The position numbers were made by a program, and so were the translations under genes. From Bolinopsis microptera (taxonomy: Eukaryota > Ctenophora > Tentaculata > Lobata > Bolinopsidae): a stretch of DNA of 64,000 nt. Of this stretch, positions 1-64,000 are shown in pieces. Position 1 is the first letter of the stretch. Each line of letters starts with the position of its first letter. Under the pieces are notes generated by a model. The model was not told where the DNA came from and did not search any database. It saw nothing but the letters and a program-made list of their open reading frames with translations. The DNA is taken from assembly GCF_026151205.1 (NCBI RefSeq), contig NC_087080.1:14517337-14581336 (forward strand), written 5' to 3'.

Positions 1-769
1 TTCAAAATCTGAGGAAATTTTTATCTTAGATAATTGTTCAAGCATTCTGAAAATCTACCGAAAAGTTTTTCTAGCTTGCTCCTTCATAAAGATATTCGTC
101 ATTGAAGTTTGTGCTTTTTTGAAGAATTATTTTATAAAAACGTCAATTTTGCGATTTAGTATTCTCTAGTGTTGGGCCATGCCTTGGGTTGTGGAGCTCA
201 GTTCTGCTTCCTATAGGTATAAATTGTGTATTAGGCTAGTTTTAAAGTTGAAAATCGAAAAGTTGCACACATTGGGACACGCCCAAATTGATAGAAAATC
301 GCTAAAATCACTGAAAATTGCTGTTTTCGTCATTTTCTGTCAACTTTAGAGTGCCGTTGTGATTACAGTTCTTCTTAAAATACTTTGAAACTTTGCATGC
401 TTATTAAGCTATATATAAAACAATTACATGCAAAATTTTACGGCGATTCAATATTGGATGCGCACGCAACGTCTGGTCAAAGTTTGCACGTGCGAAAGGT
501 GAGAATTTTGCTCATTCGTGATTTCCAACAAATTTTGCTTTGCCACGACAGTTGAATGTCATTATATATGAATTTAATGCCAACTTGAATGAGTATTAAG
601 TGGCATATTCAGTCAGTGATCGACCGATATGCTTCCCTAAACACAAGGAAATGTTTTTAAAGGATAGATTTCGAAATCGTTGAAACTTCCTCCTTATTAA
701 TGATATGAAAATATCAGTTTATATTTCGACTTTATAAAGTACCCTGACATTATAATAAAAAAGAGATGA
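1..769. other. AT-rich sequence, nothing recognised
   Basis: No frame of useful length, no splice-bounded exon and no clear repeat arm was seen. It is probably intergenic or the edge of an older repeat. Confidence 0.5.
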
Positions 770-1283
770 TATTTTACCAAAACCCATAATCATGGGTAGA
801 GTGGACCGCTGTCAGTGTCTCTCTTTCCCAAACAAAAGGAAATGATATTACTTTGATTGACCGTTCTCAAATGCAAAATGATACCGAGAATGAAATCGGT
901 CGCTCGCTTTTCCCATTCATTTACAATTGTAATAGATTAAGAAAAACTACCCAAAGGCAGCTGTACTCGGCAATGAAGATTCAATAAACTTCAGCTAATT
1001 CAATAAGTAATACTAATAACTACCACCCTTACCCCGAAATACTAGGTATCGACCCGAACGCAACCCAAAGAGATTTTTACAGCATCTGATTGATGTAATC
1101 AATCGAAACTTATTACAATTCGTAAGCCGTGAATGAATGGGAAAAGCGAGCGACCGATTTCATTCTCGGTATCATTTTGCATTTGAGAACGGTCAATCAA
1201 AGTAATATCATTTCCTTTTGTTTGGGAAAGAGAGACACTGACAGCGGTCCACTCTACCCATGATTATGGGTTTTGGTAAAATA
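770..1283. mobile_element. inverted-repeat (foldback/MITE-like) element
   Basis: A left arm at about 770-940 is repeated in reverse complement at about 1110-1283, nearly perfectly over roughly 150 bases; the outer ends read ATTTTACCAAAACCC and its complement. The right arm has about 9 extra bases near its inner end. The unique centre is about 170 bases and carries no coding frame. The structure fits a non-autonomous DNA element able to form a long hairpin; no superfamily can be assigned because the target duplication is not clear. Confidence 0.7.
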
Positions 1284-1535
1284 CTAAATATCTATTTGTT
1301 TGAAGAAAATTGTGCTGGCCGAAATTAGCGCTAAAAAACCATCCTACAGTCGGCACGCGCGGCTCACTGTCAATGGCGCACTACCTACTAGGGACCCCAG
1401 ATACACCTTACTAGACGTATTTTTGACCGTAGAATCGATTAAAAGTGGTTTCAAGATGATTAGACTGAGTTAGCGCGGTTAAAATCGCAAAAAAACGATT
1501 TTTGGGCCAAAAATAGGCCAAAAAACCATGTTTTT

Positions 1536-2580
1536 TGATAATTTGAGCAAGTTAATTTTGTTGGCATACTGTGCAATATCAATATGTTGCCGAATCGAGA
1601 TTCGCGAAAATTAGTCAATTCACGAATTTCTCGTAACATATTGACGAATTTGCAAAATTCCGAAGATTTTACTCAATTTGGTCACTATACTAAAAAAATG
1701 ATCGGTAATCATCCTAATTAAATCATCCTAACTTCCGAATTGTTTTAAAAAACCCCGATACGCGGATTAGATTGTTTTAAATTGTATAACTTTATTTATC
1801 CACCCCACGACTTTAAGACGTTTTCTCTCTCGTTACGATCTCAATTATTTTCCAAATTAAGGTCCGGCTTGCCCACAGCATAACTGCATTTTTATTTGGC
1901 ACTTAGGTCTAAAGCCGTAGTACATACATATTACATTACAGTATTACACTGGAGCTTACACAGTGTAATTTCCTCCAGTCTGCGCCGCCTATATGTTTAT
2001 ATAGCTCGATTCAGTGTAATGTAATATGTATGTACTACGGCTTTAGTACAATTTATATTTATAAATTGTCATCACACGTGACTGTGTGACATGGCAGAAT
2101 ACTGAATAGAAATGAAAAAACGATATAATATGACAAAAAGGATAAAACAATCACAACTGTATTGTAAGCGCAATATTTCGGATCACCTTGAGTAAAAAAA
2201 ATTTTATTGCCGAAAAAATCGTTAATCTAAAAATAAACGTTGGTTAGATGTTGGAACAATTTGTGAAACATTTAAAACACCGTTGCCCAGTTGCCTGTGT
2301 AAGTGTAACGAAAATTTTATGGGAAAATGAAAGAATTTCCCGAAATTGGTTTAAACTGATAGCACATTTGGCGGAAAAAAAGTGTTCAGATTGGTTATCT
2401 AAATCACAAATCCTTTTAATCCGCCAGAAAAATTTTACTGAGTAAAATAAAATTCTCCAGTAAGTTACTAATATAATTGTTAAAGGTAGCATGAAATATG
2501 CGGTCAGAAGAATAAAAACTGTACAGAAGTACCTTAGTCTGAAAATAAAAAGACAAACTAATACCCCAAATTTTCTTTAC
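1536..2580. repeat. dispersed repeat R1, copy 1
   Basis: This sequence recurs at 13520-14190 and 14290-15300 with high similarity, and as a diverged piece at about 6390-6610. Landmarks shared by the copies include GATTCGCGAAAATTAGTCAA near 1610 (with small differences in one copy) and a block ending in CCCCGATACGCGGA near 1760. It contains the MITE at 1909-2046. Its right part (about 2060-2815) matches 14780-15712 and therefore joins the pseudogene at 2581-2812, so the whole block looks like one segmental duplication. Short open frames in it repeat with the copies and are not genes. Confidence 0.75.
1909..2046. mobile_element. 138-bp MITE with about 30-bp terminal inverted repeats
   Basis: It begins CTAAAGCCGTAGTACATAC and ends with the reverse complement. 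A second nested palindrome (around ACACAGTGTAA) lies inside. Copies occur at 14638-14770 and, rearranged, from 14043. The R1 copy at 6390-6610 lacks the element at the matching point and so gives a diverged empty site. Confidence 0.8.
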
Positions 2581-2812
2581 GTTTAGAGCAACCTAATAAA
2601 TACATTTTCATATTAATGTTCTAATTGTTCAAATTTCTTTTTTAACCTCATGAAGTTCTTCTTTACTATTATCATCTCTCTTCACCTGATCCTGTTTCAC
2701 CTCCTGTTTCACCTCTTCAACTTGCTTTTCTTCTACCTTTTTATTCTCTGCCAACAGCTCGTCCTTCTCTTTCTCCAGTTTCTTGATCTGTTCTAACTTT
2801 TCCTGCATAACT
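2581..2812 (-). pseudogene. duplicated 3' end of the SLC38A10-like gene
   Basis: The sequence matches 15483-15712, the end of the last exon and start of the 3' UTR of the SLC38A10-like gene, with a few substitutions and a 15-base internal tandem duplication (near 2688). Compared with the parent locus about 185 bases of 3' UTR (about 15300-15483) are missing. The similarity breaks at the motif CATAACTT, where the copy resumes with a short stretch like 15781-15791 and then diverges. No start, no membrane region and no splice sites remain, so it cannot make a transporter. Confidence 0.8.
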
Positions 2813-3090
2813 TAACTGTTTTATAATGAATAAAAACTGCATATTTTGGGAGTTTGATTTGTATTTTGTACCTGCAACATGGAATCAATACTCAATTAAT
2901 ACAGAATCATTCTTAATTTAAACAGCAGTGAATCTGATCAATATATTTAAGATACTATATACCAGTATACGAGAAATAGATATTACATACGAGAAATAAA
3001 GCTGTTTTAATTTATATAAAAAATACTATAAAATATAGTCTGTTATTTAATAAGTGTGTTATTTTATAAGTGTGCACCTGGAATAAATAC

Positions 3091-5328
3091 TCAATAATGT
3101 CTCGTAATATTAGCACATTGTTTGAGATCACTTGATAAGAATTGTTCCATCTTTTCTAACGTTGTCTTATGTTGATGTACTTGATATAGCAAAACTGAAC
3201 AGTAAACTCTAGCTCGAGACATGGCTAAGTACAGAGAGTTCAGGTAAAGTCCATCAAACTCAATTATAGCAATAACTGATGGCCATTCTCCTGAAGGAGC
3301 GTCATGGCAATATACCAATAATATGTTATCAGCACGCCTATATTTTGCTAGTTGTGTTTCTATCATTTCATGAAGTGGGTCCAATGTGATTTGTGTATAC
3401 ACATGATATACCACAGCTGTACTTAACTTTTTAAGGACATTTCCCCGCTTCAGCTTGTGTAATTCTTTATTTAGGTAAGTGCCTATCAAATCAAAGTCAC
3501 CGTTCTTAAAAGCATGTATGTTGATTTTCGGTCCCCGAATATAATGACCTGATGTTTGTTTAACGATGGTCTCTCTTCGTCTCATTATTTCGTCTTCTAT
3601 TTGGTACCTTATTACTGATAAACTGTTTGATATATCGTAGGTGTTTCTCAAATTCTTTGATAAAATAAATGTGTGAAAAGGGGAATTTGATGGTTGAATA
3701 GATGAAGGCCGTACCATGCACTCAAAACTCTGTGCCTTGTCGTGAGTTATCCAGATATAACGATTGCCATGATTAGCCTCCATCAAAGAATCTAACATTT
3801 TCATAATGGGATTCGTTCCCTCAATGTCCCCATCATTCGGAAGTAAAATAAATTGCACATCGTCTAGAAACACATCACAATCAAGATGTGAAGTTAGTAT
3901 TTCTGAAAACCGTCGGTTGATTTCGTAACTCGGTAAGAGGAAGCCCTCTGCCTTCCCACCGTGCAAGGTAAAAATCTCATGTATTGGACAATGAATTAAG
4001 ATAACTTGATTATCAAATAATTTGAAGGATATCATCTCAATAATCTGCAACGTGGTCATCCCGACTGTTTCAGTATTGGGTAGTGTGCAGTGGTGTACAC
4101 TTGTTTTTTCAAAAGCAGTTGTAACCCCTCTCGCAGCTACGTCGTTAGCAATGAAAAATATGATTTTTCTATTTGCATCCGACTTAGCAAGCTGTATTGC
4201 TTTAGCTATCAGTATGATACTTTTGCCCGTTCCTGCGGGCCCAATAAAAAGAACTGACCGTTCCTCTAAATTGTACGCTTCAAACTGCTTCTTAGTGACG
4301 TTGTTCACTCCTAAGTACTCTCTAATGACATCTGGGGCTGGAATTACGTTTGGATTTGTTTTTTTGAACGTAAAATTTCCACTGCGCAGTTTATCATCAA
4401 TATCTTGTATACACCATCCCAAACTGCACTTGAATTTATCACAGTGGCCCTTATTATCCGTGCACCAAATAGCAAGCAGCATGTTCCTGACTTTTTCATG
4501 TTTTGCTCGAAAGTCAGGTTTCAAAGCTTCTTCCATGTGAGGATCCGCAACGTTGCTTTTCCACCAAGATGCAAAATCTTCTGTATCTTCTTTGAATATA
4601 ATCCATGGTATCTGATCAGGTTTCAAGTTGAATTCTGCCCTGGATTTCCTCGTAAAGTTAGGATAAGCTGTAAAGTGAGAGATATTTGTGCTATTCTCAA
4701 TACTTCTGATCAATTTCACCATTCTTTTCCTCTGCAAGTCTGCTTTCTTGTAAGAACCCTGCAATCCTAATTTATGCTGTTGTTCATCTAATCCAGGATT
4801 CTGCTGTTTTGCTTCACTAAAACTTGTCATATTCTTCACTTCAATGATGACAAAATAGTTGTTTCCTATGATCAAAAAATCGCACTCTCCCTCGCGATTG
4901 TTAGGTGTTTTTCGGCAAGCCGTACACCCTTTTCTAACATGACTTTTATTACACAAACGATATTGATGATGTGTATATTCAAAACTGTGTAGAACTTTAA
5001 TATCTTCATCTATAAGCCCCTCCAGTGCTCTATAAACTACAACTTCGGTCTCATAATCTAGCTGACGTTTTTTATCATCTCTAAAACTGGGACCAGGCTC
5101 ATCTTCATCTGGGTATACGTCAATATACGTGTGTTGTGGAGCTTTAGGTAGCATGATCGGGCGTGTTTCTGTTGACGCACAATACGTATCGTAGATCTCT
5201 TTCCCGTTCTTGAGATATTCTTCCATTTTGAGGTGTCTGAAATAATTGTGCACCTTTATTTCTTTATTCAACTTCAAGTTTAGGGATTTTGACAATGTTG
5301 TAGGGATATATACAATTTTATGACACAA
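3091..5328 (-). CDS. NERD-domain nuclease / SF1 (UvrD-like) helicase, intronless
   Basis: A single uninterrupted frame of 745 aa. Residues about 85-240 look like a NERD/PD-(D/E)XK nuclease: GECDFLIIG (D150) then VIIEVKN (E163, K165). An ATPase follows: Walker A GPAGTGKS at 363-370, Walker B DVFLDD at 485-490, a UvrD-like LSKNLRNT at about 557-564, and a motif VI-like LAMSRARVYCSVLLY near 701-715. A Cys pair (CTAC, about 135-138) precedes the nuclease motif. NERD plus helicase fusions are known mainly from prokaryotes and act on DNA or RNA ends; the substrate here is unknown. The first Met (5328) is used as start; a second Met at residue 35 is possible. Having no intron beside intron-rich genes, and lying among repeats, suggests retroposition, transfer or a mobile origin. 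All key motifs are intact, so it is probably functional. Confidence 0.8.
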   Translation of the reverse strand: MCHKIVYIPTTLSKSLNLKLNKEIKVHNYFRHLKMEEYLKNGKEIYDTYCASTETRPIMLPKAPQHTYIDVYPDEDEPGPSFRDDKKRQLDYETEVVVYRALEGLIDEDIKVLHSFEYTHHQYRLCNKSHVRKGCTACRKTPNNREGECDFLIIGNNYFVIIEVKNMTSFSEAKQQNPGLDEQQHKLGLQGSYKKADLQRKRMVKLIRSIENSTNISHFTAYPNFTRKSRAEFNLKPDQIPWIIFKEDTEDFASWWKSNVADPHMEEALKPDFRAKHEKVRNMLLAIWCTDNKGHCDKFKCSLGWCIQDIDDKLRSGNFTFKKTNPNVIPAPDVIREYLGVNNVTKKQFEAYNLEERSVLFIGPAGTGKSIILIAKAIQLAKSDANRKIIFFIANDVAARGVTTAFEKTSVHHCTLPNTETVGMTTLQIIEMISFKLFDNQVILIHCPIHEIFTLHGGKAEGFLLPSYEINRRFSEILTSHLDCDVFLDDVQFILLPNDGDIEGTNPIMKMLDSLMEANHGNRYIWITHDKAQSFECMVRPSSIQPSNSPFHTFILSKNLRNTYDISNSLSVIRYQIEDEIMRRRETIVKQTSGHYIRGPKINIHAFKNGDFDLIGTYLNKELHKLKRGNVLKKLSTAVVYHVYTQITLDPLHEMIETQLAKYRRADNILLVYCHDAPSGEWPSVIAIIEFDGLYLNSLYLAMSRARVYCSVLLYQVHQHKTTLEKMEQFLSSDLKQCANITRHY

Positions 5329-6195
5329 AGTCGAAACGCATATAATAATAATATGATATGAAGAAGCTTGGGATTTAAAAATAAAACTTCTAGAATATGC
5401 AGGAGTTTGGGAGTTTCAGTCGGAGAGAGTCCTACACCATCCCACTACTGACTACAATAAGTGTAAAGTACCAAGCGATGGTTCACAGAGGAAGTATTCG
5501 ATAAACTGCTAGTATAGTGACTATGAGTGTTCAGCATATATGAGGACTGGGGACAATATACAAGGCTATTTGCAGTTTATTATCAGTGATATACCATGTA
5601 GTCGTAGATGTGGATTCTGGTGGGGCATGTTCTTTGACATGTGATCTGATTGATCAATAGTGGAATCCGATTGGTGAATTTCTGTCACGTGTTTAAAATA
5701 TGCTTCACCTCCCCACCAGAATCCACATCGATAAGTTATTAATAAATAAATTATTCTATTAGTTTTTAAACTAATATTTCATAAGTCACGTGTCAAAACA
5801 GTGGAAAGTGTTTTCATGATGACATGATATATTTACTGGTTTGCTATCGAAAAGATAATCAGAAAGCCACATAATGTCTGTAGCCCCTATTATACGATAA
5901 TGCCATTGGGAGACTTATATTAACTAAAATATATTCAAATTGACACAATAAAAGCGAGCAGGGAGTCGAAACCAATGTACATTAATCCGAGCTATTAACG
6001 ATAAATAATAAAGTTCGCAATAATCCTGAAATCTATGGTCTTCAAGACAAGGGAAAACTGATAAGGTCTAACAAGTCGCATTTTAAAACAGGTGCACTGC
6101 ACATTTAAATATCAGCTTTGGCATGATTTAATTTACCGATAAGACTTTCAAGCATATAATATTACATGACATAAATGACCTTAAATTTGCGTCAC
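5329..6195. other. intergenic, with a small inverted-repeat element at 5607-5729
   Basis: GATGTGGATTCTGGTGGGG at 5607-5625 is repeated in exact reverse complement at 5711-5729, giving a 123-bp MITE-like hairpin. The rest is AT-rich with no supported gene. Confidence 0.55.
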
Positions 6196-6340
6196 TTAGG
6201 GGTCGTTCAAATATTATTATGTTATCACTTTTTCAGTTTTACACATAGCTAATAGCTATTGTGTCAAAATTACACTAGCGTAATCATTTGGAAATCCCCC
6301 TCCCCCTTGGCTGATTACGTAATATGTGAACGACCCCTAA
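6196..6340. mobile_element. MITE with TTAGGGGTCGTTC termini
   Basis: The left end TTAGGGGTCGTTCA and right end TGAACGACCCCTAA are perfect inverted repeats, and the inner arms both contain a TTACGTAAT-like core or its relic. A second copy lies at 46489-46669 and shares the internal GTGTCAAAA and CTAGCGTAATCATT blocks. No coding capacity. Confidence 0.8.
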
Positions 6341-6389
6341 AGTGCACACTAACCTACTATGATGGAGACGAATTGCACAATTAGGAATT

Positions 6390-6610
6390 TAACAAAAATC
6401 CCCGTTTTGATTCACTGTGATAAAATTCACCCACGACCTATTAAATTACGTTTTCTCTCGTTGCGATTTCAAGTTCAACTAATTAATCTTTTCCAAATAT
6501 TAAGGTCCTGCTTGTCACACATTGGATGTCTCATAACCGATAACTTCGACCCATAACTGCTTTTTGGCACTTATGGTACAATTTATATTTGTAAGAATCA
6601 TACGATTTAT
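6390..6610. repeat. diverged R1 fragment without the MITE
   Basis: It aligns with about 1740-2065: the ACGTTTTCTCTCGTT block, the AAGGTCC block and the CTGCTTTTTGGCACTTA block appear in the same order. At the point where the 138-bp MITE sits in the other copies this one reads CACTTATGGTACAATTTAT with no insertion. Confidence 0.6.
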
Positions 6611-6699
6611 CTTTTAGTTTTAGTAACAGCTTAATCAAGTAAACGGTAAGCGGTTAAAAGTTATGGGGCTGTCTTTTTTGTTGGTATAAATATAATGGC

Positions 6700-7180
6700 G
6701 GGCTCTTACTAATTCGCTCGCCAAAAATTTCACGTGACTTTGGTTTTTATGGTTTTGCAGCCGTACAAAACGGTTTTACATAAACCTTACCTGGGCACCT
6801 CAGGCTATCATGTTCATAAACAAACCGAATAGAGATTACAGATTAGGCGGAATGACAGGCTGAGCGCGGCCCAGTAACATAAACCCTAATCCCAACCCTA
6901 ACCCTAACCATAACCCCGAAGCTATCCATAACCCTTACCACAACCCTAACCCTAACCCGAGCCCTAAACTATCGAATTCATGTTTTACTAGCCTGTCACG
7001 TGACCAAAACGGTTTTTTCCCATAACTCTCCAGGGAAGCATTTTTACCCTACGTCATGGGGGTGATTCGGAATCAGCGTCCAAAAATACACCGATTTAGA
7101 TCAATTTCATGCCCATAGGGCCTCTTCACAAGATCAAGAATTTTCTTAAAATTTGGGCGAGCGATTTAGTAAAACTAAAA
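6700..7180. mobile_element. DNA-element relic with GCTCGCC-type inverted termini
   Basis: The left end (TTACTAATTCGCTCGCC, about 6706) and right end (near 7160-7178) are imperfect inverted repeats. The right 220 bases recur in reverse complement at about 42925-43165, and a piece of its left half recurs near 45110-45200. Inside, 6890-6965 is a degenerate CCCTAA-rich tract that is partly shared with the 43 kb copy, so it belongs to the element and is not a chromosome end. Confidence 0.6.
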
Positions 7181-8934
7181 GCGATAATATACTATATATA
7201 ATGGCAACATAACAAAACTATGACCAAGCCAAATGATTAAGGATTTCCAAATCGGCCGGTGGTAAGTGGTTTAATTGATCATTTTGTGACCCAAATGTGA
7301 TACTTATATTAGGTAATTTGGTTTTGGCAGGGGACCTTAAATTGGCTAGTTTTGGTTTTGGTTTTAGTTTTGGTTTAAAGAGCTTATACTTGCCACATAT
7401 GTCCAGGTGCATTATAATAATGCAGGACTTCTAGGCAATGAGCTTGGTTGTGGGACACACTCAACTAGGGAAGTTGAGAGGCCTCAATCAAGTCTCATTT
7501 AGATATCAACAGAGTGTGAACCACTGCCAGACTTACCTTTGATTAGAGTTTGCCAGGCTCTATAAGTGTGGCAGATAGTGTCTTCTTTGTCCTATCCTTT
7601 GTCCGTGATGCTGGTAACGTACTCTTGTTGCAGGTGATGGTGACATAAACTCATTTGCATGATTGGGTCTAGAGATGGGTCGATTGTGAAGTGTGCTATA
7701 TAAATAGGTAGTTGTGATAAATAGTACTGCTCAGTACCGTAATTATAAAACCATTATCTGAGAACTTGTCTCAACATAGAAGATCTAAATGACATGAGGT
7801 CTAAACTGGGTCGATTAAAAGTGAGCTACAGATTAGCGGCTGGGAAAAACAAAGAGATGGAGATTAGTGATTAATACAGGTAATCAGTACAGGTGCTGAG
7901 TGAACGTATGGCAGACCGTAAAATCGGAAGATTAACTGATAATGACTAAAACACCCTAGAATTAAGTGCCACAACCATGAGGTTATAAAGTCAAGAGGGT
8001 CTATTTAGACTACAAGAAGATAATAAGTGGGCTGAAGCTAATAACTGGTTAACAAGTCGCAATAGAGATTGAAACATATCACAACAAAGAGGGACAAAGT
8101 GTCGAGAAAAATTAAAGTAGCCGGTAATTATCACTATGCTGGGTAAACGGACCGTGAAAACAAGGAAATTGGCTAGCGATCAAGTATTACTGTAAAATAT
8201 ATATGAGGGGCACTCAGAATTAAATTGCAGTTTACAGATCGAGCGAGTTCATACTTTCGCACCGTTTTAAGTACGAAAATGTAATGTGTGTTTTGAATAT
8301 AATAGGCGGATTTATACTAATTTTGCATTTCAACTGCGATAGTGAAGTCCCGGCCGTATAGTAGGCGTAGGCACGGGAATTAGTGAATTACACTAGTCTC
8401 TTATAATAATTCAGTTCTGGGGAAATTTCTATTCAGAGCAAATAATTCGTTAAATTTTAATTATTGTTTTATTCCAACTCCTAATTGTAGGTTTATAACC
8501 TACCAAGACGAGCGCCGATTTTGGATTTGGACTTAAGTCGACAATTGTCGACGGACTTATTTGAACAAATATTTTACGAGTATCACCCGTTAATCCAACT
8601 CCAAGATCACAAAGGTGCGCACGTTTGACATATGATCAAACTCAGACTGAAAAATGAATTATAGGAATATCTTGTAACGTAACGCTAACAACCATATTAA
8701 TTTTATAAAATATTTAAGTATTGAAACTGCATCATCATCAACAATCAATATTCAAGACAAAGTGAAACAATGGAATACCGGGTCCCGAAATTCAAAATTG
8801 TAGTCAGTGTTTGGTACTGTTCTTTTCTTTTTTTTTCTTTTTTTTTGGAAGAATATGAACAATAACATGATTCATGAATAATGAATTTTAAAAAATCTCG
8901 TCACAACTATTTCTCCCAAAACCCTGCACACTGT
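7181..8934. other. intergenic; short repeats only
   Basis: No gene is supported. A TTTTGGTTTTGG-like simple tract lies near 7340-7375. A perfect palindrome GTAGGTTTATAACCTAC at about 8488 recurs near 43340, and the block around 8565 (ATTTTACGAGTATCACC) recurs near 44675, showing that this stretch also carries dispersed repeat pieces. Confidence 0.45.
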
Positions 8935-10315
8935 GAACAGTACCGTTTCCGGTACCGGTCACAGTACCGTTCACAGTACTGGTCACAGTACCGTTCACAG
9001 TACCGTTCACAGTACCGTTCACAGTACCGTTCACAGTACTGGTCACAGTACCGTTCACAGTACCGTTCACAATACTGGTCACAGTACCGTTCACAGTACT
9101 GGTCACAGTACTGTTCACAGTACCGTTCACAGTACCGTCACAGTACCGTTCACAGTACCGTTCACGGTAACGGTCACAGTACCGTTCACAGTACCGGTCA
9201 CAGTACCGTTCACAGTAACGGTCACAGTACCGTTCACAGTACGGTCACAGTACCGTTCACAGTACCGTTCACAGTACCGTTCACAGTACCGTTCACAGTA
9301 CCGTTCACAGTACCGGTCACAGTACCGTTCACAGTACCGTTCACAGTACCGGTCACAGTACCGTTCACAGTACCGGTCACAGTACCGTTCACAGTACCGT
9401 TCACAGTACCGTTCACAGTACCGGTCACAGTACCGTTCACGGTAACGGTCACAGTACCGTTCACAGTACCGGTCACAGTACCGTTCACAGTACCGGTCAC
9501 AGTACCGTTCACAGTACCGGTCACAGTACCGTTCACAGTACTGGTCACAGTACCGTTCACAGTACTGGTCACAGTACCGTTCACAGTACTGGTCACAGTA
9601 CCGTTCACAGTACCGTTCACAGTGCTGGTCACAGTACCGTTCATAGTACCGTTCACAGTACTGGTCACAGTACCGTTCACAGTACCGTTCGCAGTACCGT
9701 TCACAGTACCGTTCGCAGTACCGTTCACAGTACCGTTCACAGTACCGTTCACAGTACTGGTCACAGTATCGTTCACAGTACCGTTCACAGTACCGTTCAC
9801 AGTACCGTTCACAGTACCGTTCACAGTACCGTTCACAGTACCGTTCACAGTATCGTTCACAGTACCGTTCACAGTACTGGTCACAGTACCGTTCACAGTA
9901 CCGTTCACAGTACTGGTCACAGTACCGTTCACAGTACCGTTCACAGTACCGTTCACAATACTGGTCACAGTACCGTTCACAGTACCGTTCACAGTACCGT
10001 TCACAGTACCGTTCACAGTACCGTTCACAGTACTGGTCACAGTACCGTTCACAGTACCGTTCACAGTACTGGTCACAGTACCGTTCACAGTACCGTTCAC
10101 AGTACTGGTCACAGTACCGTTCAGAGTACCGTTCACAGTACCGTTCACAGTACTGGTCACAGTACCGTTCACAGTACCGTTCACAGTACTGGTCACAGTA
10201 CCGTTCACAGTACCGTTCACAGTACCGTTCACAGTACTGGTCACAGTACCGTTCACAGTACCGTTCACAGTACTGGTCACAGTACCGTTCACAGTACCGT
10301 TCACAGTACTGTTAA
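8935..10315. repeat. 1.4-kb minisatellite, 12-bp unit, about 115 copies
   Basis: The unit is CAGTACCGTTCA with a limited set of variants: CAGTACTGGTCA, CAGTACCGGTCA and CAGTAACGGTCA. Variants are zoned: the TGG form dominates both flanks (to about 9130 and after about 9540) and the CGG form the middle (about 9160-9530). Because the period is a multiple of three and lacks stops, both strands stay open over hundreds of codons (FTVP or NGTV peptides). These frames are by-products, not genes. It lies just downstream of the coiled-coil gene at 10418-12936. Confidence 0.95.
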
Positions 10316-10417
10316 CATAGTACAGAGCTCCGTGAGAAGTAAAGGAAGTTAAAATATAAAATAAAAAGCTCCTTCTTTGTTTTATTTGGGCGAGGGCACT
10401 CCACGTAGAAAATCTGT

Positions 10418-12936
10418 TCAATGTGCGCCACTTTTCTTCGCGTAGTAGGCTGCAAGAAATTTCGATCCTTGGGTCAGCATAGGTAACTCCCAATTTGATC
10501 TGCTGATTTTCAAACTGGATATGCACTGGAATGGTAGATGGTTGAGGTTGTGCTCATCCAGTCTTGAAGAATTGTCACTCCTGTGCCTTTTAGATTTGTT
10601 GTTGGCAGCCCTGCAGCTGATCCTTCTGTGAGAGTACCGAAATTAGTAATTCAAATTGTTATTACCTTAATTTCAAAATTGAATCAAAATAAAATCCAAC
10701 GGTACATTTTTCAATTAAGTGGCTGGCCCGATGGAAATCAGGGTTCATTCTCGTTTCACAATTTTGTCTCCAATTCCTGCATTCCTACCTGGAGGATGTA
10801 CTGCCGGTCGTACAAGTTGAAGCATCTTGGAATTCAGCTTGGACTTGGAGGGCACATTCCACATCTTTTACCTCCTTGTTTATAGATGACGCTTTCATCT
10901 CAAAATCCTGTAATAAGTTGAATCATTTAAGTTATTGTTAGTGTAAATTAACGTAAAAGGACATTATTTGAACGGACATTAAAATGAGATCCTTCAGCGT
11001 CCAATTGATCTCCGTTCAAATTAAGTCCGAGGAAGGTAAAAGTTAGGTAAGCATTTAAAATTGTCTGTTTTGAAGCCATTATACAGACCAACCATCCAAC
11101 CAATCATTCTTGCAGATTCCGAGATGAAAATTCAATCAACTTTTACATTATTTCAGCTCACCTGTTTGAGATTGTCAATTTCATCCTTGTAAGCTGCTAA
11201 ATCTTCTTTAGCCCTCGTCACAGCCAGGTTTAACTCCCGCGCTAAATCATCTGCTCTTTTAGTAGCGGCTGTTAAATCCTCTTGTCTATTCAGTCGTGAC
11301 TGTAGGATCAGTGATCTCGATGTTTCGAAGGATCGCTCCTCTTTAGCCAGCTGGCGTCTTAGACCAAAAATGATGTCTTTCTGGCTCCACTTTTCCTGAG
11401 GAATAAATTCGTTATTGCATTTGCAATGAAATTGTATTTATACAGGGTGGGCCAAAAGTCAGTACCCATACGTTGGCCTTAATAGCTCCGACGTGTTTTA
11501 TATTTGAGAGCTGTTGCTTATCAGATGGCATACTGTACTTGCTGGTTCGAGGATTCCGTCGTCAAAATTTGAAAATTCGAATATTTTAGACCACGCCCAT
11601 TCAATTTTAAAACACCTATATTGTTTTCTCTGAACATGCTGAACGCCTCATTTTTGTAGAGACGGTAGATTATCAAATGTTGCATATGATCTGAAAACAT
11701 GAGGCATAACGGATTAGAAATGACGAAGTTATCAAGCATTTTCTGTATCTCGTTAACAAAATTGACTGGGTGATTATGTGACACCGTGACACGACACCTT
11801 AATTGGGCACCCTTAACAATTCCCATAATGTTTAACAGGGTGGTTAACGGGGGTCACCTAATCACGTGATTAGGTAAACCAATCACCTGATCACACGTAA
11901 TGAATAAACTCGTTATGCTTCGTATCTCGGTCATCTGAGAAGCTACAGTTCTAATTCTTTCAGGACAAACGTAATTCGAATGGCCAAACACAATTCAATA
12001 ACATTTAGCTTGATCCGACTATACAGACTATCAAATAAATGTGAAAATGAACCTCCATTTGAAAAAAATGAACGCGAATATTTTTCGAGTTGACAAATTC
12101 CTCGAACCAGTGGTGGTACTAAGTCATACCAGAAAGAAGTATTTAAATTGGGCACTCAGTGACTGAGCTATAAAGGCCAACGTATGGGTACTGACTTTTG
12201 GCCCACCCTGTACTAATCATCGTATTTTCAGAAATAATAAGGTTCGACAGCAGATTGATTAACCTTTATGATTATCCTATGATTGTTTATACTTGAACAC
12301 TATAACAATTGTTGAGCAATATATTTAATATGGTGACTGGTGGTTTGATAATGATATAAAAATAACCCTTTCACCTTTTCGAGGAGCTCTACTTTCTCTC
12401 TGAGCAGGTCATTCTCGGATGTCAAAATTTCAATCTCGTCTTTTAGAACACCTTTTTCGTTCATTTCAAACCATATCTGGCATTTATAAGTGTCCTTTTC
12501 CTCGATCAGTTGCCCCAGTTGTTGAAGAGCTACTTCTCTTCTTTGCTCTGAGTAAGAATGTTGGTCAGATCTCACTAAGTCAGTATAAACATCAAATGCT
12601 AAACAAATAAGAATGTGTGCAGCATGACTGATGACTGATAAGAGACCAAAATCTTCAAGTCGAAAATTGTCAACACAGTTTGAATATAAGCACCTAAAGA
12701 GTTGAGCTCGGCTGGTCGTCTTGTTCGAGAACATTTCCGAATAGCAGTTTGGATTGCTCTTTGGAATCCCATTGAAAGTTGAAGATATTATATTTTCAGT
12801 ATAGTAAGATTGGTGGTAGATAACTGTCGTAGGTAATTTGATAGCATACAACGAATTAACAAAGGTGGAAGTAAATATGACCCGCGTGCATTTCAGGGAT
12901 TTCAGCACATTTGTCGCGCGCGATTTTGTTCGCCAT
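10418..12936 (-). CDS. coiled-coil protein, five exons, unidentified
   Basis: Hand-built model: exons 12936-12882, 12598-12375, 11395-11162, 10907-10789 and 10625-10418. All phases close (1, 0, 0, 2), giving 279 aa. The protein starts MANKIARDKCAEIPEMHA and continues with a long heptad-like helix from about residue 20 to 190, rich in Glu, Lys, Leu and Arg (e.g. SENDLLREKVELLEK, DLARELNLAVTRAKEDL), then a Ser/Asn/basic tail. Exons 2-4 are well supported by splice sites and composition. Exon 1 uses a weak donor (GG|GTCATA) and the frame of exon 5 is the one forced by phase, so both ends are less sure. Intron 2 contains a mariner-like element. I do not recognise the family; structural or ciliary coiled-coil proteins are possible. 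Confidence 0.6.
11441..12212. mobile_element. Tc1/mariner-like non-autonomous element in an intron
   Basis: Termini TACAGGGTGGGCCAAAAGTC and its complement form inverted repeats of about 45 bases (11441-11485 and 12168-12212), bounded by TA on both sides as expected for Tc1/mariner insertion. The interior has only short frames (101 and 70 codons, both minus) without DDE-type transposase motifs. It sits in intron 2 of the coiled-coil gene. The terminal motif is related to those at 13226 and 23510. Confidence 0.75.
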
Positions 12937-12959
12937 GACAATGCAACCAACACGTGCTA

Positions 12960-13435
12960 AGTGCTAACGCGAATAAAACAAATCAGATATTAAAGGCATT
13001 AAAGATGGTAATAGAATAGTATATTGATTCACGATGTCAATCCTTCGCAGCTCGGTGAGGCCCATGCAGTGCCAGTGGTGCATCTCGCTGATCTACCGAA
13101 GAGAAGAATTATTTGATGCGAGACGCGGCCCAGTTAAGTACTACTACAGTTAAGTACTACTACTACTACTAGACTAGTAGTGCATCGTACTACAAGTACA
13201 AATTACAATATGGTATCGTATAATAGTCAAGGGTGGCTCAGAAGTAACTGCCCACAACTAGCAACCCATTTCAGAAAATTTCAGAGATTATAGATATGCC
13301 ATATGGGTCAAACTCAAACTTAGATTTTTTGAAAGTTTCGTCAAATTTAATTAATCCCAGGAAACCTTATTCATTATTACTGATAGGGGCCTAAATTCAG
13401 AAGTAAAAGGAATAGAAAGTTTTGTAAGGATTACT
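12960..13435. repeat. repeat mosaic, including a half mariner-like element
   Basis: 13226-13365 resembles the reverse complement of 23640-23764 (AGGGTGGCTCAGAAGTAACTG at its start), but lacks a second end, so it is a truncated copy. 13031-13100 is related to the reverse complement of 44990-45060. A (CTA)n run lies near 13150. No gene is seen. Confidence 0.55.
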
Positions 13436-14200
13436 GGGACCTAACGGCTAATTACACATTTTTACCAATCCCTCCAAGCCATAAATATAGAACAAAAAGT
13501 CCGCTAATTTAACCCTATAGTTGTCAGTTGTGCATTATGTTGCCAAATCGAGATTCGCTAATATTAGTCAATCCACGAATTTCTCGTAGCATATTGAATT
13601 TGACGAATTTGCAAAATTCCGAAGATTTTATTTTTACTCAATTAACAATTTGGTCACTATACTAAAAAAAATGATCGGTAATCATCTTAATTAAATCATC
13701 CTATTCCTAACTTCCGAATTGTTTAAAAAACCCCGATACGCGGATTGTTTTAAAATTTAAAACAATCCGCGTAAATTAAATAATTAAATATAACTTTATT
13801 TATCCACCCCACGACTTTAGGACGTTTTCTTTCTCGTTACGATCTCAATTATTTTCCAAATTAAGGTCCGGCTTGTCACACATCGCTTGTCTCATAACTG
13901 ATTGCTCTAACCAGAGCCCTCTCGCTTGCAGTAGCGCGCGACCGCCGAAACAAGCGCGTCGCGCAGTACGCGTAGGCACATGGCTATGTGAACATAACTA
14001 ATAACGTCGACCCACAGCATAACTGCTTTTTGGCACTTAGGTCTAAAGCCGTAGTACATACATATTACATTACACTGGAGCTTACACAGTGTAATTTCCT
14101 CCAGTCTAGTCTGCGCCGCGTATGTTTATATAGGCGCGCGGCGCAGACTGGAAGTGGAGGAAATTTATACACTGTGTAAGCTCGATCGATTGCTGGGACC
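13436..14200. repeat. dispersed repeat R1, copy 2, with a rearranged MITE and a nested insertion
   Basis: It carries the R1 landmarks at 13540-13760. A block of about 85 bases at 13910-13985 (starting GCTCTAACCAGAGCCCTCTC) is absent from copies 1 and 3 but present at 43262-43330, so it is a separate nested repeat. The MITE from 14043 keeps its left end; its right half has been replaced by an inverted copy of its own inner segment (14105-14185). Confidence 0.7.
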
Positions 14201-15330
14201 TAGCTGCTAGTGCTAATTACACATTTTTACCAATCGGCCCTCCAAGCCATAAATATAAAACAAAAAGTCCGCTAATTTAACCCTATGATTGTCAGTTGTG
14301 GCTGTGCAATATCAATATGATTATGTTGCCGAATCGAGATTCGCGAAAATTAGTCAATTCACGAATTTCTCGTAACATATTGACGAATTTGCAAAATTCC
14401 GAAGATTTTACTCAATTTGGTCACTATACTAAAAAAATTATCGGTAATCATCCTAATTAAATCATCCTAACTTCCGAATTGTTTTAAAAAACCCCGATAC
14501 GCGGATTGTTTTAAATTGTATAACTTTATTTATCCACCCCACGACTTTAAGACGTTTTCTCTCTCGTTATGATCTCAATTATTTTCCAAATTAAGGTCCG
14601 GCTTGCCCATAGCATAACTGCTTTTTGGCACTTAGGTCTAAAGCCGTATTACATACATATTACATTACACTGGAGCTTACACAGTGTAATTTCCTCCAGT
14701 CTGCGCCGCCTATTATATGTTTATATAGCTCGATTCAGTGTAATGTAATATGTATGTACTACGGCTTTAGTACAATCTATATTTATAAATTGTCATCACA
14801 CGTGACTGTGTGACATGGCAGAATACTGAATAGAAATGAAAAAACGATATAATATGACAAAAAGGATAAAACAATCACAACTGTATTGTAAGCGCAATAT
14901 TTCGGATCACCTTGAGTAAAAAAAATTTTATTGCCAAAGAAAAAATCGTTAATCTAAAAATAAACGTTGGTTAAATGTTGAAACAATTTGTGAAACATTT
15001 AAAACACCGTTGCCTGTGTAAGTGTAACTGTAACGAAAAGTTTATGTGAAAATTAGACTTAGAGAATTTCCCGAAATTGGTTTAAACTGATAGCACATTT
15101 GGCGGAAAAAAAGTGTTCAGATTGGTTATCTAAATCACAAATCCTTTTAATCCGCCAGAAAAATTTTACTGAGTAAAATAAAATTCTCCAGTAAGTTTCT
15201 AATATAATTGTTAAAGGTAGCATGAAATATGCGGTCAGAAGAATAAAAACTGTACAGAAGTACCTTAGTCTGAAAATAAAAAGACAAACTAATACCCCAA
15301 AACAATAAAATGAGACCAGTTCATTAAAAA
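14201..15330. repeat. dispersed repeat R1, copy 3, next to the SLC38A10-like 3' UTR
   Basis: It matches copy 1 (1560-2560) closely and includes the 133-bp MITE at 14638-14770. Its right end runs directly into the 3' flank of the SLC38A10-like gene, which explains how gene 3' sequence was carried along in the copy at 2581-2812. Confidence 0.75.
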
Positions 15331-15541
15331 CAATCACAAAAACGTTAATTTATTCTGTTTTTAACCCTCACTATGAGTATTAAAATGAATACAATTGTGA
15401 AACTCTGAACACAAGTAAACATTTCCAAAACATAACTCCAAACATGTGCAACGTATTCTGCACTTGAGGAATTCCCACTCTCATTTTCTTTACGTTTAGA
15501 GCAACCTAATAAATAAATTTTCATATTACTGTTCTAATTGT

Positions 15542-18500
15542 TCAAATTTCCTTTTTAACCTCATGAAGTTCTTCTTTACTATTATCATCTCTCTTCACCT
15601 CCTGTTTCACCTCTTCAACTTGCTTTTCTTCTACCTTTTTATTCTCTGCCAACAGCTCGTCCTTCTCTTTCTCCAGTTTCTTGATCTGTTCTAACTTTTC
15701 CTGCATAACTTCTGCACTCTCCGCTGCTACAGGTGCAGGTTCTACAACAACCGGTTTGTCTTCTACAACCGGTTGATCTATAACTGTTTTCACAGGTTCA
15801 ACAGCTTTTTCTGGAGCTGGTTGGGGAACGGCCGCAACAGGCTGCTCCTGGACTTTGGGTTGAGCGGCAACTTCCGGCTTATTTTCTTCAGGAGCAGGTT
15901 TCACCTCCGGTTCAGGAGCTTTAACCACTGGCTCAGCTGGTATTACTGGTTCTGCAACTTTAGCTGGTTCCTCAAGTTTGACTGGTTCCGCTTTTTCCAC
16001 CGGAGCTGGTTCAGCTGCTTTGGCAGGTTCCACTTTAGCTTCAGGTTGAGCAGGAACTGGGGCAGCTTGTGCTGGTTTTTGCTCTTCTGCAGCGATTTTA
16101 GCTTCTTCAGCTTCTGGAGTTGGTTCTTCTTTTGGAACAGGGTCTGGCGCTTTCGGGGCCTCAACTTCCTGCGGCTGTTGTTCTACCGCCACAACTTTCT
16201 GTTCAGATTCCACAGCCAGGTTTTGAGCCTTTAACTGCTCCTTTAATTCATTTATCTCGTTTTCTATCCGTAGAGCCTTTTCTGCTCGAAGCTCCCGCTT
16301 CGTCTCGTCTAATTCAGCTTGGAGTTTTGCCAGCATGGCCACAATGTCACCATGTCCCAACTGTTCAGCTTTAGCAGGTTCAACCTGGTCCGGATTAGGA
16401 ACATCGAGTTGTATCCTCTGTCCGAGCTGCTGATCACCGTTTATAATGTGTTTAGGATTGAGAGAGTCACTGGAGATTTGAGGTGCTGCACCCTGAGGAA
16501 ACACAATGTTGAACACTCCTGCAACAGTCGTCAACATCCCCATAACGAGCACGAACTTAGCGAAACCCCTCCAGCTGTCCCCAGGATCAGATGCCTTCAA
16601 GTATATAAGAGCCGGTAAAATAAAGCCGATTAGGCAACCAGCAGTGGCCCCGGACAGAGCTAGGATGGTGTCGACTTTGGGGAACATGATGGACATGCCC
16701 AGACTGGAGAAGATGAGACCACCAGTGATCCCGTTAAACATGTTGCTCGTCATGTGGTTAGGATCTCCTTTGTCTCCCTGGGAGGTTACCGTGTTATAGT
16801 GATTTGTAACCGCGAAATGTAAACAGCGAGATCATATTCAGGTTAAGGTATAAATTCTTCGTGTTAAGGGCTTTAATTGTTTCCCATCCTTCTCAGACAA
16901 ATCAATGAAATGTACATTTTAAAATATTCTTTGTCACTTACCAAGTAAAGAGAATTGAGGGATATCCGGGAGGGGTAAATAACAAGCGGGAAACTTAGCG
17001 CAATACAGAGCAGAAAACCACACTTGAACAACACAATTATGGGAGATACTGGGAAGTTGTTCAGAACATTTCCGTCAATTTTTGTTCCGAACGCTAGAGC
17101 GCCACAGACTCCAATGGTAAGGTAGAGTCCTCCGACAAATGAAATAGCGTATACGCTTACCTGGGATAGCGAAGTTTATGTATGTACTTTTTAGGTGAAT
17201 ACTTTGATATTTGGGGAAAGTTAGTGGTTATGATTTAATGACAGTTGTACTGCACTGATCAGGCTTCAAAGTTCCTTATTTTATTATAGCATTAATTGTA
17301 GCGTAGTAAATTGTTGGGTGAAATTATTGATTACGATTCAAATGTGGTACAGGTATCTTGGATGTAATTAGTTACGACTAGCATTAATTGCAGCGTAGTA
17401 ATTTGCTGAATGAAATATAAATGATTACGATTTAAACATGGTATACAATATACATGTGATATACGTCATTCGTTTTCTACATTCTCCTGCACTGACACCT
17501 TGTTTGAAGATAAATATCTTAAATAGGTTATATCGTGTAAATCTCACGGTCCTTATTCCTTAAGTCTTGTATGAAAGGCTAGCTACTTGCCTATGGTTCT
17601 GCAAGGCGATGATAAGGCGCAACCGTTCACCTGCTGTGAATACATCTTAACATTCTAAACTGATTACAATCCACTCTTCCTACTGGAGGCTTGAACTTGT
17701 ATACAAGTTTTTGGTGCGACGGACGAGATAATTGTAGCTTGAAATTGATCCGAGATGAAAGCGATATAAGTCGTATTCATAAACACTAAACAGTTGGAAA
17801 ATTTTGGTATTCATGAATACCAAATCTTTCCACCTTTTTATAAATACGACTAATACCATGTCTAATTCCCCGTTTACCGTGAATTGTTATGTTTGTATTA
17901 GGCTTTATTTAACCAAGGTATGAGAAATTATGCCATTTTTTCGGTCGATTATCAAACAATGGTGTAGTGATGGTCGGTCTAACGTCTAAGTTGCAATTGT
18001 GAAAAGTCGGGTTTGATAGGCAATTCCGCTGTCTGAATTTTCCATTTGTTTAGCCGTTTCTTTTACGCTTCGTTAATCCTATAATTGGACGATTAAACAT
18101 ATTAGAAATATGTAATTGATAAATCGTTCTTACCCGGGAATCGGATGCAAAATTACATTTGCCATCAATGACAAATTGGACATGTTTTTAATGATAAAAT
18201 AAATTCTGAGGAATGACTAGGATAAATTCTTGGTCATCTTTCTTGTCAAATAGTTTATCTAGCTATTTTACTTACTACTTAAACTGTAAAACGTTTTATT
18301 TTCTTCTCGCGACTCGCCGGTGCCTCGTATCTATCCACAATAGTTAATGATTTAAAAAGGTAAGAGTGTGTTTTTATTAGAAATTCAAGTTCTTTACCTT
18401 AGACATTCTCTTGATAGTAGGATTGGGAAGCTCGTTATAGATTGGTAAGAGTGTAGTTTGGCAGTTAAACGCTAGAGCTATTATCGGGAAGGATTTCAGG

Positions 18501-21500
18501 AGTCCCCTCATGTTTACCATCTGAACCCCGCTACTTTCTGTCGCTAGCAGCCACTCTCCCACTCCTACATAAGACTTTAGTTTATATATTCGGGTTATTT
18601 GTTTTGAACTTTATTTGCCCCAGTCATATTCACCGGCCGGTGCTTCAAAAGACTAATTGACCACGGAAGCGCTTTATAACAATTTGACGCAAGTTTATCA
18701 GCTGAACAGTTGTCAACAGTGACTATAACCCCTGTAAGCTGCATGCGCTGTAAACTTACCATTGGAGAAGACGAACAGTGTGAAGGAGGAGTAGATGAAG
18801 AGAGAAACTGCAGAGAGCATGTTAAGAGACGATAGATTCCGGAGTAAAGAGAAAGGTATTTCTATTGTCAGCACTGCCAACAACTGTACTGTTAGTCTCC
18901 AGTTAGCTGTGTTCTGAGGTTTTGTTGTTAGTTTAGTTAATTATGTAATGACTTAATTGTAGTCGAATTCGTAGGAATTCAAGATATTTTAAATCCAAAA
19001 AGTTTCATTACACGTCTCGTTGTTTAATGTGTCAACTTTCAACGATCGCCCCGACAATTCATATTGCTTGATTTCATCTGGAAAAATTGTACCAGCTGCG
19101 AGTTAATTTTCCAAATGGCTGGCTCTAAATTTGATAACGATGACTTTGTTTGGATTTTGAACCTTAAAGTTGATCAATTAATTTAATTTCTTTACAGTGA
19201 GTACATTCTACCAATGTTATAAACATTTTATTGAAAGTATAACACTCATTCGCTGTCTGAGTCCGGGAAATATTGATTCTTGAATTCACATTTTAGTGGC
19301 ACTGTTAACACTTCATCAAAAAAGTGTATTAATGTACAAAAGTTGCGGCTACGATGCATGTTTATACTTTCTCATTATACTGAAACTTTACACTATATAA
19401 TTTAAAATGTTTAAAATGGATGTATCATAATTTCCACATCAACTAACAGATATGTTAAAACAGATACAAATAAAATGTCTCCGTTCATATCAATGTGATA
19501 AAATACAGTGTATATGACATGTAATAGATTATTAACCAGTATACAGACAAATCCTCTCAAAACTTTGTGGTATTTCAATATTGAATGAGAGGCTTGTTAT
19601 TGTGGACGATTTAAATTTGGTGGTTCAAAAGTACGCCCTCTTTTCAATTTGTACATAAACAACAAATATACGTATTTTAATCGCGAAAAAACAGGTAAAA
19701 ACTAAAATGGGCGATTACAACAACTGTCTTAAAATCAGTCCAGTACGACAAACTATTAAAAAATCAGATTGAACTAACCTCTATGCCGATTATCTCAGCT
19801 ATCATACCACTGGAGTCACCAATAACACCGTGAAATGCAACCAGCACCCCGTATAACATTCCGCTAATCCTGGAGATCGGGTTAACTTATTAGTTATTTA
19901 TATTAACTTATTTATATTAACTTATATATTAATTTATTAACTTTTTACATGTTGGAATTGTGTTATTAGCTACATAGAAGTTATGAAATATCATTAGTTA
20001 ATTCTTATGAAACTCTATTAATAAAGTTCGTCTACTAAGCTTTTTGTAATCATTAGATGTGTAACTATTATAGTTGTAATCTTTTCTTATTTACATAATC
20101 TGCAGTTAATTTTGAGAGGAGAGTTTTAATATTCAGCGTTACATTGCTAAGCTGTGTAGTAGTTCCGTAACTGTAGTTTAATTGTATTTCTTGATGTGAT
20201 GCATTTCTCAATCAGGACGGTATGTATTTTATTTCTCCATACTACATTGCAAATGGACAACTCGCATGAATTGAACGAAATTAGAGATATAGCTGCATGC
20301 AACAGATGTTGGGAAAATCTTTTTCAAGGGTACAGTTTACCGCATTAAGGTATTTTTAAGAATCATTTTTCGTCGGTAAGATTCTGTTTTATAATAATAA
20401 TACTACTAGAAACCCAAACATTTGCAGGGGCCAACTTCACTGAGCACTCTCCCAAAAAGCTGAGAGATATTTCAATCAAGTAAACAAAGCTGAAAGCTCC
20501 ACTATTTTCTGTATCTTCAAATACCTCACAGCTATTTATCCCTTGTTCAGATTTAGAACAATTTGAGCTGATCTGGCACTTTGCAACTAATGTCTGTAAG
20601 ATTGTTCACATTTTACGTTAGTGACATAAGGGGAGGTGGTTTCGAAATGCTTACCATACCCTAGTGTAATTTCTACACGAGTATCTTTGAGTAAGAGTTG
20701 TTACGGAAAGTGGACATTCAGGGGTCTAAAAAAAGTAAAAATGCTACAATCTGGTAACTTACCCTAGCTCGCACGCCATCTTCCCTCTCACTCCAAATGT
20801 CTTCATCGCTGGGAAAAATACGATCAGGAGGATAGAACCTTTAAAATTGTGTCAAATTGAATATTCTGTGCGACATGAAATGCACACATTTGTCAGCATT
20901 TAATAAATTATGACAACAAGCAGTATTAAGTTGCGGCGGTTACGGCAGGGTCGCATAATTTGCCTTATATTTCGTGTATATCTGGGTGTAATGTTGCAAT
21001 AAAAATCAGAAAAGTTGCAGGATCGCATAACTCATTATATTTTGATGTATGGTGCCTCTGTTTGCTATCTGATAATGGCACACCAAATAACTAAATAATA
21101 TTTTAAACGAAAACACGCTCCCAATGCCTTACACAGTTGTTCGTAGCTCCTAGCCTTCAGGTTGTAAGCTGCCAGCACAAGGAGGTAGGAAGTATTAATT
21201 GTGATGTAACCGCAGATGAGGAGTGTCGCTGTGCCCAGAAAATATCCCAACTGAAAATAAGGGGTAATTAGAGGCAATTTAAGGGTAATCAGAGGCATGA
21301 AAACAAGTAAGCTGCTATAAATTGGGGTTCACTTTAGAGTGCGTGTGTTGGCTAGGCTGGTAACTTGGACTAGTTTTACAATTGTTAGGCCTAACTATCA
21401 TATATCCTCATATTTCTTCCTTGAATTATTTGTTGTAGTGATGAAGTAGAATTTTACATGCTTTCACGATAGAGAATTGAAGGACTGCTTTGAAACATCC

Positions 21501-21815
21501 TTAAATGTAATAATATAAGCAGTTTCGTTTATTTTGTAATCGACTCCAAACTAACTTATAGGATCGTTTAACTTGTTGTAGCCAAATTCAGACTAACCCT
21601 GCTAACAGTTTTAAAAAGTACGATATAGGGATACGGAAAACTAATTTCTGAAAATATTTGACCCAGAATTTCGACAAGTAACCACACCTAAACTCTAAAG
21701 TCACTCAATAAACAAACAATGAACTTACCGATTTGATGCAGAGGGGTAGCGCTAATATACCAACACCAATGATGCTGTTCGCCATGTTTATAACTGAGGA
21801 CCAGTTTGTAGACAT
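15542..21815 (-). CDS. SLC38A10: SLC38-family amino acid transporter, SLC38A10-like, complete
   Basis: Eight exons: 21815-21729, 21250-21133, 20808-20763, 19869-19779, 18913-18760, 18564-18398, 17160-16942, 16777-15542. Phases close throughout, giving 705 aa. An in-frame stop upstream makes the ATG at 21815 the first available. The first 420 residues form about 11 membrane segments of the sodium-coupled neutral amino acid transporter fold: NWSSVINMANSIIGVGILAL is the first helix with its family motif, FPIIALAFNCQ and LPIYNEL mark helix 6, and LALSGATAGCLIGF the last pair. The remaining 285 residues are a cytoplasmic tail: a coiled coil, a Pro/Glu/Lys/Ala-rich stretch and a charged Lys/Glu end. 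A long tail like this is typical of SLC38A10 (a glutamine, glutamate and alanine transporter in vertebrates) rather than the short-tailed members. Orthology is inferred from the N-terminal and tail pattern; substrate is not determinable here. Confidence 0.85.
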
Positions 21816-23509
21816 GGCTCTTTTAGGACTGGGATCAGAAATTACAAGAGGATTCACTTTTCAGTCTTCAGATGGATTCAAACCTCGTTCAACTCGTTCT
21901 TCTATTCATGTTACCTATACAAAGTAAGGCGGTTAAGCGGTAGTTTGTAAGTTTACTTAATACTTATAGGTTAAAACCGTGAAATATAAAGCTAGTAAGT
22001 AGTAGGGACTAGGGTGTAAAACTCCCGAATTGCATACGTGTAAAAAGTGCCGCAGCCTAATTTCTACAAATTGTAATAATATTCGTACGTTTCAGCGCAC
22101 GTGACGACACGTAAATAAAAATCGTCTTTTCGCGCGTTCCGTTGAAAACGTGCACATGGGATCTACAAATACAGTAATGTTCTATACAATAATAATTGTA
22201 AGTAAAAGGGAATGCCACACTTTTTCAAATGCAAAATAGAGCAAAAGTTAGTTCCTTTTGTTCAGTGATAAAACGTATATGATCACCGATAAATTATCTT
22301 GTTCGGAGACTTCATCATTGTAATGAAAACAAGTATATTTCTCCGATTGTATTAAAATAATGCAAACACGAATTTTTTCCCCCTGTGTTTTACAAAGTCA
22401 TCTGATTAAGTGGGGCATATAAAATTCTGCTAAAACACCTCCTCAAATCTACATCCCATATCATGCTTAAACTATACCATAACTATGTAATCATTAACAT
22501 TAAAATAGTGCGAATAAAATTTTACTCGTTTAACAAATCGTGGCGGTTGAAATGCTGCCAAAATGTAGATAATAATATGGAACAATGATTATCTTATTCA
22601 TATAAATTCAAGAGACTTTAAAGATTATAATGATTTAATTCAGGTGCAACTGCTTTATCAGTTATCACAATCCTTAGTATCTGCTTATCTGCGATAAAGA
22701 TGCGATCAATTTCACTCAGTTGTAACATATTTTGGTCTTATCCTATATAGCAAGATCAATTTATTTATCACTTATAATGAACTATGAACATTTCTGAAAG
22801 CGATGCGCATAAATGCGATCACGCACATGTTCAACTTTCATCACTGTCCCGGCAATTAACTAATAAATGACGGCAACTAAAAAAGTTAATTATTCCCTGA
22901 TTGTACTAATGAATCAGCTGTGGCTAGACTTAAATCATGCTCTAATATAAGGCATTCGTCCGACGTTCTGACTTTTTCGTCAGAATTCAAAAAAAGGGAA
23001 GGATTATGTATTTATCATGTCTTTTCTTTTGAATCTTTCAGTTTCTAGCAGTTTCTTTGTAGTCTGCCAATAAAGGTGATATTGAGGGAAGAGATATAAT
23101 GGAGTTAGCTACATTATGGAGGGTGAAAGTGACGCCCCAGAAGTAATTACCACACCGGTTCCTCTCAGCCTCTTCCTTTTACCCTACATCGTTTAGACAT
23201 TAAATAAGTTGTAAATATTTCGCTGTGCAATATTCTTCGTTACTGTGTACTATGCGTTCAACAAATTTGTTAGAATTTTCAACTTTTCAAGCCGTTTCTT
23301 TTAAAACCAACATTGTATTTTCAATGAGTAATTTAGGATTTCCTACGACACATTAGCACAAACACATTTGGTTAGATAATTCAAGTGAATTCCCAAAATT
23401 TCAAGTTGATTGAACACAATTTAGCCGAGTTATGTACCATTATGTTTGGCAACACGTGTACTATAATCACCCTCATTTAGTACCTAGTTTAATTTACGAC
23501 ACAATATCA
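21816..23509. other. intergenic, 5' flank of the SLC38A10-like gene
   Basis: AT-rich sequence. No exon with matching splice sites was found. The 200 bases next to the start codon hold the 5' UTR and presumably the promoter, but no clear TATA or initiator motif can be assigned. Confidence 0.4.
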
Positions 23510-23766
23510 TACAGGGTGGCCCAGACGCAACCCTTTATTAATCTTTTATTAACTGAAAGCGTTCTCACTTTATGGTGACAATAGTGAAAAAGAGGGAGTG
23601 GCGTGCCACACCCACAGTGATTACTTAATTAAATTTGACGAAACTTTCAGGAAATCTAAGTTTGACCCATATCTATAATCTCTGAAATTTCGGTGCAATT
23701 CTATGAAGAATTACGTGATTTATTAAAGGGTTGCGTGTGGGCAGTTACTTCTGGGCCACCCTGTAT
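23510..23766. mobile_element. 257-bp mariner-type MITE
   Basis: Ends TACAGGGTGGCCCAGA and CTGGGCCACCCTGTA are inverted repeats with TA at the outer edges. Inside the ends, GCAACCCTTTA near the left is repeated inverted near the right, as TAAAGGGTTGC. The truncated copy at 13226 is from the same family. Confidence 0.8.
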
Positions 23767-25777
23767 ATTAAAATATTTTGTAAGTTGTGTTAGTCGGCTA
23801 GACTGCAAACTTTGAAGTTTCTGCTCAACATTATTCGGCGGAGTGAACAGCCAGTTTTCTGAGCGCTGAGGCATTAAGTTAAAATTATCCATAATTAGAG
23901 ACCTTGTCATCCATTTTATTAACACAGTTGTTAATAACCTGAACGAGCGAGGCTTTTAAAGGGATGGGGTGGGGGGGGGGGTCTCACCTGAATTTTGTGA
24001 CACTTGTTTTCGAGATAATATTATAAAGTTGGTCCAAAAATATTGATATCTGTCAAATGGATGGGCCAAAAGCTGTCAAATATGGGCATATAGTTTTTGT
24101 TCAATGTGGATGAAAATTAAAATACGAATTCAGGAGAGCACCCAAAATCGGGGCATCTTGAGGTGACTTGGCATAATTGGGACAAAAAGGACCGAACATG
24201 GGCTTGGCTGCATCGTGGGCGCTAAGGGTCCGGGACACCCTTAAAAGTTCGATCACGAATTCTAGTTTGTTGGTCCTATCCCGGAAACGGATTTCACAAA
24301 AATACAGGCTGGACCCCCCTTGATCAAAAGCTCGAACAGGATAAAAGCTCCAAAGTACAGTATTCAATTTGTAAATGTTACTGACCAACTTGCCATTCGA
24401 ATTTGGTTACGATTTTTAATTTTATTTGCCCTTGATAGCAACTGAGTCGGACCTATAAATTTGTATACTACTTTGGAATTACAACTTTTTACATTTTGTT
24501 TCCTCCTAACATCATTACATTGATTGTTACCTTAGTTAAAAGTAGTTGAAAGTTTCTGAAATAAAGTGTGTTGAGAGCCACCCACAACCCAGACTCCCGA
24601 GTAAGCTCATAATAGTGTTACTGGTGTTACTACTACTAGTGTTACTGGTGTGACTACTACTAGTGTTACTACCCTGACCAAAAGTAATCAATTATTTTAG
24701 ACACAGGCCACAACTTGCCTACATGAAAGAAACATTGTTCCCATGCTATTTAAGATAAAGATAAATTTGTTCACATTTCAGCATTTTATTGAGTACAATA
24801 TTTGATAAAAGTTTCAAATTAGATCAAGTCACGTTGTTCTTAGATGTATAGATCCAATCCTTAACTTAAAAGTACATAATAGCTGAGAAAATCGTAAACT
24901 TACATATTTATCATGCCTTAACTCATTGTTCTTTTAACTCAACCTTTTCTATCCTAATCCAAGTCAGATTATCCGACTGCTCTCTATGGACCAATGCAAG
25001 GTGTGCACCTATAGTTGTAACAGTAACACATGATCATTTACATAACAAAGAACAAACGTTGCCATTTACAAGGATAGCTTAGGATCTTGTGCACATTGCA
25101 ATCTTAGTAGGCCATGTTATGCATCTTGGTTAACCCAGAGATTTGTATTCTATTAAAGGTGCAATAACTTTTACAGGCACTTGACATCTCAATACGTGTT
25201 GACCGTACTAATTCACTCCGCGTTAATTGTTTATAAACTTATTGTATAATGCAGATTCTGAGCATGAGTTTATAAACAATTAAATTGTCTGAGTTTTTTT
25301 GATACTTTCGTCAGACTGTTACATTAATGTACCACAGTTCTGTGTACTTATTTATCGATTGTTTGATAGAGTGAGAATCGATTTAGCCTTCGCTGTGTTA
25401 AATTGCTTTTTTAAGCAGTTAAAGGGGTTCCTCCCTTAACATAGATTTGTTACACTCTATTTTTAGATTTGTTACACTTTATTTGTGCCCGAAACAATTG
25501 ATTTTTTTTTCAAAAACAAAGACCCTCTCAAGTCTCAAGCAGCTAGCAAGTCCGAAGCTGTTGGAGATCAAATTTAGATGCTATGGGATTTAGGTACGCT
25601 CTGTCCTTTGGGCTATAAGCTTAAAGTGTGTTTTTATATCAAAAGGAAATAAAGCGTAGGGGCATTAGAGATGGAGTGTGTGAGAGACGAGAGTGAAGTT
25701 CGGGAGGATAAACGTTAGTCCACTCTAGCATTACCGCTTTTGGAGTAATAACCAAATTCAATTCAGTGATATCACCA
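23767..25777. other. intergenic, upstream of the K2P cluster
   Basis: A G-run lies at 23965-23980. A GTTACT/ACTACTAG microsatellite occupies about 24610-24670. Short open frames near 24100-24390 show no recognisable domain and are not bounded by convincing splice sites. The last 80 bases are the 5' UTR of the first channel gene, with an in-frame stop upstream of its ATG. Confidence 0.4.
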
Positions 25778-28451
25778 ATGGTTAGCAAAACTGAAGGAAA
25801 TGGAGTAGAAAACGACGACACAGGAAATAATGATGAGAACACTTCGATAAAGGATGAAAGAACTTGTTGCTGGGGATTGGTAAAAAGGAGAACTCTTCTT
25901 GTGATTTGGGGAACAATAACTGTGACACTTACAAACTTTGGATATTTCACAGGAGGGTTCTATGCCTTTAACTACTACCAAACTGAATATTTCGGTTTGT
26001 AACTAAAGATTTTAGTGACTTTGTGCAGCTCAAACTTCTATGGTTAACCACAGCCCCTAACTGTATTTGTTGTAATGGTAATGAAGTCTGCAAAATATTC
26101 TACACAATTATTTAATACTTTAAAGTACTTTTGATAGTACAACATTTTACAGAGGAACAGAGAAATAACGGTATTATACTGCTAGCTGAGCGAGAACAGT
26201 TGTTTACCCAGTACCCGATTCTACAAAACTCCTCAAACCTGGTGACATACAACAGGGCAGCAGAACTTCTCTGTCAGATCACCAAATATCCCAGAAAAAG
26301 GTGGTCTTTCTGGGCTGCATTTGACTTCTGTGTCTCTATCATAACTACTGTAGGTAAGACCGGTTATCATTTTCAATAATGCACAAAAAACAAGAGTGCC
26401 AATTGAATATTGTGATATCGTCAGATAAAATGTACAAATATACCATTAGCATGGACAGTTGGCAAATTCTCGGATAAAAATAAAACTAGCAGTTATAGTA
26501 GCGGCTACTTATAGTTTATCTTCCCAGGTAGTTATCATAACTACTGAAGGTAAGACACTTTTCAATAATAGAACAACAGATGCAAAACAAGAGAGTAAAC
26601 TGTCAATGGTAGTGCTTCTGAATGATTATCAACAAATAAACCCTTGTTTAAGAGCAACTAGTGTAGTGTTACAAAGTTTAAAGAGAGCACTTTTGTGTTT
26701 CTGTTGTAATTACTGTGGTTAGGACACTATTCAATGAATGTACATAGCTGGAGAGTGTACTGTAACTACTGTTAATTGCAGTGTTGCTGGATGATGATCA
26801 ATTAATAAACACTTATTTGGGTGCAAACACCGCAACATTCAATAGGTAGATTAGTTTTTGTCTCTGTTGTAACTTCTGCTCATAGGCCACTAATCAATGA
26901 TGAGCCAATGGATGCAATGCTGGAGAGTGTTCTTTTATTTAGTTATAAAGCTAACAGTTTATCAATTAAACAGTTGTTTGTGTATGAAGTGGGGTTTAGT
27001 GCAACCAATGCGAAGGTACAGAATGCACAGTTAAAAACAGTTTGAAACATATCTATGCAATCGGATTTGCTCCCATCATTTATTTGAAATAAGTAACATG
27101 ATCTGAACTAACAATTAGATTTGTGTGCTCGAATACTGATCGATCTGACCTATAATTATACAGTAGTATCATACATTGCATTTAGATGCAGAACGAGCTA
27201 AGATAAAAAATTACTTCTCATTTTCTCAGGTTATGGAGTGTTACATCCTTCAACTTGGTACAGTAAGGTAGCTTGCTGCCTTTATGCAATGGCAGGACTT
27301 CCTCTTTACATTCTCATGCTAGGAGCATCAGGTTCATAAATGCTTAAATGATTTTAAATTTAGCACAAAACTTTAGAAATAAAAGCTTTCACTAAATGTC
27401 CATAAATCGAAATAATGATTTAAAGACTATCAAAAAATGACGAATATAATATTATGTAAAAAGTCGTTTCTTCAGGAAAATTCATTGTGAGCATGTTCGA
27501 GAAAATGAACGAAAAAAGCAGTTTTGTGAAAGTGGTTTGCAAACACAGATACACCGAACTTATAATCGCCTACATCAATATTGCAATCATCATGTCCCTC
27601 TTCTTATTGGGGTATTCTTGTAAGTTAAATCTTTGAAGCTTTGAGGATAGGCTAATAGTTACCTAAGTTAACAGTAAATTAAAAAACTGATTTTATAAAC
27701 AGCCATGTACAAAACGTAAACATGAAAGAATACTGTCATAATTGTTCTCCAAAAGGTTGATTCAACAGAAGCAACATTCTAAGATTTTATATTATAATGA
27801 ACATCAATTCCACTGTAACCAAAGATTTGTTTAAAAACTATCACAGATTTCGGATATTCCTCATCTCGTAAGGGCGAGATATTTCAAAATTCAAGTGTGA
27901 TATCGCTACCTGGTTATGGATATGCACTAACTAAGAATGAGATCACAGTGTACGGTCAAAACTGGACACTTTACCAGGGTATCTATTACTCTATGATATC
28001 TTTGACTACAGTTGGATTCGGAGATTATTATCTTGGACGACCAGATGATCCGCGGCAGGTGAGAGTCTAAAAATAGGTTTAAATTTAATAAACTTGATTG
28101 ATGCATACCAACTGTGGACAAAATGAAAAATACATATTTCAAATGCAAGACTTTATGTTTGGAAAATACAACTTTCAGGCTGCAATGTTGTTTTCATCAG
28201 TGACTTTTGGTTTTGCGCTCTTCTCCTACGCATTCCAAACATACGCTAAACTATCAGAGGAAACAATGAAATATTTGCACGAGAAAACTGAAGCTGCAAC
28301 AAAAGCGGCTGCTAATGCTGCAATGGGTGAACTGGGAAACTTCGCAGATAAGAATTCATTTACAGGAAGGCTGTCTAAGTTAGGTTCCACCGGTGGACTT
28401 TCCTCGCATAAGTCAGATACTGAAAGCACTCCAGAAGAATCTGGATTATAG
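25778..28451 (+). CDS. two-pore-domain K+ channel, cluster copy 1
   Basis: Six exons: 25778-25994, 26153-26353, 27230-27331, 27476-27619, 27847-28058, 28179-28451; phases 1,1,1,1,0; 382 aa. The layout is that of a K2P channel (KCNK family, potassium leak channels working as dimers in the plasma membrane): charged N-terminus with a CC pair, helix M1, a cap loop with the glycosylation sequon NSS, pore 1 (WSFWAAFDFC then TTVGYG, the filter split by an intron), M2, M3 (ELIIAYINIAIIMSLFLLG), pore 2 TTVGFGDYYLG, M4 and a cytoplasmic tail. Start: an in-frame stop precedes the ATG. The intron after exon 1 uses the donor G|GTTTGT. Intron 2 holds decayed copies of the exon 2 end. The subfamily (TWIK, TREK, TASK and so on) cannot be told by eye. 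Confidence 0.9.
26330..26890 (+). repeat. decayed tandem copies of the exon 2 end and donor, in intron 2
   Basis: The true exon end reads ATAACTACTGTAGGTAAG near 26341. Related segments follow at about 26530 (ATAACTACTGAAGGTAAGAC), 26705 (GTAATTACTGTGGTTAGGAC) and 26865 (GTAACTTCTGCTCATAGG), with similar intervening sequence, at spacings of about 190, 170 and 160 bases. The copies get worse along the array. The intron of cluster copy 2 lacks this expansion. Confidence 0.6.
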
Positions 28452-28920
28452 TTTTATTTTTTAGGTTAAGGCGTGTCCTTCTGAATTGATTGTGAAATTG
28501 TTATTAAAATATTTGAATTATTAAATTTGGTCAATACAAAGAGTTCTTCTCCAGTAAGCCCAAAACTGTTTGAATTTACATAAATGGAAGCTTGAGGTAC
28601 CATAGATATCTGGATGATAATTATTTCTGTCCTTTTGAGTTATGAATGCTGTATGTATATTGTGTAGTGAATGTATTTGATTTTATCTATTTATTTTTTT
28701 ACTCGTGAGCTTGATTTACGTTTTGTTGATCAGAATGATAAAATCGTAGGGTCACGAAAACCGATAGGGACATTAGAAATGGACAATAGCAAATCACAAA
28801 AAATGGAAAATTAGGAGTACCAAAAGAATGTTAAAATGAGTGCTTTTTAGCAAATTGTAGTCTATGGAAACATCATGCAATCGTCAAGAAATGATATAGT
28901 TTAATTCAGTGCTCTCAGCA
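28452..28920. other. short spacer between K2P copies 1 and 2
   Basis: Only about 470 bases separate the stop codon of copy 1 from the start of copy 2, holding one 3' UTR and the next 5' flank. Nothing else was seen. Confidence 0.5.
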
Positions 28921-31413
28921 ATGGTAGTTAAAAGTAAAGAAGATGCAGCAAACAACGATGAAACTGGAAACCCGGATGATAAAACCTGTTGCTGTGGATT
29001 GGTAAAAAGGAGAACTCTTCTTGTGATTTGGGGAACAATAACTGTGACACTTACAAACTTTGGATATTTCACAGGAGGGTTCTATGCTTTTAACTACTAC
29101 CAAACTCAATACTTTGGTTCGTATCCAAGGAATATAACGACTTCATACAACTTAGTAATTTTCAAATGGTAAATCCATAACCATACCAATCGTATTGCAA
29201 CAATCATCCGAAGATTGTTAATAGTCTGGTCATTTATCATTTGTTTACATTGACCTACATTTCATAGTGGAAGGCTGAAAATATTTTTGGGGACTACAGA
29301 ACCTCTTAACCAAAAATCCTGCATACGCGTTTGAATTACCGTAAAATTAGTTAGTTGCCAATAACTCAAAAAGTGAGCATTTTGGAGTAATTTTTCATTC
29401 ATAATTTGTACAATTATAAATACATGTTCATTTCAGTGAGTTTAAAAACATCCAGAAGTTTCTAACATGTTTATATTAAAAGTTGACAAGTTTGGCAAAA
29501 TTGGCCAAAATCAGTTTTGTGGCCATTGTGGATAATTTAAGCCTATCCAATTCTAATCCAAATGGGCATGGCCAAAATGGCGATCTTCGGTCTGAATCTT
29601 TGGGCTCGGAATTCATTTTGTTCTATAGACCTTTGTTTGAGAGGCCCCAAAAAATGTCAGCCCTCTACTATGAAATGCAGGTAAACATCTCTCGTGCATA
29701 CCTGACTAGACTATTGCGTTACATTAGATAATGCGATATTTCCCAGCTGAGCAGAGAAACAACACACTCACACTGCTAGCAGAGCGAGAACAGCTGTTTT
29801 TACTCCACCCAACCCTCCAAAACTCCTCCAACTTTAGAACATACACCCGGACAGCAGAACTTCTCTGTCACATCACCAAATATCCCAGAAAAAGGTGGTC
29901 TTTCTGGGCTGCGTTTGACTTCTGTGTCTCTATCATAACTACTGTAGGTAAGACAGGTTATCATTTTCAATAATGCACTAAAAACAAGAGTGCCAATTGA
30001 ATATTGTGATATCGTCAGATAAAACTATAAAATGTACAAATATACCATTACCATGGACAGTTGGAATATTATCGGATAAAAATATAACTGGTAGTTATAG
30101 TTCCGGCTACTTATAGTTTATCTTCCCAGGTTATGGAGTGTTACATCCTTCAACTTGGTACAGTAAGGTAGCTTGCTGCCTTTATGCCATGGTAGGACTT
30201 CCCCTTTACATTATCATGCTAGGAGCAGCAGGTTTTATAAATCATTTAAAGATTTAAGAAAATTAAATGTTTTACCAAAGAATTTACAATTTAAAACTGC
30301 AGAGTCACCAACTGTTTTAGAAACTTCAATTATAATCATAACAAACATGTCTTACTAGTAATTATTAATTAAGTTAATAAGGTAACACTGTTTCTGCAGG
30401 AAAGTACATAGTCAGCATGTTTGAGAAAATGAACGAAAAAAGCAGTTTTGTGAAAGTAGTTTGCCAACACAGATACACCGAACTTATAATCGCCTACATC
30501 AACATTGCAATCATCATGTCTCTCTTCTTATTGGGGTATTCTTGTAAGTTAATAAACAAAAACTGTAAAACCAATCAGTTGAAATATTACTCTATCAAAT
30601 TGACATTGGTAACAATCAAGTACACAAATTTACAAGTTTTCAATTTTCATGTCCTTCACTTCATCTCTTGAGATTCCTCCCTTACTATTTCTATCCAAAA
30701 ACAGTCATACACTTCAATTCTACCCAAAAGTGTATCAATAATTATCACAGATTTCGGAATTACCTCATCTCAGCAGAGCGAAATATTCACTAATTCAAGT
30801 GTGATATCGCTACCTGGTTATGGATATGAACTAACTAAGAATGAGATCTCAGTTTACGGTCAAAACTGGACACTTTATCAGAGTATCTATTACTCTACGA
30901 TATCTTTGTCAACGGTTGGATTTGGAGATTACTATCTTGGACGCCCAAATGATCCCAGGCAGGTAAGAGTCGAGATATTAATGATACCTTTATAAGCTGG
31001 AATGACGCAAAAAATAGTTTATAAATAGTTTTTTGGGATAATTCACAATATTATGTTAAATAAATTTTATATTTAATTCCTATCAACTCAAACCACAATG
31101 TGACTTTCAGGCTGCAATGTTGTTTTCATCAGTGACTTTTGGTTTTGCCCTCTTCTCCTACGCATTCCAAACATACTCGAAACTATCAGAGGAAACAATG
31201 AGATACTTGCAAGAGAAAACTGAAGCTGCAACAAAAGCGGCTGCTAACGCTGCAATGGGTGAAATGGGAGACTTGACTGATAAGCTTTCTGTTCCAGGAA
31301 CTATGGGAGACTTCACTGACAAGCTTTCCGTCCCAGGAATGATGTCAAAAATAGGTTCAATCGGTGGACATTCTTCAGACACAAAAACTGTTACAGAAGA
31401 AACTAGCATATAG
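28921..31413 (+). CDS. two-pore-domain K+ channel, cluster copy 2
   Basis: Six exons: 28921-29116, 29747-29947, 30130-30231, 30400-30543, 30751-30962, 31111-31413; same phases as copy 1; 385 aa. Membrane and pore parts are nearly identical to copy 1, with filters TTVGYG and a second pore reading STVGFGDYYLG. The N-terminal tail is shorter and diverged (NNDETGNPDDKTCC). Exon 2 starts with AEQRNN where the other copies have EEQRNN, because the acceptor is followed by CT. The C-terminal tail contains a 13-residue tandem repeat (GDLTDKLSVPGTM then GDFTDKLSVPGMM). An AATAAA signal lies at about 31441. Confidence 0.9.
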
Positions 31414-33278
31414 TTGTACATTCTCCGAAAATTCGTTTTGAATAAATTGAATTTTTAATAGAAATTTGTATACTTTTTATATTTTTTCAATAAAATAAAA
31501 TAGACTAGAATTGAGTTTCAAATTAAATTAAAGTAAATTAAATTAAATTAAATTGAATCGAATTGAAGTGAATTGAACTGAATTGAATTGAATCGAATTG
31601 AATTGAATTGAATTGAATGAAAATTAATTGAATGAAATTGAACTGAATTGAATCGAAATTACTTATTATTTGTAAAATAAATAGAAAAGAATATAATAGT
31701 TCAAAGTAAAAGACTAAGGCTAGGTTCCTCACTCTTTCACTTTCATCTCTCTCGCACACACGTTTAATTTCTTGGATCAGGAATCAAGAACATTAACTAC
31801 AAAGCTGACACCGTTTCGGGCCTTTCAATTATGTTACGGTTTCCTTGTCAGCGGCCAGCAGTCCAACAAATGGACCACCATCTAACCCTAGATTTACTTG
31901 AGATACCTGTTAGAGCTTGCAATTTGCGACAAGATTTAACGTGAATGGCTCCTCTAGAGTCTATATATAATGCTCTGTAGAATCTCATAACCTTACTCCA
32001 ACTCCCACTCTAACTCTCTAACAAGTATATCCACCTAAAACAGTGGGCTGCTACCTTCCCACTCTCCCTCACCAGCTTCTTCAGTTCCCTTCCTCTAGAA
32101 CCAATATTCTCAGCAGCACAATTTGCGATCCATTTTCAGAGGGTCTTTCACTAGGAAACGTAAGCTGTATTCCAAGATCAGATGAAACCACAGAATCTCG
32201 AACTCCACTCAAGAGTCAGAACTTAGAATACCAAACCCACGACTATCCTTACTGCCTGATCAAGTTATCCAGTTATGTACATAACATGTAAAATGTTCTT
32301 CATTATCAAAAGCTCTTTTGTACAATTACATAACATGTAAAATGTTCTTCATTATCAAAAGCTCTTTTGTACAATTACATAACATGTAAACTGTTCTTCA
32401 TTATGAATTTAAGCTTTTTGTACAAGGTACAATTACATTGCAATAAATCTGACGAGGTTTGCATGTAGACCTTTTAAGTTTTTTGTATTGTCTTATTGCC
32501 TCATGGAGTTGCTTATCCTACCTTTTACGACATACACACTAACCTGATCAGCTAGGCTGAGATAGATGTTGTTAATAATTGTTCGTCCTTTTCTATTCGC
32601 TTCTTTGCTTTGGCAACCTTAATTGTTCCCATGATAAATCAAACGTCACTGATCGAGAGACGTGAGTCACCGCACTTTATGATTGGAACTTACGCTAACT
32701 TTACATATAATTTTGTGGACCTGAATGATATCATACTCCAGTTCACGACGCTTTAGAATTTTGGTATTCTAGCGAAAATTTCAGTTTCTCTGTTGAAATT
32801 ATTCGGAACATTTTTTGAAAAGAGCAATAAGTTATATTCTTATCGAGGTCCCCCTTACTCGGATATGTTTTACATGTCTACTCCGTCACTTCCTAAATAA
32901 ACACTTAGCCTGAACAACTCTCGTGACACCCACGTCAAAGTTACTATTCGATCACGCTATTTGGTCTTCGAGAAAATACACTCCTTCTGTGTACGTCGTG
33001 TAATAGCACTATTGATTGTAACAATAACGGAAATTGACGGAGAGAGAAAGACTGGTGTCGCCTGGTAAGACACACAGCAAGTATTTCAGCCGATGTAATG
33101 AATAACATTATTCGATTACTTCAGTAATTTACCCCGAGAGTATTTTAATCCTTACTTGCTTTTTGTGTCCAGCTTCCTCGAAAATATAGGGTTATAACTT
33201 TATAATATACATTTTTCGTTTCAATTTGTGTCCTCTAGTTCGTTAGAGATCGCATCTGTCCACCTTCAGTACGTGTCG
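31414..33278. other. intergenic; two simple repeats
   Basis: 31505-31665 is an ATTGA-type pentanucleotide repeat (AATTGAATTG and variants). 32281-32420 holds three copies of a 49-bp unit that begins ATAACATGTAAA. An 82-codon frame at 32043-32291 overlaps the second repeat, has no recognisable domain, and is not called. Confidence 0.55.
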
Positions 33279-34995
33279 AACTGTTAGTTAGGGCAAGAGT
33301 TGATTTTTCTGTGAACAAATTCGTAACAAAGGTTTGTCTACTGGAATGTGTTGTCCATAGTCCCAGGAACCACCAAAAAAAACCGTCCAGCTGAAACTTT
33401 TGGGCAAAAATTTTTATAGTCATTTTTCTCCAGGAACCCATACGCCCCACCCCTAATATTGGTTATTTGGCTCCCGAAGGTCTTGAGATCTCCATAGGGG
33501 GTGCAAAATGACCGCAATGGCCACATTATGGCAGGCGAATGATAGTTTCAGAACGATTGGGGCTTTATTTTTCGAAATAAATGGAATTTTTCGAAATTTT
33601 TCTCAATTTTATTGAAATTTCGAAAAAAATACACCAAATTATTTTTAACGCTTATTTCAAATCTTACTCGGGAAATAACTTCAATTAACAAATATCAAGG
33701 TTAACTAACAAACAACAGATTATTGACCAACCCCCAGACAGCTATTCGACGGTACATGCTACTCTGGTTGAATGTCTTAAGTTATCCTACAGTGAGCCGA
33801 TGATAATCACATTCGATTTGCCATTGTGGATTAAGGCCACCCGAATAGTACTGGAAACTGGGATGCCTATTGTGGTCAGGGTTGGGGGCTTCCACACTCT
33901 CACGAGTTTTCTTGGCTGCATAGGCTATATAATGGCAGACTCGGGTTTAGAGGAGCTCATCAAACTCGTGTATCCTGGAGACGTCACGCATATATCGGAT
34001 GGAGGATCTTACTATAAAGCGTTGAGAGCCCACTTTCTGATCGACGCCGCTCTTTGTTGTTTCATTATAGAGGAAGAAGTTTACGACGAGGAACTAGTAG
34101 ACTTGGAAGGTTACATCAACAAATGTGTGAACGAAAATATAGGTGTTAACTTTAAGACTAAATCTATTCAGGATCTATCAGAGAAAATAACTCTGCTTCT
34201 AAAGGGGGGGGGGGGAGGGGGGGTGGGGATCATGTTTTTTGTCCGTTTTTGTCCGTTTGGCAGCCATATTTTCAAAACGGACAAAAAATAAAACGGACAA
34301 AAACGGACAAAAACGGACAAAAAATAACAAAAATTGAAATAACATTTAGATGCTTCCTCCTCTTCCTCCTCCTCCTCCTCCTTTCAGATGTTCATGTAGG
34401 AAATATGGCTTCAATTGTTTGCCAGCTTGTGGACGATGCCATGGTATGAACTGCACAAACATTAGACATGATGAACCTGAAGAACAAGCGAATTTTGATT
34501 AATATTAACTGTGTATTAATAATTGTCATGGTACTTACTGAGAATACACATTTTAGATTAACTGTATTTGTTATTTGTAGATAAGTTTTTAAATAGATTT
34601 GAAATAAGCGTTAAAAATAATTTGGTGTTTTTTTTTCGAAATTTCAATAAAATTGAGAAAAAATTCGAAAAATTCCATTTATTTCGAAAAATAAAGCTCC
34701 AATCGTTCTGAAACTATCATTCGCCTGCCATAATGTGGCCATTGCGGTCATTTTGCACCTCCTATAAAGATCTCAAGACCTTCGGGAGCCGAATAACCAA
34801 TATTAGGGGTGGGGCGTATGGGTTCCTGGAGAAAAATGACTATAAAAATTTTTGCCCAAAAGTTTCAGCTGGACGGTTTTTTTTGGTGGTTCCTGGGACT
34901 ATGGACAACACATTCCTGTAGACAAACCTTTGTTACGAATTTGTTCACAGATTGACCCATAAACAGCAATTCTTGCCCTAACTATGTACTGTCTA
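33279..34995. mobile_element. foldback element with arms of about 360-390 bp
   Basis: 33308-33664 is repeated in reverse complement at 34595-34951 at very high identity, and the similarity continues outwards (TAGTTAGGGCAAGA) to about 33280 and 34990 with one small gap. The 930-bp centre carries a protein-coding remnant (33700-34520) plus a G-run, a hairpin built from GGACAAAAAC units (34230-34325) and a CCT run. It separates K2P copies 2 and 3. No target duplication was identified. Confidence 0.85.
33706..34500 (+). pseudogene. remnant of a repeat-associated protein with a C-terminal CXC-like Cys cluster
   Basis: An open stretch from about 33706 to 34200 encodes QPPDSYSTVHATLVECLKL, then ITFDLPLWIKA, VVRVGGFHTLTSFLGCIGYI and RAHFLIDAALC. 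After a low-complexity interruption (34201-34385), and beginning at an AG acceptor-like site (34387), a second stretch encodes CSCRKYGFNCLPACGRCHGM then NCTN and stops at 34500. The CxC-x(6)-C-x(3)-C-x(2)-C-x(5)-C spacing is tesmin/TSO1-CXC-like. From memory, proteins pairing a GGFH segment with such a cluster occur in many copies in cnidarian and sponge genomes; I cannot name the family. No full-length start is present, so it is read as a captured fragment; an intron joining the two parts is possible. Confidence 0.55.
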
Positions 34996-35627
34996 GGCAT
35001 CACACGGAAATTCAACGCTATTTCCCCTTCATTTCCAACTCCTGACCCAACATCCCACGTCATGATCAGTTCACTTGGCATTGATGAGACGGACAAACCT
35101 TCGGGTTATTAATACAATACGTATACCTCATCAAATGACGCAAATCTCCGTTAAACTCTTGAATCTTGATACATTAAGACAGTCCGGAACTGTCCTGAAG
35201 GTCTGAATGTATCTGTTCAGTAAAAGTACACAAAGAGCCCTACACGCTCTTTTGACAAAGAGGGAGGGGCTTTTCAAATATAGGGGAAGGGTCTACCGAT
35301 TTTACTGCCTTTAATGTGACCCGCTTACTTTGCTTGCCATAGGGTTTTTGTCAAAATATTCTTTTGTACGGTCCTTCACCAACTCTGCTATATGTTTGCT
35401 CTAGTGGAGCTCGTTTCATTTTAGGTACGTATTAAGACTGGTATGATCTGTTTTTTTGAGATTTAGACTAAAGCTACGTTTTGAAATTGAATATCAAAAG
35501 ATCGGAGGGGCACCAAAAACAGTATTGTCATTGGTCATGGCCACTTTTTATGGGAAACGGCTGCAAATAGTATTAGTAGCTTAAAGCTTTAATTTCAGTA
35601 TCATCATTAAATTCGGTGTTATCAGTA

Positions 35628-37863
35628 ATGACTGGAGAAAGCAATATAGATTTAGAAGAAAACGACGACACAGGAAATAATGATGAGAACACTTCGATAA
35701 AGGATGAAAGAACCTGTTGCTGTGGATTAATAAAGAGGAGAACTCTTCTTGTGATTTGGGGAACAATAACTGTGACACTTACAAACTTTGGATATTTCAC
35801 AGGAGGGTTCTATGCTTTTAACTACTTCCAAACTCAATACTTTGGTTCGTATCTAAAGGATTTTCTCACTTTATCTAACCAAAAATGCAAGGTTGTCTTA
35901 ATGTCAAAATTTCGAGTATCTGTCAAAAATTATTGATATTAAGCGATGAAAATGTACCCATTTATGTCGTAATTCGTGAAGTGAAGATTGAAAATTTAAT
36001 TAAATTAAACTAAGCTATAGATGATGCAATATTTTCCAAGAGGAACAGCGAAACAACTCAATCATACTGCTAGCTGAGCGAGAACTGTTGTTTTCCAAAT
36101 ACCCGATTCTACAAAACTCCTCAAACCTAGTGACATACAACAGGGCAGCAGAACTTCTCTGTCACATCACCAAATATCCCAGAAAAAGGTGGTCTTTCTG
36201 GGCTGCGTTTGACTTCTGTGTTTCTGTCGTTACTACTGTGGGTAAGAAACTATTCGATCGTTAAATAATGATAAAAACGAAATAGATAGTTAGATAACCA
36301 TAGCATGATTAACTAGAAAAGTGATACAAATATTATTTACTACTCAAGTTCACCTCCTCGGATCAAAATATTGACTCTAGTAGTAGTAGGTAGTAGTAGT
36401 AGGTAAGTACTGAAGTTAGTCTCCTCAGGTTATGGAGTGTTACATCCTACAACTTGGTACAGTAAGGTAGCTTGCTGCCTTTATGCCATGGCAGGACTTC
36501 CTCTTTACATTCTCATGCTAGGAGCATCAGGTTCATGAATGATTTTAAATTTAGCACACAACTTTAGAAGAGAAGCTTTCACTAAATGTCCATAACTCGA
36601 AATTATGATTTAAAAGACTTTCAAAAATGACAATTCATAATATTATTTGAAAAGTAATGTCGTTTCTTCAGGAAAATTCATTGTGAGCATGTTTGAGAAA
36701 ATGAACGAAAAAAGCAGTTTTGTGAAAGTAGTTTGCCAACACAGATACACCGAACTTATAATCGCCTACATTAACATTGCAATCATCATGGCCCTTTTCC
36801 TTCTGGGTTATTCTTGTAAGTTACATACTTACAAACACCATTTTATGGATGGTTAAGAATCAGAAGATTTAATGACAAATCAAAATAAATGACCTTGTCA
36901 ACGACCATGCACACGAGATTTTATACGTCAGTTCAAGTTTATCCAAAAGTTTTTAAAACTATTACAGATTTCGGATTTTCCTCATCTCGTATGGGCGAAA
37001 TCTTTAGAAATACGAGTGCGATATCACTAGCTGGCCATGGATACGTTGACACACAGAATGAGATCTCAGTCTATGGTCAAAATTGGTCACTCTTCCAGAG
37101 TGTCTATTACTCTATGATATCTTTGACTACAGTTGGATTTGGAGATTATTATCTTGGACGACCAGATGATCCGCGACAGGTGACATTTTGTTGAAAATCA
37201 ATCGAATAAACTTGAATAATGCACCTGGAGGTAGGTGAGAAGGAAATGCCAGATGGCCTGAATAATGCATTTGATCGTATTATACAGGCAGTAAAGTGTG
37301 GAAAAAATGCAAAATAAGCTCTAAACTCTTAACTTGATAGACGTACTCAATATTTGATACTGTTATCCGGAAGTGATCCCGTCAAATGGACTGTAAGTAC
37401 TCTAAGTAGTACAAGCTGATCCCTTAATAGCCATTAGTGCAACTTTCAGGCTTCGATGCTGTTTTGGGAAATTGGGAGATTAGGTTTGGCAACGGGACGG
37501 CCTCTATATTCAATAAATTCCATAAAATTAAACCCTCATTAAACCTTTCAGGCAGCAATGCTGTTTGCATCAGTGACTTTTGGTTTCGCGCTCTTCTCCT
37601 ACGCATTCCAAACATATGCAAAACTATCGGAGGAAACAATGAAATATTTGCACGAGAAAACTGAAGCTGCAACAAAATTGGCTGCTAATGCTGCAATGGG
37701 TGAACTGGGAGACTTGACTGATAAACTTTCTGTCCCAGGAATAATGGGGGACTTGACTGATAAGCTTTCAGTTACGAAAATAATGCCGAAGAAAATTTCA
37801 ATCGCTGGATTTTACTCACCTAAGTCAACCGATGTGAGCACTGCAGTAGAAACTGAAATATAG
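35628..37863 (+). CDS. two-pore-domain K+ channel, cluster copy 3
   Basis: Six exons: 35628-35844, 36041-36241, 36429-36530, 36672-36815, 36968-37179, 37552-37863; phases 1,1,1,1,0; 395 aa. Filters TTVGYG and TTVGFGDYYLG are intact. The N-terminus shares NDDTGNNDENTSIKDERTCC with copies 1 and 4. The tail repeats GDLTDKLSVPGIM / GDLTDKLSVTKIM as in copy 2. Intron 5 is longer than in the other copies and contains, at 37441-37466, a second acceptor and the first bases of an exon 6-like sequence, which soon loses similarity; the complete exon 6 begins 102 bases further on. Confidence 0.9.
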
Positions 37864-38780
37864 TTCATTATTCAAACGTTCTTTTTAATGTGAAGGCAGG
37901 ACCCCTAATTTTATAGAACTTTCTTCGTTTAATATTCTGATTACCTTACTTATGCCCAAATTTAAAGACCCTTTTAAGCATGTTTAAATTATGTATTAGA
38001 CGGGATATGAAAAGTGAGAATACCCTGTTTCGTTTCATTTAATTGTAATTCGTTTTCTTTAATTGTGTAGTCGTGGTTCAATGATTGTGTAGTCGTGTTT
38101 TAACGATGGCTAATTCAAAGAAATTAATTTCCGTGCAATTACTATTAATACAAATCGACCTCTTGCAAGGCAGAGAAAATGAGCGAGATTGCTAAAGCCT
38201 TCCCACAATTTATGTATTTATTTATTTAATTGGCGCAAGTTCCAACACATTCATTTTACATGATTGTGATTAAATATTTCAATCATTCCATTGTCGTACT
38301 GATCAATCTATTACCATAATTTACCGCTCCATTGAATTTAAGTTTTATTTGTGAGAGTGGTCTCTGATAAGTCAGTTTTCTTAATTTTCTACGGTGGTTG
38401 GCTCTGAAAAACCGTAAGTTCATGATAACACCTGGTTTTTTTTTCTGTAGAAAGAGATGTGAAATTAGCATGTTTACCGATTATGTCAGTGCAATATCAA
38501 GAACAATCATTACTGCTTTCTCTTTGCCTATGTCGTTTACACAACTTCAATACTTGAATGACGTTCAGTAAGTTTAGTGCATTTGTTTGTAACATACACC
38601 ACGTGACTAGGGATTCTAAAAATGAGTTGCTGCATTCGTTGGAGTAATGTTTTTTGCCACATATTATTCATTATAATTTGAATGCATTTGTATGTTTTAT
38701 TGCCACACGTTTTTCATCGCATAATATCAATAATTGTTCGACACATACTGGACATTTTAAAATTAAAATGATAGACGTTT
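37864..38780. other. intergenic between K2P copies 3 and 4
   Basis: AT-rich, no supported gene. A weak duplication (GTGTAGTCGTG, twice) occurs near 38065-38098. Confidence 0.4.
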
Positions 38781-38965
38781 TCTTGTTTAGACAGTCTAAC
38801 TATAATAATACAGTAGAGGCTATATTTCTTGTTTAGACAGTCTGAATATAATAATACAGTAGAGGCTCTATTTCTTGTTTAGACAGTCTAACTATAATAA
38901 TACAGTAGAGGCTCTATTTCTTGTTTAGACAGTCGGACAATTAATACAGTAGAGGCTCTATCTAT
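38781..38965. repeat. 46-bp tandem repeat, four copies
   Basis: Units start TCTTGTTTAGACAGTCT at 38781, 38827, 38873 and 38919; the last unit is diverged and truncated. It lies upstream of K2P copy 4. Confidence 0.9.
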
Positions 38966-39008
38966 ACTGCACTGCTTCTAGAGGCTGTATAAATAATTTT
39001 ACGTTTTT

Positions 39009-39247
39009 AGGGCAGGAACCGAGAGTGCCCTTTTCCCACGGTTTGTCGGATATTGTCGTTCCTGTCATTCCCTGTCATTCCCTGTCATTCCCTGTCATTC
39101 CCTGTCATTACATGTCATTACATGTCATTCCTTGTCATTCCCTGTCATTCCCTGTCATTCCTTGTCATTCCCTGTCATTCCCTGTAATTCCTTGTCACAT
39201 CTTGTCGTAAAATTGACATTACATTGGGCACTCTCGGTTCCTGCCCT
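39009..39247. mobile_element. MITE-like element filled with a decamer repeat
   Basis: AGGGCAGGAACCGAGAGTGC at 39009 is repeated in reverse complement ending at 39247. Almost the whole interior (39054-39200) is about 14 copies of TGTCATTCCC with small variants. The short open frames across it come from this repeat. Confidence 0.8.
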
Positions 39248-40068
39248 TTTTATAACTAATTATTACTTTGACTGGTTTAAGGTGCTTACTGTATACTTGT
39301 ATAATAATCGACGAACAGTCGATATTACGTTGCGAAGTCTACTCTCGGGAAACTAAAAATAATACAAATTTGTTAAATGTTTCTGCGCTTTAGTTACAAT
39401 TAGTGTGCCACAATGCTGTGTTTTACACCCCAAATAGACTAAAATGAAAATTATGTTAAGCCCATCGTTGGCATTATTGCATCGTTAATCATATTCAGAA
39501 CTACCATGAAAGTCATGTTGCAAAACCCATATTAACTAACTGACTAATTTAGATAAATTTGATGTGATCGAGTGATTAGATTATGTAAATGAATAGACAT
39601 ACCTATTACTGCATTAGAAGTTACAACGTTTTCCTGTTGAGAAATATCCCACGGCCAGTAAATGCGGCTTACATAACTTTTAACTAGTTTGGACTGTTCA
39701 ATCCTACCTTTTTTGTCGACATTTTTTTGCTTCAAAACTGAGAAGTTAAAATGAATATATTTTGTTACAGTATAGTTGGTCGCAGAGTTTATGATTTAAA
39801 CCTTGCTTCCACAATTTGCTTTGAGTTAATGCACCATACTTTATTAGTAAAATGCCTGTTATTTTAAGAATATTTCTAGCTGAGCTTCAGCAATATCATT
39901 ATTATTGCAAGTTGAACTAGGAAATCGCATTTAACAAAGCTAAGGTTAAGCTGGAGAGTCAACAGAGGGGAACTTAAATGAACAATTAACCCTCTTTGAT
40001 GTTAAAATTCCGTTTTTAAGATCAAAAGGACGAAACTGAAGGCTCATAAGAGGCACCGAAAAAATGAA
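39248..40068. other. intergenic, 5' flank of K2P copy 4
   Basis: No gene, repeat or clear regulatory motif was found. Confidence 0.4.
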
Positions 40069-42395
40069 ATGTCAATGATTAAGAGTAATGAAGTCTTTTA
40101 TTCAGTGATATCACCGATGATTAGCGAAGCTGAAGAAAACGACGACACAGGAAATAATGATGAGAACACTCCGATAAAGGATGAAAGAACCTGTTGCTGG
40201 GGATTGGTAAAAAGGAGAACTCTTCTTGTGATTTGGGGAACAATAACTGTGACACTTACAAACTTTGGATATTTCACAGGAGGGTTCTATGCTTTTAACT
40301 ACTTCCAAACTCAATACTTTGGTTCGTATCAAAGGAATTTTTTCACTTTATCTAACCAAAAATGCAAGGTTGTCTTAACGTTTGGTTTGTATGTAAAAAA
40401 ATATAAGCAGTGAGTTGATCAAATATTTTTAATTATAAGGCAAATAAGTTGCAGTATACCATGCTATCAAATAATTTCGTGCTTTTTTGCATAAGTAAAC
40501 CATGGTACCAGGTAAAATATGGATCTTCTTTTCAGAGGAGCAGAGAAACAACAGCATTATACTATTAGCAGAACGGGAACAGTTGTTTTCATTGTATCCG
40601 ATTCTACAAAACTCCTCAAACCTTGAAAAATACAGCAGGGCAGCAGACCTTCTCTGTCACATCACCAAATATCCCAGAAAAAGGTGGTCTTTCTGGGCTG
40701 CATTTGATTCCTGTGTCTCTGTTATAACTACTGTGGGTAAGTAAAACATAGATTTTAGTAAAACAAAGAAGGTAAGGAGTGTTATCTCTTTTTAATGGTG
40801 GGTGTGGAACATGGACTTTGTATTGCTGTGTTGATGAATCACAATTGACTAAATTATTTAACTATGAATGTAGAGGGAACCAACAGGATATCTTGTTCAG
40901 TCGAAAATCTGGCATATTTTCGCTCAAATCTCTGGCATTCTGGTCCAGTAACAAAGCTAATTTTTAAGTATTTCAGTAGTAGTACAGTGTACACTGATCA
41001 AAAGTATGATTTATATTGTCTATCTTCTCATACAATGAGTGCATTCCAGTATTCAATTTGAATAAATTTCTACAATTTGTTATTTTACATTTTGGATAGC
41101 AAATTAATGAGGTAACAAAAAACCACACAACCATTATTACATAGAAAATTTCTTAAGTGGTGAGCTCATCTTCCCAGGTTATGGAGTGTTACATCCTACA
41201 ACTTGGTACAGTAAGGTAGCTTGCTGCCTTTATGCCATGGCAGGACTTCCCCTATACTTTATCATGCTAGGAGCATCAGGTTTTGTTTATGATTTATGAA
41301 TCAGCACCAAACTTTAGAATCAAAATGTTGTTTCATAACAAATTTTATTAATCGTAATTGTAACAGAAGCCTTACAATTGAATAATAAATAAGTTTAATA
41401 AGTAATAAATCTAATCGTTTCTGCAGGAAAGTTTATCGTCAGCATGTTTGAGTATATGAACGAAAAAAGCAGTTTTGTAAAATTAATTTGCAAACACAGA
41501 TACACCGAACTTATAATCGCCTACATTAATATTGCAATCATCATGTCCCTCTTCTTATTGGGTTTGTCTTGTAAGTTAAAGAAGAAAAATATGAGTGCCC
41601 TCCAATGAGAGATTTAAATCGTTTCAACTGACTGATTTGTTTATGCAAATCATAAGAATCGGGAGATTGCTGACCAAAAAAGTGTATCATTATATTTAGT
41701 AAATTCTATTGCACTGGTCTTAGTAATCTTTTAATTTAATGTTTAAATCACAGATTTTGGGTACTTCTCATCTCGCGTGGGTGAAATCTACAGTAATGCA
41801 AGTGTGATATCCTTATCTGGTTATGGATACACACACACGCAGAATGAGATATCAGTGTATGGTAAAAATTGGACTCTTTATCAGGGTGTCTATTACTGCA
41901 TGATTTCTTTGACTACAGTGGGATTTGGAGATTATTATCTTGGACACCCAAATGATCCAAAGCAGGTAAGACTTTAAGTTAATAAACTTAATATATGACA
42001 TATTTCGTTTAAATTATATACTGGACAGTAATACATAAACTACATATTATATTATCAGCTTCAACCCTTAAATGACGAAATACGACTTTCAGGCTGCAAT
42101 GCTGTTTTCGTCAGTTACATTTGGTTTTGCTCTCTTCTCCTATGCATTCCAAACATACTCAAAACTATCAGAGGAAACAATGAAATATTTAAAAGAGAAA
42201 ACTGAAGCTGCATCAAAAGCAGCTAAAAATGCTGCAATGAGTGAAATGGGAGATTTCGCTGATAAGATGTCACTTACAGATATAATGATGCCTGGTAAAG
42301 GACCTTTTTCTAGTTTAACTGACCTAGTGCCAGAAGAAGCTTCAATCAATGGAATTTGCTTACATAAGTCAGATACTGAAAGCATAACAAAATAA
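40069..42395 (+). CDS. two-pore-domain K+ channel, cluster copy 4
   Basis: Six exons: 40069-40321, 40536-40736, 41178-41279, 41427-41570, 41754-41965, 42093-42395; phases 1,1,1,1,0; 404 aa from the first ATG. The start that lines up with the other three copies is the ATG at 40117; in this copy the frame stays open upstream to ATGs at 40069 and 40075, adding up to 16 residues. Filters TTVGYG and TTVGFGDYYLG are intact. Pore helix 1 has FDSC where the others have FDFC, and M2 starts FEYMNEKS rather than FEKMNEKS. The C-terminal tail is the most diverged and lacks the DKLSVPG repeat. AATAAA occurs at about 42499. Confidence 0.9.
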
Positions 42396-42924
42396 ATGAC
42401 AAAAATGTTCAACACAGTATTATATTTTTACTTACTCCAAAAGTATCATTTAATGATCAATTTAACCTCATAAATACCATAATTGTTGATTACAAACTGA
42501 ATAAACTCACAGATATGATAAGTTAACTTAATGTTGCATGTATCAAGATATAGCATTCTGTGTGCAAATACATTTCACTGTTACTATTTCATTTGAACAC
42601 TTGAACAAAGACACATACTCTGCCCACTATAAGGGACCATAATTGTTTCAATTATGTAACTGTATAGAATTATTATAATTATCACTATTTCATTTATTTT
42701 TACTTCAGAACATCTACATTGTAATGTACTGTAAACAACACGATAAAACAAAAATTTAAGAAGACGTATACAAACAACAATATTGTATTTTTGTTTCGCT
42801 GGTACCGAGACGCAGCATTTTATCAAGAGCCTTTAAAATGACCCTTAAAATTGTAGGATGTAAAAAAGTCACATTTTCAAGTCAACATTCAACATTAAGT
42901 TGTTGAGGAAATAACAAATAATTG
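42396..42924. other. intergenic, 3' flank of the K2P cluster
   Basis: AT-rich with no supported gene. Confidence 0.4.
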
Positions 42925-43165
42925 CGCTCCTACTGAATCGCTCGCCCAAATTTTAAGAAAATTCTTGTGAAAAGGGCCTGAGGGTATGAGAGTAGTTTAA
43001 CTCAGTGTATTTTTGGACGCTGATTCCGAATCACCCTCCATGACGTGAGGTAAAAATGTTTCCCTGGAGAATGATGGTCAAAAAACCGTTTTGGTCAAGT
43101 GACAGTCTATATAATTAAAACACGAATTCGATTGTTTAGGGCTTGGGTTATTAGTAAAATTGTGG
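42925..43165. repeat. reverse-complement copy of the 6960-7178 element end
   Basis: Shared blocks include TCGCTCGCCCAAATTTTAAG, GACGCTGATTCCGAATCA and CAAAACCGTTTT-like sequence. A degenerate TTAGGG-rich tract follows at 43135-43250, as in the 6.9 kb copy. At 43262-43345 the nested block also found at 13910-13985 follows, then the palindrome seen at 8488. Confidence 0.65.
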
Positions 43166-43618
43166 TTAGGGAAATGGTTAGTTTCGGGGTTTTGTATTAT
43201 ACTTAGGGTTAGGGTTGTGATTCAATTATGGATTAGGGTTTATGACTTATGTTGTAGGTTTTGCTCTAACCAGAGCCCTCTCGCTTGCAGTAGCGCGCGA
43301 CTGCAGTACGCGTATACACATGGCTATGTGAATTGTAGGTTTATAACCTACCAAGACGCGCGCGGTAAACGTTAAATACTAGTGGAGCCGCGGCAAAGTA
43401 CTAAAATGCGCGGGCAATTCTAAAATTTATAATGTCGCCGCGCCTCACGTCTTGTATTATTAGACAACAACATCAAATTCACTGTCCATATTTTGTAACA
43501 AAATCTAAAATTTCATAATACATGGTGTTGTATATGTTTTAATATCACTACAACTAAAGCGGACAAGCTTTTTATTTTACAACAATATCACATCAGAACA
43601 CGATTCAGGTTTGATCTG

Positions 43619-43737
43619 CTACGAAGCACACTCATAGCACTCAGGGGAATCAGAGGAAGACAAAAAGCCCAGCACCTTGGACTGGATGACGTATCCTTCA
43701 ATCTCATCCCTCAGAAGACGAGCTTTGAGGTCTCTTA
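43619..43737 (-). CDS. possible orphan terminal exon
   Basis: Read on the minus strand the segment encodes LRDLKARLLRDEIEGYVIQ, then SKVLGFLSSSDSPECYECAS and a stop at 43619. AATAAA lies about 45 bases downstream on the same strand (43571-43576). The codon choice and amphipathic helix look coding, but no matching upstream exon was found before the repeats at 43.9-46 kb. It may be the end of a gene whose 5' part was displaced, or a fragment. Confidence 0.35.
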
Positions 43738-43949
43738 AGTTTGTTTATGTAAATTTTATAGACAATTTATTGTAGCTATTAAAGGGGATGTACGGATAAA
43801 GTACCAAACCTTATTGTGTATATTTGGTTGCAATTCCGGTAAATGATGAAACATGTCTCTTCTGAGAGTGATACCGTGAGTTGCTTCCTCTGATTATAAA
43901 AAAAAACAATATCATTCGGTCTCCTTGTCACTGTAACACTTTGAAAGAA

Positions 43950-44440
43950 ACACGAAGATTGAACAGCGAGACAGAGAATGGACAGTGAGACAGAAATTGA
44001 ACAGTCAGACAGGGAATGAACACCGAGAAAGATTGATAGGTAAGACAGGGAATTGACTCTAAAATAGAGAATGAACACTGATGCAGAGATTGAATAATGA
44101 GACGGAGAATTAACGTCGAGACAGGAATGAACAGTGATTTAATAGTTAAACAAAGAATGATCACTGAGAAAGAGATTGAATAGTTAAACAAATAATGAAC
44201 GTCGAGACAGATTGAATAGTGAGACGGAGAATGAACGTCGAGACAGAGAATGAACATTGAGACAGATTGAATAGTGAGACGGAGAATGAACGTCGAGACA
44301 GAGAATGAACATTGAGACAGATTGAATAGTGAGACGGAGAATGAACGTCGAGACAGAGAATGAACATTGAGACAGATTAAATAGTCAGACGGAGAATAAA
44401 TGTCGAGACAGAGAATGAACGCCGAGACAAAGATTGAATA
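43950..44440. repeat. GAGACAG/GAATGAAC repeat region with a 55-bp higher-order unit
   Basis: The basic motif is a degenerate 18-20 bp unit (GAGACAGAGAATGAACA). At 44221, 44276 and 44331 the sequence repeats as a nearly perfect 55-bp block. A long open frame on the minus strand is a product of this repeat. Confidence 0.85.
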
Positions 44441-44458
44441 GTTAAACAAGAAAATGAA

Positions 44459-44640
44459 CAATAAAATGTGACCTCCAGATCAGTAAAATTAGGGGTGCTG
44501 GGAGAGCTGCATAGAGTCCACTAGTATTTAATATTAGCCTGTACTGGCTCAATAAAATGTGACCTCCAGATCAGTAAAATTAGGGGCGCTGGGAGAGCTG
44601 CATAGAGTCCACTAGTATTTAATATTAGCCGACGCGCGCC
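44459..44640. repeat. 91-bp tandem duplication
   Basis: CAATAAAATGTGACCTCCAG starts at 44459 and again at 44550. The two units differ by one or two bases in the first 80 positions, so the duplication is young. Confidence 0.9.
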
Positions 44641-45898
44641 GAGTTGGAACGATCTAATTATCTAAATATCTAAAACAAATATTTTACGAGTATCACCTGT
44701 TAAGACATAATTAAATTAAGACATAATTAAATAGTGCATCGAGCTACATATTAAACTTGAAACTTAAACTGAAAATAATAATTTTTAATGTGTCATTAAT
44801 AATGCAATGTAAAGTTGAAATTAATGTGTAATATAATGTGTAAAATAATCATATACAATAAAATAATGAGCAAATGATTTAAAATTATTTTTAAATGAAT
44901 AATTTCACTGTTTTCAGTTGTAGCGCGATGCGTTACTGGGCTGCGCCGCGCACTCAATTATGCTTTTCGAAACCATGCCTCTTGTAACTATGCATCTCGT
45001 TAGATCGGCGAAATGTGCCATTGGGCCTCGCCGAGGCCCGAGCTGCGATGAATTGACATCGTCAAATTTAAATTAATGTATTCAGTATTTTGCCCTATAA
45101 ACCATTACTGGGCCGCGCTCAGCCTGTCATTCCGCCAAATCTTTGTTCGTTAATGAACATAATAGCCTTCGTTAATGAACATAATAGCCTGGGGTCCTCA
45201 GGTAATATAAACCAAAGCCCTGATCTCGTTTGCAATATTAACGCACGACCGCAAAATGTGTAGACACATTGCTGTGTGAATTCAGTATTTGGAATTAAAT
45301 ATTGGAATGATTATTATATTAATTAATTTTTATAATTTAGTTATTTTTGATCATTGTGCACGTAATTGCGGCGCGTGTACATTTTATTTTTGTATCACAA
45401 CACAACATTTACTGTCGAGGCTACGCGCGCGGTGTTGTTTTTTGTTTCACTTTTTTGAAGACTTATTAGAATCTAGCGTTATCAAAAGTAAACTGAAATC
45501 ACATCTGAGGATGGACAGATTGAAGCAGAAAGGTAAACTTAGACTAATTAAGTGAAAATATCTACAAAAGGTCCATTGAGATGTTATAGTGCGATGCCCT
45601 ACTCACAGGGGTAACTATAGTAGCTGCTGACTGCTGCTAACTGCTACTAACTGCTGCTGACTGCTGCTAACTGCTGTTAACTGCTGCAAATAGCGCGACA
45701 GCAGCAGTTAGCAGCCTAGCTGAGCTGCAAATGATTGACATCTTGTAGCGCGATGCACTACTGGGTCGCGCGCGCGCATCCAATAATGCTTCTCGCAACC
45801 ATCGTATGCAGATCGGCGAAATGCGAAGGATTGACATCGTGAATCAAATTGACATCGTGAATCAGATTGAAATTGTTTAAATCAAATCATAAATCAGT
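44641..45898. other. repeat mosaic without supported genes
   Basis: Pieces shared with 6.8, 8.6 and 13 kb occur here (44675, 44990-45060, 45110-45200), with a 25-bp duplication near 45140-45190 (TTCGTTAATGAACATAATAG). A CTGCTAACTG-type microsatellite runs at 45615-45725 and folds back on itself. Confidence 0.5.
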
Positions 45899-46210
45899 TT
45901 GTTCCAATATGGTCTCACCCTCTCCGGAAGAAAAGAACTGTGGACTTTCTTAATTTTACTGCTACTGTTTACTTTTGTTTACTTCTCTATTTCCATCCCC
46001 ATCAAATTTCTCGTTTCATTGATTCCGAATGAGGAAATTGATGTCTTAAAAATGGAATCTATTTCTCATTTCCCTGTGAGCAATTCCCTAAAGGGAAATA
46101 CAAATGTTTCTAATTATGAATTACGAACGAATCAACATGAAAGGTATTATGATGATGATGATGAAAATCTAAATATTATAGGCTACAATGAGCATTTTAG
46201 TAACAAATAG
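45899..46210 (+). CDS. possible terminal exon of a single-pass membrane protein
   Basis: An open frame of about 103 codons follows an AG at 45897, so it could be an acceptor-bounded last exon; it has no ATG near its beginning. It encodes one clear hydrophobic helix (FLILLLLFTFVYFSISIPI), then a polar, Asn/Glu-rich tail with an Asp run, and stops at 46210. AATAAA follows at about 46233. No upstream exon was found. The hydrophobic run may be chance in AT-rich DNA. Confidence 0.25.
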   Translation: MFQYGLTLSGRKELWTFLILLLLFTFVYFSISIPIKFLVSLIPNEEIDVLKMESISHFPVSNSLKGNTNVSNYELRTNQHERYYDDDDENLNIIGYNEHFSNK

Positions 46211-47471
46211 TATGAAAGATCTGTAATTTAAAAAATAAAAACCCTAAATATATTTACACCCCAAGTTAAAAATATAAATACTTTATTTTTAAAAACACTA
46301 TCAAATAAGGTGGTTGATCAGTCACTTGTGTCATTACGACGACGTCGTTATATCAAGTCAAAATATTCCCCAAAATAATTTAAAGACGATTCCCGATCAA
46401 AAACGGTCAGAAAGGTATTAAACTATTATATGTATACTTACCATTCCATGTTGATTTGTTCATGATTCATATTTGGAAACATCTGTATTTAGGGGTCGTT
46501 CACATATTACGTAATCGTTTTATGGAACATTTTTACCCCCCCCCCCCCCCCCCCCCCCATCCGTAATCAGTTTTACACATAGCTATTGTGTCAAAATAAC
46601 ACTAGCGTAATCATTCGGAAATCCCCCCCCCCCCCTCAGCTGATTACGTAACATGTGAACAACCCCTTGAAATATATATCTAATTTATTCATGTTTGATT
46701 TAAATGTTATCCCTTGATTGACGATGTCAACCCTTCGAGTTTGTTGTACAAAGCTGCCATATAGCCTGACTGACAATTTTCTCGACTGACTGACAATGTT
46801 TCTTCTTTTTCCCCATTTAGAATACAAAGATTAGTACATTTTAGCTTATGATTAATATTATATTTTTACCTATAGTTTACTTAGATTGAGTAACGTTCCG
46901 CGAGCGACGTTCCATGAGCAACTTTCCACGAGCAACATTCTGCGAGCAAAAATGATAGTTTGCGCTGCGTGTCGAAGCGGCAACGTCCTCTAATGTTATC
47001 ACAGACTACTCACAAAATTATCTTCTGATTGACTTACTCAGTAAATGCATCTTTGAAGTATTTTTAGGTCTCAATTGCTGTGAAAATTTTTTCAATTTCT
47101 TTAAAAAATTCAACCCTTGTCAACTAGAACTCCCCACTTGCGCTAAAACAATTCCATTTTCTGTGATGCTATATGCTGCTGGCTACTTGATATGTATAGT
47201 AGCAAGACTCCTGGAGTTCTCTCATATAATGAGGAAAGCAAATTTAACAACTGGTAATGGGTCGACTTATCACTTATCTCTATGTTCAAACATGATTCTT
47301 TAAATATGCAGATAAAAACCTCGAACCAAAACACATTTTAATGGTGGTATAAACTAGGAAATCAAGTACGGTAGGTGTATATGTATAATTCAATAATGAA
47401 TTTTCGTAGATAGAAAGTTGAAAATATTTACAATGGAAATTTGTTTATGAATATAACAGCTGTCAATAGGA
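46211..47471. other. intergenic; contains the second TTAGGGG MITE
   Basis: 46489-46669 is the second copy of the MITE at 6196-6340, expanded by two poly-C runs (46536-46558 and 46623-46635). Small frames elsewhere show no domain. Confidence 0.6.
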
Positions 47472-48411
47472 ATGTCTCGCTGTGTTGAGGAAACATCCAC
47501 AACGCTCAACAACATTAAGCAACTGCAACAAAAGCTTGACCAACAACTCAATGACGATATCAATGAGAAAATATACTGGAAACGAAAATGTGAACAGCTT
47601 GGTAAGTTCGTGTGCTTCTAAATAAACTAAAAGGTTGGATGATATTTTGCCTTCACTATAAATATTATTAAGTCTAATTTTGCTCAGTATTTCCAATCTA
47701 TATCTGTGGTCCTTATATGCAACTTAAAAGTTAATTATCGAATTTGGAAAACTGTTATCATTCACAGTAATGCCGAATTTCAGAGCAGGAATTGAAAGAC
47801 CTTAAGTCTAAAAAAGTGGAGCCAGTCAGACAGAAGATTGCTACAATGAGTAGTGAGGTTTGTTATATCTTTATAAATTCACTGTACCTACTATTAGTAA
47901 TCTTGTGCAAATTGTTAAATTCCTCATGCCCTACCTGTTTTTAGGCGAAGGTAAAGCTTTGAATTTGGTAAAGGGTTAGGGTTGAAAAGGGGCCATAGTC
48001 AAGGCTCGACTGGAATCCTGTCTTAATTAAAATCAGCCTATTTTTTGAATCCTGGTCCTGCACTGATGAACCATTTTACGTTGTAACATTAATAATCAAT
48101 ATGCTAAGACTTCTAGTAACTAAGAGTCATCAAATAAAACTGGCTGGGTAATATTTCATTGCATTTAATATCGAATTATTGATATTAATAAATTAGGTAT
48201 GAGTAATAGGTTAAGTAGTCGTGACTGATAAACCACAAGATACTCAGGCTCTATCATATTATAATAGATCTACGGATAACCAATTAATGTACGATGATGA
48301 GTATTAGTGCTTTTCATTCAAACAAGTAAAAACAAATCTTTTATGTCATGTTTCCAGGGTTTGGACTGGAATTGCCCGCTTAAAGAACTTCCATCGCGTT
48401 ACATTACATAA
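47472..48411 (+). CDS. small coiled-coil protein, three exons, unidentified
   Basis: Exons 47472-47601, 47784-47857 and 48358-48411 join with phases 1 and 0 to give 85 aa. The start codon opens MSRCVEETSTTLNNIKQLQQ, which continues as an amphipathic helix (KLDQQLND, KRKCEQLEQELKDLKSKK) and ends with LDWNCPLKELPSRYIT. The helix covers about residues 10-60. AATAAA lies 8 bases after the stop (48419-48424). It is convergent with the DXO gene, whose stop is 122 bases away. The family is not recognised; its size suggests a small subunit of a coiled-coil complex. Confidence 0.65.
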
Positions 48412-48532
48412 TTTTCTCAATAAATGTAATAGATTTGTAGTGTTGTAATTAGTTTAAATTAGTATGTTTTACACTAAAATCAAAATGTAGAATATTCTGG
48501 AAATTTGATACAGTTTCTGGAACAGCGCCTTC

Positions 48533-49576
48533 TTACTCTTCTGGAAAGGTCGCCCTTACAATCCTCACCAAATCATCTTGCTCCCCAGGAACGAGTTTCA
48601 CAGGATCATTAAATCCCTGACCATCATAATTGAGACTATACGTCATACCATTACTTGTCTTATCTTGTAACCAAAACATCAGCTCCTTTAGGAAGGACAG
48701 CATGCATTCTGGTCGCCAGTAGTTTGATGCAATTCTTTCTAGATCTTTCATTGTGAATTTCTGTATTGCCTTCAGATCTCCGTCTTCTGTTCTGAATCCA
48801 ACGTAGACTTTGTTTATGCCAAGAGGAGCACAGTGAGCCCAAAACTTCCTGGTTTGGAATCTTTCAAAATTTACATGCTGCCTATCTGTTTCAATTACTG
48901 GGGCTGTTTTTAACTCAACGTAGTTCTCCAGGACATCCTGGTGATCCCCGGGTAATCGACAGGGTATCCTAGAGTTGGTTAGTAGCTTCAGGTGTCCTAG
49001 TTGGACAAGTCGTGTCATCCTGATATCCACATCCTGACACGAATATCCGGCCGTTCTTCTCCCTCCCGTCCTCATCACGTCCTCGAACACAACACCCCAC
49101 TCCCCGTACTTCCTGTAATCATCTGGCCAAAACACGGGACCATCTAGTTGTGTGTCGTCACTCTCAAGGTACAGGGTGTTGTTGTATTTGTATAATTTGG
49201 CCTTCCACGGATCTTTTCTATTGTAGGGAATCTGACATAACTTTCTTATCAATCTCCTGCTAGCCACTATGTCAACATCACACATATTGTAATTCACAGC
49301 TTCAGCCCACCTCAAGATCTTATCTACTGATGAACAATCCAGACTCGGCTCAGCCGGTTCTTCAGTTCGCAAACTCATTGGCAGTTGAATGGGAGCTTCT
49401 AGTTGAGGAATTCTGCACAATTCGGGGGTATCATCGCCAGAATGCACTGACCACACCGTCATGGGCTCCTCTGGGTTCAGATCGTTGAATCTGCCAACTT
49501 CTTGAACACTGAGGTGTCTCGTGTTTGTACCACGATATTGCTTTGGTCTTCGGACCAGAAACTGCTCACTGGTCAT
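48533..49576 (-). CDS. DXO: DXO/Rai1-family decapping nuclease, intronless, altered active site
   Basis: A single 347-aa frame. DXO/Rai1 enzymes remove incomplete or NAD caps from RNA and degrade it 5'-3'. Family features in order: SRRLIRKLCQIPYNRKDPW (about 106-124) with NNTLYLES (132-139); EWGVVFEDVM (159-168), whose Glu fits the first conserved acidic residue; YVELKT (219-224), the conserved E-x-K; RKFWAHCAPLGINKVYVGFR (243-262); and the C-terminal helix plus YSLNYDGQ. Length is close to the usual 380-400 aa. Two positions look abnormal: the GE-x-D segment before YVELKT reads GDHQ (210-213), and the usual Gln after FWA is His (248). Either the enzyme is divergent or it is catalytically weak. 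The lack of introns is unlike its neighbours. It is head-to-head with UBA5. Confidence 0.85.
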   Translation of the reverse strand: MTSEQFLVRRPKQYRGTNTRHLSVQEVGRFNDLNPEEPMTVWSVHSGDDTPELCRIPQLEAPIQLPMSLRTEEPAEPSLDCSSVDKILRWAEAVNYNMCDVDIVASRRLIRKLCQIPYNRKDPWKAKLYKYNNTLYLESDDTQLDGPVFWPDDYRKYGEWGVVFEDVMRTGGRRTAGYSCQDVDIRMTRLVQLGHLKLLTNSRIPCRLPGDHQDVLENYVELKTAPVIETDRQHVNFERFQTRKFWAHCAPLGINKVYVGFRTEDGDLKAIQKFTMKDLERIASNYWRPECMLSFLKELMFWLQDKTSNGMTYSLNYDGQGFNDPVKLVPGEQDDLVRIVRATFPEE

Positions 49577-50809
49577 ATTTAATTTCCTGGTGTGAGATAA
49601 AATTAATTATTTTCTGATTTGAAATGTGCCATCAATCAGTTATCACCGGCAACTTAAATCATAGTAAAAACAAGAATTTCGCCGCGGTTACACCACGCAC
49701 GATTAATTTTCCCTGCTTAAAGTTAAACCGTTAATATTTGCAACGAAAAGTTAATTTTATCGATTGATAAAAATTAGATATTGGATTATTTTGTTGTTAA
49801 AAAGTTGCAATATTTTCATCGTAATTTGTCATTGCGCGCGTGCAGGATTGCATGTACTCGAATATTTAGTACGCCGCGCACAAATTTTGGGCTAATTTAA
49901 TTTGAACGGCATCGTTTGACAATTGAAATTCGCGTTGGATACTGCAATTAACTAACACATGCCGAGCGTCGCGCGCAGCATAACAGACGCTTCCTTTACG
50001 CATAATTATAGGGGAGTGGTCTATATTGCGAAGGAGCAGACTTTTGTCGTCACCGCAGGTCCATCGGGATAGCTCATATATCCAAACCCGATTACTTATT
50101 CCCTACGATCTTTTTGCCTTCGGCAAGAGCAGGGAAAAATATGATATAAAATATAGATGCGTGGGATTGTGAGTACAGGAGACCTTTCAAAAGATTTTAA
50201 TCGTATACGGCCACTTGTGGTATGAATAACTTGACTCCCGCGTATATAATAAGATTTATTTTGATGGAATCCCCTGCAGGAACATGATTTGCTGTAGGTG
50301 CAAGTTTTACAATTCGGCTACAACTTTTAAAACAATCCGGCGGTTGAAAAACAATGTTAGAATGGTAATCTCAGCAGAACATAATATTATCTCAATGCTT
50401 TGTTGTATTTTGACACCAAAACTTGATAAGATTATTTGTTAAAAAATAACCTGCTAAAAACATAAACTGACTAAAACATTACATTTAGTCACGTGAAACC
50501 CCCAATGTAATTATGTTTTTACACCGGGGTAATAGATCTCTAGTCTCTCCGGCTACAGCTTATTATACTGTTATCTCCCACAACGCTTTAGGTTGTTGTA
50601 CATGGTTCCGGCCATAGTTTTGGTTGAGAAATGGAATTAAAGAATTAAGGCCAAAATCTGTGGCATGACATCTTGATTCTTACTAATTTATGATATGTTA
50701 CATCTTGACTACCGGAATTTAGATGATGGGAGTTCAGCTCGTTTAAACTAAAACAATGCTCTGTGAAAAATTATTTCATAAATCAAAACTGAAAATATTT
50801 CATTTTCAG
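49577..50809. promoter_or_regulatory. shared 5' flank of DXO and UBA5
   Basis: The two genes diverge from this 1.2-kb stretch, so it should hold both promoters and the unlocated first exon of UBA5. CG-containing patches occur at about 49680-50010. A pyrimidine-rich acceptor (CATTTTCAG) ends it at 50809. No specific element could be assigned. Confidence 0.4.
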
Positions 50810-53800
50810 GTCGTTGACAGTAACCCATATTCAAGGCTTATGGCTCTTCAACGTATGGGAATAGTGGACAACTATCAGGAAATAAGGTACAAGTTATTTA
50901 ACACAAGATTTAACACACTTCTTGTTATTATGTTTTTATACAGATCACTAACAACCCATTTTAGCGGCTGTAACACCTCAGTCATGAGCTAAATAGTAAT
51001 ACACCAGGAACTACACAGTGGCAGTTGTAGGGGTCGGTGGGGTGGGAAGTGTTACTTCCGAGATGTTGACAAGGTGTGGAGTTGGCAAACTCATACTCTT
51101 CGACTACGATAAGGTCGAGCTGGCCAACATGAACCGGCTCTTCTTTACTCCCGACCAGTCTGGTTTGTTTTTCAGTCGTACCGGCTCTTCTTTACTCCCG
51201 ACCAGTCTGGTTTGTTTTTCAGTCGTAGAATTTCATATTTTTCAGACACTGTATGAAAGATTTTGAAAGAATTAAACTTTCTTAAATGGTAAAATTCCCA
51301 ACTCTGCTGTGACTTCATTTGTCATGTTTTGAAATGTCTCCTTAATTCATGACACATCCAAAGGTTTATCAAAAGTTGAAGCAGCACGTGATACACTTAC
51401 CAACATAAACCCGGACGTAGAAATACACACCCACAACTACAACATTACACACGTGGACCACTTTGACCACTTCATGACCACTATCAGTACTGGTGGTCTC
51501 CAGGGTAACCCTGTTGATCTCGTTCTCTCTTGTGTGGATAATTTCGAGGCCAGGATGGCCATCAACCAGGTTAGCTTTTCTTAGTTTTACGTTGGCCTGG
51601 GTGGTACATTAGAGTGGTTCATTTTACCAAAAGTTGTTCAAATAATTAGAAATCATATCTTATTAGTTGCTCTATAGGGTCAGGAACGACCAAAAATTTT
51701 TTTTTGACTCTAGTGTTCCGGATATGGTCCGCACATGCCACGCCCATTTTTATAGCGTTTCTTATACAGGTAAAATTGTCTAAATCGTCAATTTAGTCAT
51801 GAAGGAGTATGGAAGGAGTTCTGAATGTGTGCTCCTCTAATATAAACAGTAGAAAATGGTTAACTTTAGTCGAGGTCTCAGGTCTCTACAATGTCGGGAA
51901 GTTCCTGCAGGAGTTTGCGCATTGCGCTGAAGCGCGGGATTCACTGCGCCAAAAGTGAAGGTCGTAGAGACATGAGACCTTGACTAAAGTTAACCTTTTC
52001 ATACCATTACTATAGGAGTGTGACACTTTCAGAGTCCTGAACACATTCCTATATCACTTAATCGTCAATTATATGAATTTTACCTGTTAAAATATATCAT
52101 CTTTAACTGATATCAATTTAGTTTAACACTGTTAGCTTTTAAATAGGAAATAATTTACTTCACACCAAACTCACACTTAGCATAAAGAAATACAAAAAGA
52201 TTCCAAATTGAACTTTGATTATATCCTGGGACTGGTTATCATTTCTCGATTGTTCTCCATTCTCCAACGCAGTCAGAAAGTTCAGATTTAGGTAGACTTG
52301 GTTTTCGAATCTTCATATGTTCAGAATTGAAGTAGGCCAGAAGGGGTTTGGTTACCAGAGGAATTGAATATCTTCGTGGAACAAGGAAATTAATGAGGTC
52401 TTCGTTGATTTCTTCATAACTCGTCACTGACAGGATGAGTATTGACGAGATCCACTGATTACTTCATAGCTCGTCATTGATAGGATCAGTATTAATGAGA
52501 TCGAATGATTACTTGATAGCTCGTAACTAACTGGATCAGCATAACATGACTAACGACTAACGAGGTCCAGTGATATCTTGCTGATTCGTCAAGGTCAGTA
52601 AATAACTATAAATATCGAAAAAATTTGCTTACAAATTACAGAGTGCAAATGCCTTCTTCACAACTATCGGCTATGAACGGAACAGATGAATCTCTTCTTT
52701 GGCTTCATCTTTTAAAATGACTCAGTCCCTCTGAAACAAGATAATGCTTAGGACTAGGAGGAACTTAGTTAAGTTCTCGTAGGATTCGCTAAGAGGAAAA
52801 TTACTTAGTAAGCTAACATTCTTTTGTAGGATGTTACCACTCATCATATCTGTTATCCAGTATAATCCCACAACTAGACCCTCTCATTTTTGAGTCTCGA
52901 CAATGACTGCAGCAATGTGTACTATTTTGATGCTCGGTCCAGGTAGTCTCCAAGAAAGCCTCCTTTTTTTATACTCTCATATTGTGTGTAAGTTTGGTGT
53001 GAAGTAAATTATTTCCTATTTAAAAGCTAACAGTGTTAAACTAAATTGATATCAGTTAAAGATGATATATTTTAACAGGTAAAATTCATATAATTGACGA
53101 TTAAGTGATATAGGAATGTGTTCAGGACTCTGAAAGTGTCACACTCCTATAGTAATGGTATGAAAAGGTTAACTTTAGTCAAGGTCTCATGTCTCTACGA
53201 CCTTCACTTTTGGCGCAGTGAATCCCGCGCTTCAGCGCAATGCGCAAACTCCTGCAGGAACTTCCCGACATTGTAGAGACCTGATACCTCGACTAAAGTT
53301 AACCATTTTCTACTGTTTATATTAGAGGAGCACACATTCAGAACTCCTTCCATACTCCTTCATGACTAAATTGACGATTTAGACAATTTTACCTGTATAA
53401 GAAACGCTATAAAAATGGGCGTGGCATGTGCGGACCATATCCGGAACACTAGAGTCAAAAAAAAATTTTTGGTCGTTCCTGACCCTATAGAGCAACTAAT
53501 AAGATATGATTTCTAATTATTTGAACAACTTTTGGTAAAATGAACCACTCTATGGTACATCATTCAATTGATTAGTTTCACTTATCTTGAACGAGAGAAT
53601 ACTTCCGGAAAAATGTGAATAACAGAGTTATAATAAATATAGAGATATAAATTGAATTCCTGAAACTCTAAAAGCTGCTCCATTACACAGGCATGCAACG
53701 AATTAGGTCAAGTGTGGATAGAGAGTGGAGTAAGTGAGAACGCAGTATCTGGACACATCCAACTACTGGACCCTGGTAAATGTTTATCATTAAAATACAG

Positions 53801-55234
53801 GAAGAAGAACGTATCATATGTTATTTATGATACCTTCTATTTATTCTTTCATTTGTTAATGGCACTTTTGTGATACCCAGTATAAATTATTGTTTTGACA
53901 AATTATTTTCCCTGTAGGACGAACAGCCTGCTTTGCGTGTGCACCCCCACTTGTTGTTGCCAGTAAGATCGATGAGAAAACACTCAAAAGAGAAGGTATG
54001 CTCAAATACTCACAAACAGACTTTTCAAATCGCCATCTGGCTCCCGAGTTATCGCATGTTTATGAAAGTTAAGTTTGTGTGTTAGTTGGGAAAGGTGAAA
54101 AAAGTTATCTTATGTTTTTACTTCTTATCTTCAGGTGTTTGTGCCGCATCGTTGCCGACAACAATGGGTGTAGTCGCTGGATTGCTTGTCCAAAATACCC
54201 TCAAATACTTGCTCAAGGTAAGTCAACCCTGTAAGATATGATTAGTGCGACATGTGGCAATCCGTAAGATATGGAACACGCGAATATAAAAAGTGTGATT
54301 ACAAATGCGCTGGACACGTGAAATTGTCGCGCGCGCGCGTTTATTATTGCGTGACATTAGCTGATCGAGATCGGTTGCACAACTTCAGAAATGAGAAATC
54401 ACACATCAAATTTTAATTTGTATTTCCTCGTGTAGTTTGGTGAAGTAACAGAATACTTGGGCTACAATGCACTGAACGATTTCTTCCCGCAATTTAATCT
54501 CAAGCCGAACCCTACCTGTGACAGTAATGGTAAGTTGCAAAATAGTCACTTTACGGTTCAATTATTTTGTAAGTTCTGGAGAATTGAATTGGACATTCCT
54601 TAGTCATTATCTTATAGTTTGTAGGAATTTTTAAGTCGGCCTAATCTTATTTGTATTTTAAATCAGCGTGTTTGAAACGACAGAAGATATGGGCGGAAAC
54701 TGCGCCAGCTCCGATTAAGGAAGAAATAGTCGAGGAGGAAATAGTTCATGAAGAGGATTGGGGAATATCACTAGTGGACGTTAGTTAAAACACATCGCTT
54801 TGAGATGGCATCTTAGAAGTCTTAGTTTTATGATGGGCATAATTGCAAACATGGCTAATCAAATACACATTTAGGGATTAGTAACATCATTCTAACGCTA
54901 AGGTAAGCTAGCAACTAAGTTTAAGCTAAAACGACCAATAATAAAACCAGGAGGAAGGTGGGACCACATCAGAAGATTTGTCAGTGACAGATGGTCTCAG
55001 ACTCGCTTACACGATGGATAAAGTTAATAACGATACATTGCAAGGTAAAGGAATTATCAAGTTAAGAGAAGTTGGTGAAGTCTGTACGCATAATGTTATT
55101 TTCTGTGCCATTTTCAATTTTGTATGAGTTTTTGTAATAAAGTTCAAGTAAAATCCTCTTTTTCAGACAATCTCGTGTCGGTTGATGAAGGAACTAGTTT
55201 AGAAGACCTGATGAGACAGATGAATCAGCTTTAG
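50810..55234 (+). CDS. UBA5: UBA5, E1 activating enzyme for UFM1 (first exon not found)
   Basis: Ten exons: 50810-50886, 51008-51162, 51364-51569, 53691-53775, 53918-53995, 54135-54217, 54436-54529, 54667-54779, 54951-55044, 55167-55234; all phases close; 350 aa from [16 protein letters not shown]5 adenylates UFM1 and passes it to UFC1. Seen here: ATP-binding [25 protein letters not shown], zinc-binding CFAC and CDSNAC, the catalytic Cys in [13 protein letters not shown], the UFM1/ATG8-interacting motif DWGISLV and the C-terminal UFC1-binding SLEDLMRQM. All are intact. The short N-terminal part before VVDSN should lie in an upstream exon; reading through the acceptor to an ATG at 50756 is possible but would be odd. 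Intron 3 contains a 1.9-kb foldback element; exon 2 ends in a tandem duplication. Confidence 0.93.
51134..51227 (+). repeat. 47-bp tandem duplication across the UBA5 exon 2 donor
   Basis: CCGGCTCTTCTTTACTCCCG and the following bases through TTTTTCAGTCGTA occur at 51134 and again at 51181. Each unit contains the last exon 2 codons and the donor CTG|GTTTGT, plus an acceptor-like TTTTTCAG. Only the first donor (51163) keeps the frame with exon 3, because 47 is not a multiple of three. Confidence 0.9.
51610..53552. mobile_element. hAT-like foldback element with a perfect 8-bp target duplication
   Basis: The ends read TAGAGTGGTTCATTTTACC and its complement. TGGTACAT flanks both sides (51602-51609 and 53553-53560), an 8-bp duplication typical of hAT elements. 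The arms are very long: 51610 to about 52180 matches about 52985 to 53552 in reverse complement almost without gaps. The centre (about 52190-52980) has short repeats around GATTACTTCATAGCTCGT and no transposase. It sits in intron 3 of UBA5 and does not touch the splice sites. Confidence 0.88.
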
Positions 55235-56309
55235 GTTCCCATCAGTTTGAAGATAAATAATATTGAATAATATTGATATAAGGATTTCAGTTCAGTTTCT
55301 TTTAAGTGGGATATTTATTTAATGATGAATGATTTTTTTCAATTAATCAGGGATTTTTTTCGACCACTCATCTTCAAGATAAATTATTGAAATCTGAAGT
55401 CTAATTAACCAGAAAATTACGAATAATTAAAAAAAAACGAAAATGTACGAATAACTAACCAGTATCTATCTTGATCTTGCTAATATTCCTATATGTGAAT
55501 TATGATACATAACATGTATTCATAAACATGTTATCTGAAAGCTGTTCTGGCTAATTGCTGTCAAAGAGTAAGAGATGTTTAAGCGCCTTCAGATTGGTCG
55601 CATGAGTGCATTGTACAATTTCATTCGTAGTTGTGCCTTTTTTGCTTGATACTTGCGAATTTGTGTCTCAAAAAAGTGATATTTAATTACGGCGTTTTTA
55701 ATTGAGTGACGGAATTGGAAAAAATCTTTTACGCAAGCTTTTGATTTAATAATGCAAATTTTATTTGTTTCTCAGGCTAGGTACAAACGTAAAATTCAAA
55801 TGGACAAAAGGATACAATCTTTATACTTTTCTCATCACCAAACTTAAACATTATCTTCGAATGTATCTTACATTATCAAACCTATTATATATGTACATTA
55901 TCAAACCTATGTACATACTATAACTACACATTATATCTGAACAAATCACAAGTTTTAGATTTGGTTGGTGGTTAAATAAGAACTCATCTGCAGGAATAGA
56001 GCTGTTGTTCTGATTGTCAAATATTAACCGCGAGGCAGAAGACTTTCAGCTATTTATCACTTTAAAAGCTGTTTATATACTTCAAGCCATGACAAATCTT
56101 TGGGTTAAAATCTATCTAAAGCATTAAAAAAAGTTAAATTACTGTTTATCAAATAACATCAAATTAATTTTATCCTGTCTCTCATCCTCTCATACATCCT
56201 CAACTGAACTCCATACTATCCAATTAACAGTTTACAAAAACGTAACAAAATCTCTGAAGAATCCAGCACGTGTTGGCCACATGCCAGCTTGTGAATAGCA
56301 CGTGATTTA
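55235..56309. other. 3' flanks of UBA5 and the XRRA1-like gene
   Basis: The two genes converge here. No other gene or notable repeat was found apart from a short duplication (ATTATCAAACCTAT, near 55870-55915). Confidence 0.5.
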
Positions 56310-59300
56310 TCACAGGGTATACTGGGAACTCTCCCTGGAAATGGAGTCTTCTGCATCCTCTTCCTCTCGGAATGTGTAGGGAGTGTTGCTAACTCTCTCT
56401 GAGTCGTACGTGCTTGCCTGGAGGGGAATTTGTATGTTGGCATTTGATAATATTGAAATTGTAGATTAGATGATATGCTTAATATTGCACGGTCTGTTGG
56501 CACAGAAATATGTGATCACCTACTCTCAATTTTCCCACTTAAGTTGTGTAAATTTTATCTACTAATGTAATCTGTATGCACAATCCACTACAGTAAACTG
56601 GATACATTGCATGCCAACAGTTGTAACACGTGTTTCATGCTTGTCAATGTCTCAGAGAGGATTGTTACTGAGTATACAGATGTACTTATTAATTAATGTG
56701 GCAAGCAATGGACGGCAAATAAGAATATCTTATGTAACGGAATAATGAATACCTATGCTTATATTATTAATACAATGATTTCTGTTGAATATTCTGGTGT
56801 GACCCGTGTACTGTCGGTGTACTGGTTTTGAGACTCATGGAATGATCATGTACCTGTGTACGGGGAGGAAGTATTGATAAACTGGGTACATTCTGTTCCA
56901 GAGTGAATGAGCTCTTCATACTTGGGTCAGTGCCCCTGATGTCTTCCAGAAGAGAGGATCTCTGTTGCAAACATTCACTTCTTACTTGATTGTATCTCTT
57001 TTGAATCTGAAATGAAAGTATCGGAGTTAAATTGTATCCGGCAAGTATTGTTTCCCTATTTGGGACAACATTACTAAAGTAAGGAAGCAGCTCTAAGACA
57101 TAGCATATCGTATAGCTAGGAGGGTTTGGAAAACATTACCTGATCCAACAGTCTTCGACCCTGCTTCTTCGTCCTAGTATTTTCACTGGCGATATAGTCG
57201 CCGAGACCGCCTTCTAGAGCGACGTTTTGATTCCTTATCATTCGCAATCCATCATTCAGGGGTTTATCCTTGTCTATTTTCTTGCCCTTTGGAACCAGAC
57301 GTTTTCCCTGACCGAATAAAGTGTTAAGAATTCTCGTTATTTTAAACTTGTTAGGAAAACCATGTGGATTGTTGCCATAGCAACTGAAATTTCAAATTGT
57401 TGAAAAGTTAGACTTTTCTTACTGCGAGAACAAAAATATCCGCGCGTTACAGATCGTCAACGCGCGGCGCATTGCCTCAAAGTCATGTTATACCTTGCAA
57501 GACTTGTAGATATGCTTCCTTGGAAGTACTTCTGAGTTACAAACAGGTTTATAGATGTCGGGTAGGATCATAGTCTTTTGTAGTGCTTTCCTGAGGGAAC
57601 TTACAGCACTCTGAAATAGAAAAAAAGTATCAACAATTATACATAAGTTTGAATTCACGGCAATCGTCAACAATTAGGACACTAAAAATATCATTCTCAA
57701 GTCCAAAACATAGATAAACCTGTATATGTTCTGGGATATAGTCGTTGGGGTCGTCATCAACGTCAACAAGATCTTCGAAACCCTGAGATATGTACGATTC
57801 ACTCCGAGGGTAAAATAAAATTACACGCATCAAACAAAAAGGTGCAAAATAAAATCATACACATGAAACAAAAACATGAACCTCTTCGAATGACACAAAT
57901 TTGTAAATGTGACCTGATATTAGTCTACCTTGTATCTATCAGGAATATGAACAGTGCTGGCGGTATAAGACAGTATATCAGGCTCACTTTCTTCTTCATC
58001 CTCCTCTTCTGCCTCCTGATCGTCCACTTGAGTCAAAAACACGCCCTCGTCAGGAGGCCCTGTTCAGGAGCCTCTTTCTGGGCTTCAGGAAGAGATACAG
58101 AGGGAGAAATGGGAGGCACTGAGGATCCTGAAGTTCATTTAGTTAGAAACATTTTGGGGTGGAACATTCTATGCATTCGTTTAATAGGGCAAGAGCGCTG
58201 AAATTAGATAATTATTAGATTTTGAATGATTAGTGAGTTAAAGGGAAAACCAGCAGTAGTAGGTGGAAGAGCAAGGGAAGGAGCAGACTCCAGGGTTAGC
58301 AACTCTGGGTGGGGCTGTCTGGGCAGAGGTCGAGGGGGTTCCTTGATGCGGCGGGTTCCTGCGCTTACTGTAACAGAGGGAGGCTTCTTCACTTTGGAGG
58401 GTGGGTTTCTGATGATGGTGATCCCGTTGCGGAGGGTGAGTTCGTGGGTGAGAAGAATAGGGAGACCTCGACATTGGGTTATTACTGGGTTATTGTGTAG
58501 GACTAGTTGGCAGAGTTTGGGCCACAGTGCACACGCTAACACTCCCTCTTCTTCTGAGATCTGGAATAGAGTTCTGGGTAAGTTGTAAGTTATCTTTCAA
58601 AGTAAAAGATACATGCTTTGGTTTGTAATGTGAGATCTGAGGATGAATTTTAGCCTTTGCTTAAGTAGCCTTGCACAGCTTTGGTGATGTGTGTTTTTGT
58701 TTTGTGTCGAGCAAATATGCTTCGTTCGCCTCCGTGAGATGTGGCGCTTACCAATTAACAATTAACATAAATACAAATCATAAATTTAGTTACAATTTTT
58801 GAACTTGTCAGCTTTAATGCTAAACGGTAGCCCGAATACTAGCAAAACTTGAAGTTTCTTACCACTTATTATATAATAACTTCATGTCAACCTGGAATAC
58901 TTTGTTAAGACGTTCAAATATAGGGTTATACTATCATAGCCAGCTTTTAAGTATTCAAATTGAATTTTGTTATGTTTAGTTTAATTAAGCTATTTATTTG
59001 TGCTAAATTAAAATTAACATTTATCTAAACTATTTATATTGATCAGTTAGATGTAATTAACTCCAATCGTTGGCGTTATTTCGCTAATATAATATCAGCT
59101 GGAGAAGCTGAACTAATGAGTACGCACCACGTTATCAGATAAGATAAGAGTACTCACCACGTTATCAGATAAGATAAGAGTACTCACCACGTTATCAGAT
59201 AAGATAAGAGTACTCACCACGTTATCAGATAAGATAAGAGTACTCACCACGTTATCAGATAAGATAAGAGTACTCACCACGTTATCAGATAAGATAAGAG

Positions 59301-62300
59301 TACTCACCACGTTATCAGATAAGATAAGAGTACTCACCACGTTATCAGATAAGATAAGAGTACTCACCACGTTATCAGATAAGATAAGAGTACTCACCAC
59401 GTTATCAGATAAGATAAGAGTACTCACCACGTTATCAGATAAGATAAGAGTACTCACCACGTTATCAGATAAGATAAGAGTACTCACCACGTTATCAGAT
59501 AAGATAAGAGTCTGCAGCTGAGGGAACGGTTGCTGAAGCGGCATGGGCGCAGTCTGGTACATTGTCTCTGCTGTTGACTTACCCTCGCTAATCTGGGGGA
59601 GCTGGTAATGTGAACGTTAGTACTGTGTAAAGGAGTTAGTACTGTGTAAAGGAGTTAGTACTGTGTAAAGGATTTTTAGGGCCGAGGGAAGATTCTGACT
59701 GTAAGGTTCCGGGCGGACTGCTGAGCTTTTTGTGGCTACGTTTATAAAGTTATAACGAGAGGCTCTTCGTGGATTATAATTATATAATGACAGACAGATA
59801 TATGCACAAAAGGTTGATGATATAATGATATACTTATTTCAAACAAGTGGAACACTTGATTATTTTAATATAACGAAGAATTAGGTCTAGAAGCTCATGA
59901 CAATTATTTTATTTATATAACCTTAATTTAAAACAAAAAGTTAATTAACAGACCAGATAGGCGTCGACATTGAGTTTGTTTTTTCTGATGGCATCAGGAC
60001 TATCGGACTTGTTCATGTCCCGTTCCATCATTCCACTCTTAACACTTCCTCCCGGAAATGCGCTGAATATTTAATTAGATCTTATTATTATTCGACATGA
60101 ATTGTTTTTGAACGAATATTTTGTGGTTGTGTTGATTTATTAATACAGCTGGTTGGTCCCGAAATGTTACGGAAGCCTGAGCATCAATATATGATCGAAC
60201 TCTGAATATCATAGTATCGGTTAATAATGGCCAACTCTCTGTAACTAAATATTCAATTATAAAATATTCAACAAAGATGTTTCCCCACCTGCTACTCCCC
60301 ACATGAACTATTTGTTCTCGACTCAGGGAGGCCGGGGAGTCTCCCCTGGACACCCCTGTCTCAATGTCCTCCTCTTCTGGACGTGAGATTGGTTTCTTAT
60401 CTCGGATTGTTGGGGTTTCGTCCTCAAGATCTGGGGTACTGATCTCTGATTCGGGGGTATCGTCTTCCAGCACATCAGGCGAGTCCTCCTGCAGAAAGAA
60501 ATAATTATAATAATAATTTAAAAGTTTAAACTGGCTTTAAATTTTATTGTCTCTTTTAATAGTTTTGATAATTTGTTTTCTTTTTCAAGAAACTTGGGAT
60601 AACGGTAAAATACTTATAATCGCACTTTTTTCGGCCAAGTTTTCAAATCAACAATTTTACTTACACTATTGTCGTCTTTTCCAGGTAAAACATCGATCAG
60701 CTTTTTGGGTGTCTTGGTTTGGATTGGAGTTATTTTGCTTTTCGTCAAACCAAACTCCGAGTTTGAAATTTCTTGCTTCATTTTCTGACGGGGTTACTAC
60801 ATCATCAAAAGATCAACTAATAGAAACAAAGGGCGTTTCAAAAGTCTTGAACAATTTATTTACTGAATAAATTTGTATCCATTTGTCCAAACTTGATTGT
60901 GTTATTAATTGGTATTTTTAAGGTTTAATGGCAACTTCTAAATTTTATTTAAGTATTACGATATGCAAATATCACCTGTTAATTAATCACCTGTTGATTA
61001 ATCACCTGTTAATTAATCACCTGTTAATTAATCACCTGTTAATTAATCACCTGTTGATTAATCACCTATTAATTAATCACCTGTTAATTAATCACCTGTT
61101 AATTAATTACCTGTTAATTAATCACCTGTTAATTAATCACCTGAGAGTTAGCGGAGGATCTCTGAGACTTGGTCCGAGTAGACTTTGCGGACTTGTTCTG
61201 TGCTTTAAAGTCCTCGACATGAGCTATTGCAGAACCCAACACCCGTAAATGAGGTATGTAGTAGATGTGATTCTTAGCAAGGTTCAAGTACTTCAACCTT
61301 AAAACGTGTATTTTAGGGCTCATGTCTCATTGATAAAGTGATAAGTATTTAATTGTACTACCAACCAATCTCTAGTATTTCTCATCATGTTTTCAGAGTT
61401 AAACTGATGTGATTCAATATTAATTCGTTCGGGATCTTAATGATACCCACTCGTCAATTTCAAGCTGAAGGTCGAAGAAATAAAGATAAAATGTCCAGGC
61501 TTACTTTTTGAGAGCCCCCAGAGTGGCGAAGGTAGAGAGGTCACAGAGATGATTGTTGTCTAAATACAATTCCTCCAGGTTGGCAAACCTCTGGTAAATC
61601 TGCTTCTCATTATCAACTGAAATAGAGGGAGAGGTTAATTTAGAGTTAAGGGGGGCTCACTATGATTTGTTTTCGAGATAGCACTTCGTGGACAATTTCG
61701 AGATTTTGAGATATGTTGTAGAGCTCAATCTAAATATTCGAATGCTTTTGTCCCCACCGAAAAAAAAGTTTCCCATCTGTAGATATCGCGCGTCAAATTT
61801 TGAGGTTTACCTATTGTAAACCTATTGTAAATGAAAACTTCAACTGCAATTTTGTTTAAAATCTATCTTCTTTTACAGTTTACGACATGGGATCTTGGCA
61901 ACAGTGTTTGTCAAGGTCTTTTCCAATAGTATAATGTGCCGATTTTTGATTTTTTGTGGGGTGGTGTGCGAGCGTCAGGTAGTACGTGGTCTGCCAACTG
62001 GCAAAAAATATTTTTTCGACCTCGGACCCCCCCCCCCCCCTGTGACCTTAACTGTGTGTTAACAGTGCGTTATGTGTCCGTCTACGTATAACCGAATTGC
62101 CCTAACTTAGCTAGGCTGTTATTGGAAAATATTGAGTGTCTTCTATTATTTACTCTTACCTAAAACATTCTCTCATTCGCAACAAATACTTTAGCACATA
62201 CCAAAGTTCCCAACCTTTGTAGTTGTACAACTCAAAGCATATTATAGACATCATTGCGAATTAACTCATCCAAGGAAACTATGAAAGCTGACAATCAACT

Positions 62301-64000
62301 GTAATGTCTTCCGAGTGTCAAATGTCTAGAGCTGTGAGCACTGATCAGACTGAGTCTGATACATTGTTCTTTTTGTTCTAAAACACAAAGATACAAATTT
62401 AATACTCGACTTAGTGACTCGGCTGATAATGAAGCAGTTGAGGTTGCTTGTGTTTGTCGTACGCTCTTTTCAGAATGGCCACTGTCAAGAACAAATGGGA
62501 CGACAAAACTTACAATCAGCCCAAATATAAATATAGGGTCTTCAATTTAATTATAACTCTAAAATTAAAATTAAATCAAAGTCTATAACAGAACATTAAA
62601 TACCTGCTGGGTATGCCATGTTTGACGGTAGAGTTTTAATCTCGTTAGCTGTTAATACCAGAACTCTCAGTCTCTCAATGAGCCCTATGTTCAGTATTCC
62701 ACTATGTGATATCTGAAGAGTTTAGTGAGGTTACTACCATTCAGACGTTTTGGTTATATTCACAAAACTGAATTGCACTGCTCACAAAAGTTGAGAGGAC
62801 ATTAGAGTTACAAGAGTTACAATAGTTACAAGAGTTACAAGAGTTACAAGAGTTACACATTAATAAGATTTAGTATTTATTGTAAACTCTCCCCCAATAA
62901 CCTGATTGTAAGACAGATCCAAAGTGTCGAGATGTAGGAAGTGGTTCGGTGACAGTTTAACTTTACTCAAACTGTTAAACTGGAACTGAATCTCCCGAAC
63001 CATGGGAAACGAGGAGAGACACTGAAAATAATGTTATTATCAGTAGTAATTTAGTAGAAGTTATCATAATATTTTTTTTTTTTTAATAAAAAAAAATCAT
63101 AATATTTCAATACGTACTATCATGACACTATTTGCCATCAATCAATTCGACGGTTCTGAAAAGATGACAAATGATAACCGGAAAATAAAAACTAAAAAGT
63201 CAGATCTTAATTGATTATTATTGTGAGTTATACCTCCAACTTCAAATTGTTTTCGGCTGCGTTGATGTGGAACAAGTTGATGAATAAGTCAAAATCATCT
63301 TCCTTAGCCGCATTCAAACCTGTAAGAAGAATGTTCAATGTTTTATAGGACTAGAAGTATTATATTTTTGTTCTTAAATTGCTTAGAATTGTATGCAGTG
63401 AAGCATGATATACAAGAAGTGAAACAGCGATGCAATATCAGATTCGGTAAACAACTAAAACCAATGAAGGTGCCAAGCTTGATTGTTACTTCCACAATAT
63501 CTGAGCTTCTAGACTCTTCCAAATCCATCGCTCATAATAATCAAACCGAACAGTACCTTGGTTGGAGATATCTATACTACAGATATCTTGTGGGTCGTCT
63601 AACTTAGCACAGTTCAGTAGGTAGTACCCGTCCAATATCTTCTCCCCTAACTGTTTCTCAGCCTCCTGTGACTCCTTGCATTATTTTATCAGTTCCCCGA
63701 TTAATAACAATAGTTTTGGTATTATTAAACACGGACGAGACATCAACAGAAACGTTCATATTCCGTAAAACTCGGAACAGTTTCAGTCCCTAAACATAAT
63801 AATTTCTCCGTGATGCACGAACAAGGTATTACCAACCTGTTGCCTATGCTGGATGTAGTCCTGGTCGTAGAGGAGGAAGCTGTGATACCTCCGGTGTTGG
63901 GCTTCCTGGTGCTCTACCAGCCATGCTCCACCTGGGATAGAGAGTTTCAACTAAACTATATGTTCTCTCTCAGTTACCTTCTTGACTACAGAGGTTATTT
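56310..64000 (-). CDS. XRRA1: XRRA1-like leucine-rich-repeat protein, 3' complete, 5' off the window
   Basis: Eighteen exons: 64000(partial)-63978, 63931-63837, 63674-63557, 63319-63234, 63021-62902, 62712-62604, 61616-61505, 61297-61141, 60488-60289, 60062-59954, 59601-59488, 58560-58251, 58059-57929, 57782-57720, 57610-57494, 57307-57140, 57006-56854, 56417-56310. Every phase closes, giving at least 763 aa against about 790 in vertebrates. N-terminal parts: EGGAWLVEHQ, GEKILDGYYLLNC, ISNQGLNAAKEDDFDLFINL and INAAENNLKLE. Then leucine-rich repeats (LDTLDLSYNQ, LRVLVLTANEI, LEELYLDNNHL, LKYLNLAKN), an acidic linker, a last repeat pair (LQTLILSDNV, LCQLVLHNNP), and a conserved tail (IPDRYKGFEDL, then basic QKRYNQVR). 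XRRA1 was named for X-ray response; its molecular role is unclear. The exon at 60062-59954 has a weak donor. Two exon ends carry tandem donor arrays. Confidence 0.82.
59121..59510 (-). repeat. 30-bp x 13 array starting at a 5' splice site of the XRRA1-like gene
   Basis: Each unit, read on the minus strand, is ACTCTTATCTTATCTGATAA then CGTGGTGAGT, that is the last codons of exon 59601-59488 plus the donor GTG|GTGAGT. Units start every 30 bases from 59121 to 59481; only the one furthest downstream differs (GTGCGT). The frame stays open through the array as TLILSDNVVS repeats, so any of the 13 donors joins in frame to the next exon (58560). Confidence 0.95.
60971..61140 (-). repeat. 15-bp x 11 array starting at another donor of the same gene
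   Basis: On the minus strand the exon ends TCTCAG and the intron opens GTGATTAATTAA; the unit CAGGTGATTAATTAA (allowing a few substitutions) is then repeated about 11 times. Every unit carries a CAG|GTGAT donor, but the first intronic TAA is in frame, so only the outermost donor gives a normal protein. Confidence 0.92.
62805..62860. repeat. GAGTTACAA microsatellite in an intron
   Basis: About six copies of a 9-base unit (GAGTTACAA) lie in the intron between exons 63021-62902 and 62712-62604, not at a splice site. Confidence 0.8.

Follow-up and report, generated by a model that had tools for sequence, protein, structure and literature searches.

A 30-bp minisatellite carrying predicted splice donors across an exon end of a ctenophore leucine-rich repeat gene

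Results

The host gene

The window analysed here, a 64,000-nt stretch of the Bolinopsis microptera contig NC_087080.1, carries on its reverse strand a leucine-rich repeat (LRR) gene (58342..63665) in which ten exons were recognised; at either end a terminal exon may have been missed. The exons are E1 (63665-63557), E2 (63319-63234), E3 (63021-62902), E4 (62712-62604), E5 (61616-61505), E6 (61297-61141), E7 (60784-60665), E8 (60488-60289, with donor CAG|GTGGGG in phase 2), E9 (59488..59587, ending in LQTLILSDNV) and the initial part of E10 (58342..58560, ISEEEGVLACALW..., with acceptor TTCCAG|ATC in phase 0), where 58342 marks the point at which reading stopped and not an exon end. For the start of E9 three AG dinucleotides are available (59601, 59592 and 59587); the start at 59601 given in the first-pass annotation is only one of the three, and 59587 is the one in phase with the best donor of E8 (exon end 60289). 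Upstream of E9 lies a further array on the same strand, three copies of the 19-bp unit TCCTTTACACAGTACTAAC (59616..59672), with an acceptor-like CAG and the motif TACTAAC, the branch-site consensus.

A profile search with the host gene gave LRR_4 (E=1.6e-10), LRR_9 (1.2e-8) and LRR_8 (7.4e-8), all above the cut-off, while Pfam searches with single exons produced one match only, DUF3719, below it. The 24 matches listed for the host protein in the PDB are other LRR proteins; E10 alone had no match there. The gene is putatively XRRA1-like: XRRA1-type proteins likewise possess N-terminal LRRs, a linker and one LRR pair ending in an HNNP-like motif, although a donor array is no part of that protein family.

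The array at the end of E9

A minisatellite of 13 units spans the boundary between E9 and its intron (59118..59511, reverse strand). It starts with the last 24 nt of the LRR exon, and each 30-bp unit is closed by a six-base donor. Tandem Repeats Finder (TRF) reported positions 59118-59511 with period 30, 13.1 copies, 99% matches and a score of 781. In a genome-wide search allowing up to three mismatches, the 30-mer had 13 matches, all inside the array (12 exact, one with a single mismatch), and its reversed control had none. The 13-copy array of in-frame 5' splice sites proposed in the first-pass annotation is thus real by TRF, by the genome search and by the donor positions, and we agree that units so nearly identical (12 of 13 exact, one substitution) indicate a young or homogenised array. 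It is not due to chance; a dispersed satellite that happened to land at an exon end was rejected because the 30-mer is found nowhere else in the genome. The E9 sequence itself has one match in the single assembly examined.

The donors are spaced exactly 30 bp apart (59487, 59457 ... 59157, then 59127). The outermost, donor 1 (59482..59487), is the predicted main donor; donors 2-12 (59152..59457) are identical GTGAGT sites, each of which would add 10 in-frame residues, and donor 13 (59122..59127) is GTGCGT, weakened by an A to C change at +4, so that GTGAGT occurs in 12 of the 13 units. The frame read from the exon is open across all 13 units, in agreement with a unit of exactly 30 bases without a stop, and closes directly past the array at an in-frame TAG (59113..59115), where unspliced or retained transcripts would end. 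As had been predicted, choosing donor n would add n-1 copies of VSTLILSDNV in frame: the 12 inner donors all leave a stop-free insert.

Whether such inserts suit the protein can be judged from the LRR spacing. When E9 and E10 are joined through donor 1, successive LxxLxLxxN motifs are 25 residues apart, and the other clear spacings in the gene are 24, 25 and a single 35. One, two or three added units would give 35, 45 and 55, of which the last two are absent elsewhere in the gene. The intron between E9 and E10 sits one residue past the LRR asparagine, as does that between E3 and E4. Leucine-rich repeats comprise 20-30 residues per repeat. The array unit, which had been described as LRR-like, does show the LxLSxN motif but with its 10 residues is too short for an LRR, and each copy shifts the spacing away from 25.

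A second array in the same gene

The same gene harbours a second donor array in a neighbouring intron (60971..61143, reverse strand), built of the 15-bp unit GTGATTAATTAACAG with 12 donors from the end of E6 (61141) onwards. Its unit contains an in-frame TAA and 11 of 11 inner donors leave a stop in the insert; judged by its sequence, this array cannot be coding.

Donor-spanning arrays elsewhere in the genome

Genome-wide, triples of donor words exceed their reversed controls: 26,416 vs 10,438 for GTRAGT, 2112 vs 206 for AGGTRAGT, 682 vs 7 for CAGGTRAGT, 569 vs 28 for AAGGTRAGT and 205 vs 64 for GTGGTGAGT. Matches to the CAGGTRAGT triple are concentrated in arrays, and CAGGTRAGT alone already exceeds its control (4373 vs 2576), so that counted by locus the excess is probably no more than a few-fold (the first 100 matches listed fall into 15 loci). 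For the same reasons we do not claim that donors are hot spots of array birth. The GTRAGT and AGGTRAGT triple sets also contain simple repeats or dispersed families; a 32-bp dispersed family is common to L002 and L004, and a 28-bp word at C1:1998053 recurs at C2:19851449.

On account of their clustered donor words we fetched 38 other loci from the matches listed (the first ~100): all seven listed for AGGTRAGT, three more for GTRAGT, all 15 for CAGGTRAGT, six new ones for AAGGTRAGT and seven for GTGGTGAGT, with some loci, including simple repeats, skipped for GTRAGT, AAGGTRAGT and GTGGTGAGT. By our judgement, 17 of the 38 (16 independent, with one paralogue pair) have arrays that extend from the end of a coding exon, exon calls outside the Pfam cases resting mostly on open frame, AG and visual inspection. 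The other 21 do not lie at an exon end, or do so only doubtfully (L002, L004-L007, L009, L010, L013-L016, L020-L022, L025, L058-L061, L065 and L066). At L011 a 14-bp array lies on the opposite strand, and an adjoining 65-bp array was found. Runs at one exon end reach about 40 nearly identical donor-bearing units, and several genes are concerned.

A Pfam match at E<=0.03 was obtained for six of the 15 array-bearing exons scanned. Only LMF1_C (1.7e-28) and Ldl_recept_a (3e-7) passed the Pfam cut-off; MABP1/WDR62 WD40 (7.5e-5), TIG (0.0033), MFS_1 (0.006) and Sushi (0.024) stayed below it. For the LMF1-like gene (L011) and the WD40 gene (L019), a search of L027 and L028 for the following exon was negative. 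A codon model placed array starts at p<=0.1 in 8 of 25 arrays (2.5 expected), a set in which the first donor was misplaced at three loci, either onto an inner copy (L003, L024) or outside the array (L016), and whose eight include L003 and also L025, which was not judged an exon. In a second set, in which the donor of L057 was set one unit too early, at an exonic GTGAGT, the count was 6 of 13 (1.3 expected). The model is weak on 63 nt, the host gene's own nine exon ends giving p=0.01-0.25.

Together with the two in the window there are 18 independent arrays. Their periods leave remainders of 0, 1 and 2 on division by three in four, five and nine cases, and one of the four multiples of three contains a stop, so array growth appears to be blind to the reading frame. 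Counting only donors inside the fetched stretches, 13 of the 18 arrays have a stop after every inner donor. In two more nearly all inner donors give stops or frameshifts, those open and in frame being 3 of 33 in L003 and 1 of 9 in L012. Donor 1 should therefore normally win, and in most of the array-bearing genes the outermost donor must, on these reading frames, be the working one. All inner donors are open and in frame in three arrays only, the target, L062 and L063; the latter two, in MFS-like and TIG-like exons, share with the target the GTG|GTGAGT join in phase 0. The first donor is intact in 18/18 arrays vs 198/235 inner donors (product of per-array inner rates 0.07), which is weak evidence, since intact donors were a criterion in selecting the arrays.

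Discussion

Comparison with known systems

Among known systems, the minisatellite of human IFI6, with an in-frame repeat unit of 12 nt, comes closest. Turri, Cuin and Porter reportedly described in 1995 a minisatellite that supplies multiple splice donors in this gene (6-16, G1P3; NAR 23:1854). Two downstream units serve as donors, resulting in three mRNA species (PMC4526556). The target likewise is a tandem array that reaches from the end of a coding exon into the next intron, with a donor consensus in each unit (12 GTGAGT, one GTGCGT) and an open unit whose length is a multiple of three. By contrast, gene and sequence are unrelated, the unit measures 30 bp, the LRR gene has two arrays with further ones in the same genome, and the inner donors, used in mRNA in IFI6, are here predicted from sequence. 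Gain of introns or change of their boundaries through tandem duplication (e.g. PMC4974935, PMC2891723) similarly involves duplication within genes near splice signals, but the LRR-gene array copies the donor side only, many times, and creates no new intron. A literature search on minisatellites, introns and ctenophores retrieved no paper. Among the titles and abstract openings listed, none describes donor-spanning arrays as a genome-wide feature, and those on donor competition include none on identical donor arrays; none of this implies absence.

Origin and use of the array

In our view the array at the end of E9 probably arose by minisatellite duplication across the boundary, with donor 1 mostly used and leaky inner use tolerated, not selected. 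A stretch of 30 bp, 24 nt of exon end and a six-base donor per copy, would have been duplicated, the probable seed being a direct ACTC repeat, whose copies lie today at 59511 (exon) and 59121 (intron) and may have fixed the 30-bp unit. Most transcripts would then use the outermost donor and encode the normal protein, the remaining copies leaving as intron, whereas use of donor 2, 3 and so on would lengthen the protein by 10, 20 or more residues. Such leaky use, like changes in copy number, would be tolerated rather than selected, since the unit length is divisible by three, the phase is 0 and no stop occurs. The LRR spacing and the arrays elsewhere in the genome lead us to infer that donor 1 is the main donor; IFI6 suggests leaky use and makes occasional use of inner donors in the target plausible. 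Two observations count against this reading of donor 1: donors 1-12 are identical, and identical competing donors in vitro often favour the intron-proximal site; and one LRR spacing of 35 is present in the host gene as it stands.

The first-pass annotation had gone further and proposed that splicing tunes the length of the LRR segment. Inner donors would then be used substantially, possibly under regulation, generating a ladder of isoforms with 0-12 extra 10-residue units that copy-number differences between individuals would shift. The open frame at all 12 inner donors, the use of downstream units in IFI6, the two further open arrays in MFS-like and TIG-like exons and the natural spacing of 35, equal to that with one added unit, speak for such a ladder. 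The array is indeed able to add 10-residue units, but the tuning itself found no support, and we regard it as unlikely: 10 residues make no LRR, the spacing through donor 1 recurs in the gene while those with two or more units do not, the neighbouring array forbids inner use, and multiples of three are not enriched among the arrays (4/18). With 24 of the 30 unit bases copied from the exon, an open frame is to be expected and says little for coding; apart from the period, with its 1 in 3 chance, only the codons GTG AGT are free. With periods distributed 4/5/9, we rejected a selected reading frame as evidence.

Near-identical units in one assembly raise the suspicion of an artefact, either a wrong copy number or an array born of mis-assembly, yet we hold this to be quite improbable. 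The assembly totals 264.65 Mb, its 232 contigs include one of 17.4 Mb that holds the window, and for that reason it is probably long-read; 394 bp is short for long reads, and many different arrays of like kind occur. A main role for the innermost strong donor (59157), as the in vitro preference for intron-proximal sites would have it, is very improbable, since the protein would normally carry 110 extra repeat residues that break the LRR spacing, and under the same rule the genes with LMF1, WD40 and LDLa domains would acquire stops.

Implications

It is an unlikely but broader proposal that minisatellites grow across exon ends in many genes of this genome and that the in-frame ones (target, MFS-like and TIG-like) give, through imperfect donor choice and unstable copy number, a heritable, graded ladder of protein lengths. 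Donor arrays may mislead gene predictors, and simple repeat slippage within them can alter protein length. They represent a natural experiment, with array length, unit length and frame differing between genes, on the long-standing question of how a choice is made among equal 5' splice sites, in which transcription order, exon definition or distance may come into play.

The donor-spanning array of exon E9

The LRR gene lies on the minus strand, where ten exons (E1 to E10) with compatible phases can be traced from 63665 to 58560 and beyond; their joined translation matches Pfam LRR_4 at 1.6e-10, and the layout resembles that of XRRA1. The last 24 nt of E9 and the adjoining GTGAGT form the unit of a real donor-spanning minisatellite (window positions 59511 to 59118, minus strand), for which TRF gives 13 units of 30 bp (13.1 copies, 99% matches). 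When the 264.65-Mb genome was searched with this unit, allowing up to 3 mismatches, all 13 matches (12 exact, one with one mismatch) fell in the array itself and none elsewhere; the reversed control gave 0, and the exon that leads into the array has a single match in the genome. In the frame of the exon the array is open throughout and is closed by TAG at 59113-59115. The first-pass annotation of a 13-copy array of 30-base, stop-free, in-frame donors is thus borne out by TRF, genome search and frame reading, with the amendment that, although all 13 units carry a donor, the last reads GTGCGT instead of GTGAGT. It had also begun E9 at 59601, which, like 59592, is open but requires a different upstream donor; given the best donor of the upstream exon, E9 starts at 59587. 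E10 starts at 58560 in phase 0.

ACTC is present at both array ends, in the exon at 59511 and in the intron at 59121, and an ancestral 30-bp direct repeat with ACTC ends may have set both unit and frame. The acceptor side of E9 is repeated like its donor side: a 19-bp array of three copies (59616-59672), directly upstream of the exon, repeats the branch-site-like TACTAAC and a CAG. At 8937-10317 a 12-bp unit (ACAGTACCGTTC) recurs in tandem about 115 times. TRF arrays of period at least 6 cover 4461 of the 64,000 bases of the window and 3% of 25 kinase loci; in another ctenophore, Hormiphora, TRF marks 13% of the genome as repeats (PMC8527503).

Donor choice and protein length

With donor 1, the outermost 5' splice site, the LxxLxLxxN spacing across the E9-E10 join is 25, which is typical of the gene, whose other unambiguous spacings are 24, 35 and 25; under a looser motif, two weak matches at the gene start add 10 and 13. 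Moreover, the E9/E10 intron lies one residue past the LRR Asn, and the E3/E4 intron is placed likewise. On account of this spacing and placement, donor 1 is probably the normal donor of E9. It had been proposed that splicing sets the number of 10-residue LRR-like units through the choice among donors. One, two or three extra units would bring the spacing to 35, 45 or 55, of which the first occurs once elsewhere in the gene and the others not at all, and since a whole LRR requires 20 to 30 residues, the units cannot be whole LRRs. Such a tuning function is unproven, nor is it the reading to be preferred. The open frame itself proves little, because 24 of the unit's 30 bases come from coding sequence and freedom from stops is to be expected; only the divisibility of the period by three is a real coincidence. 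In a second array of the same gene, a 15-bp unit with an in-frame TAA that grows out of the end of E6 at 61141 (60971-61143, minus strand, 12 donors), a stop arises with 11 of 11 inner donors, and therefore donor arrays of this gene need not be coding.

Donor-spanning arrays in the genome

Triple runs of donor words are more frequent forward than read backwards (CAGGTRAGT, 682 vs 7; AAGGTRAGT, 569 vs 28; GTGGTGAGT, 205 vs 64), but since matches cluster in arrays and the single word is already in excess (CAGGTRAGT, 4373 vs 2576), the excess per locus is smaller and we claim no hot spot. Among the matches listed in five donor-word searches, 38 loci were fetched: all 7 and all 15 loci listed in two of the searches, 3 from a third, and 6 and 7 chosen from the other two. 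By eye, with an open frame and an acceptor as guides, 17 of them were judged to carry arrays growing out of a coding exon end, 16 of which are independent, as L023 and L024 are paralogues. These near-alike loci (G000:C9:1817200 and 1884200), 67 kb apart, each bear the same donor-spanning array, with a 34-bp unit, at a Cys-rich exon, and a duplication seems to have carried it along. A codon model gave p<=0.1 at 14 of the 38 array starts (8/25 + 6/13; 3.8 expected), two of them doubtful (L003, for which an inner copy was scored, and L025, not judged an exon). A Pfam scan of 15 exons, leaving out L012 and L024, gave E<=0.03 in six, two of them (LMF1_C, Ldl_recept_a) above the Pfam cut-off.

No exon end was recognisable at L061 and L065 (30- and 33-bp units). 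L002 and L004 (G000:C1:36000-39200 and 760900-763600) belong to a dispersed 32-bp family with AGGTAAGT in the unit; they hold 37 and 26 copies between alike flanks, with no recognisable exon. At L011/L027 (G000:C1:1286900-1292300) an LMF1-like exon is flanked by 40 copies of a 14-bp unit up to the acceptor and about 30 copies of a 65-bp unit across the donor.

Frame and the first donor

Adding the window's own two arrays makes 18 independent ones, with periods of 30, 15, 34, 29, 65, 25, 20, 41, 29, 34, 32, 44, 38, 23, 33, 42, 43 and 19 bp; the period is a multiple of three in four arrays, and division by three leaves 1 in five and 2 in nine. Counting donors within the fetched stretches, all inner donors are in frame and open solely in the E9 array (12/12), in L062 (4/4; 33 bp, MFS-like exon, G000:C10:6042800-6044100, unit VSHVPDHAPYV) and in L063 (6/6; 42 bp, TIG-like exon, G000:C11:6483000-6484300, unit VSLGFTASHSCDIV); the latter two have phase-0 GTG/GTGAGT junctions, and the GTGGTGAGT set, picked for the donor of E9 itself, favours open phase-0 joins. 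L003 has 3 of 33 inner donors in frame and open, 7 that shift the frame without a stop and 23 that meet a stop, and L012 has one of nine in frame and open; in the remaining 13 of the 18 arrays every inner donor counted leads to a stop.

If these genes work, the outermost donor would have to prevail against as many as about 40 near-identical downstream units. All 18 first donors are intact, as against 198 of 235 inner donors (product of per-array inner rates 0.07), which fits a first-donor rule, albeit weakly, because the arrays had been picked for intact donors. Under the same premise, leaky use of inner donors would be harmless at E9. In IFI6, as described in PMC4526556, two downstream units of a likewise donor-spanning repeat serve as donors and yield three mRNA species; with this as a model, low-level isoforms with 10 or 20 added residues are plausible for the LRR gene. 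The E9 array is of an already known kind, and of greater interest is the wider recurrence of donor-spanning arrays in the genome of B. microptera.
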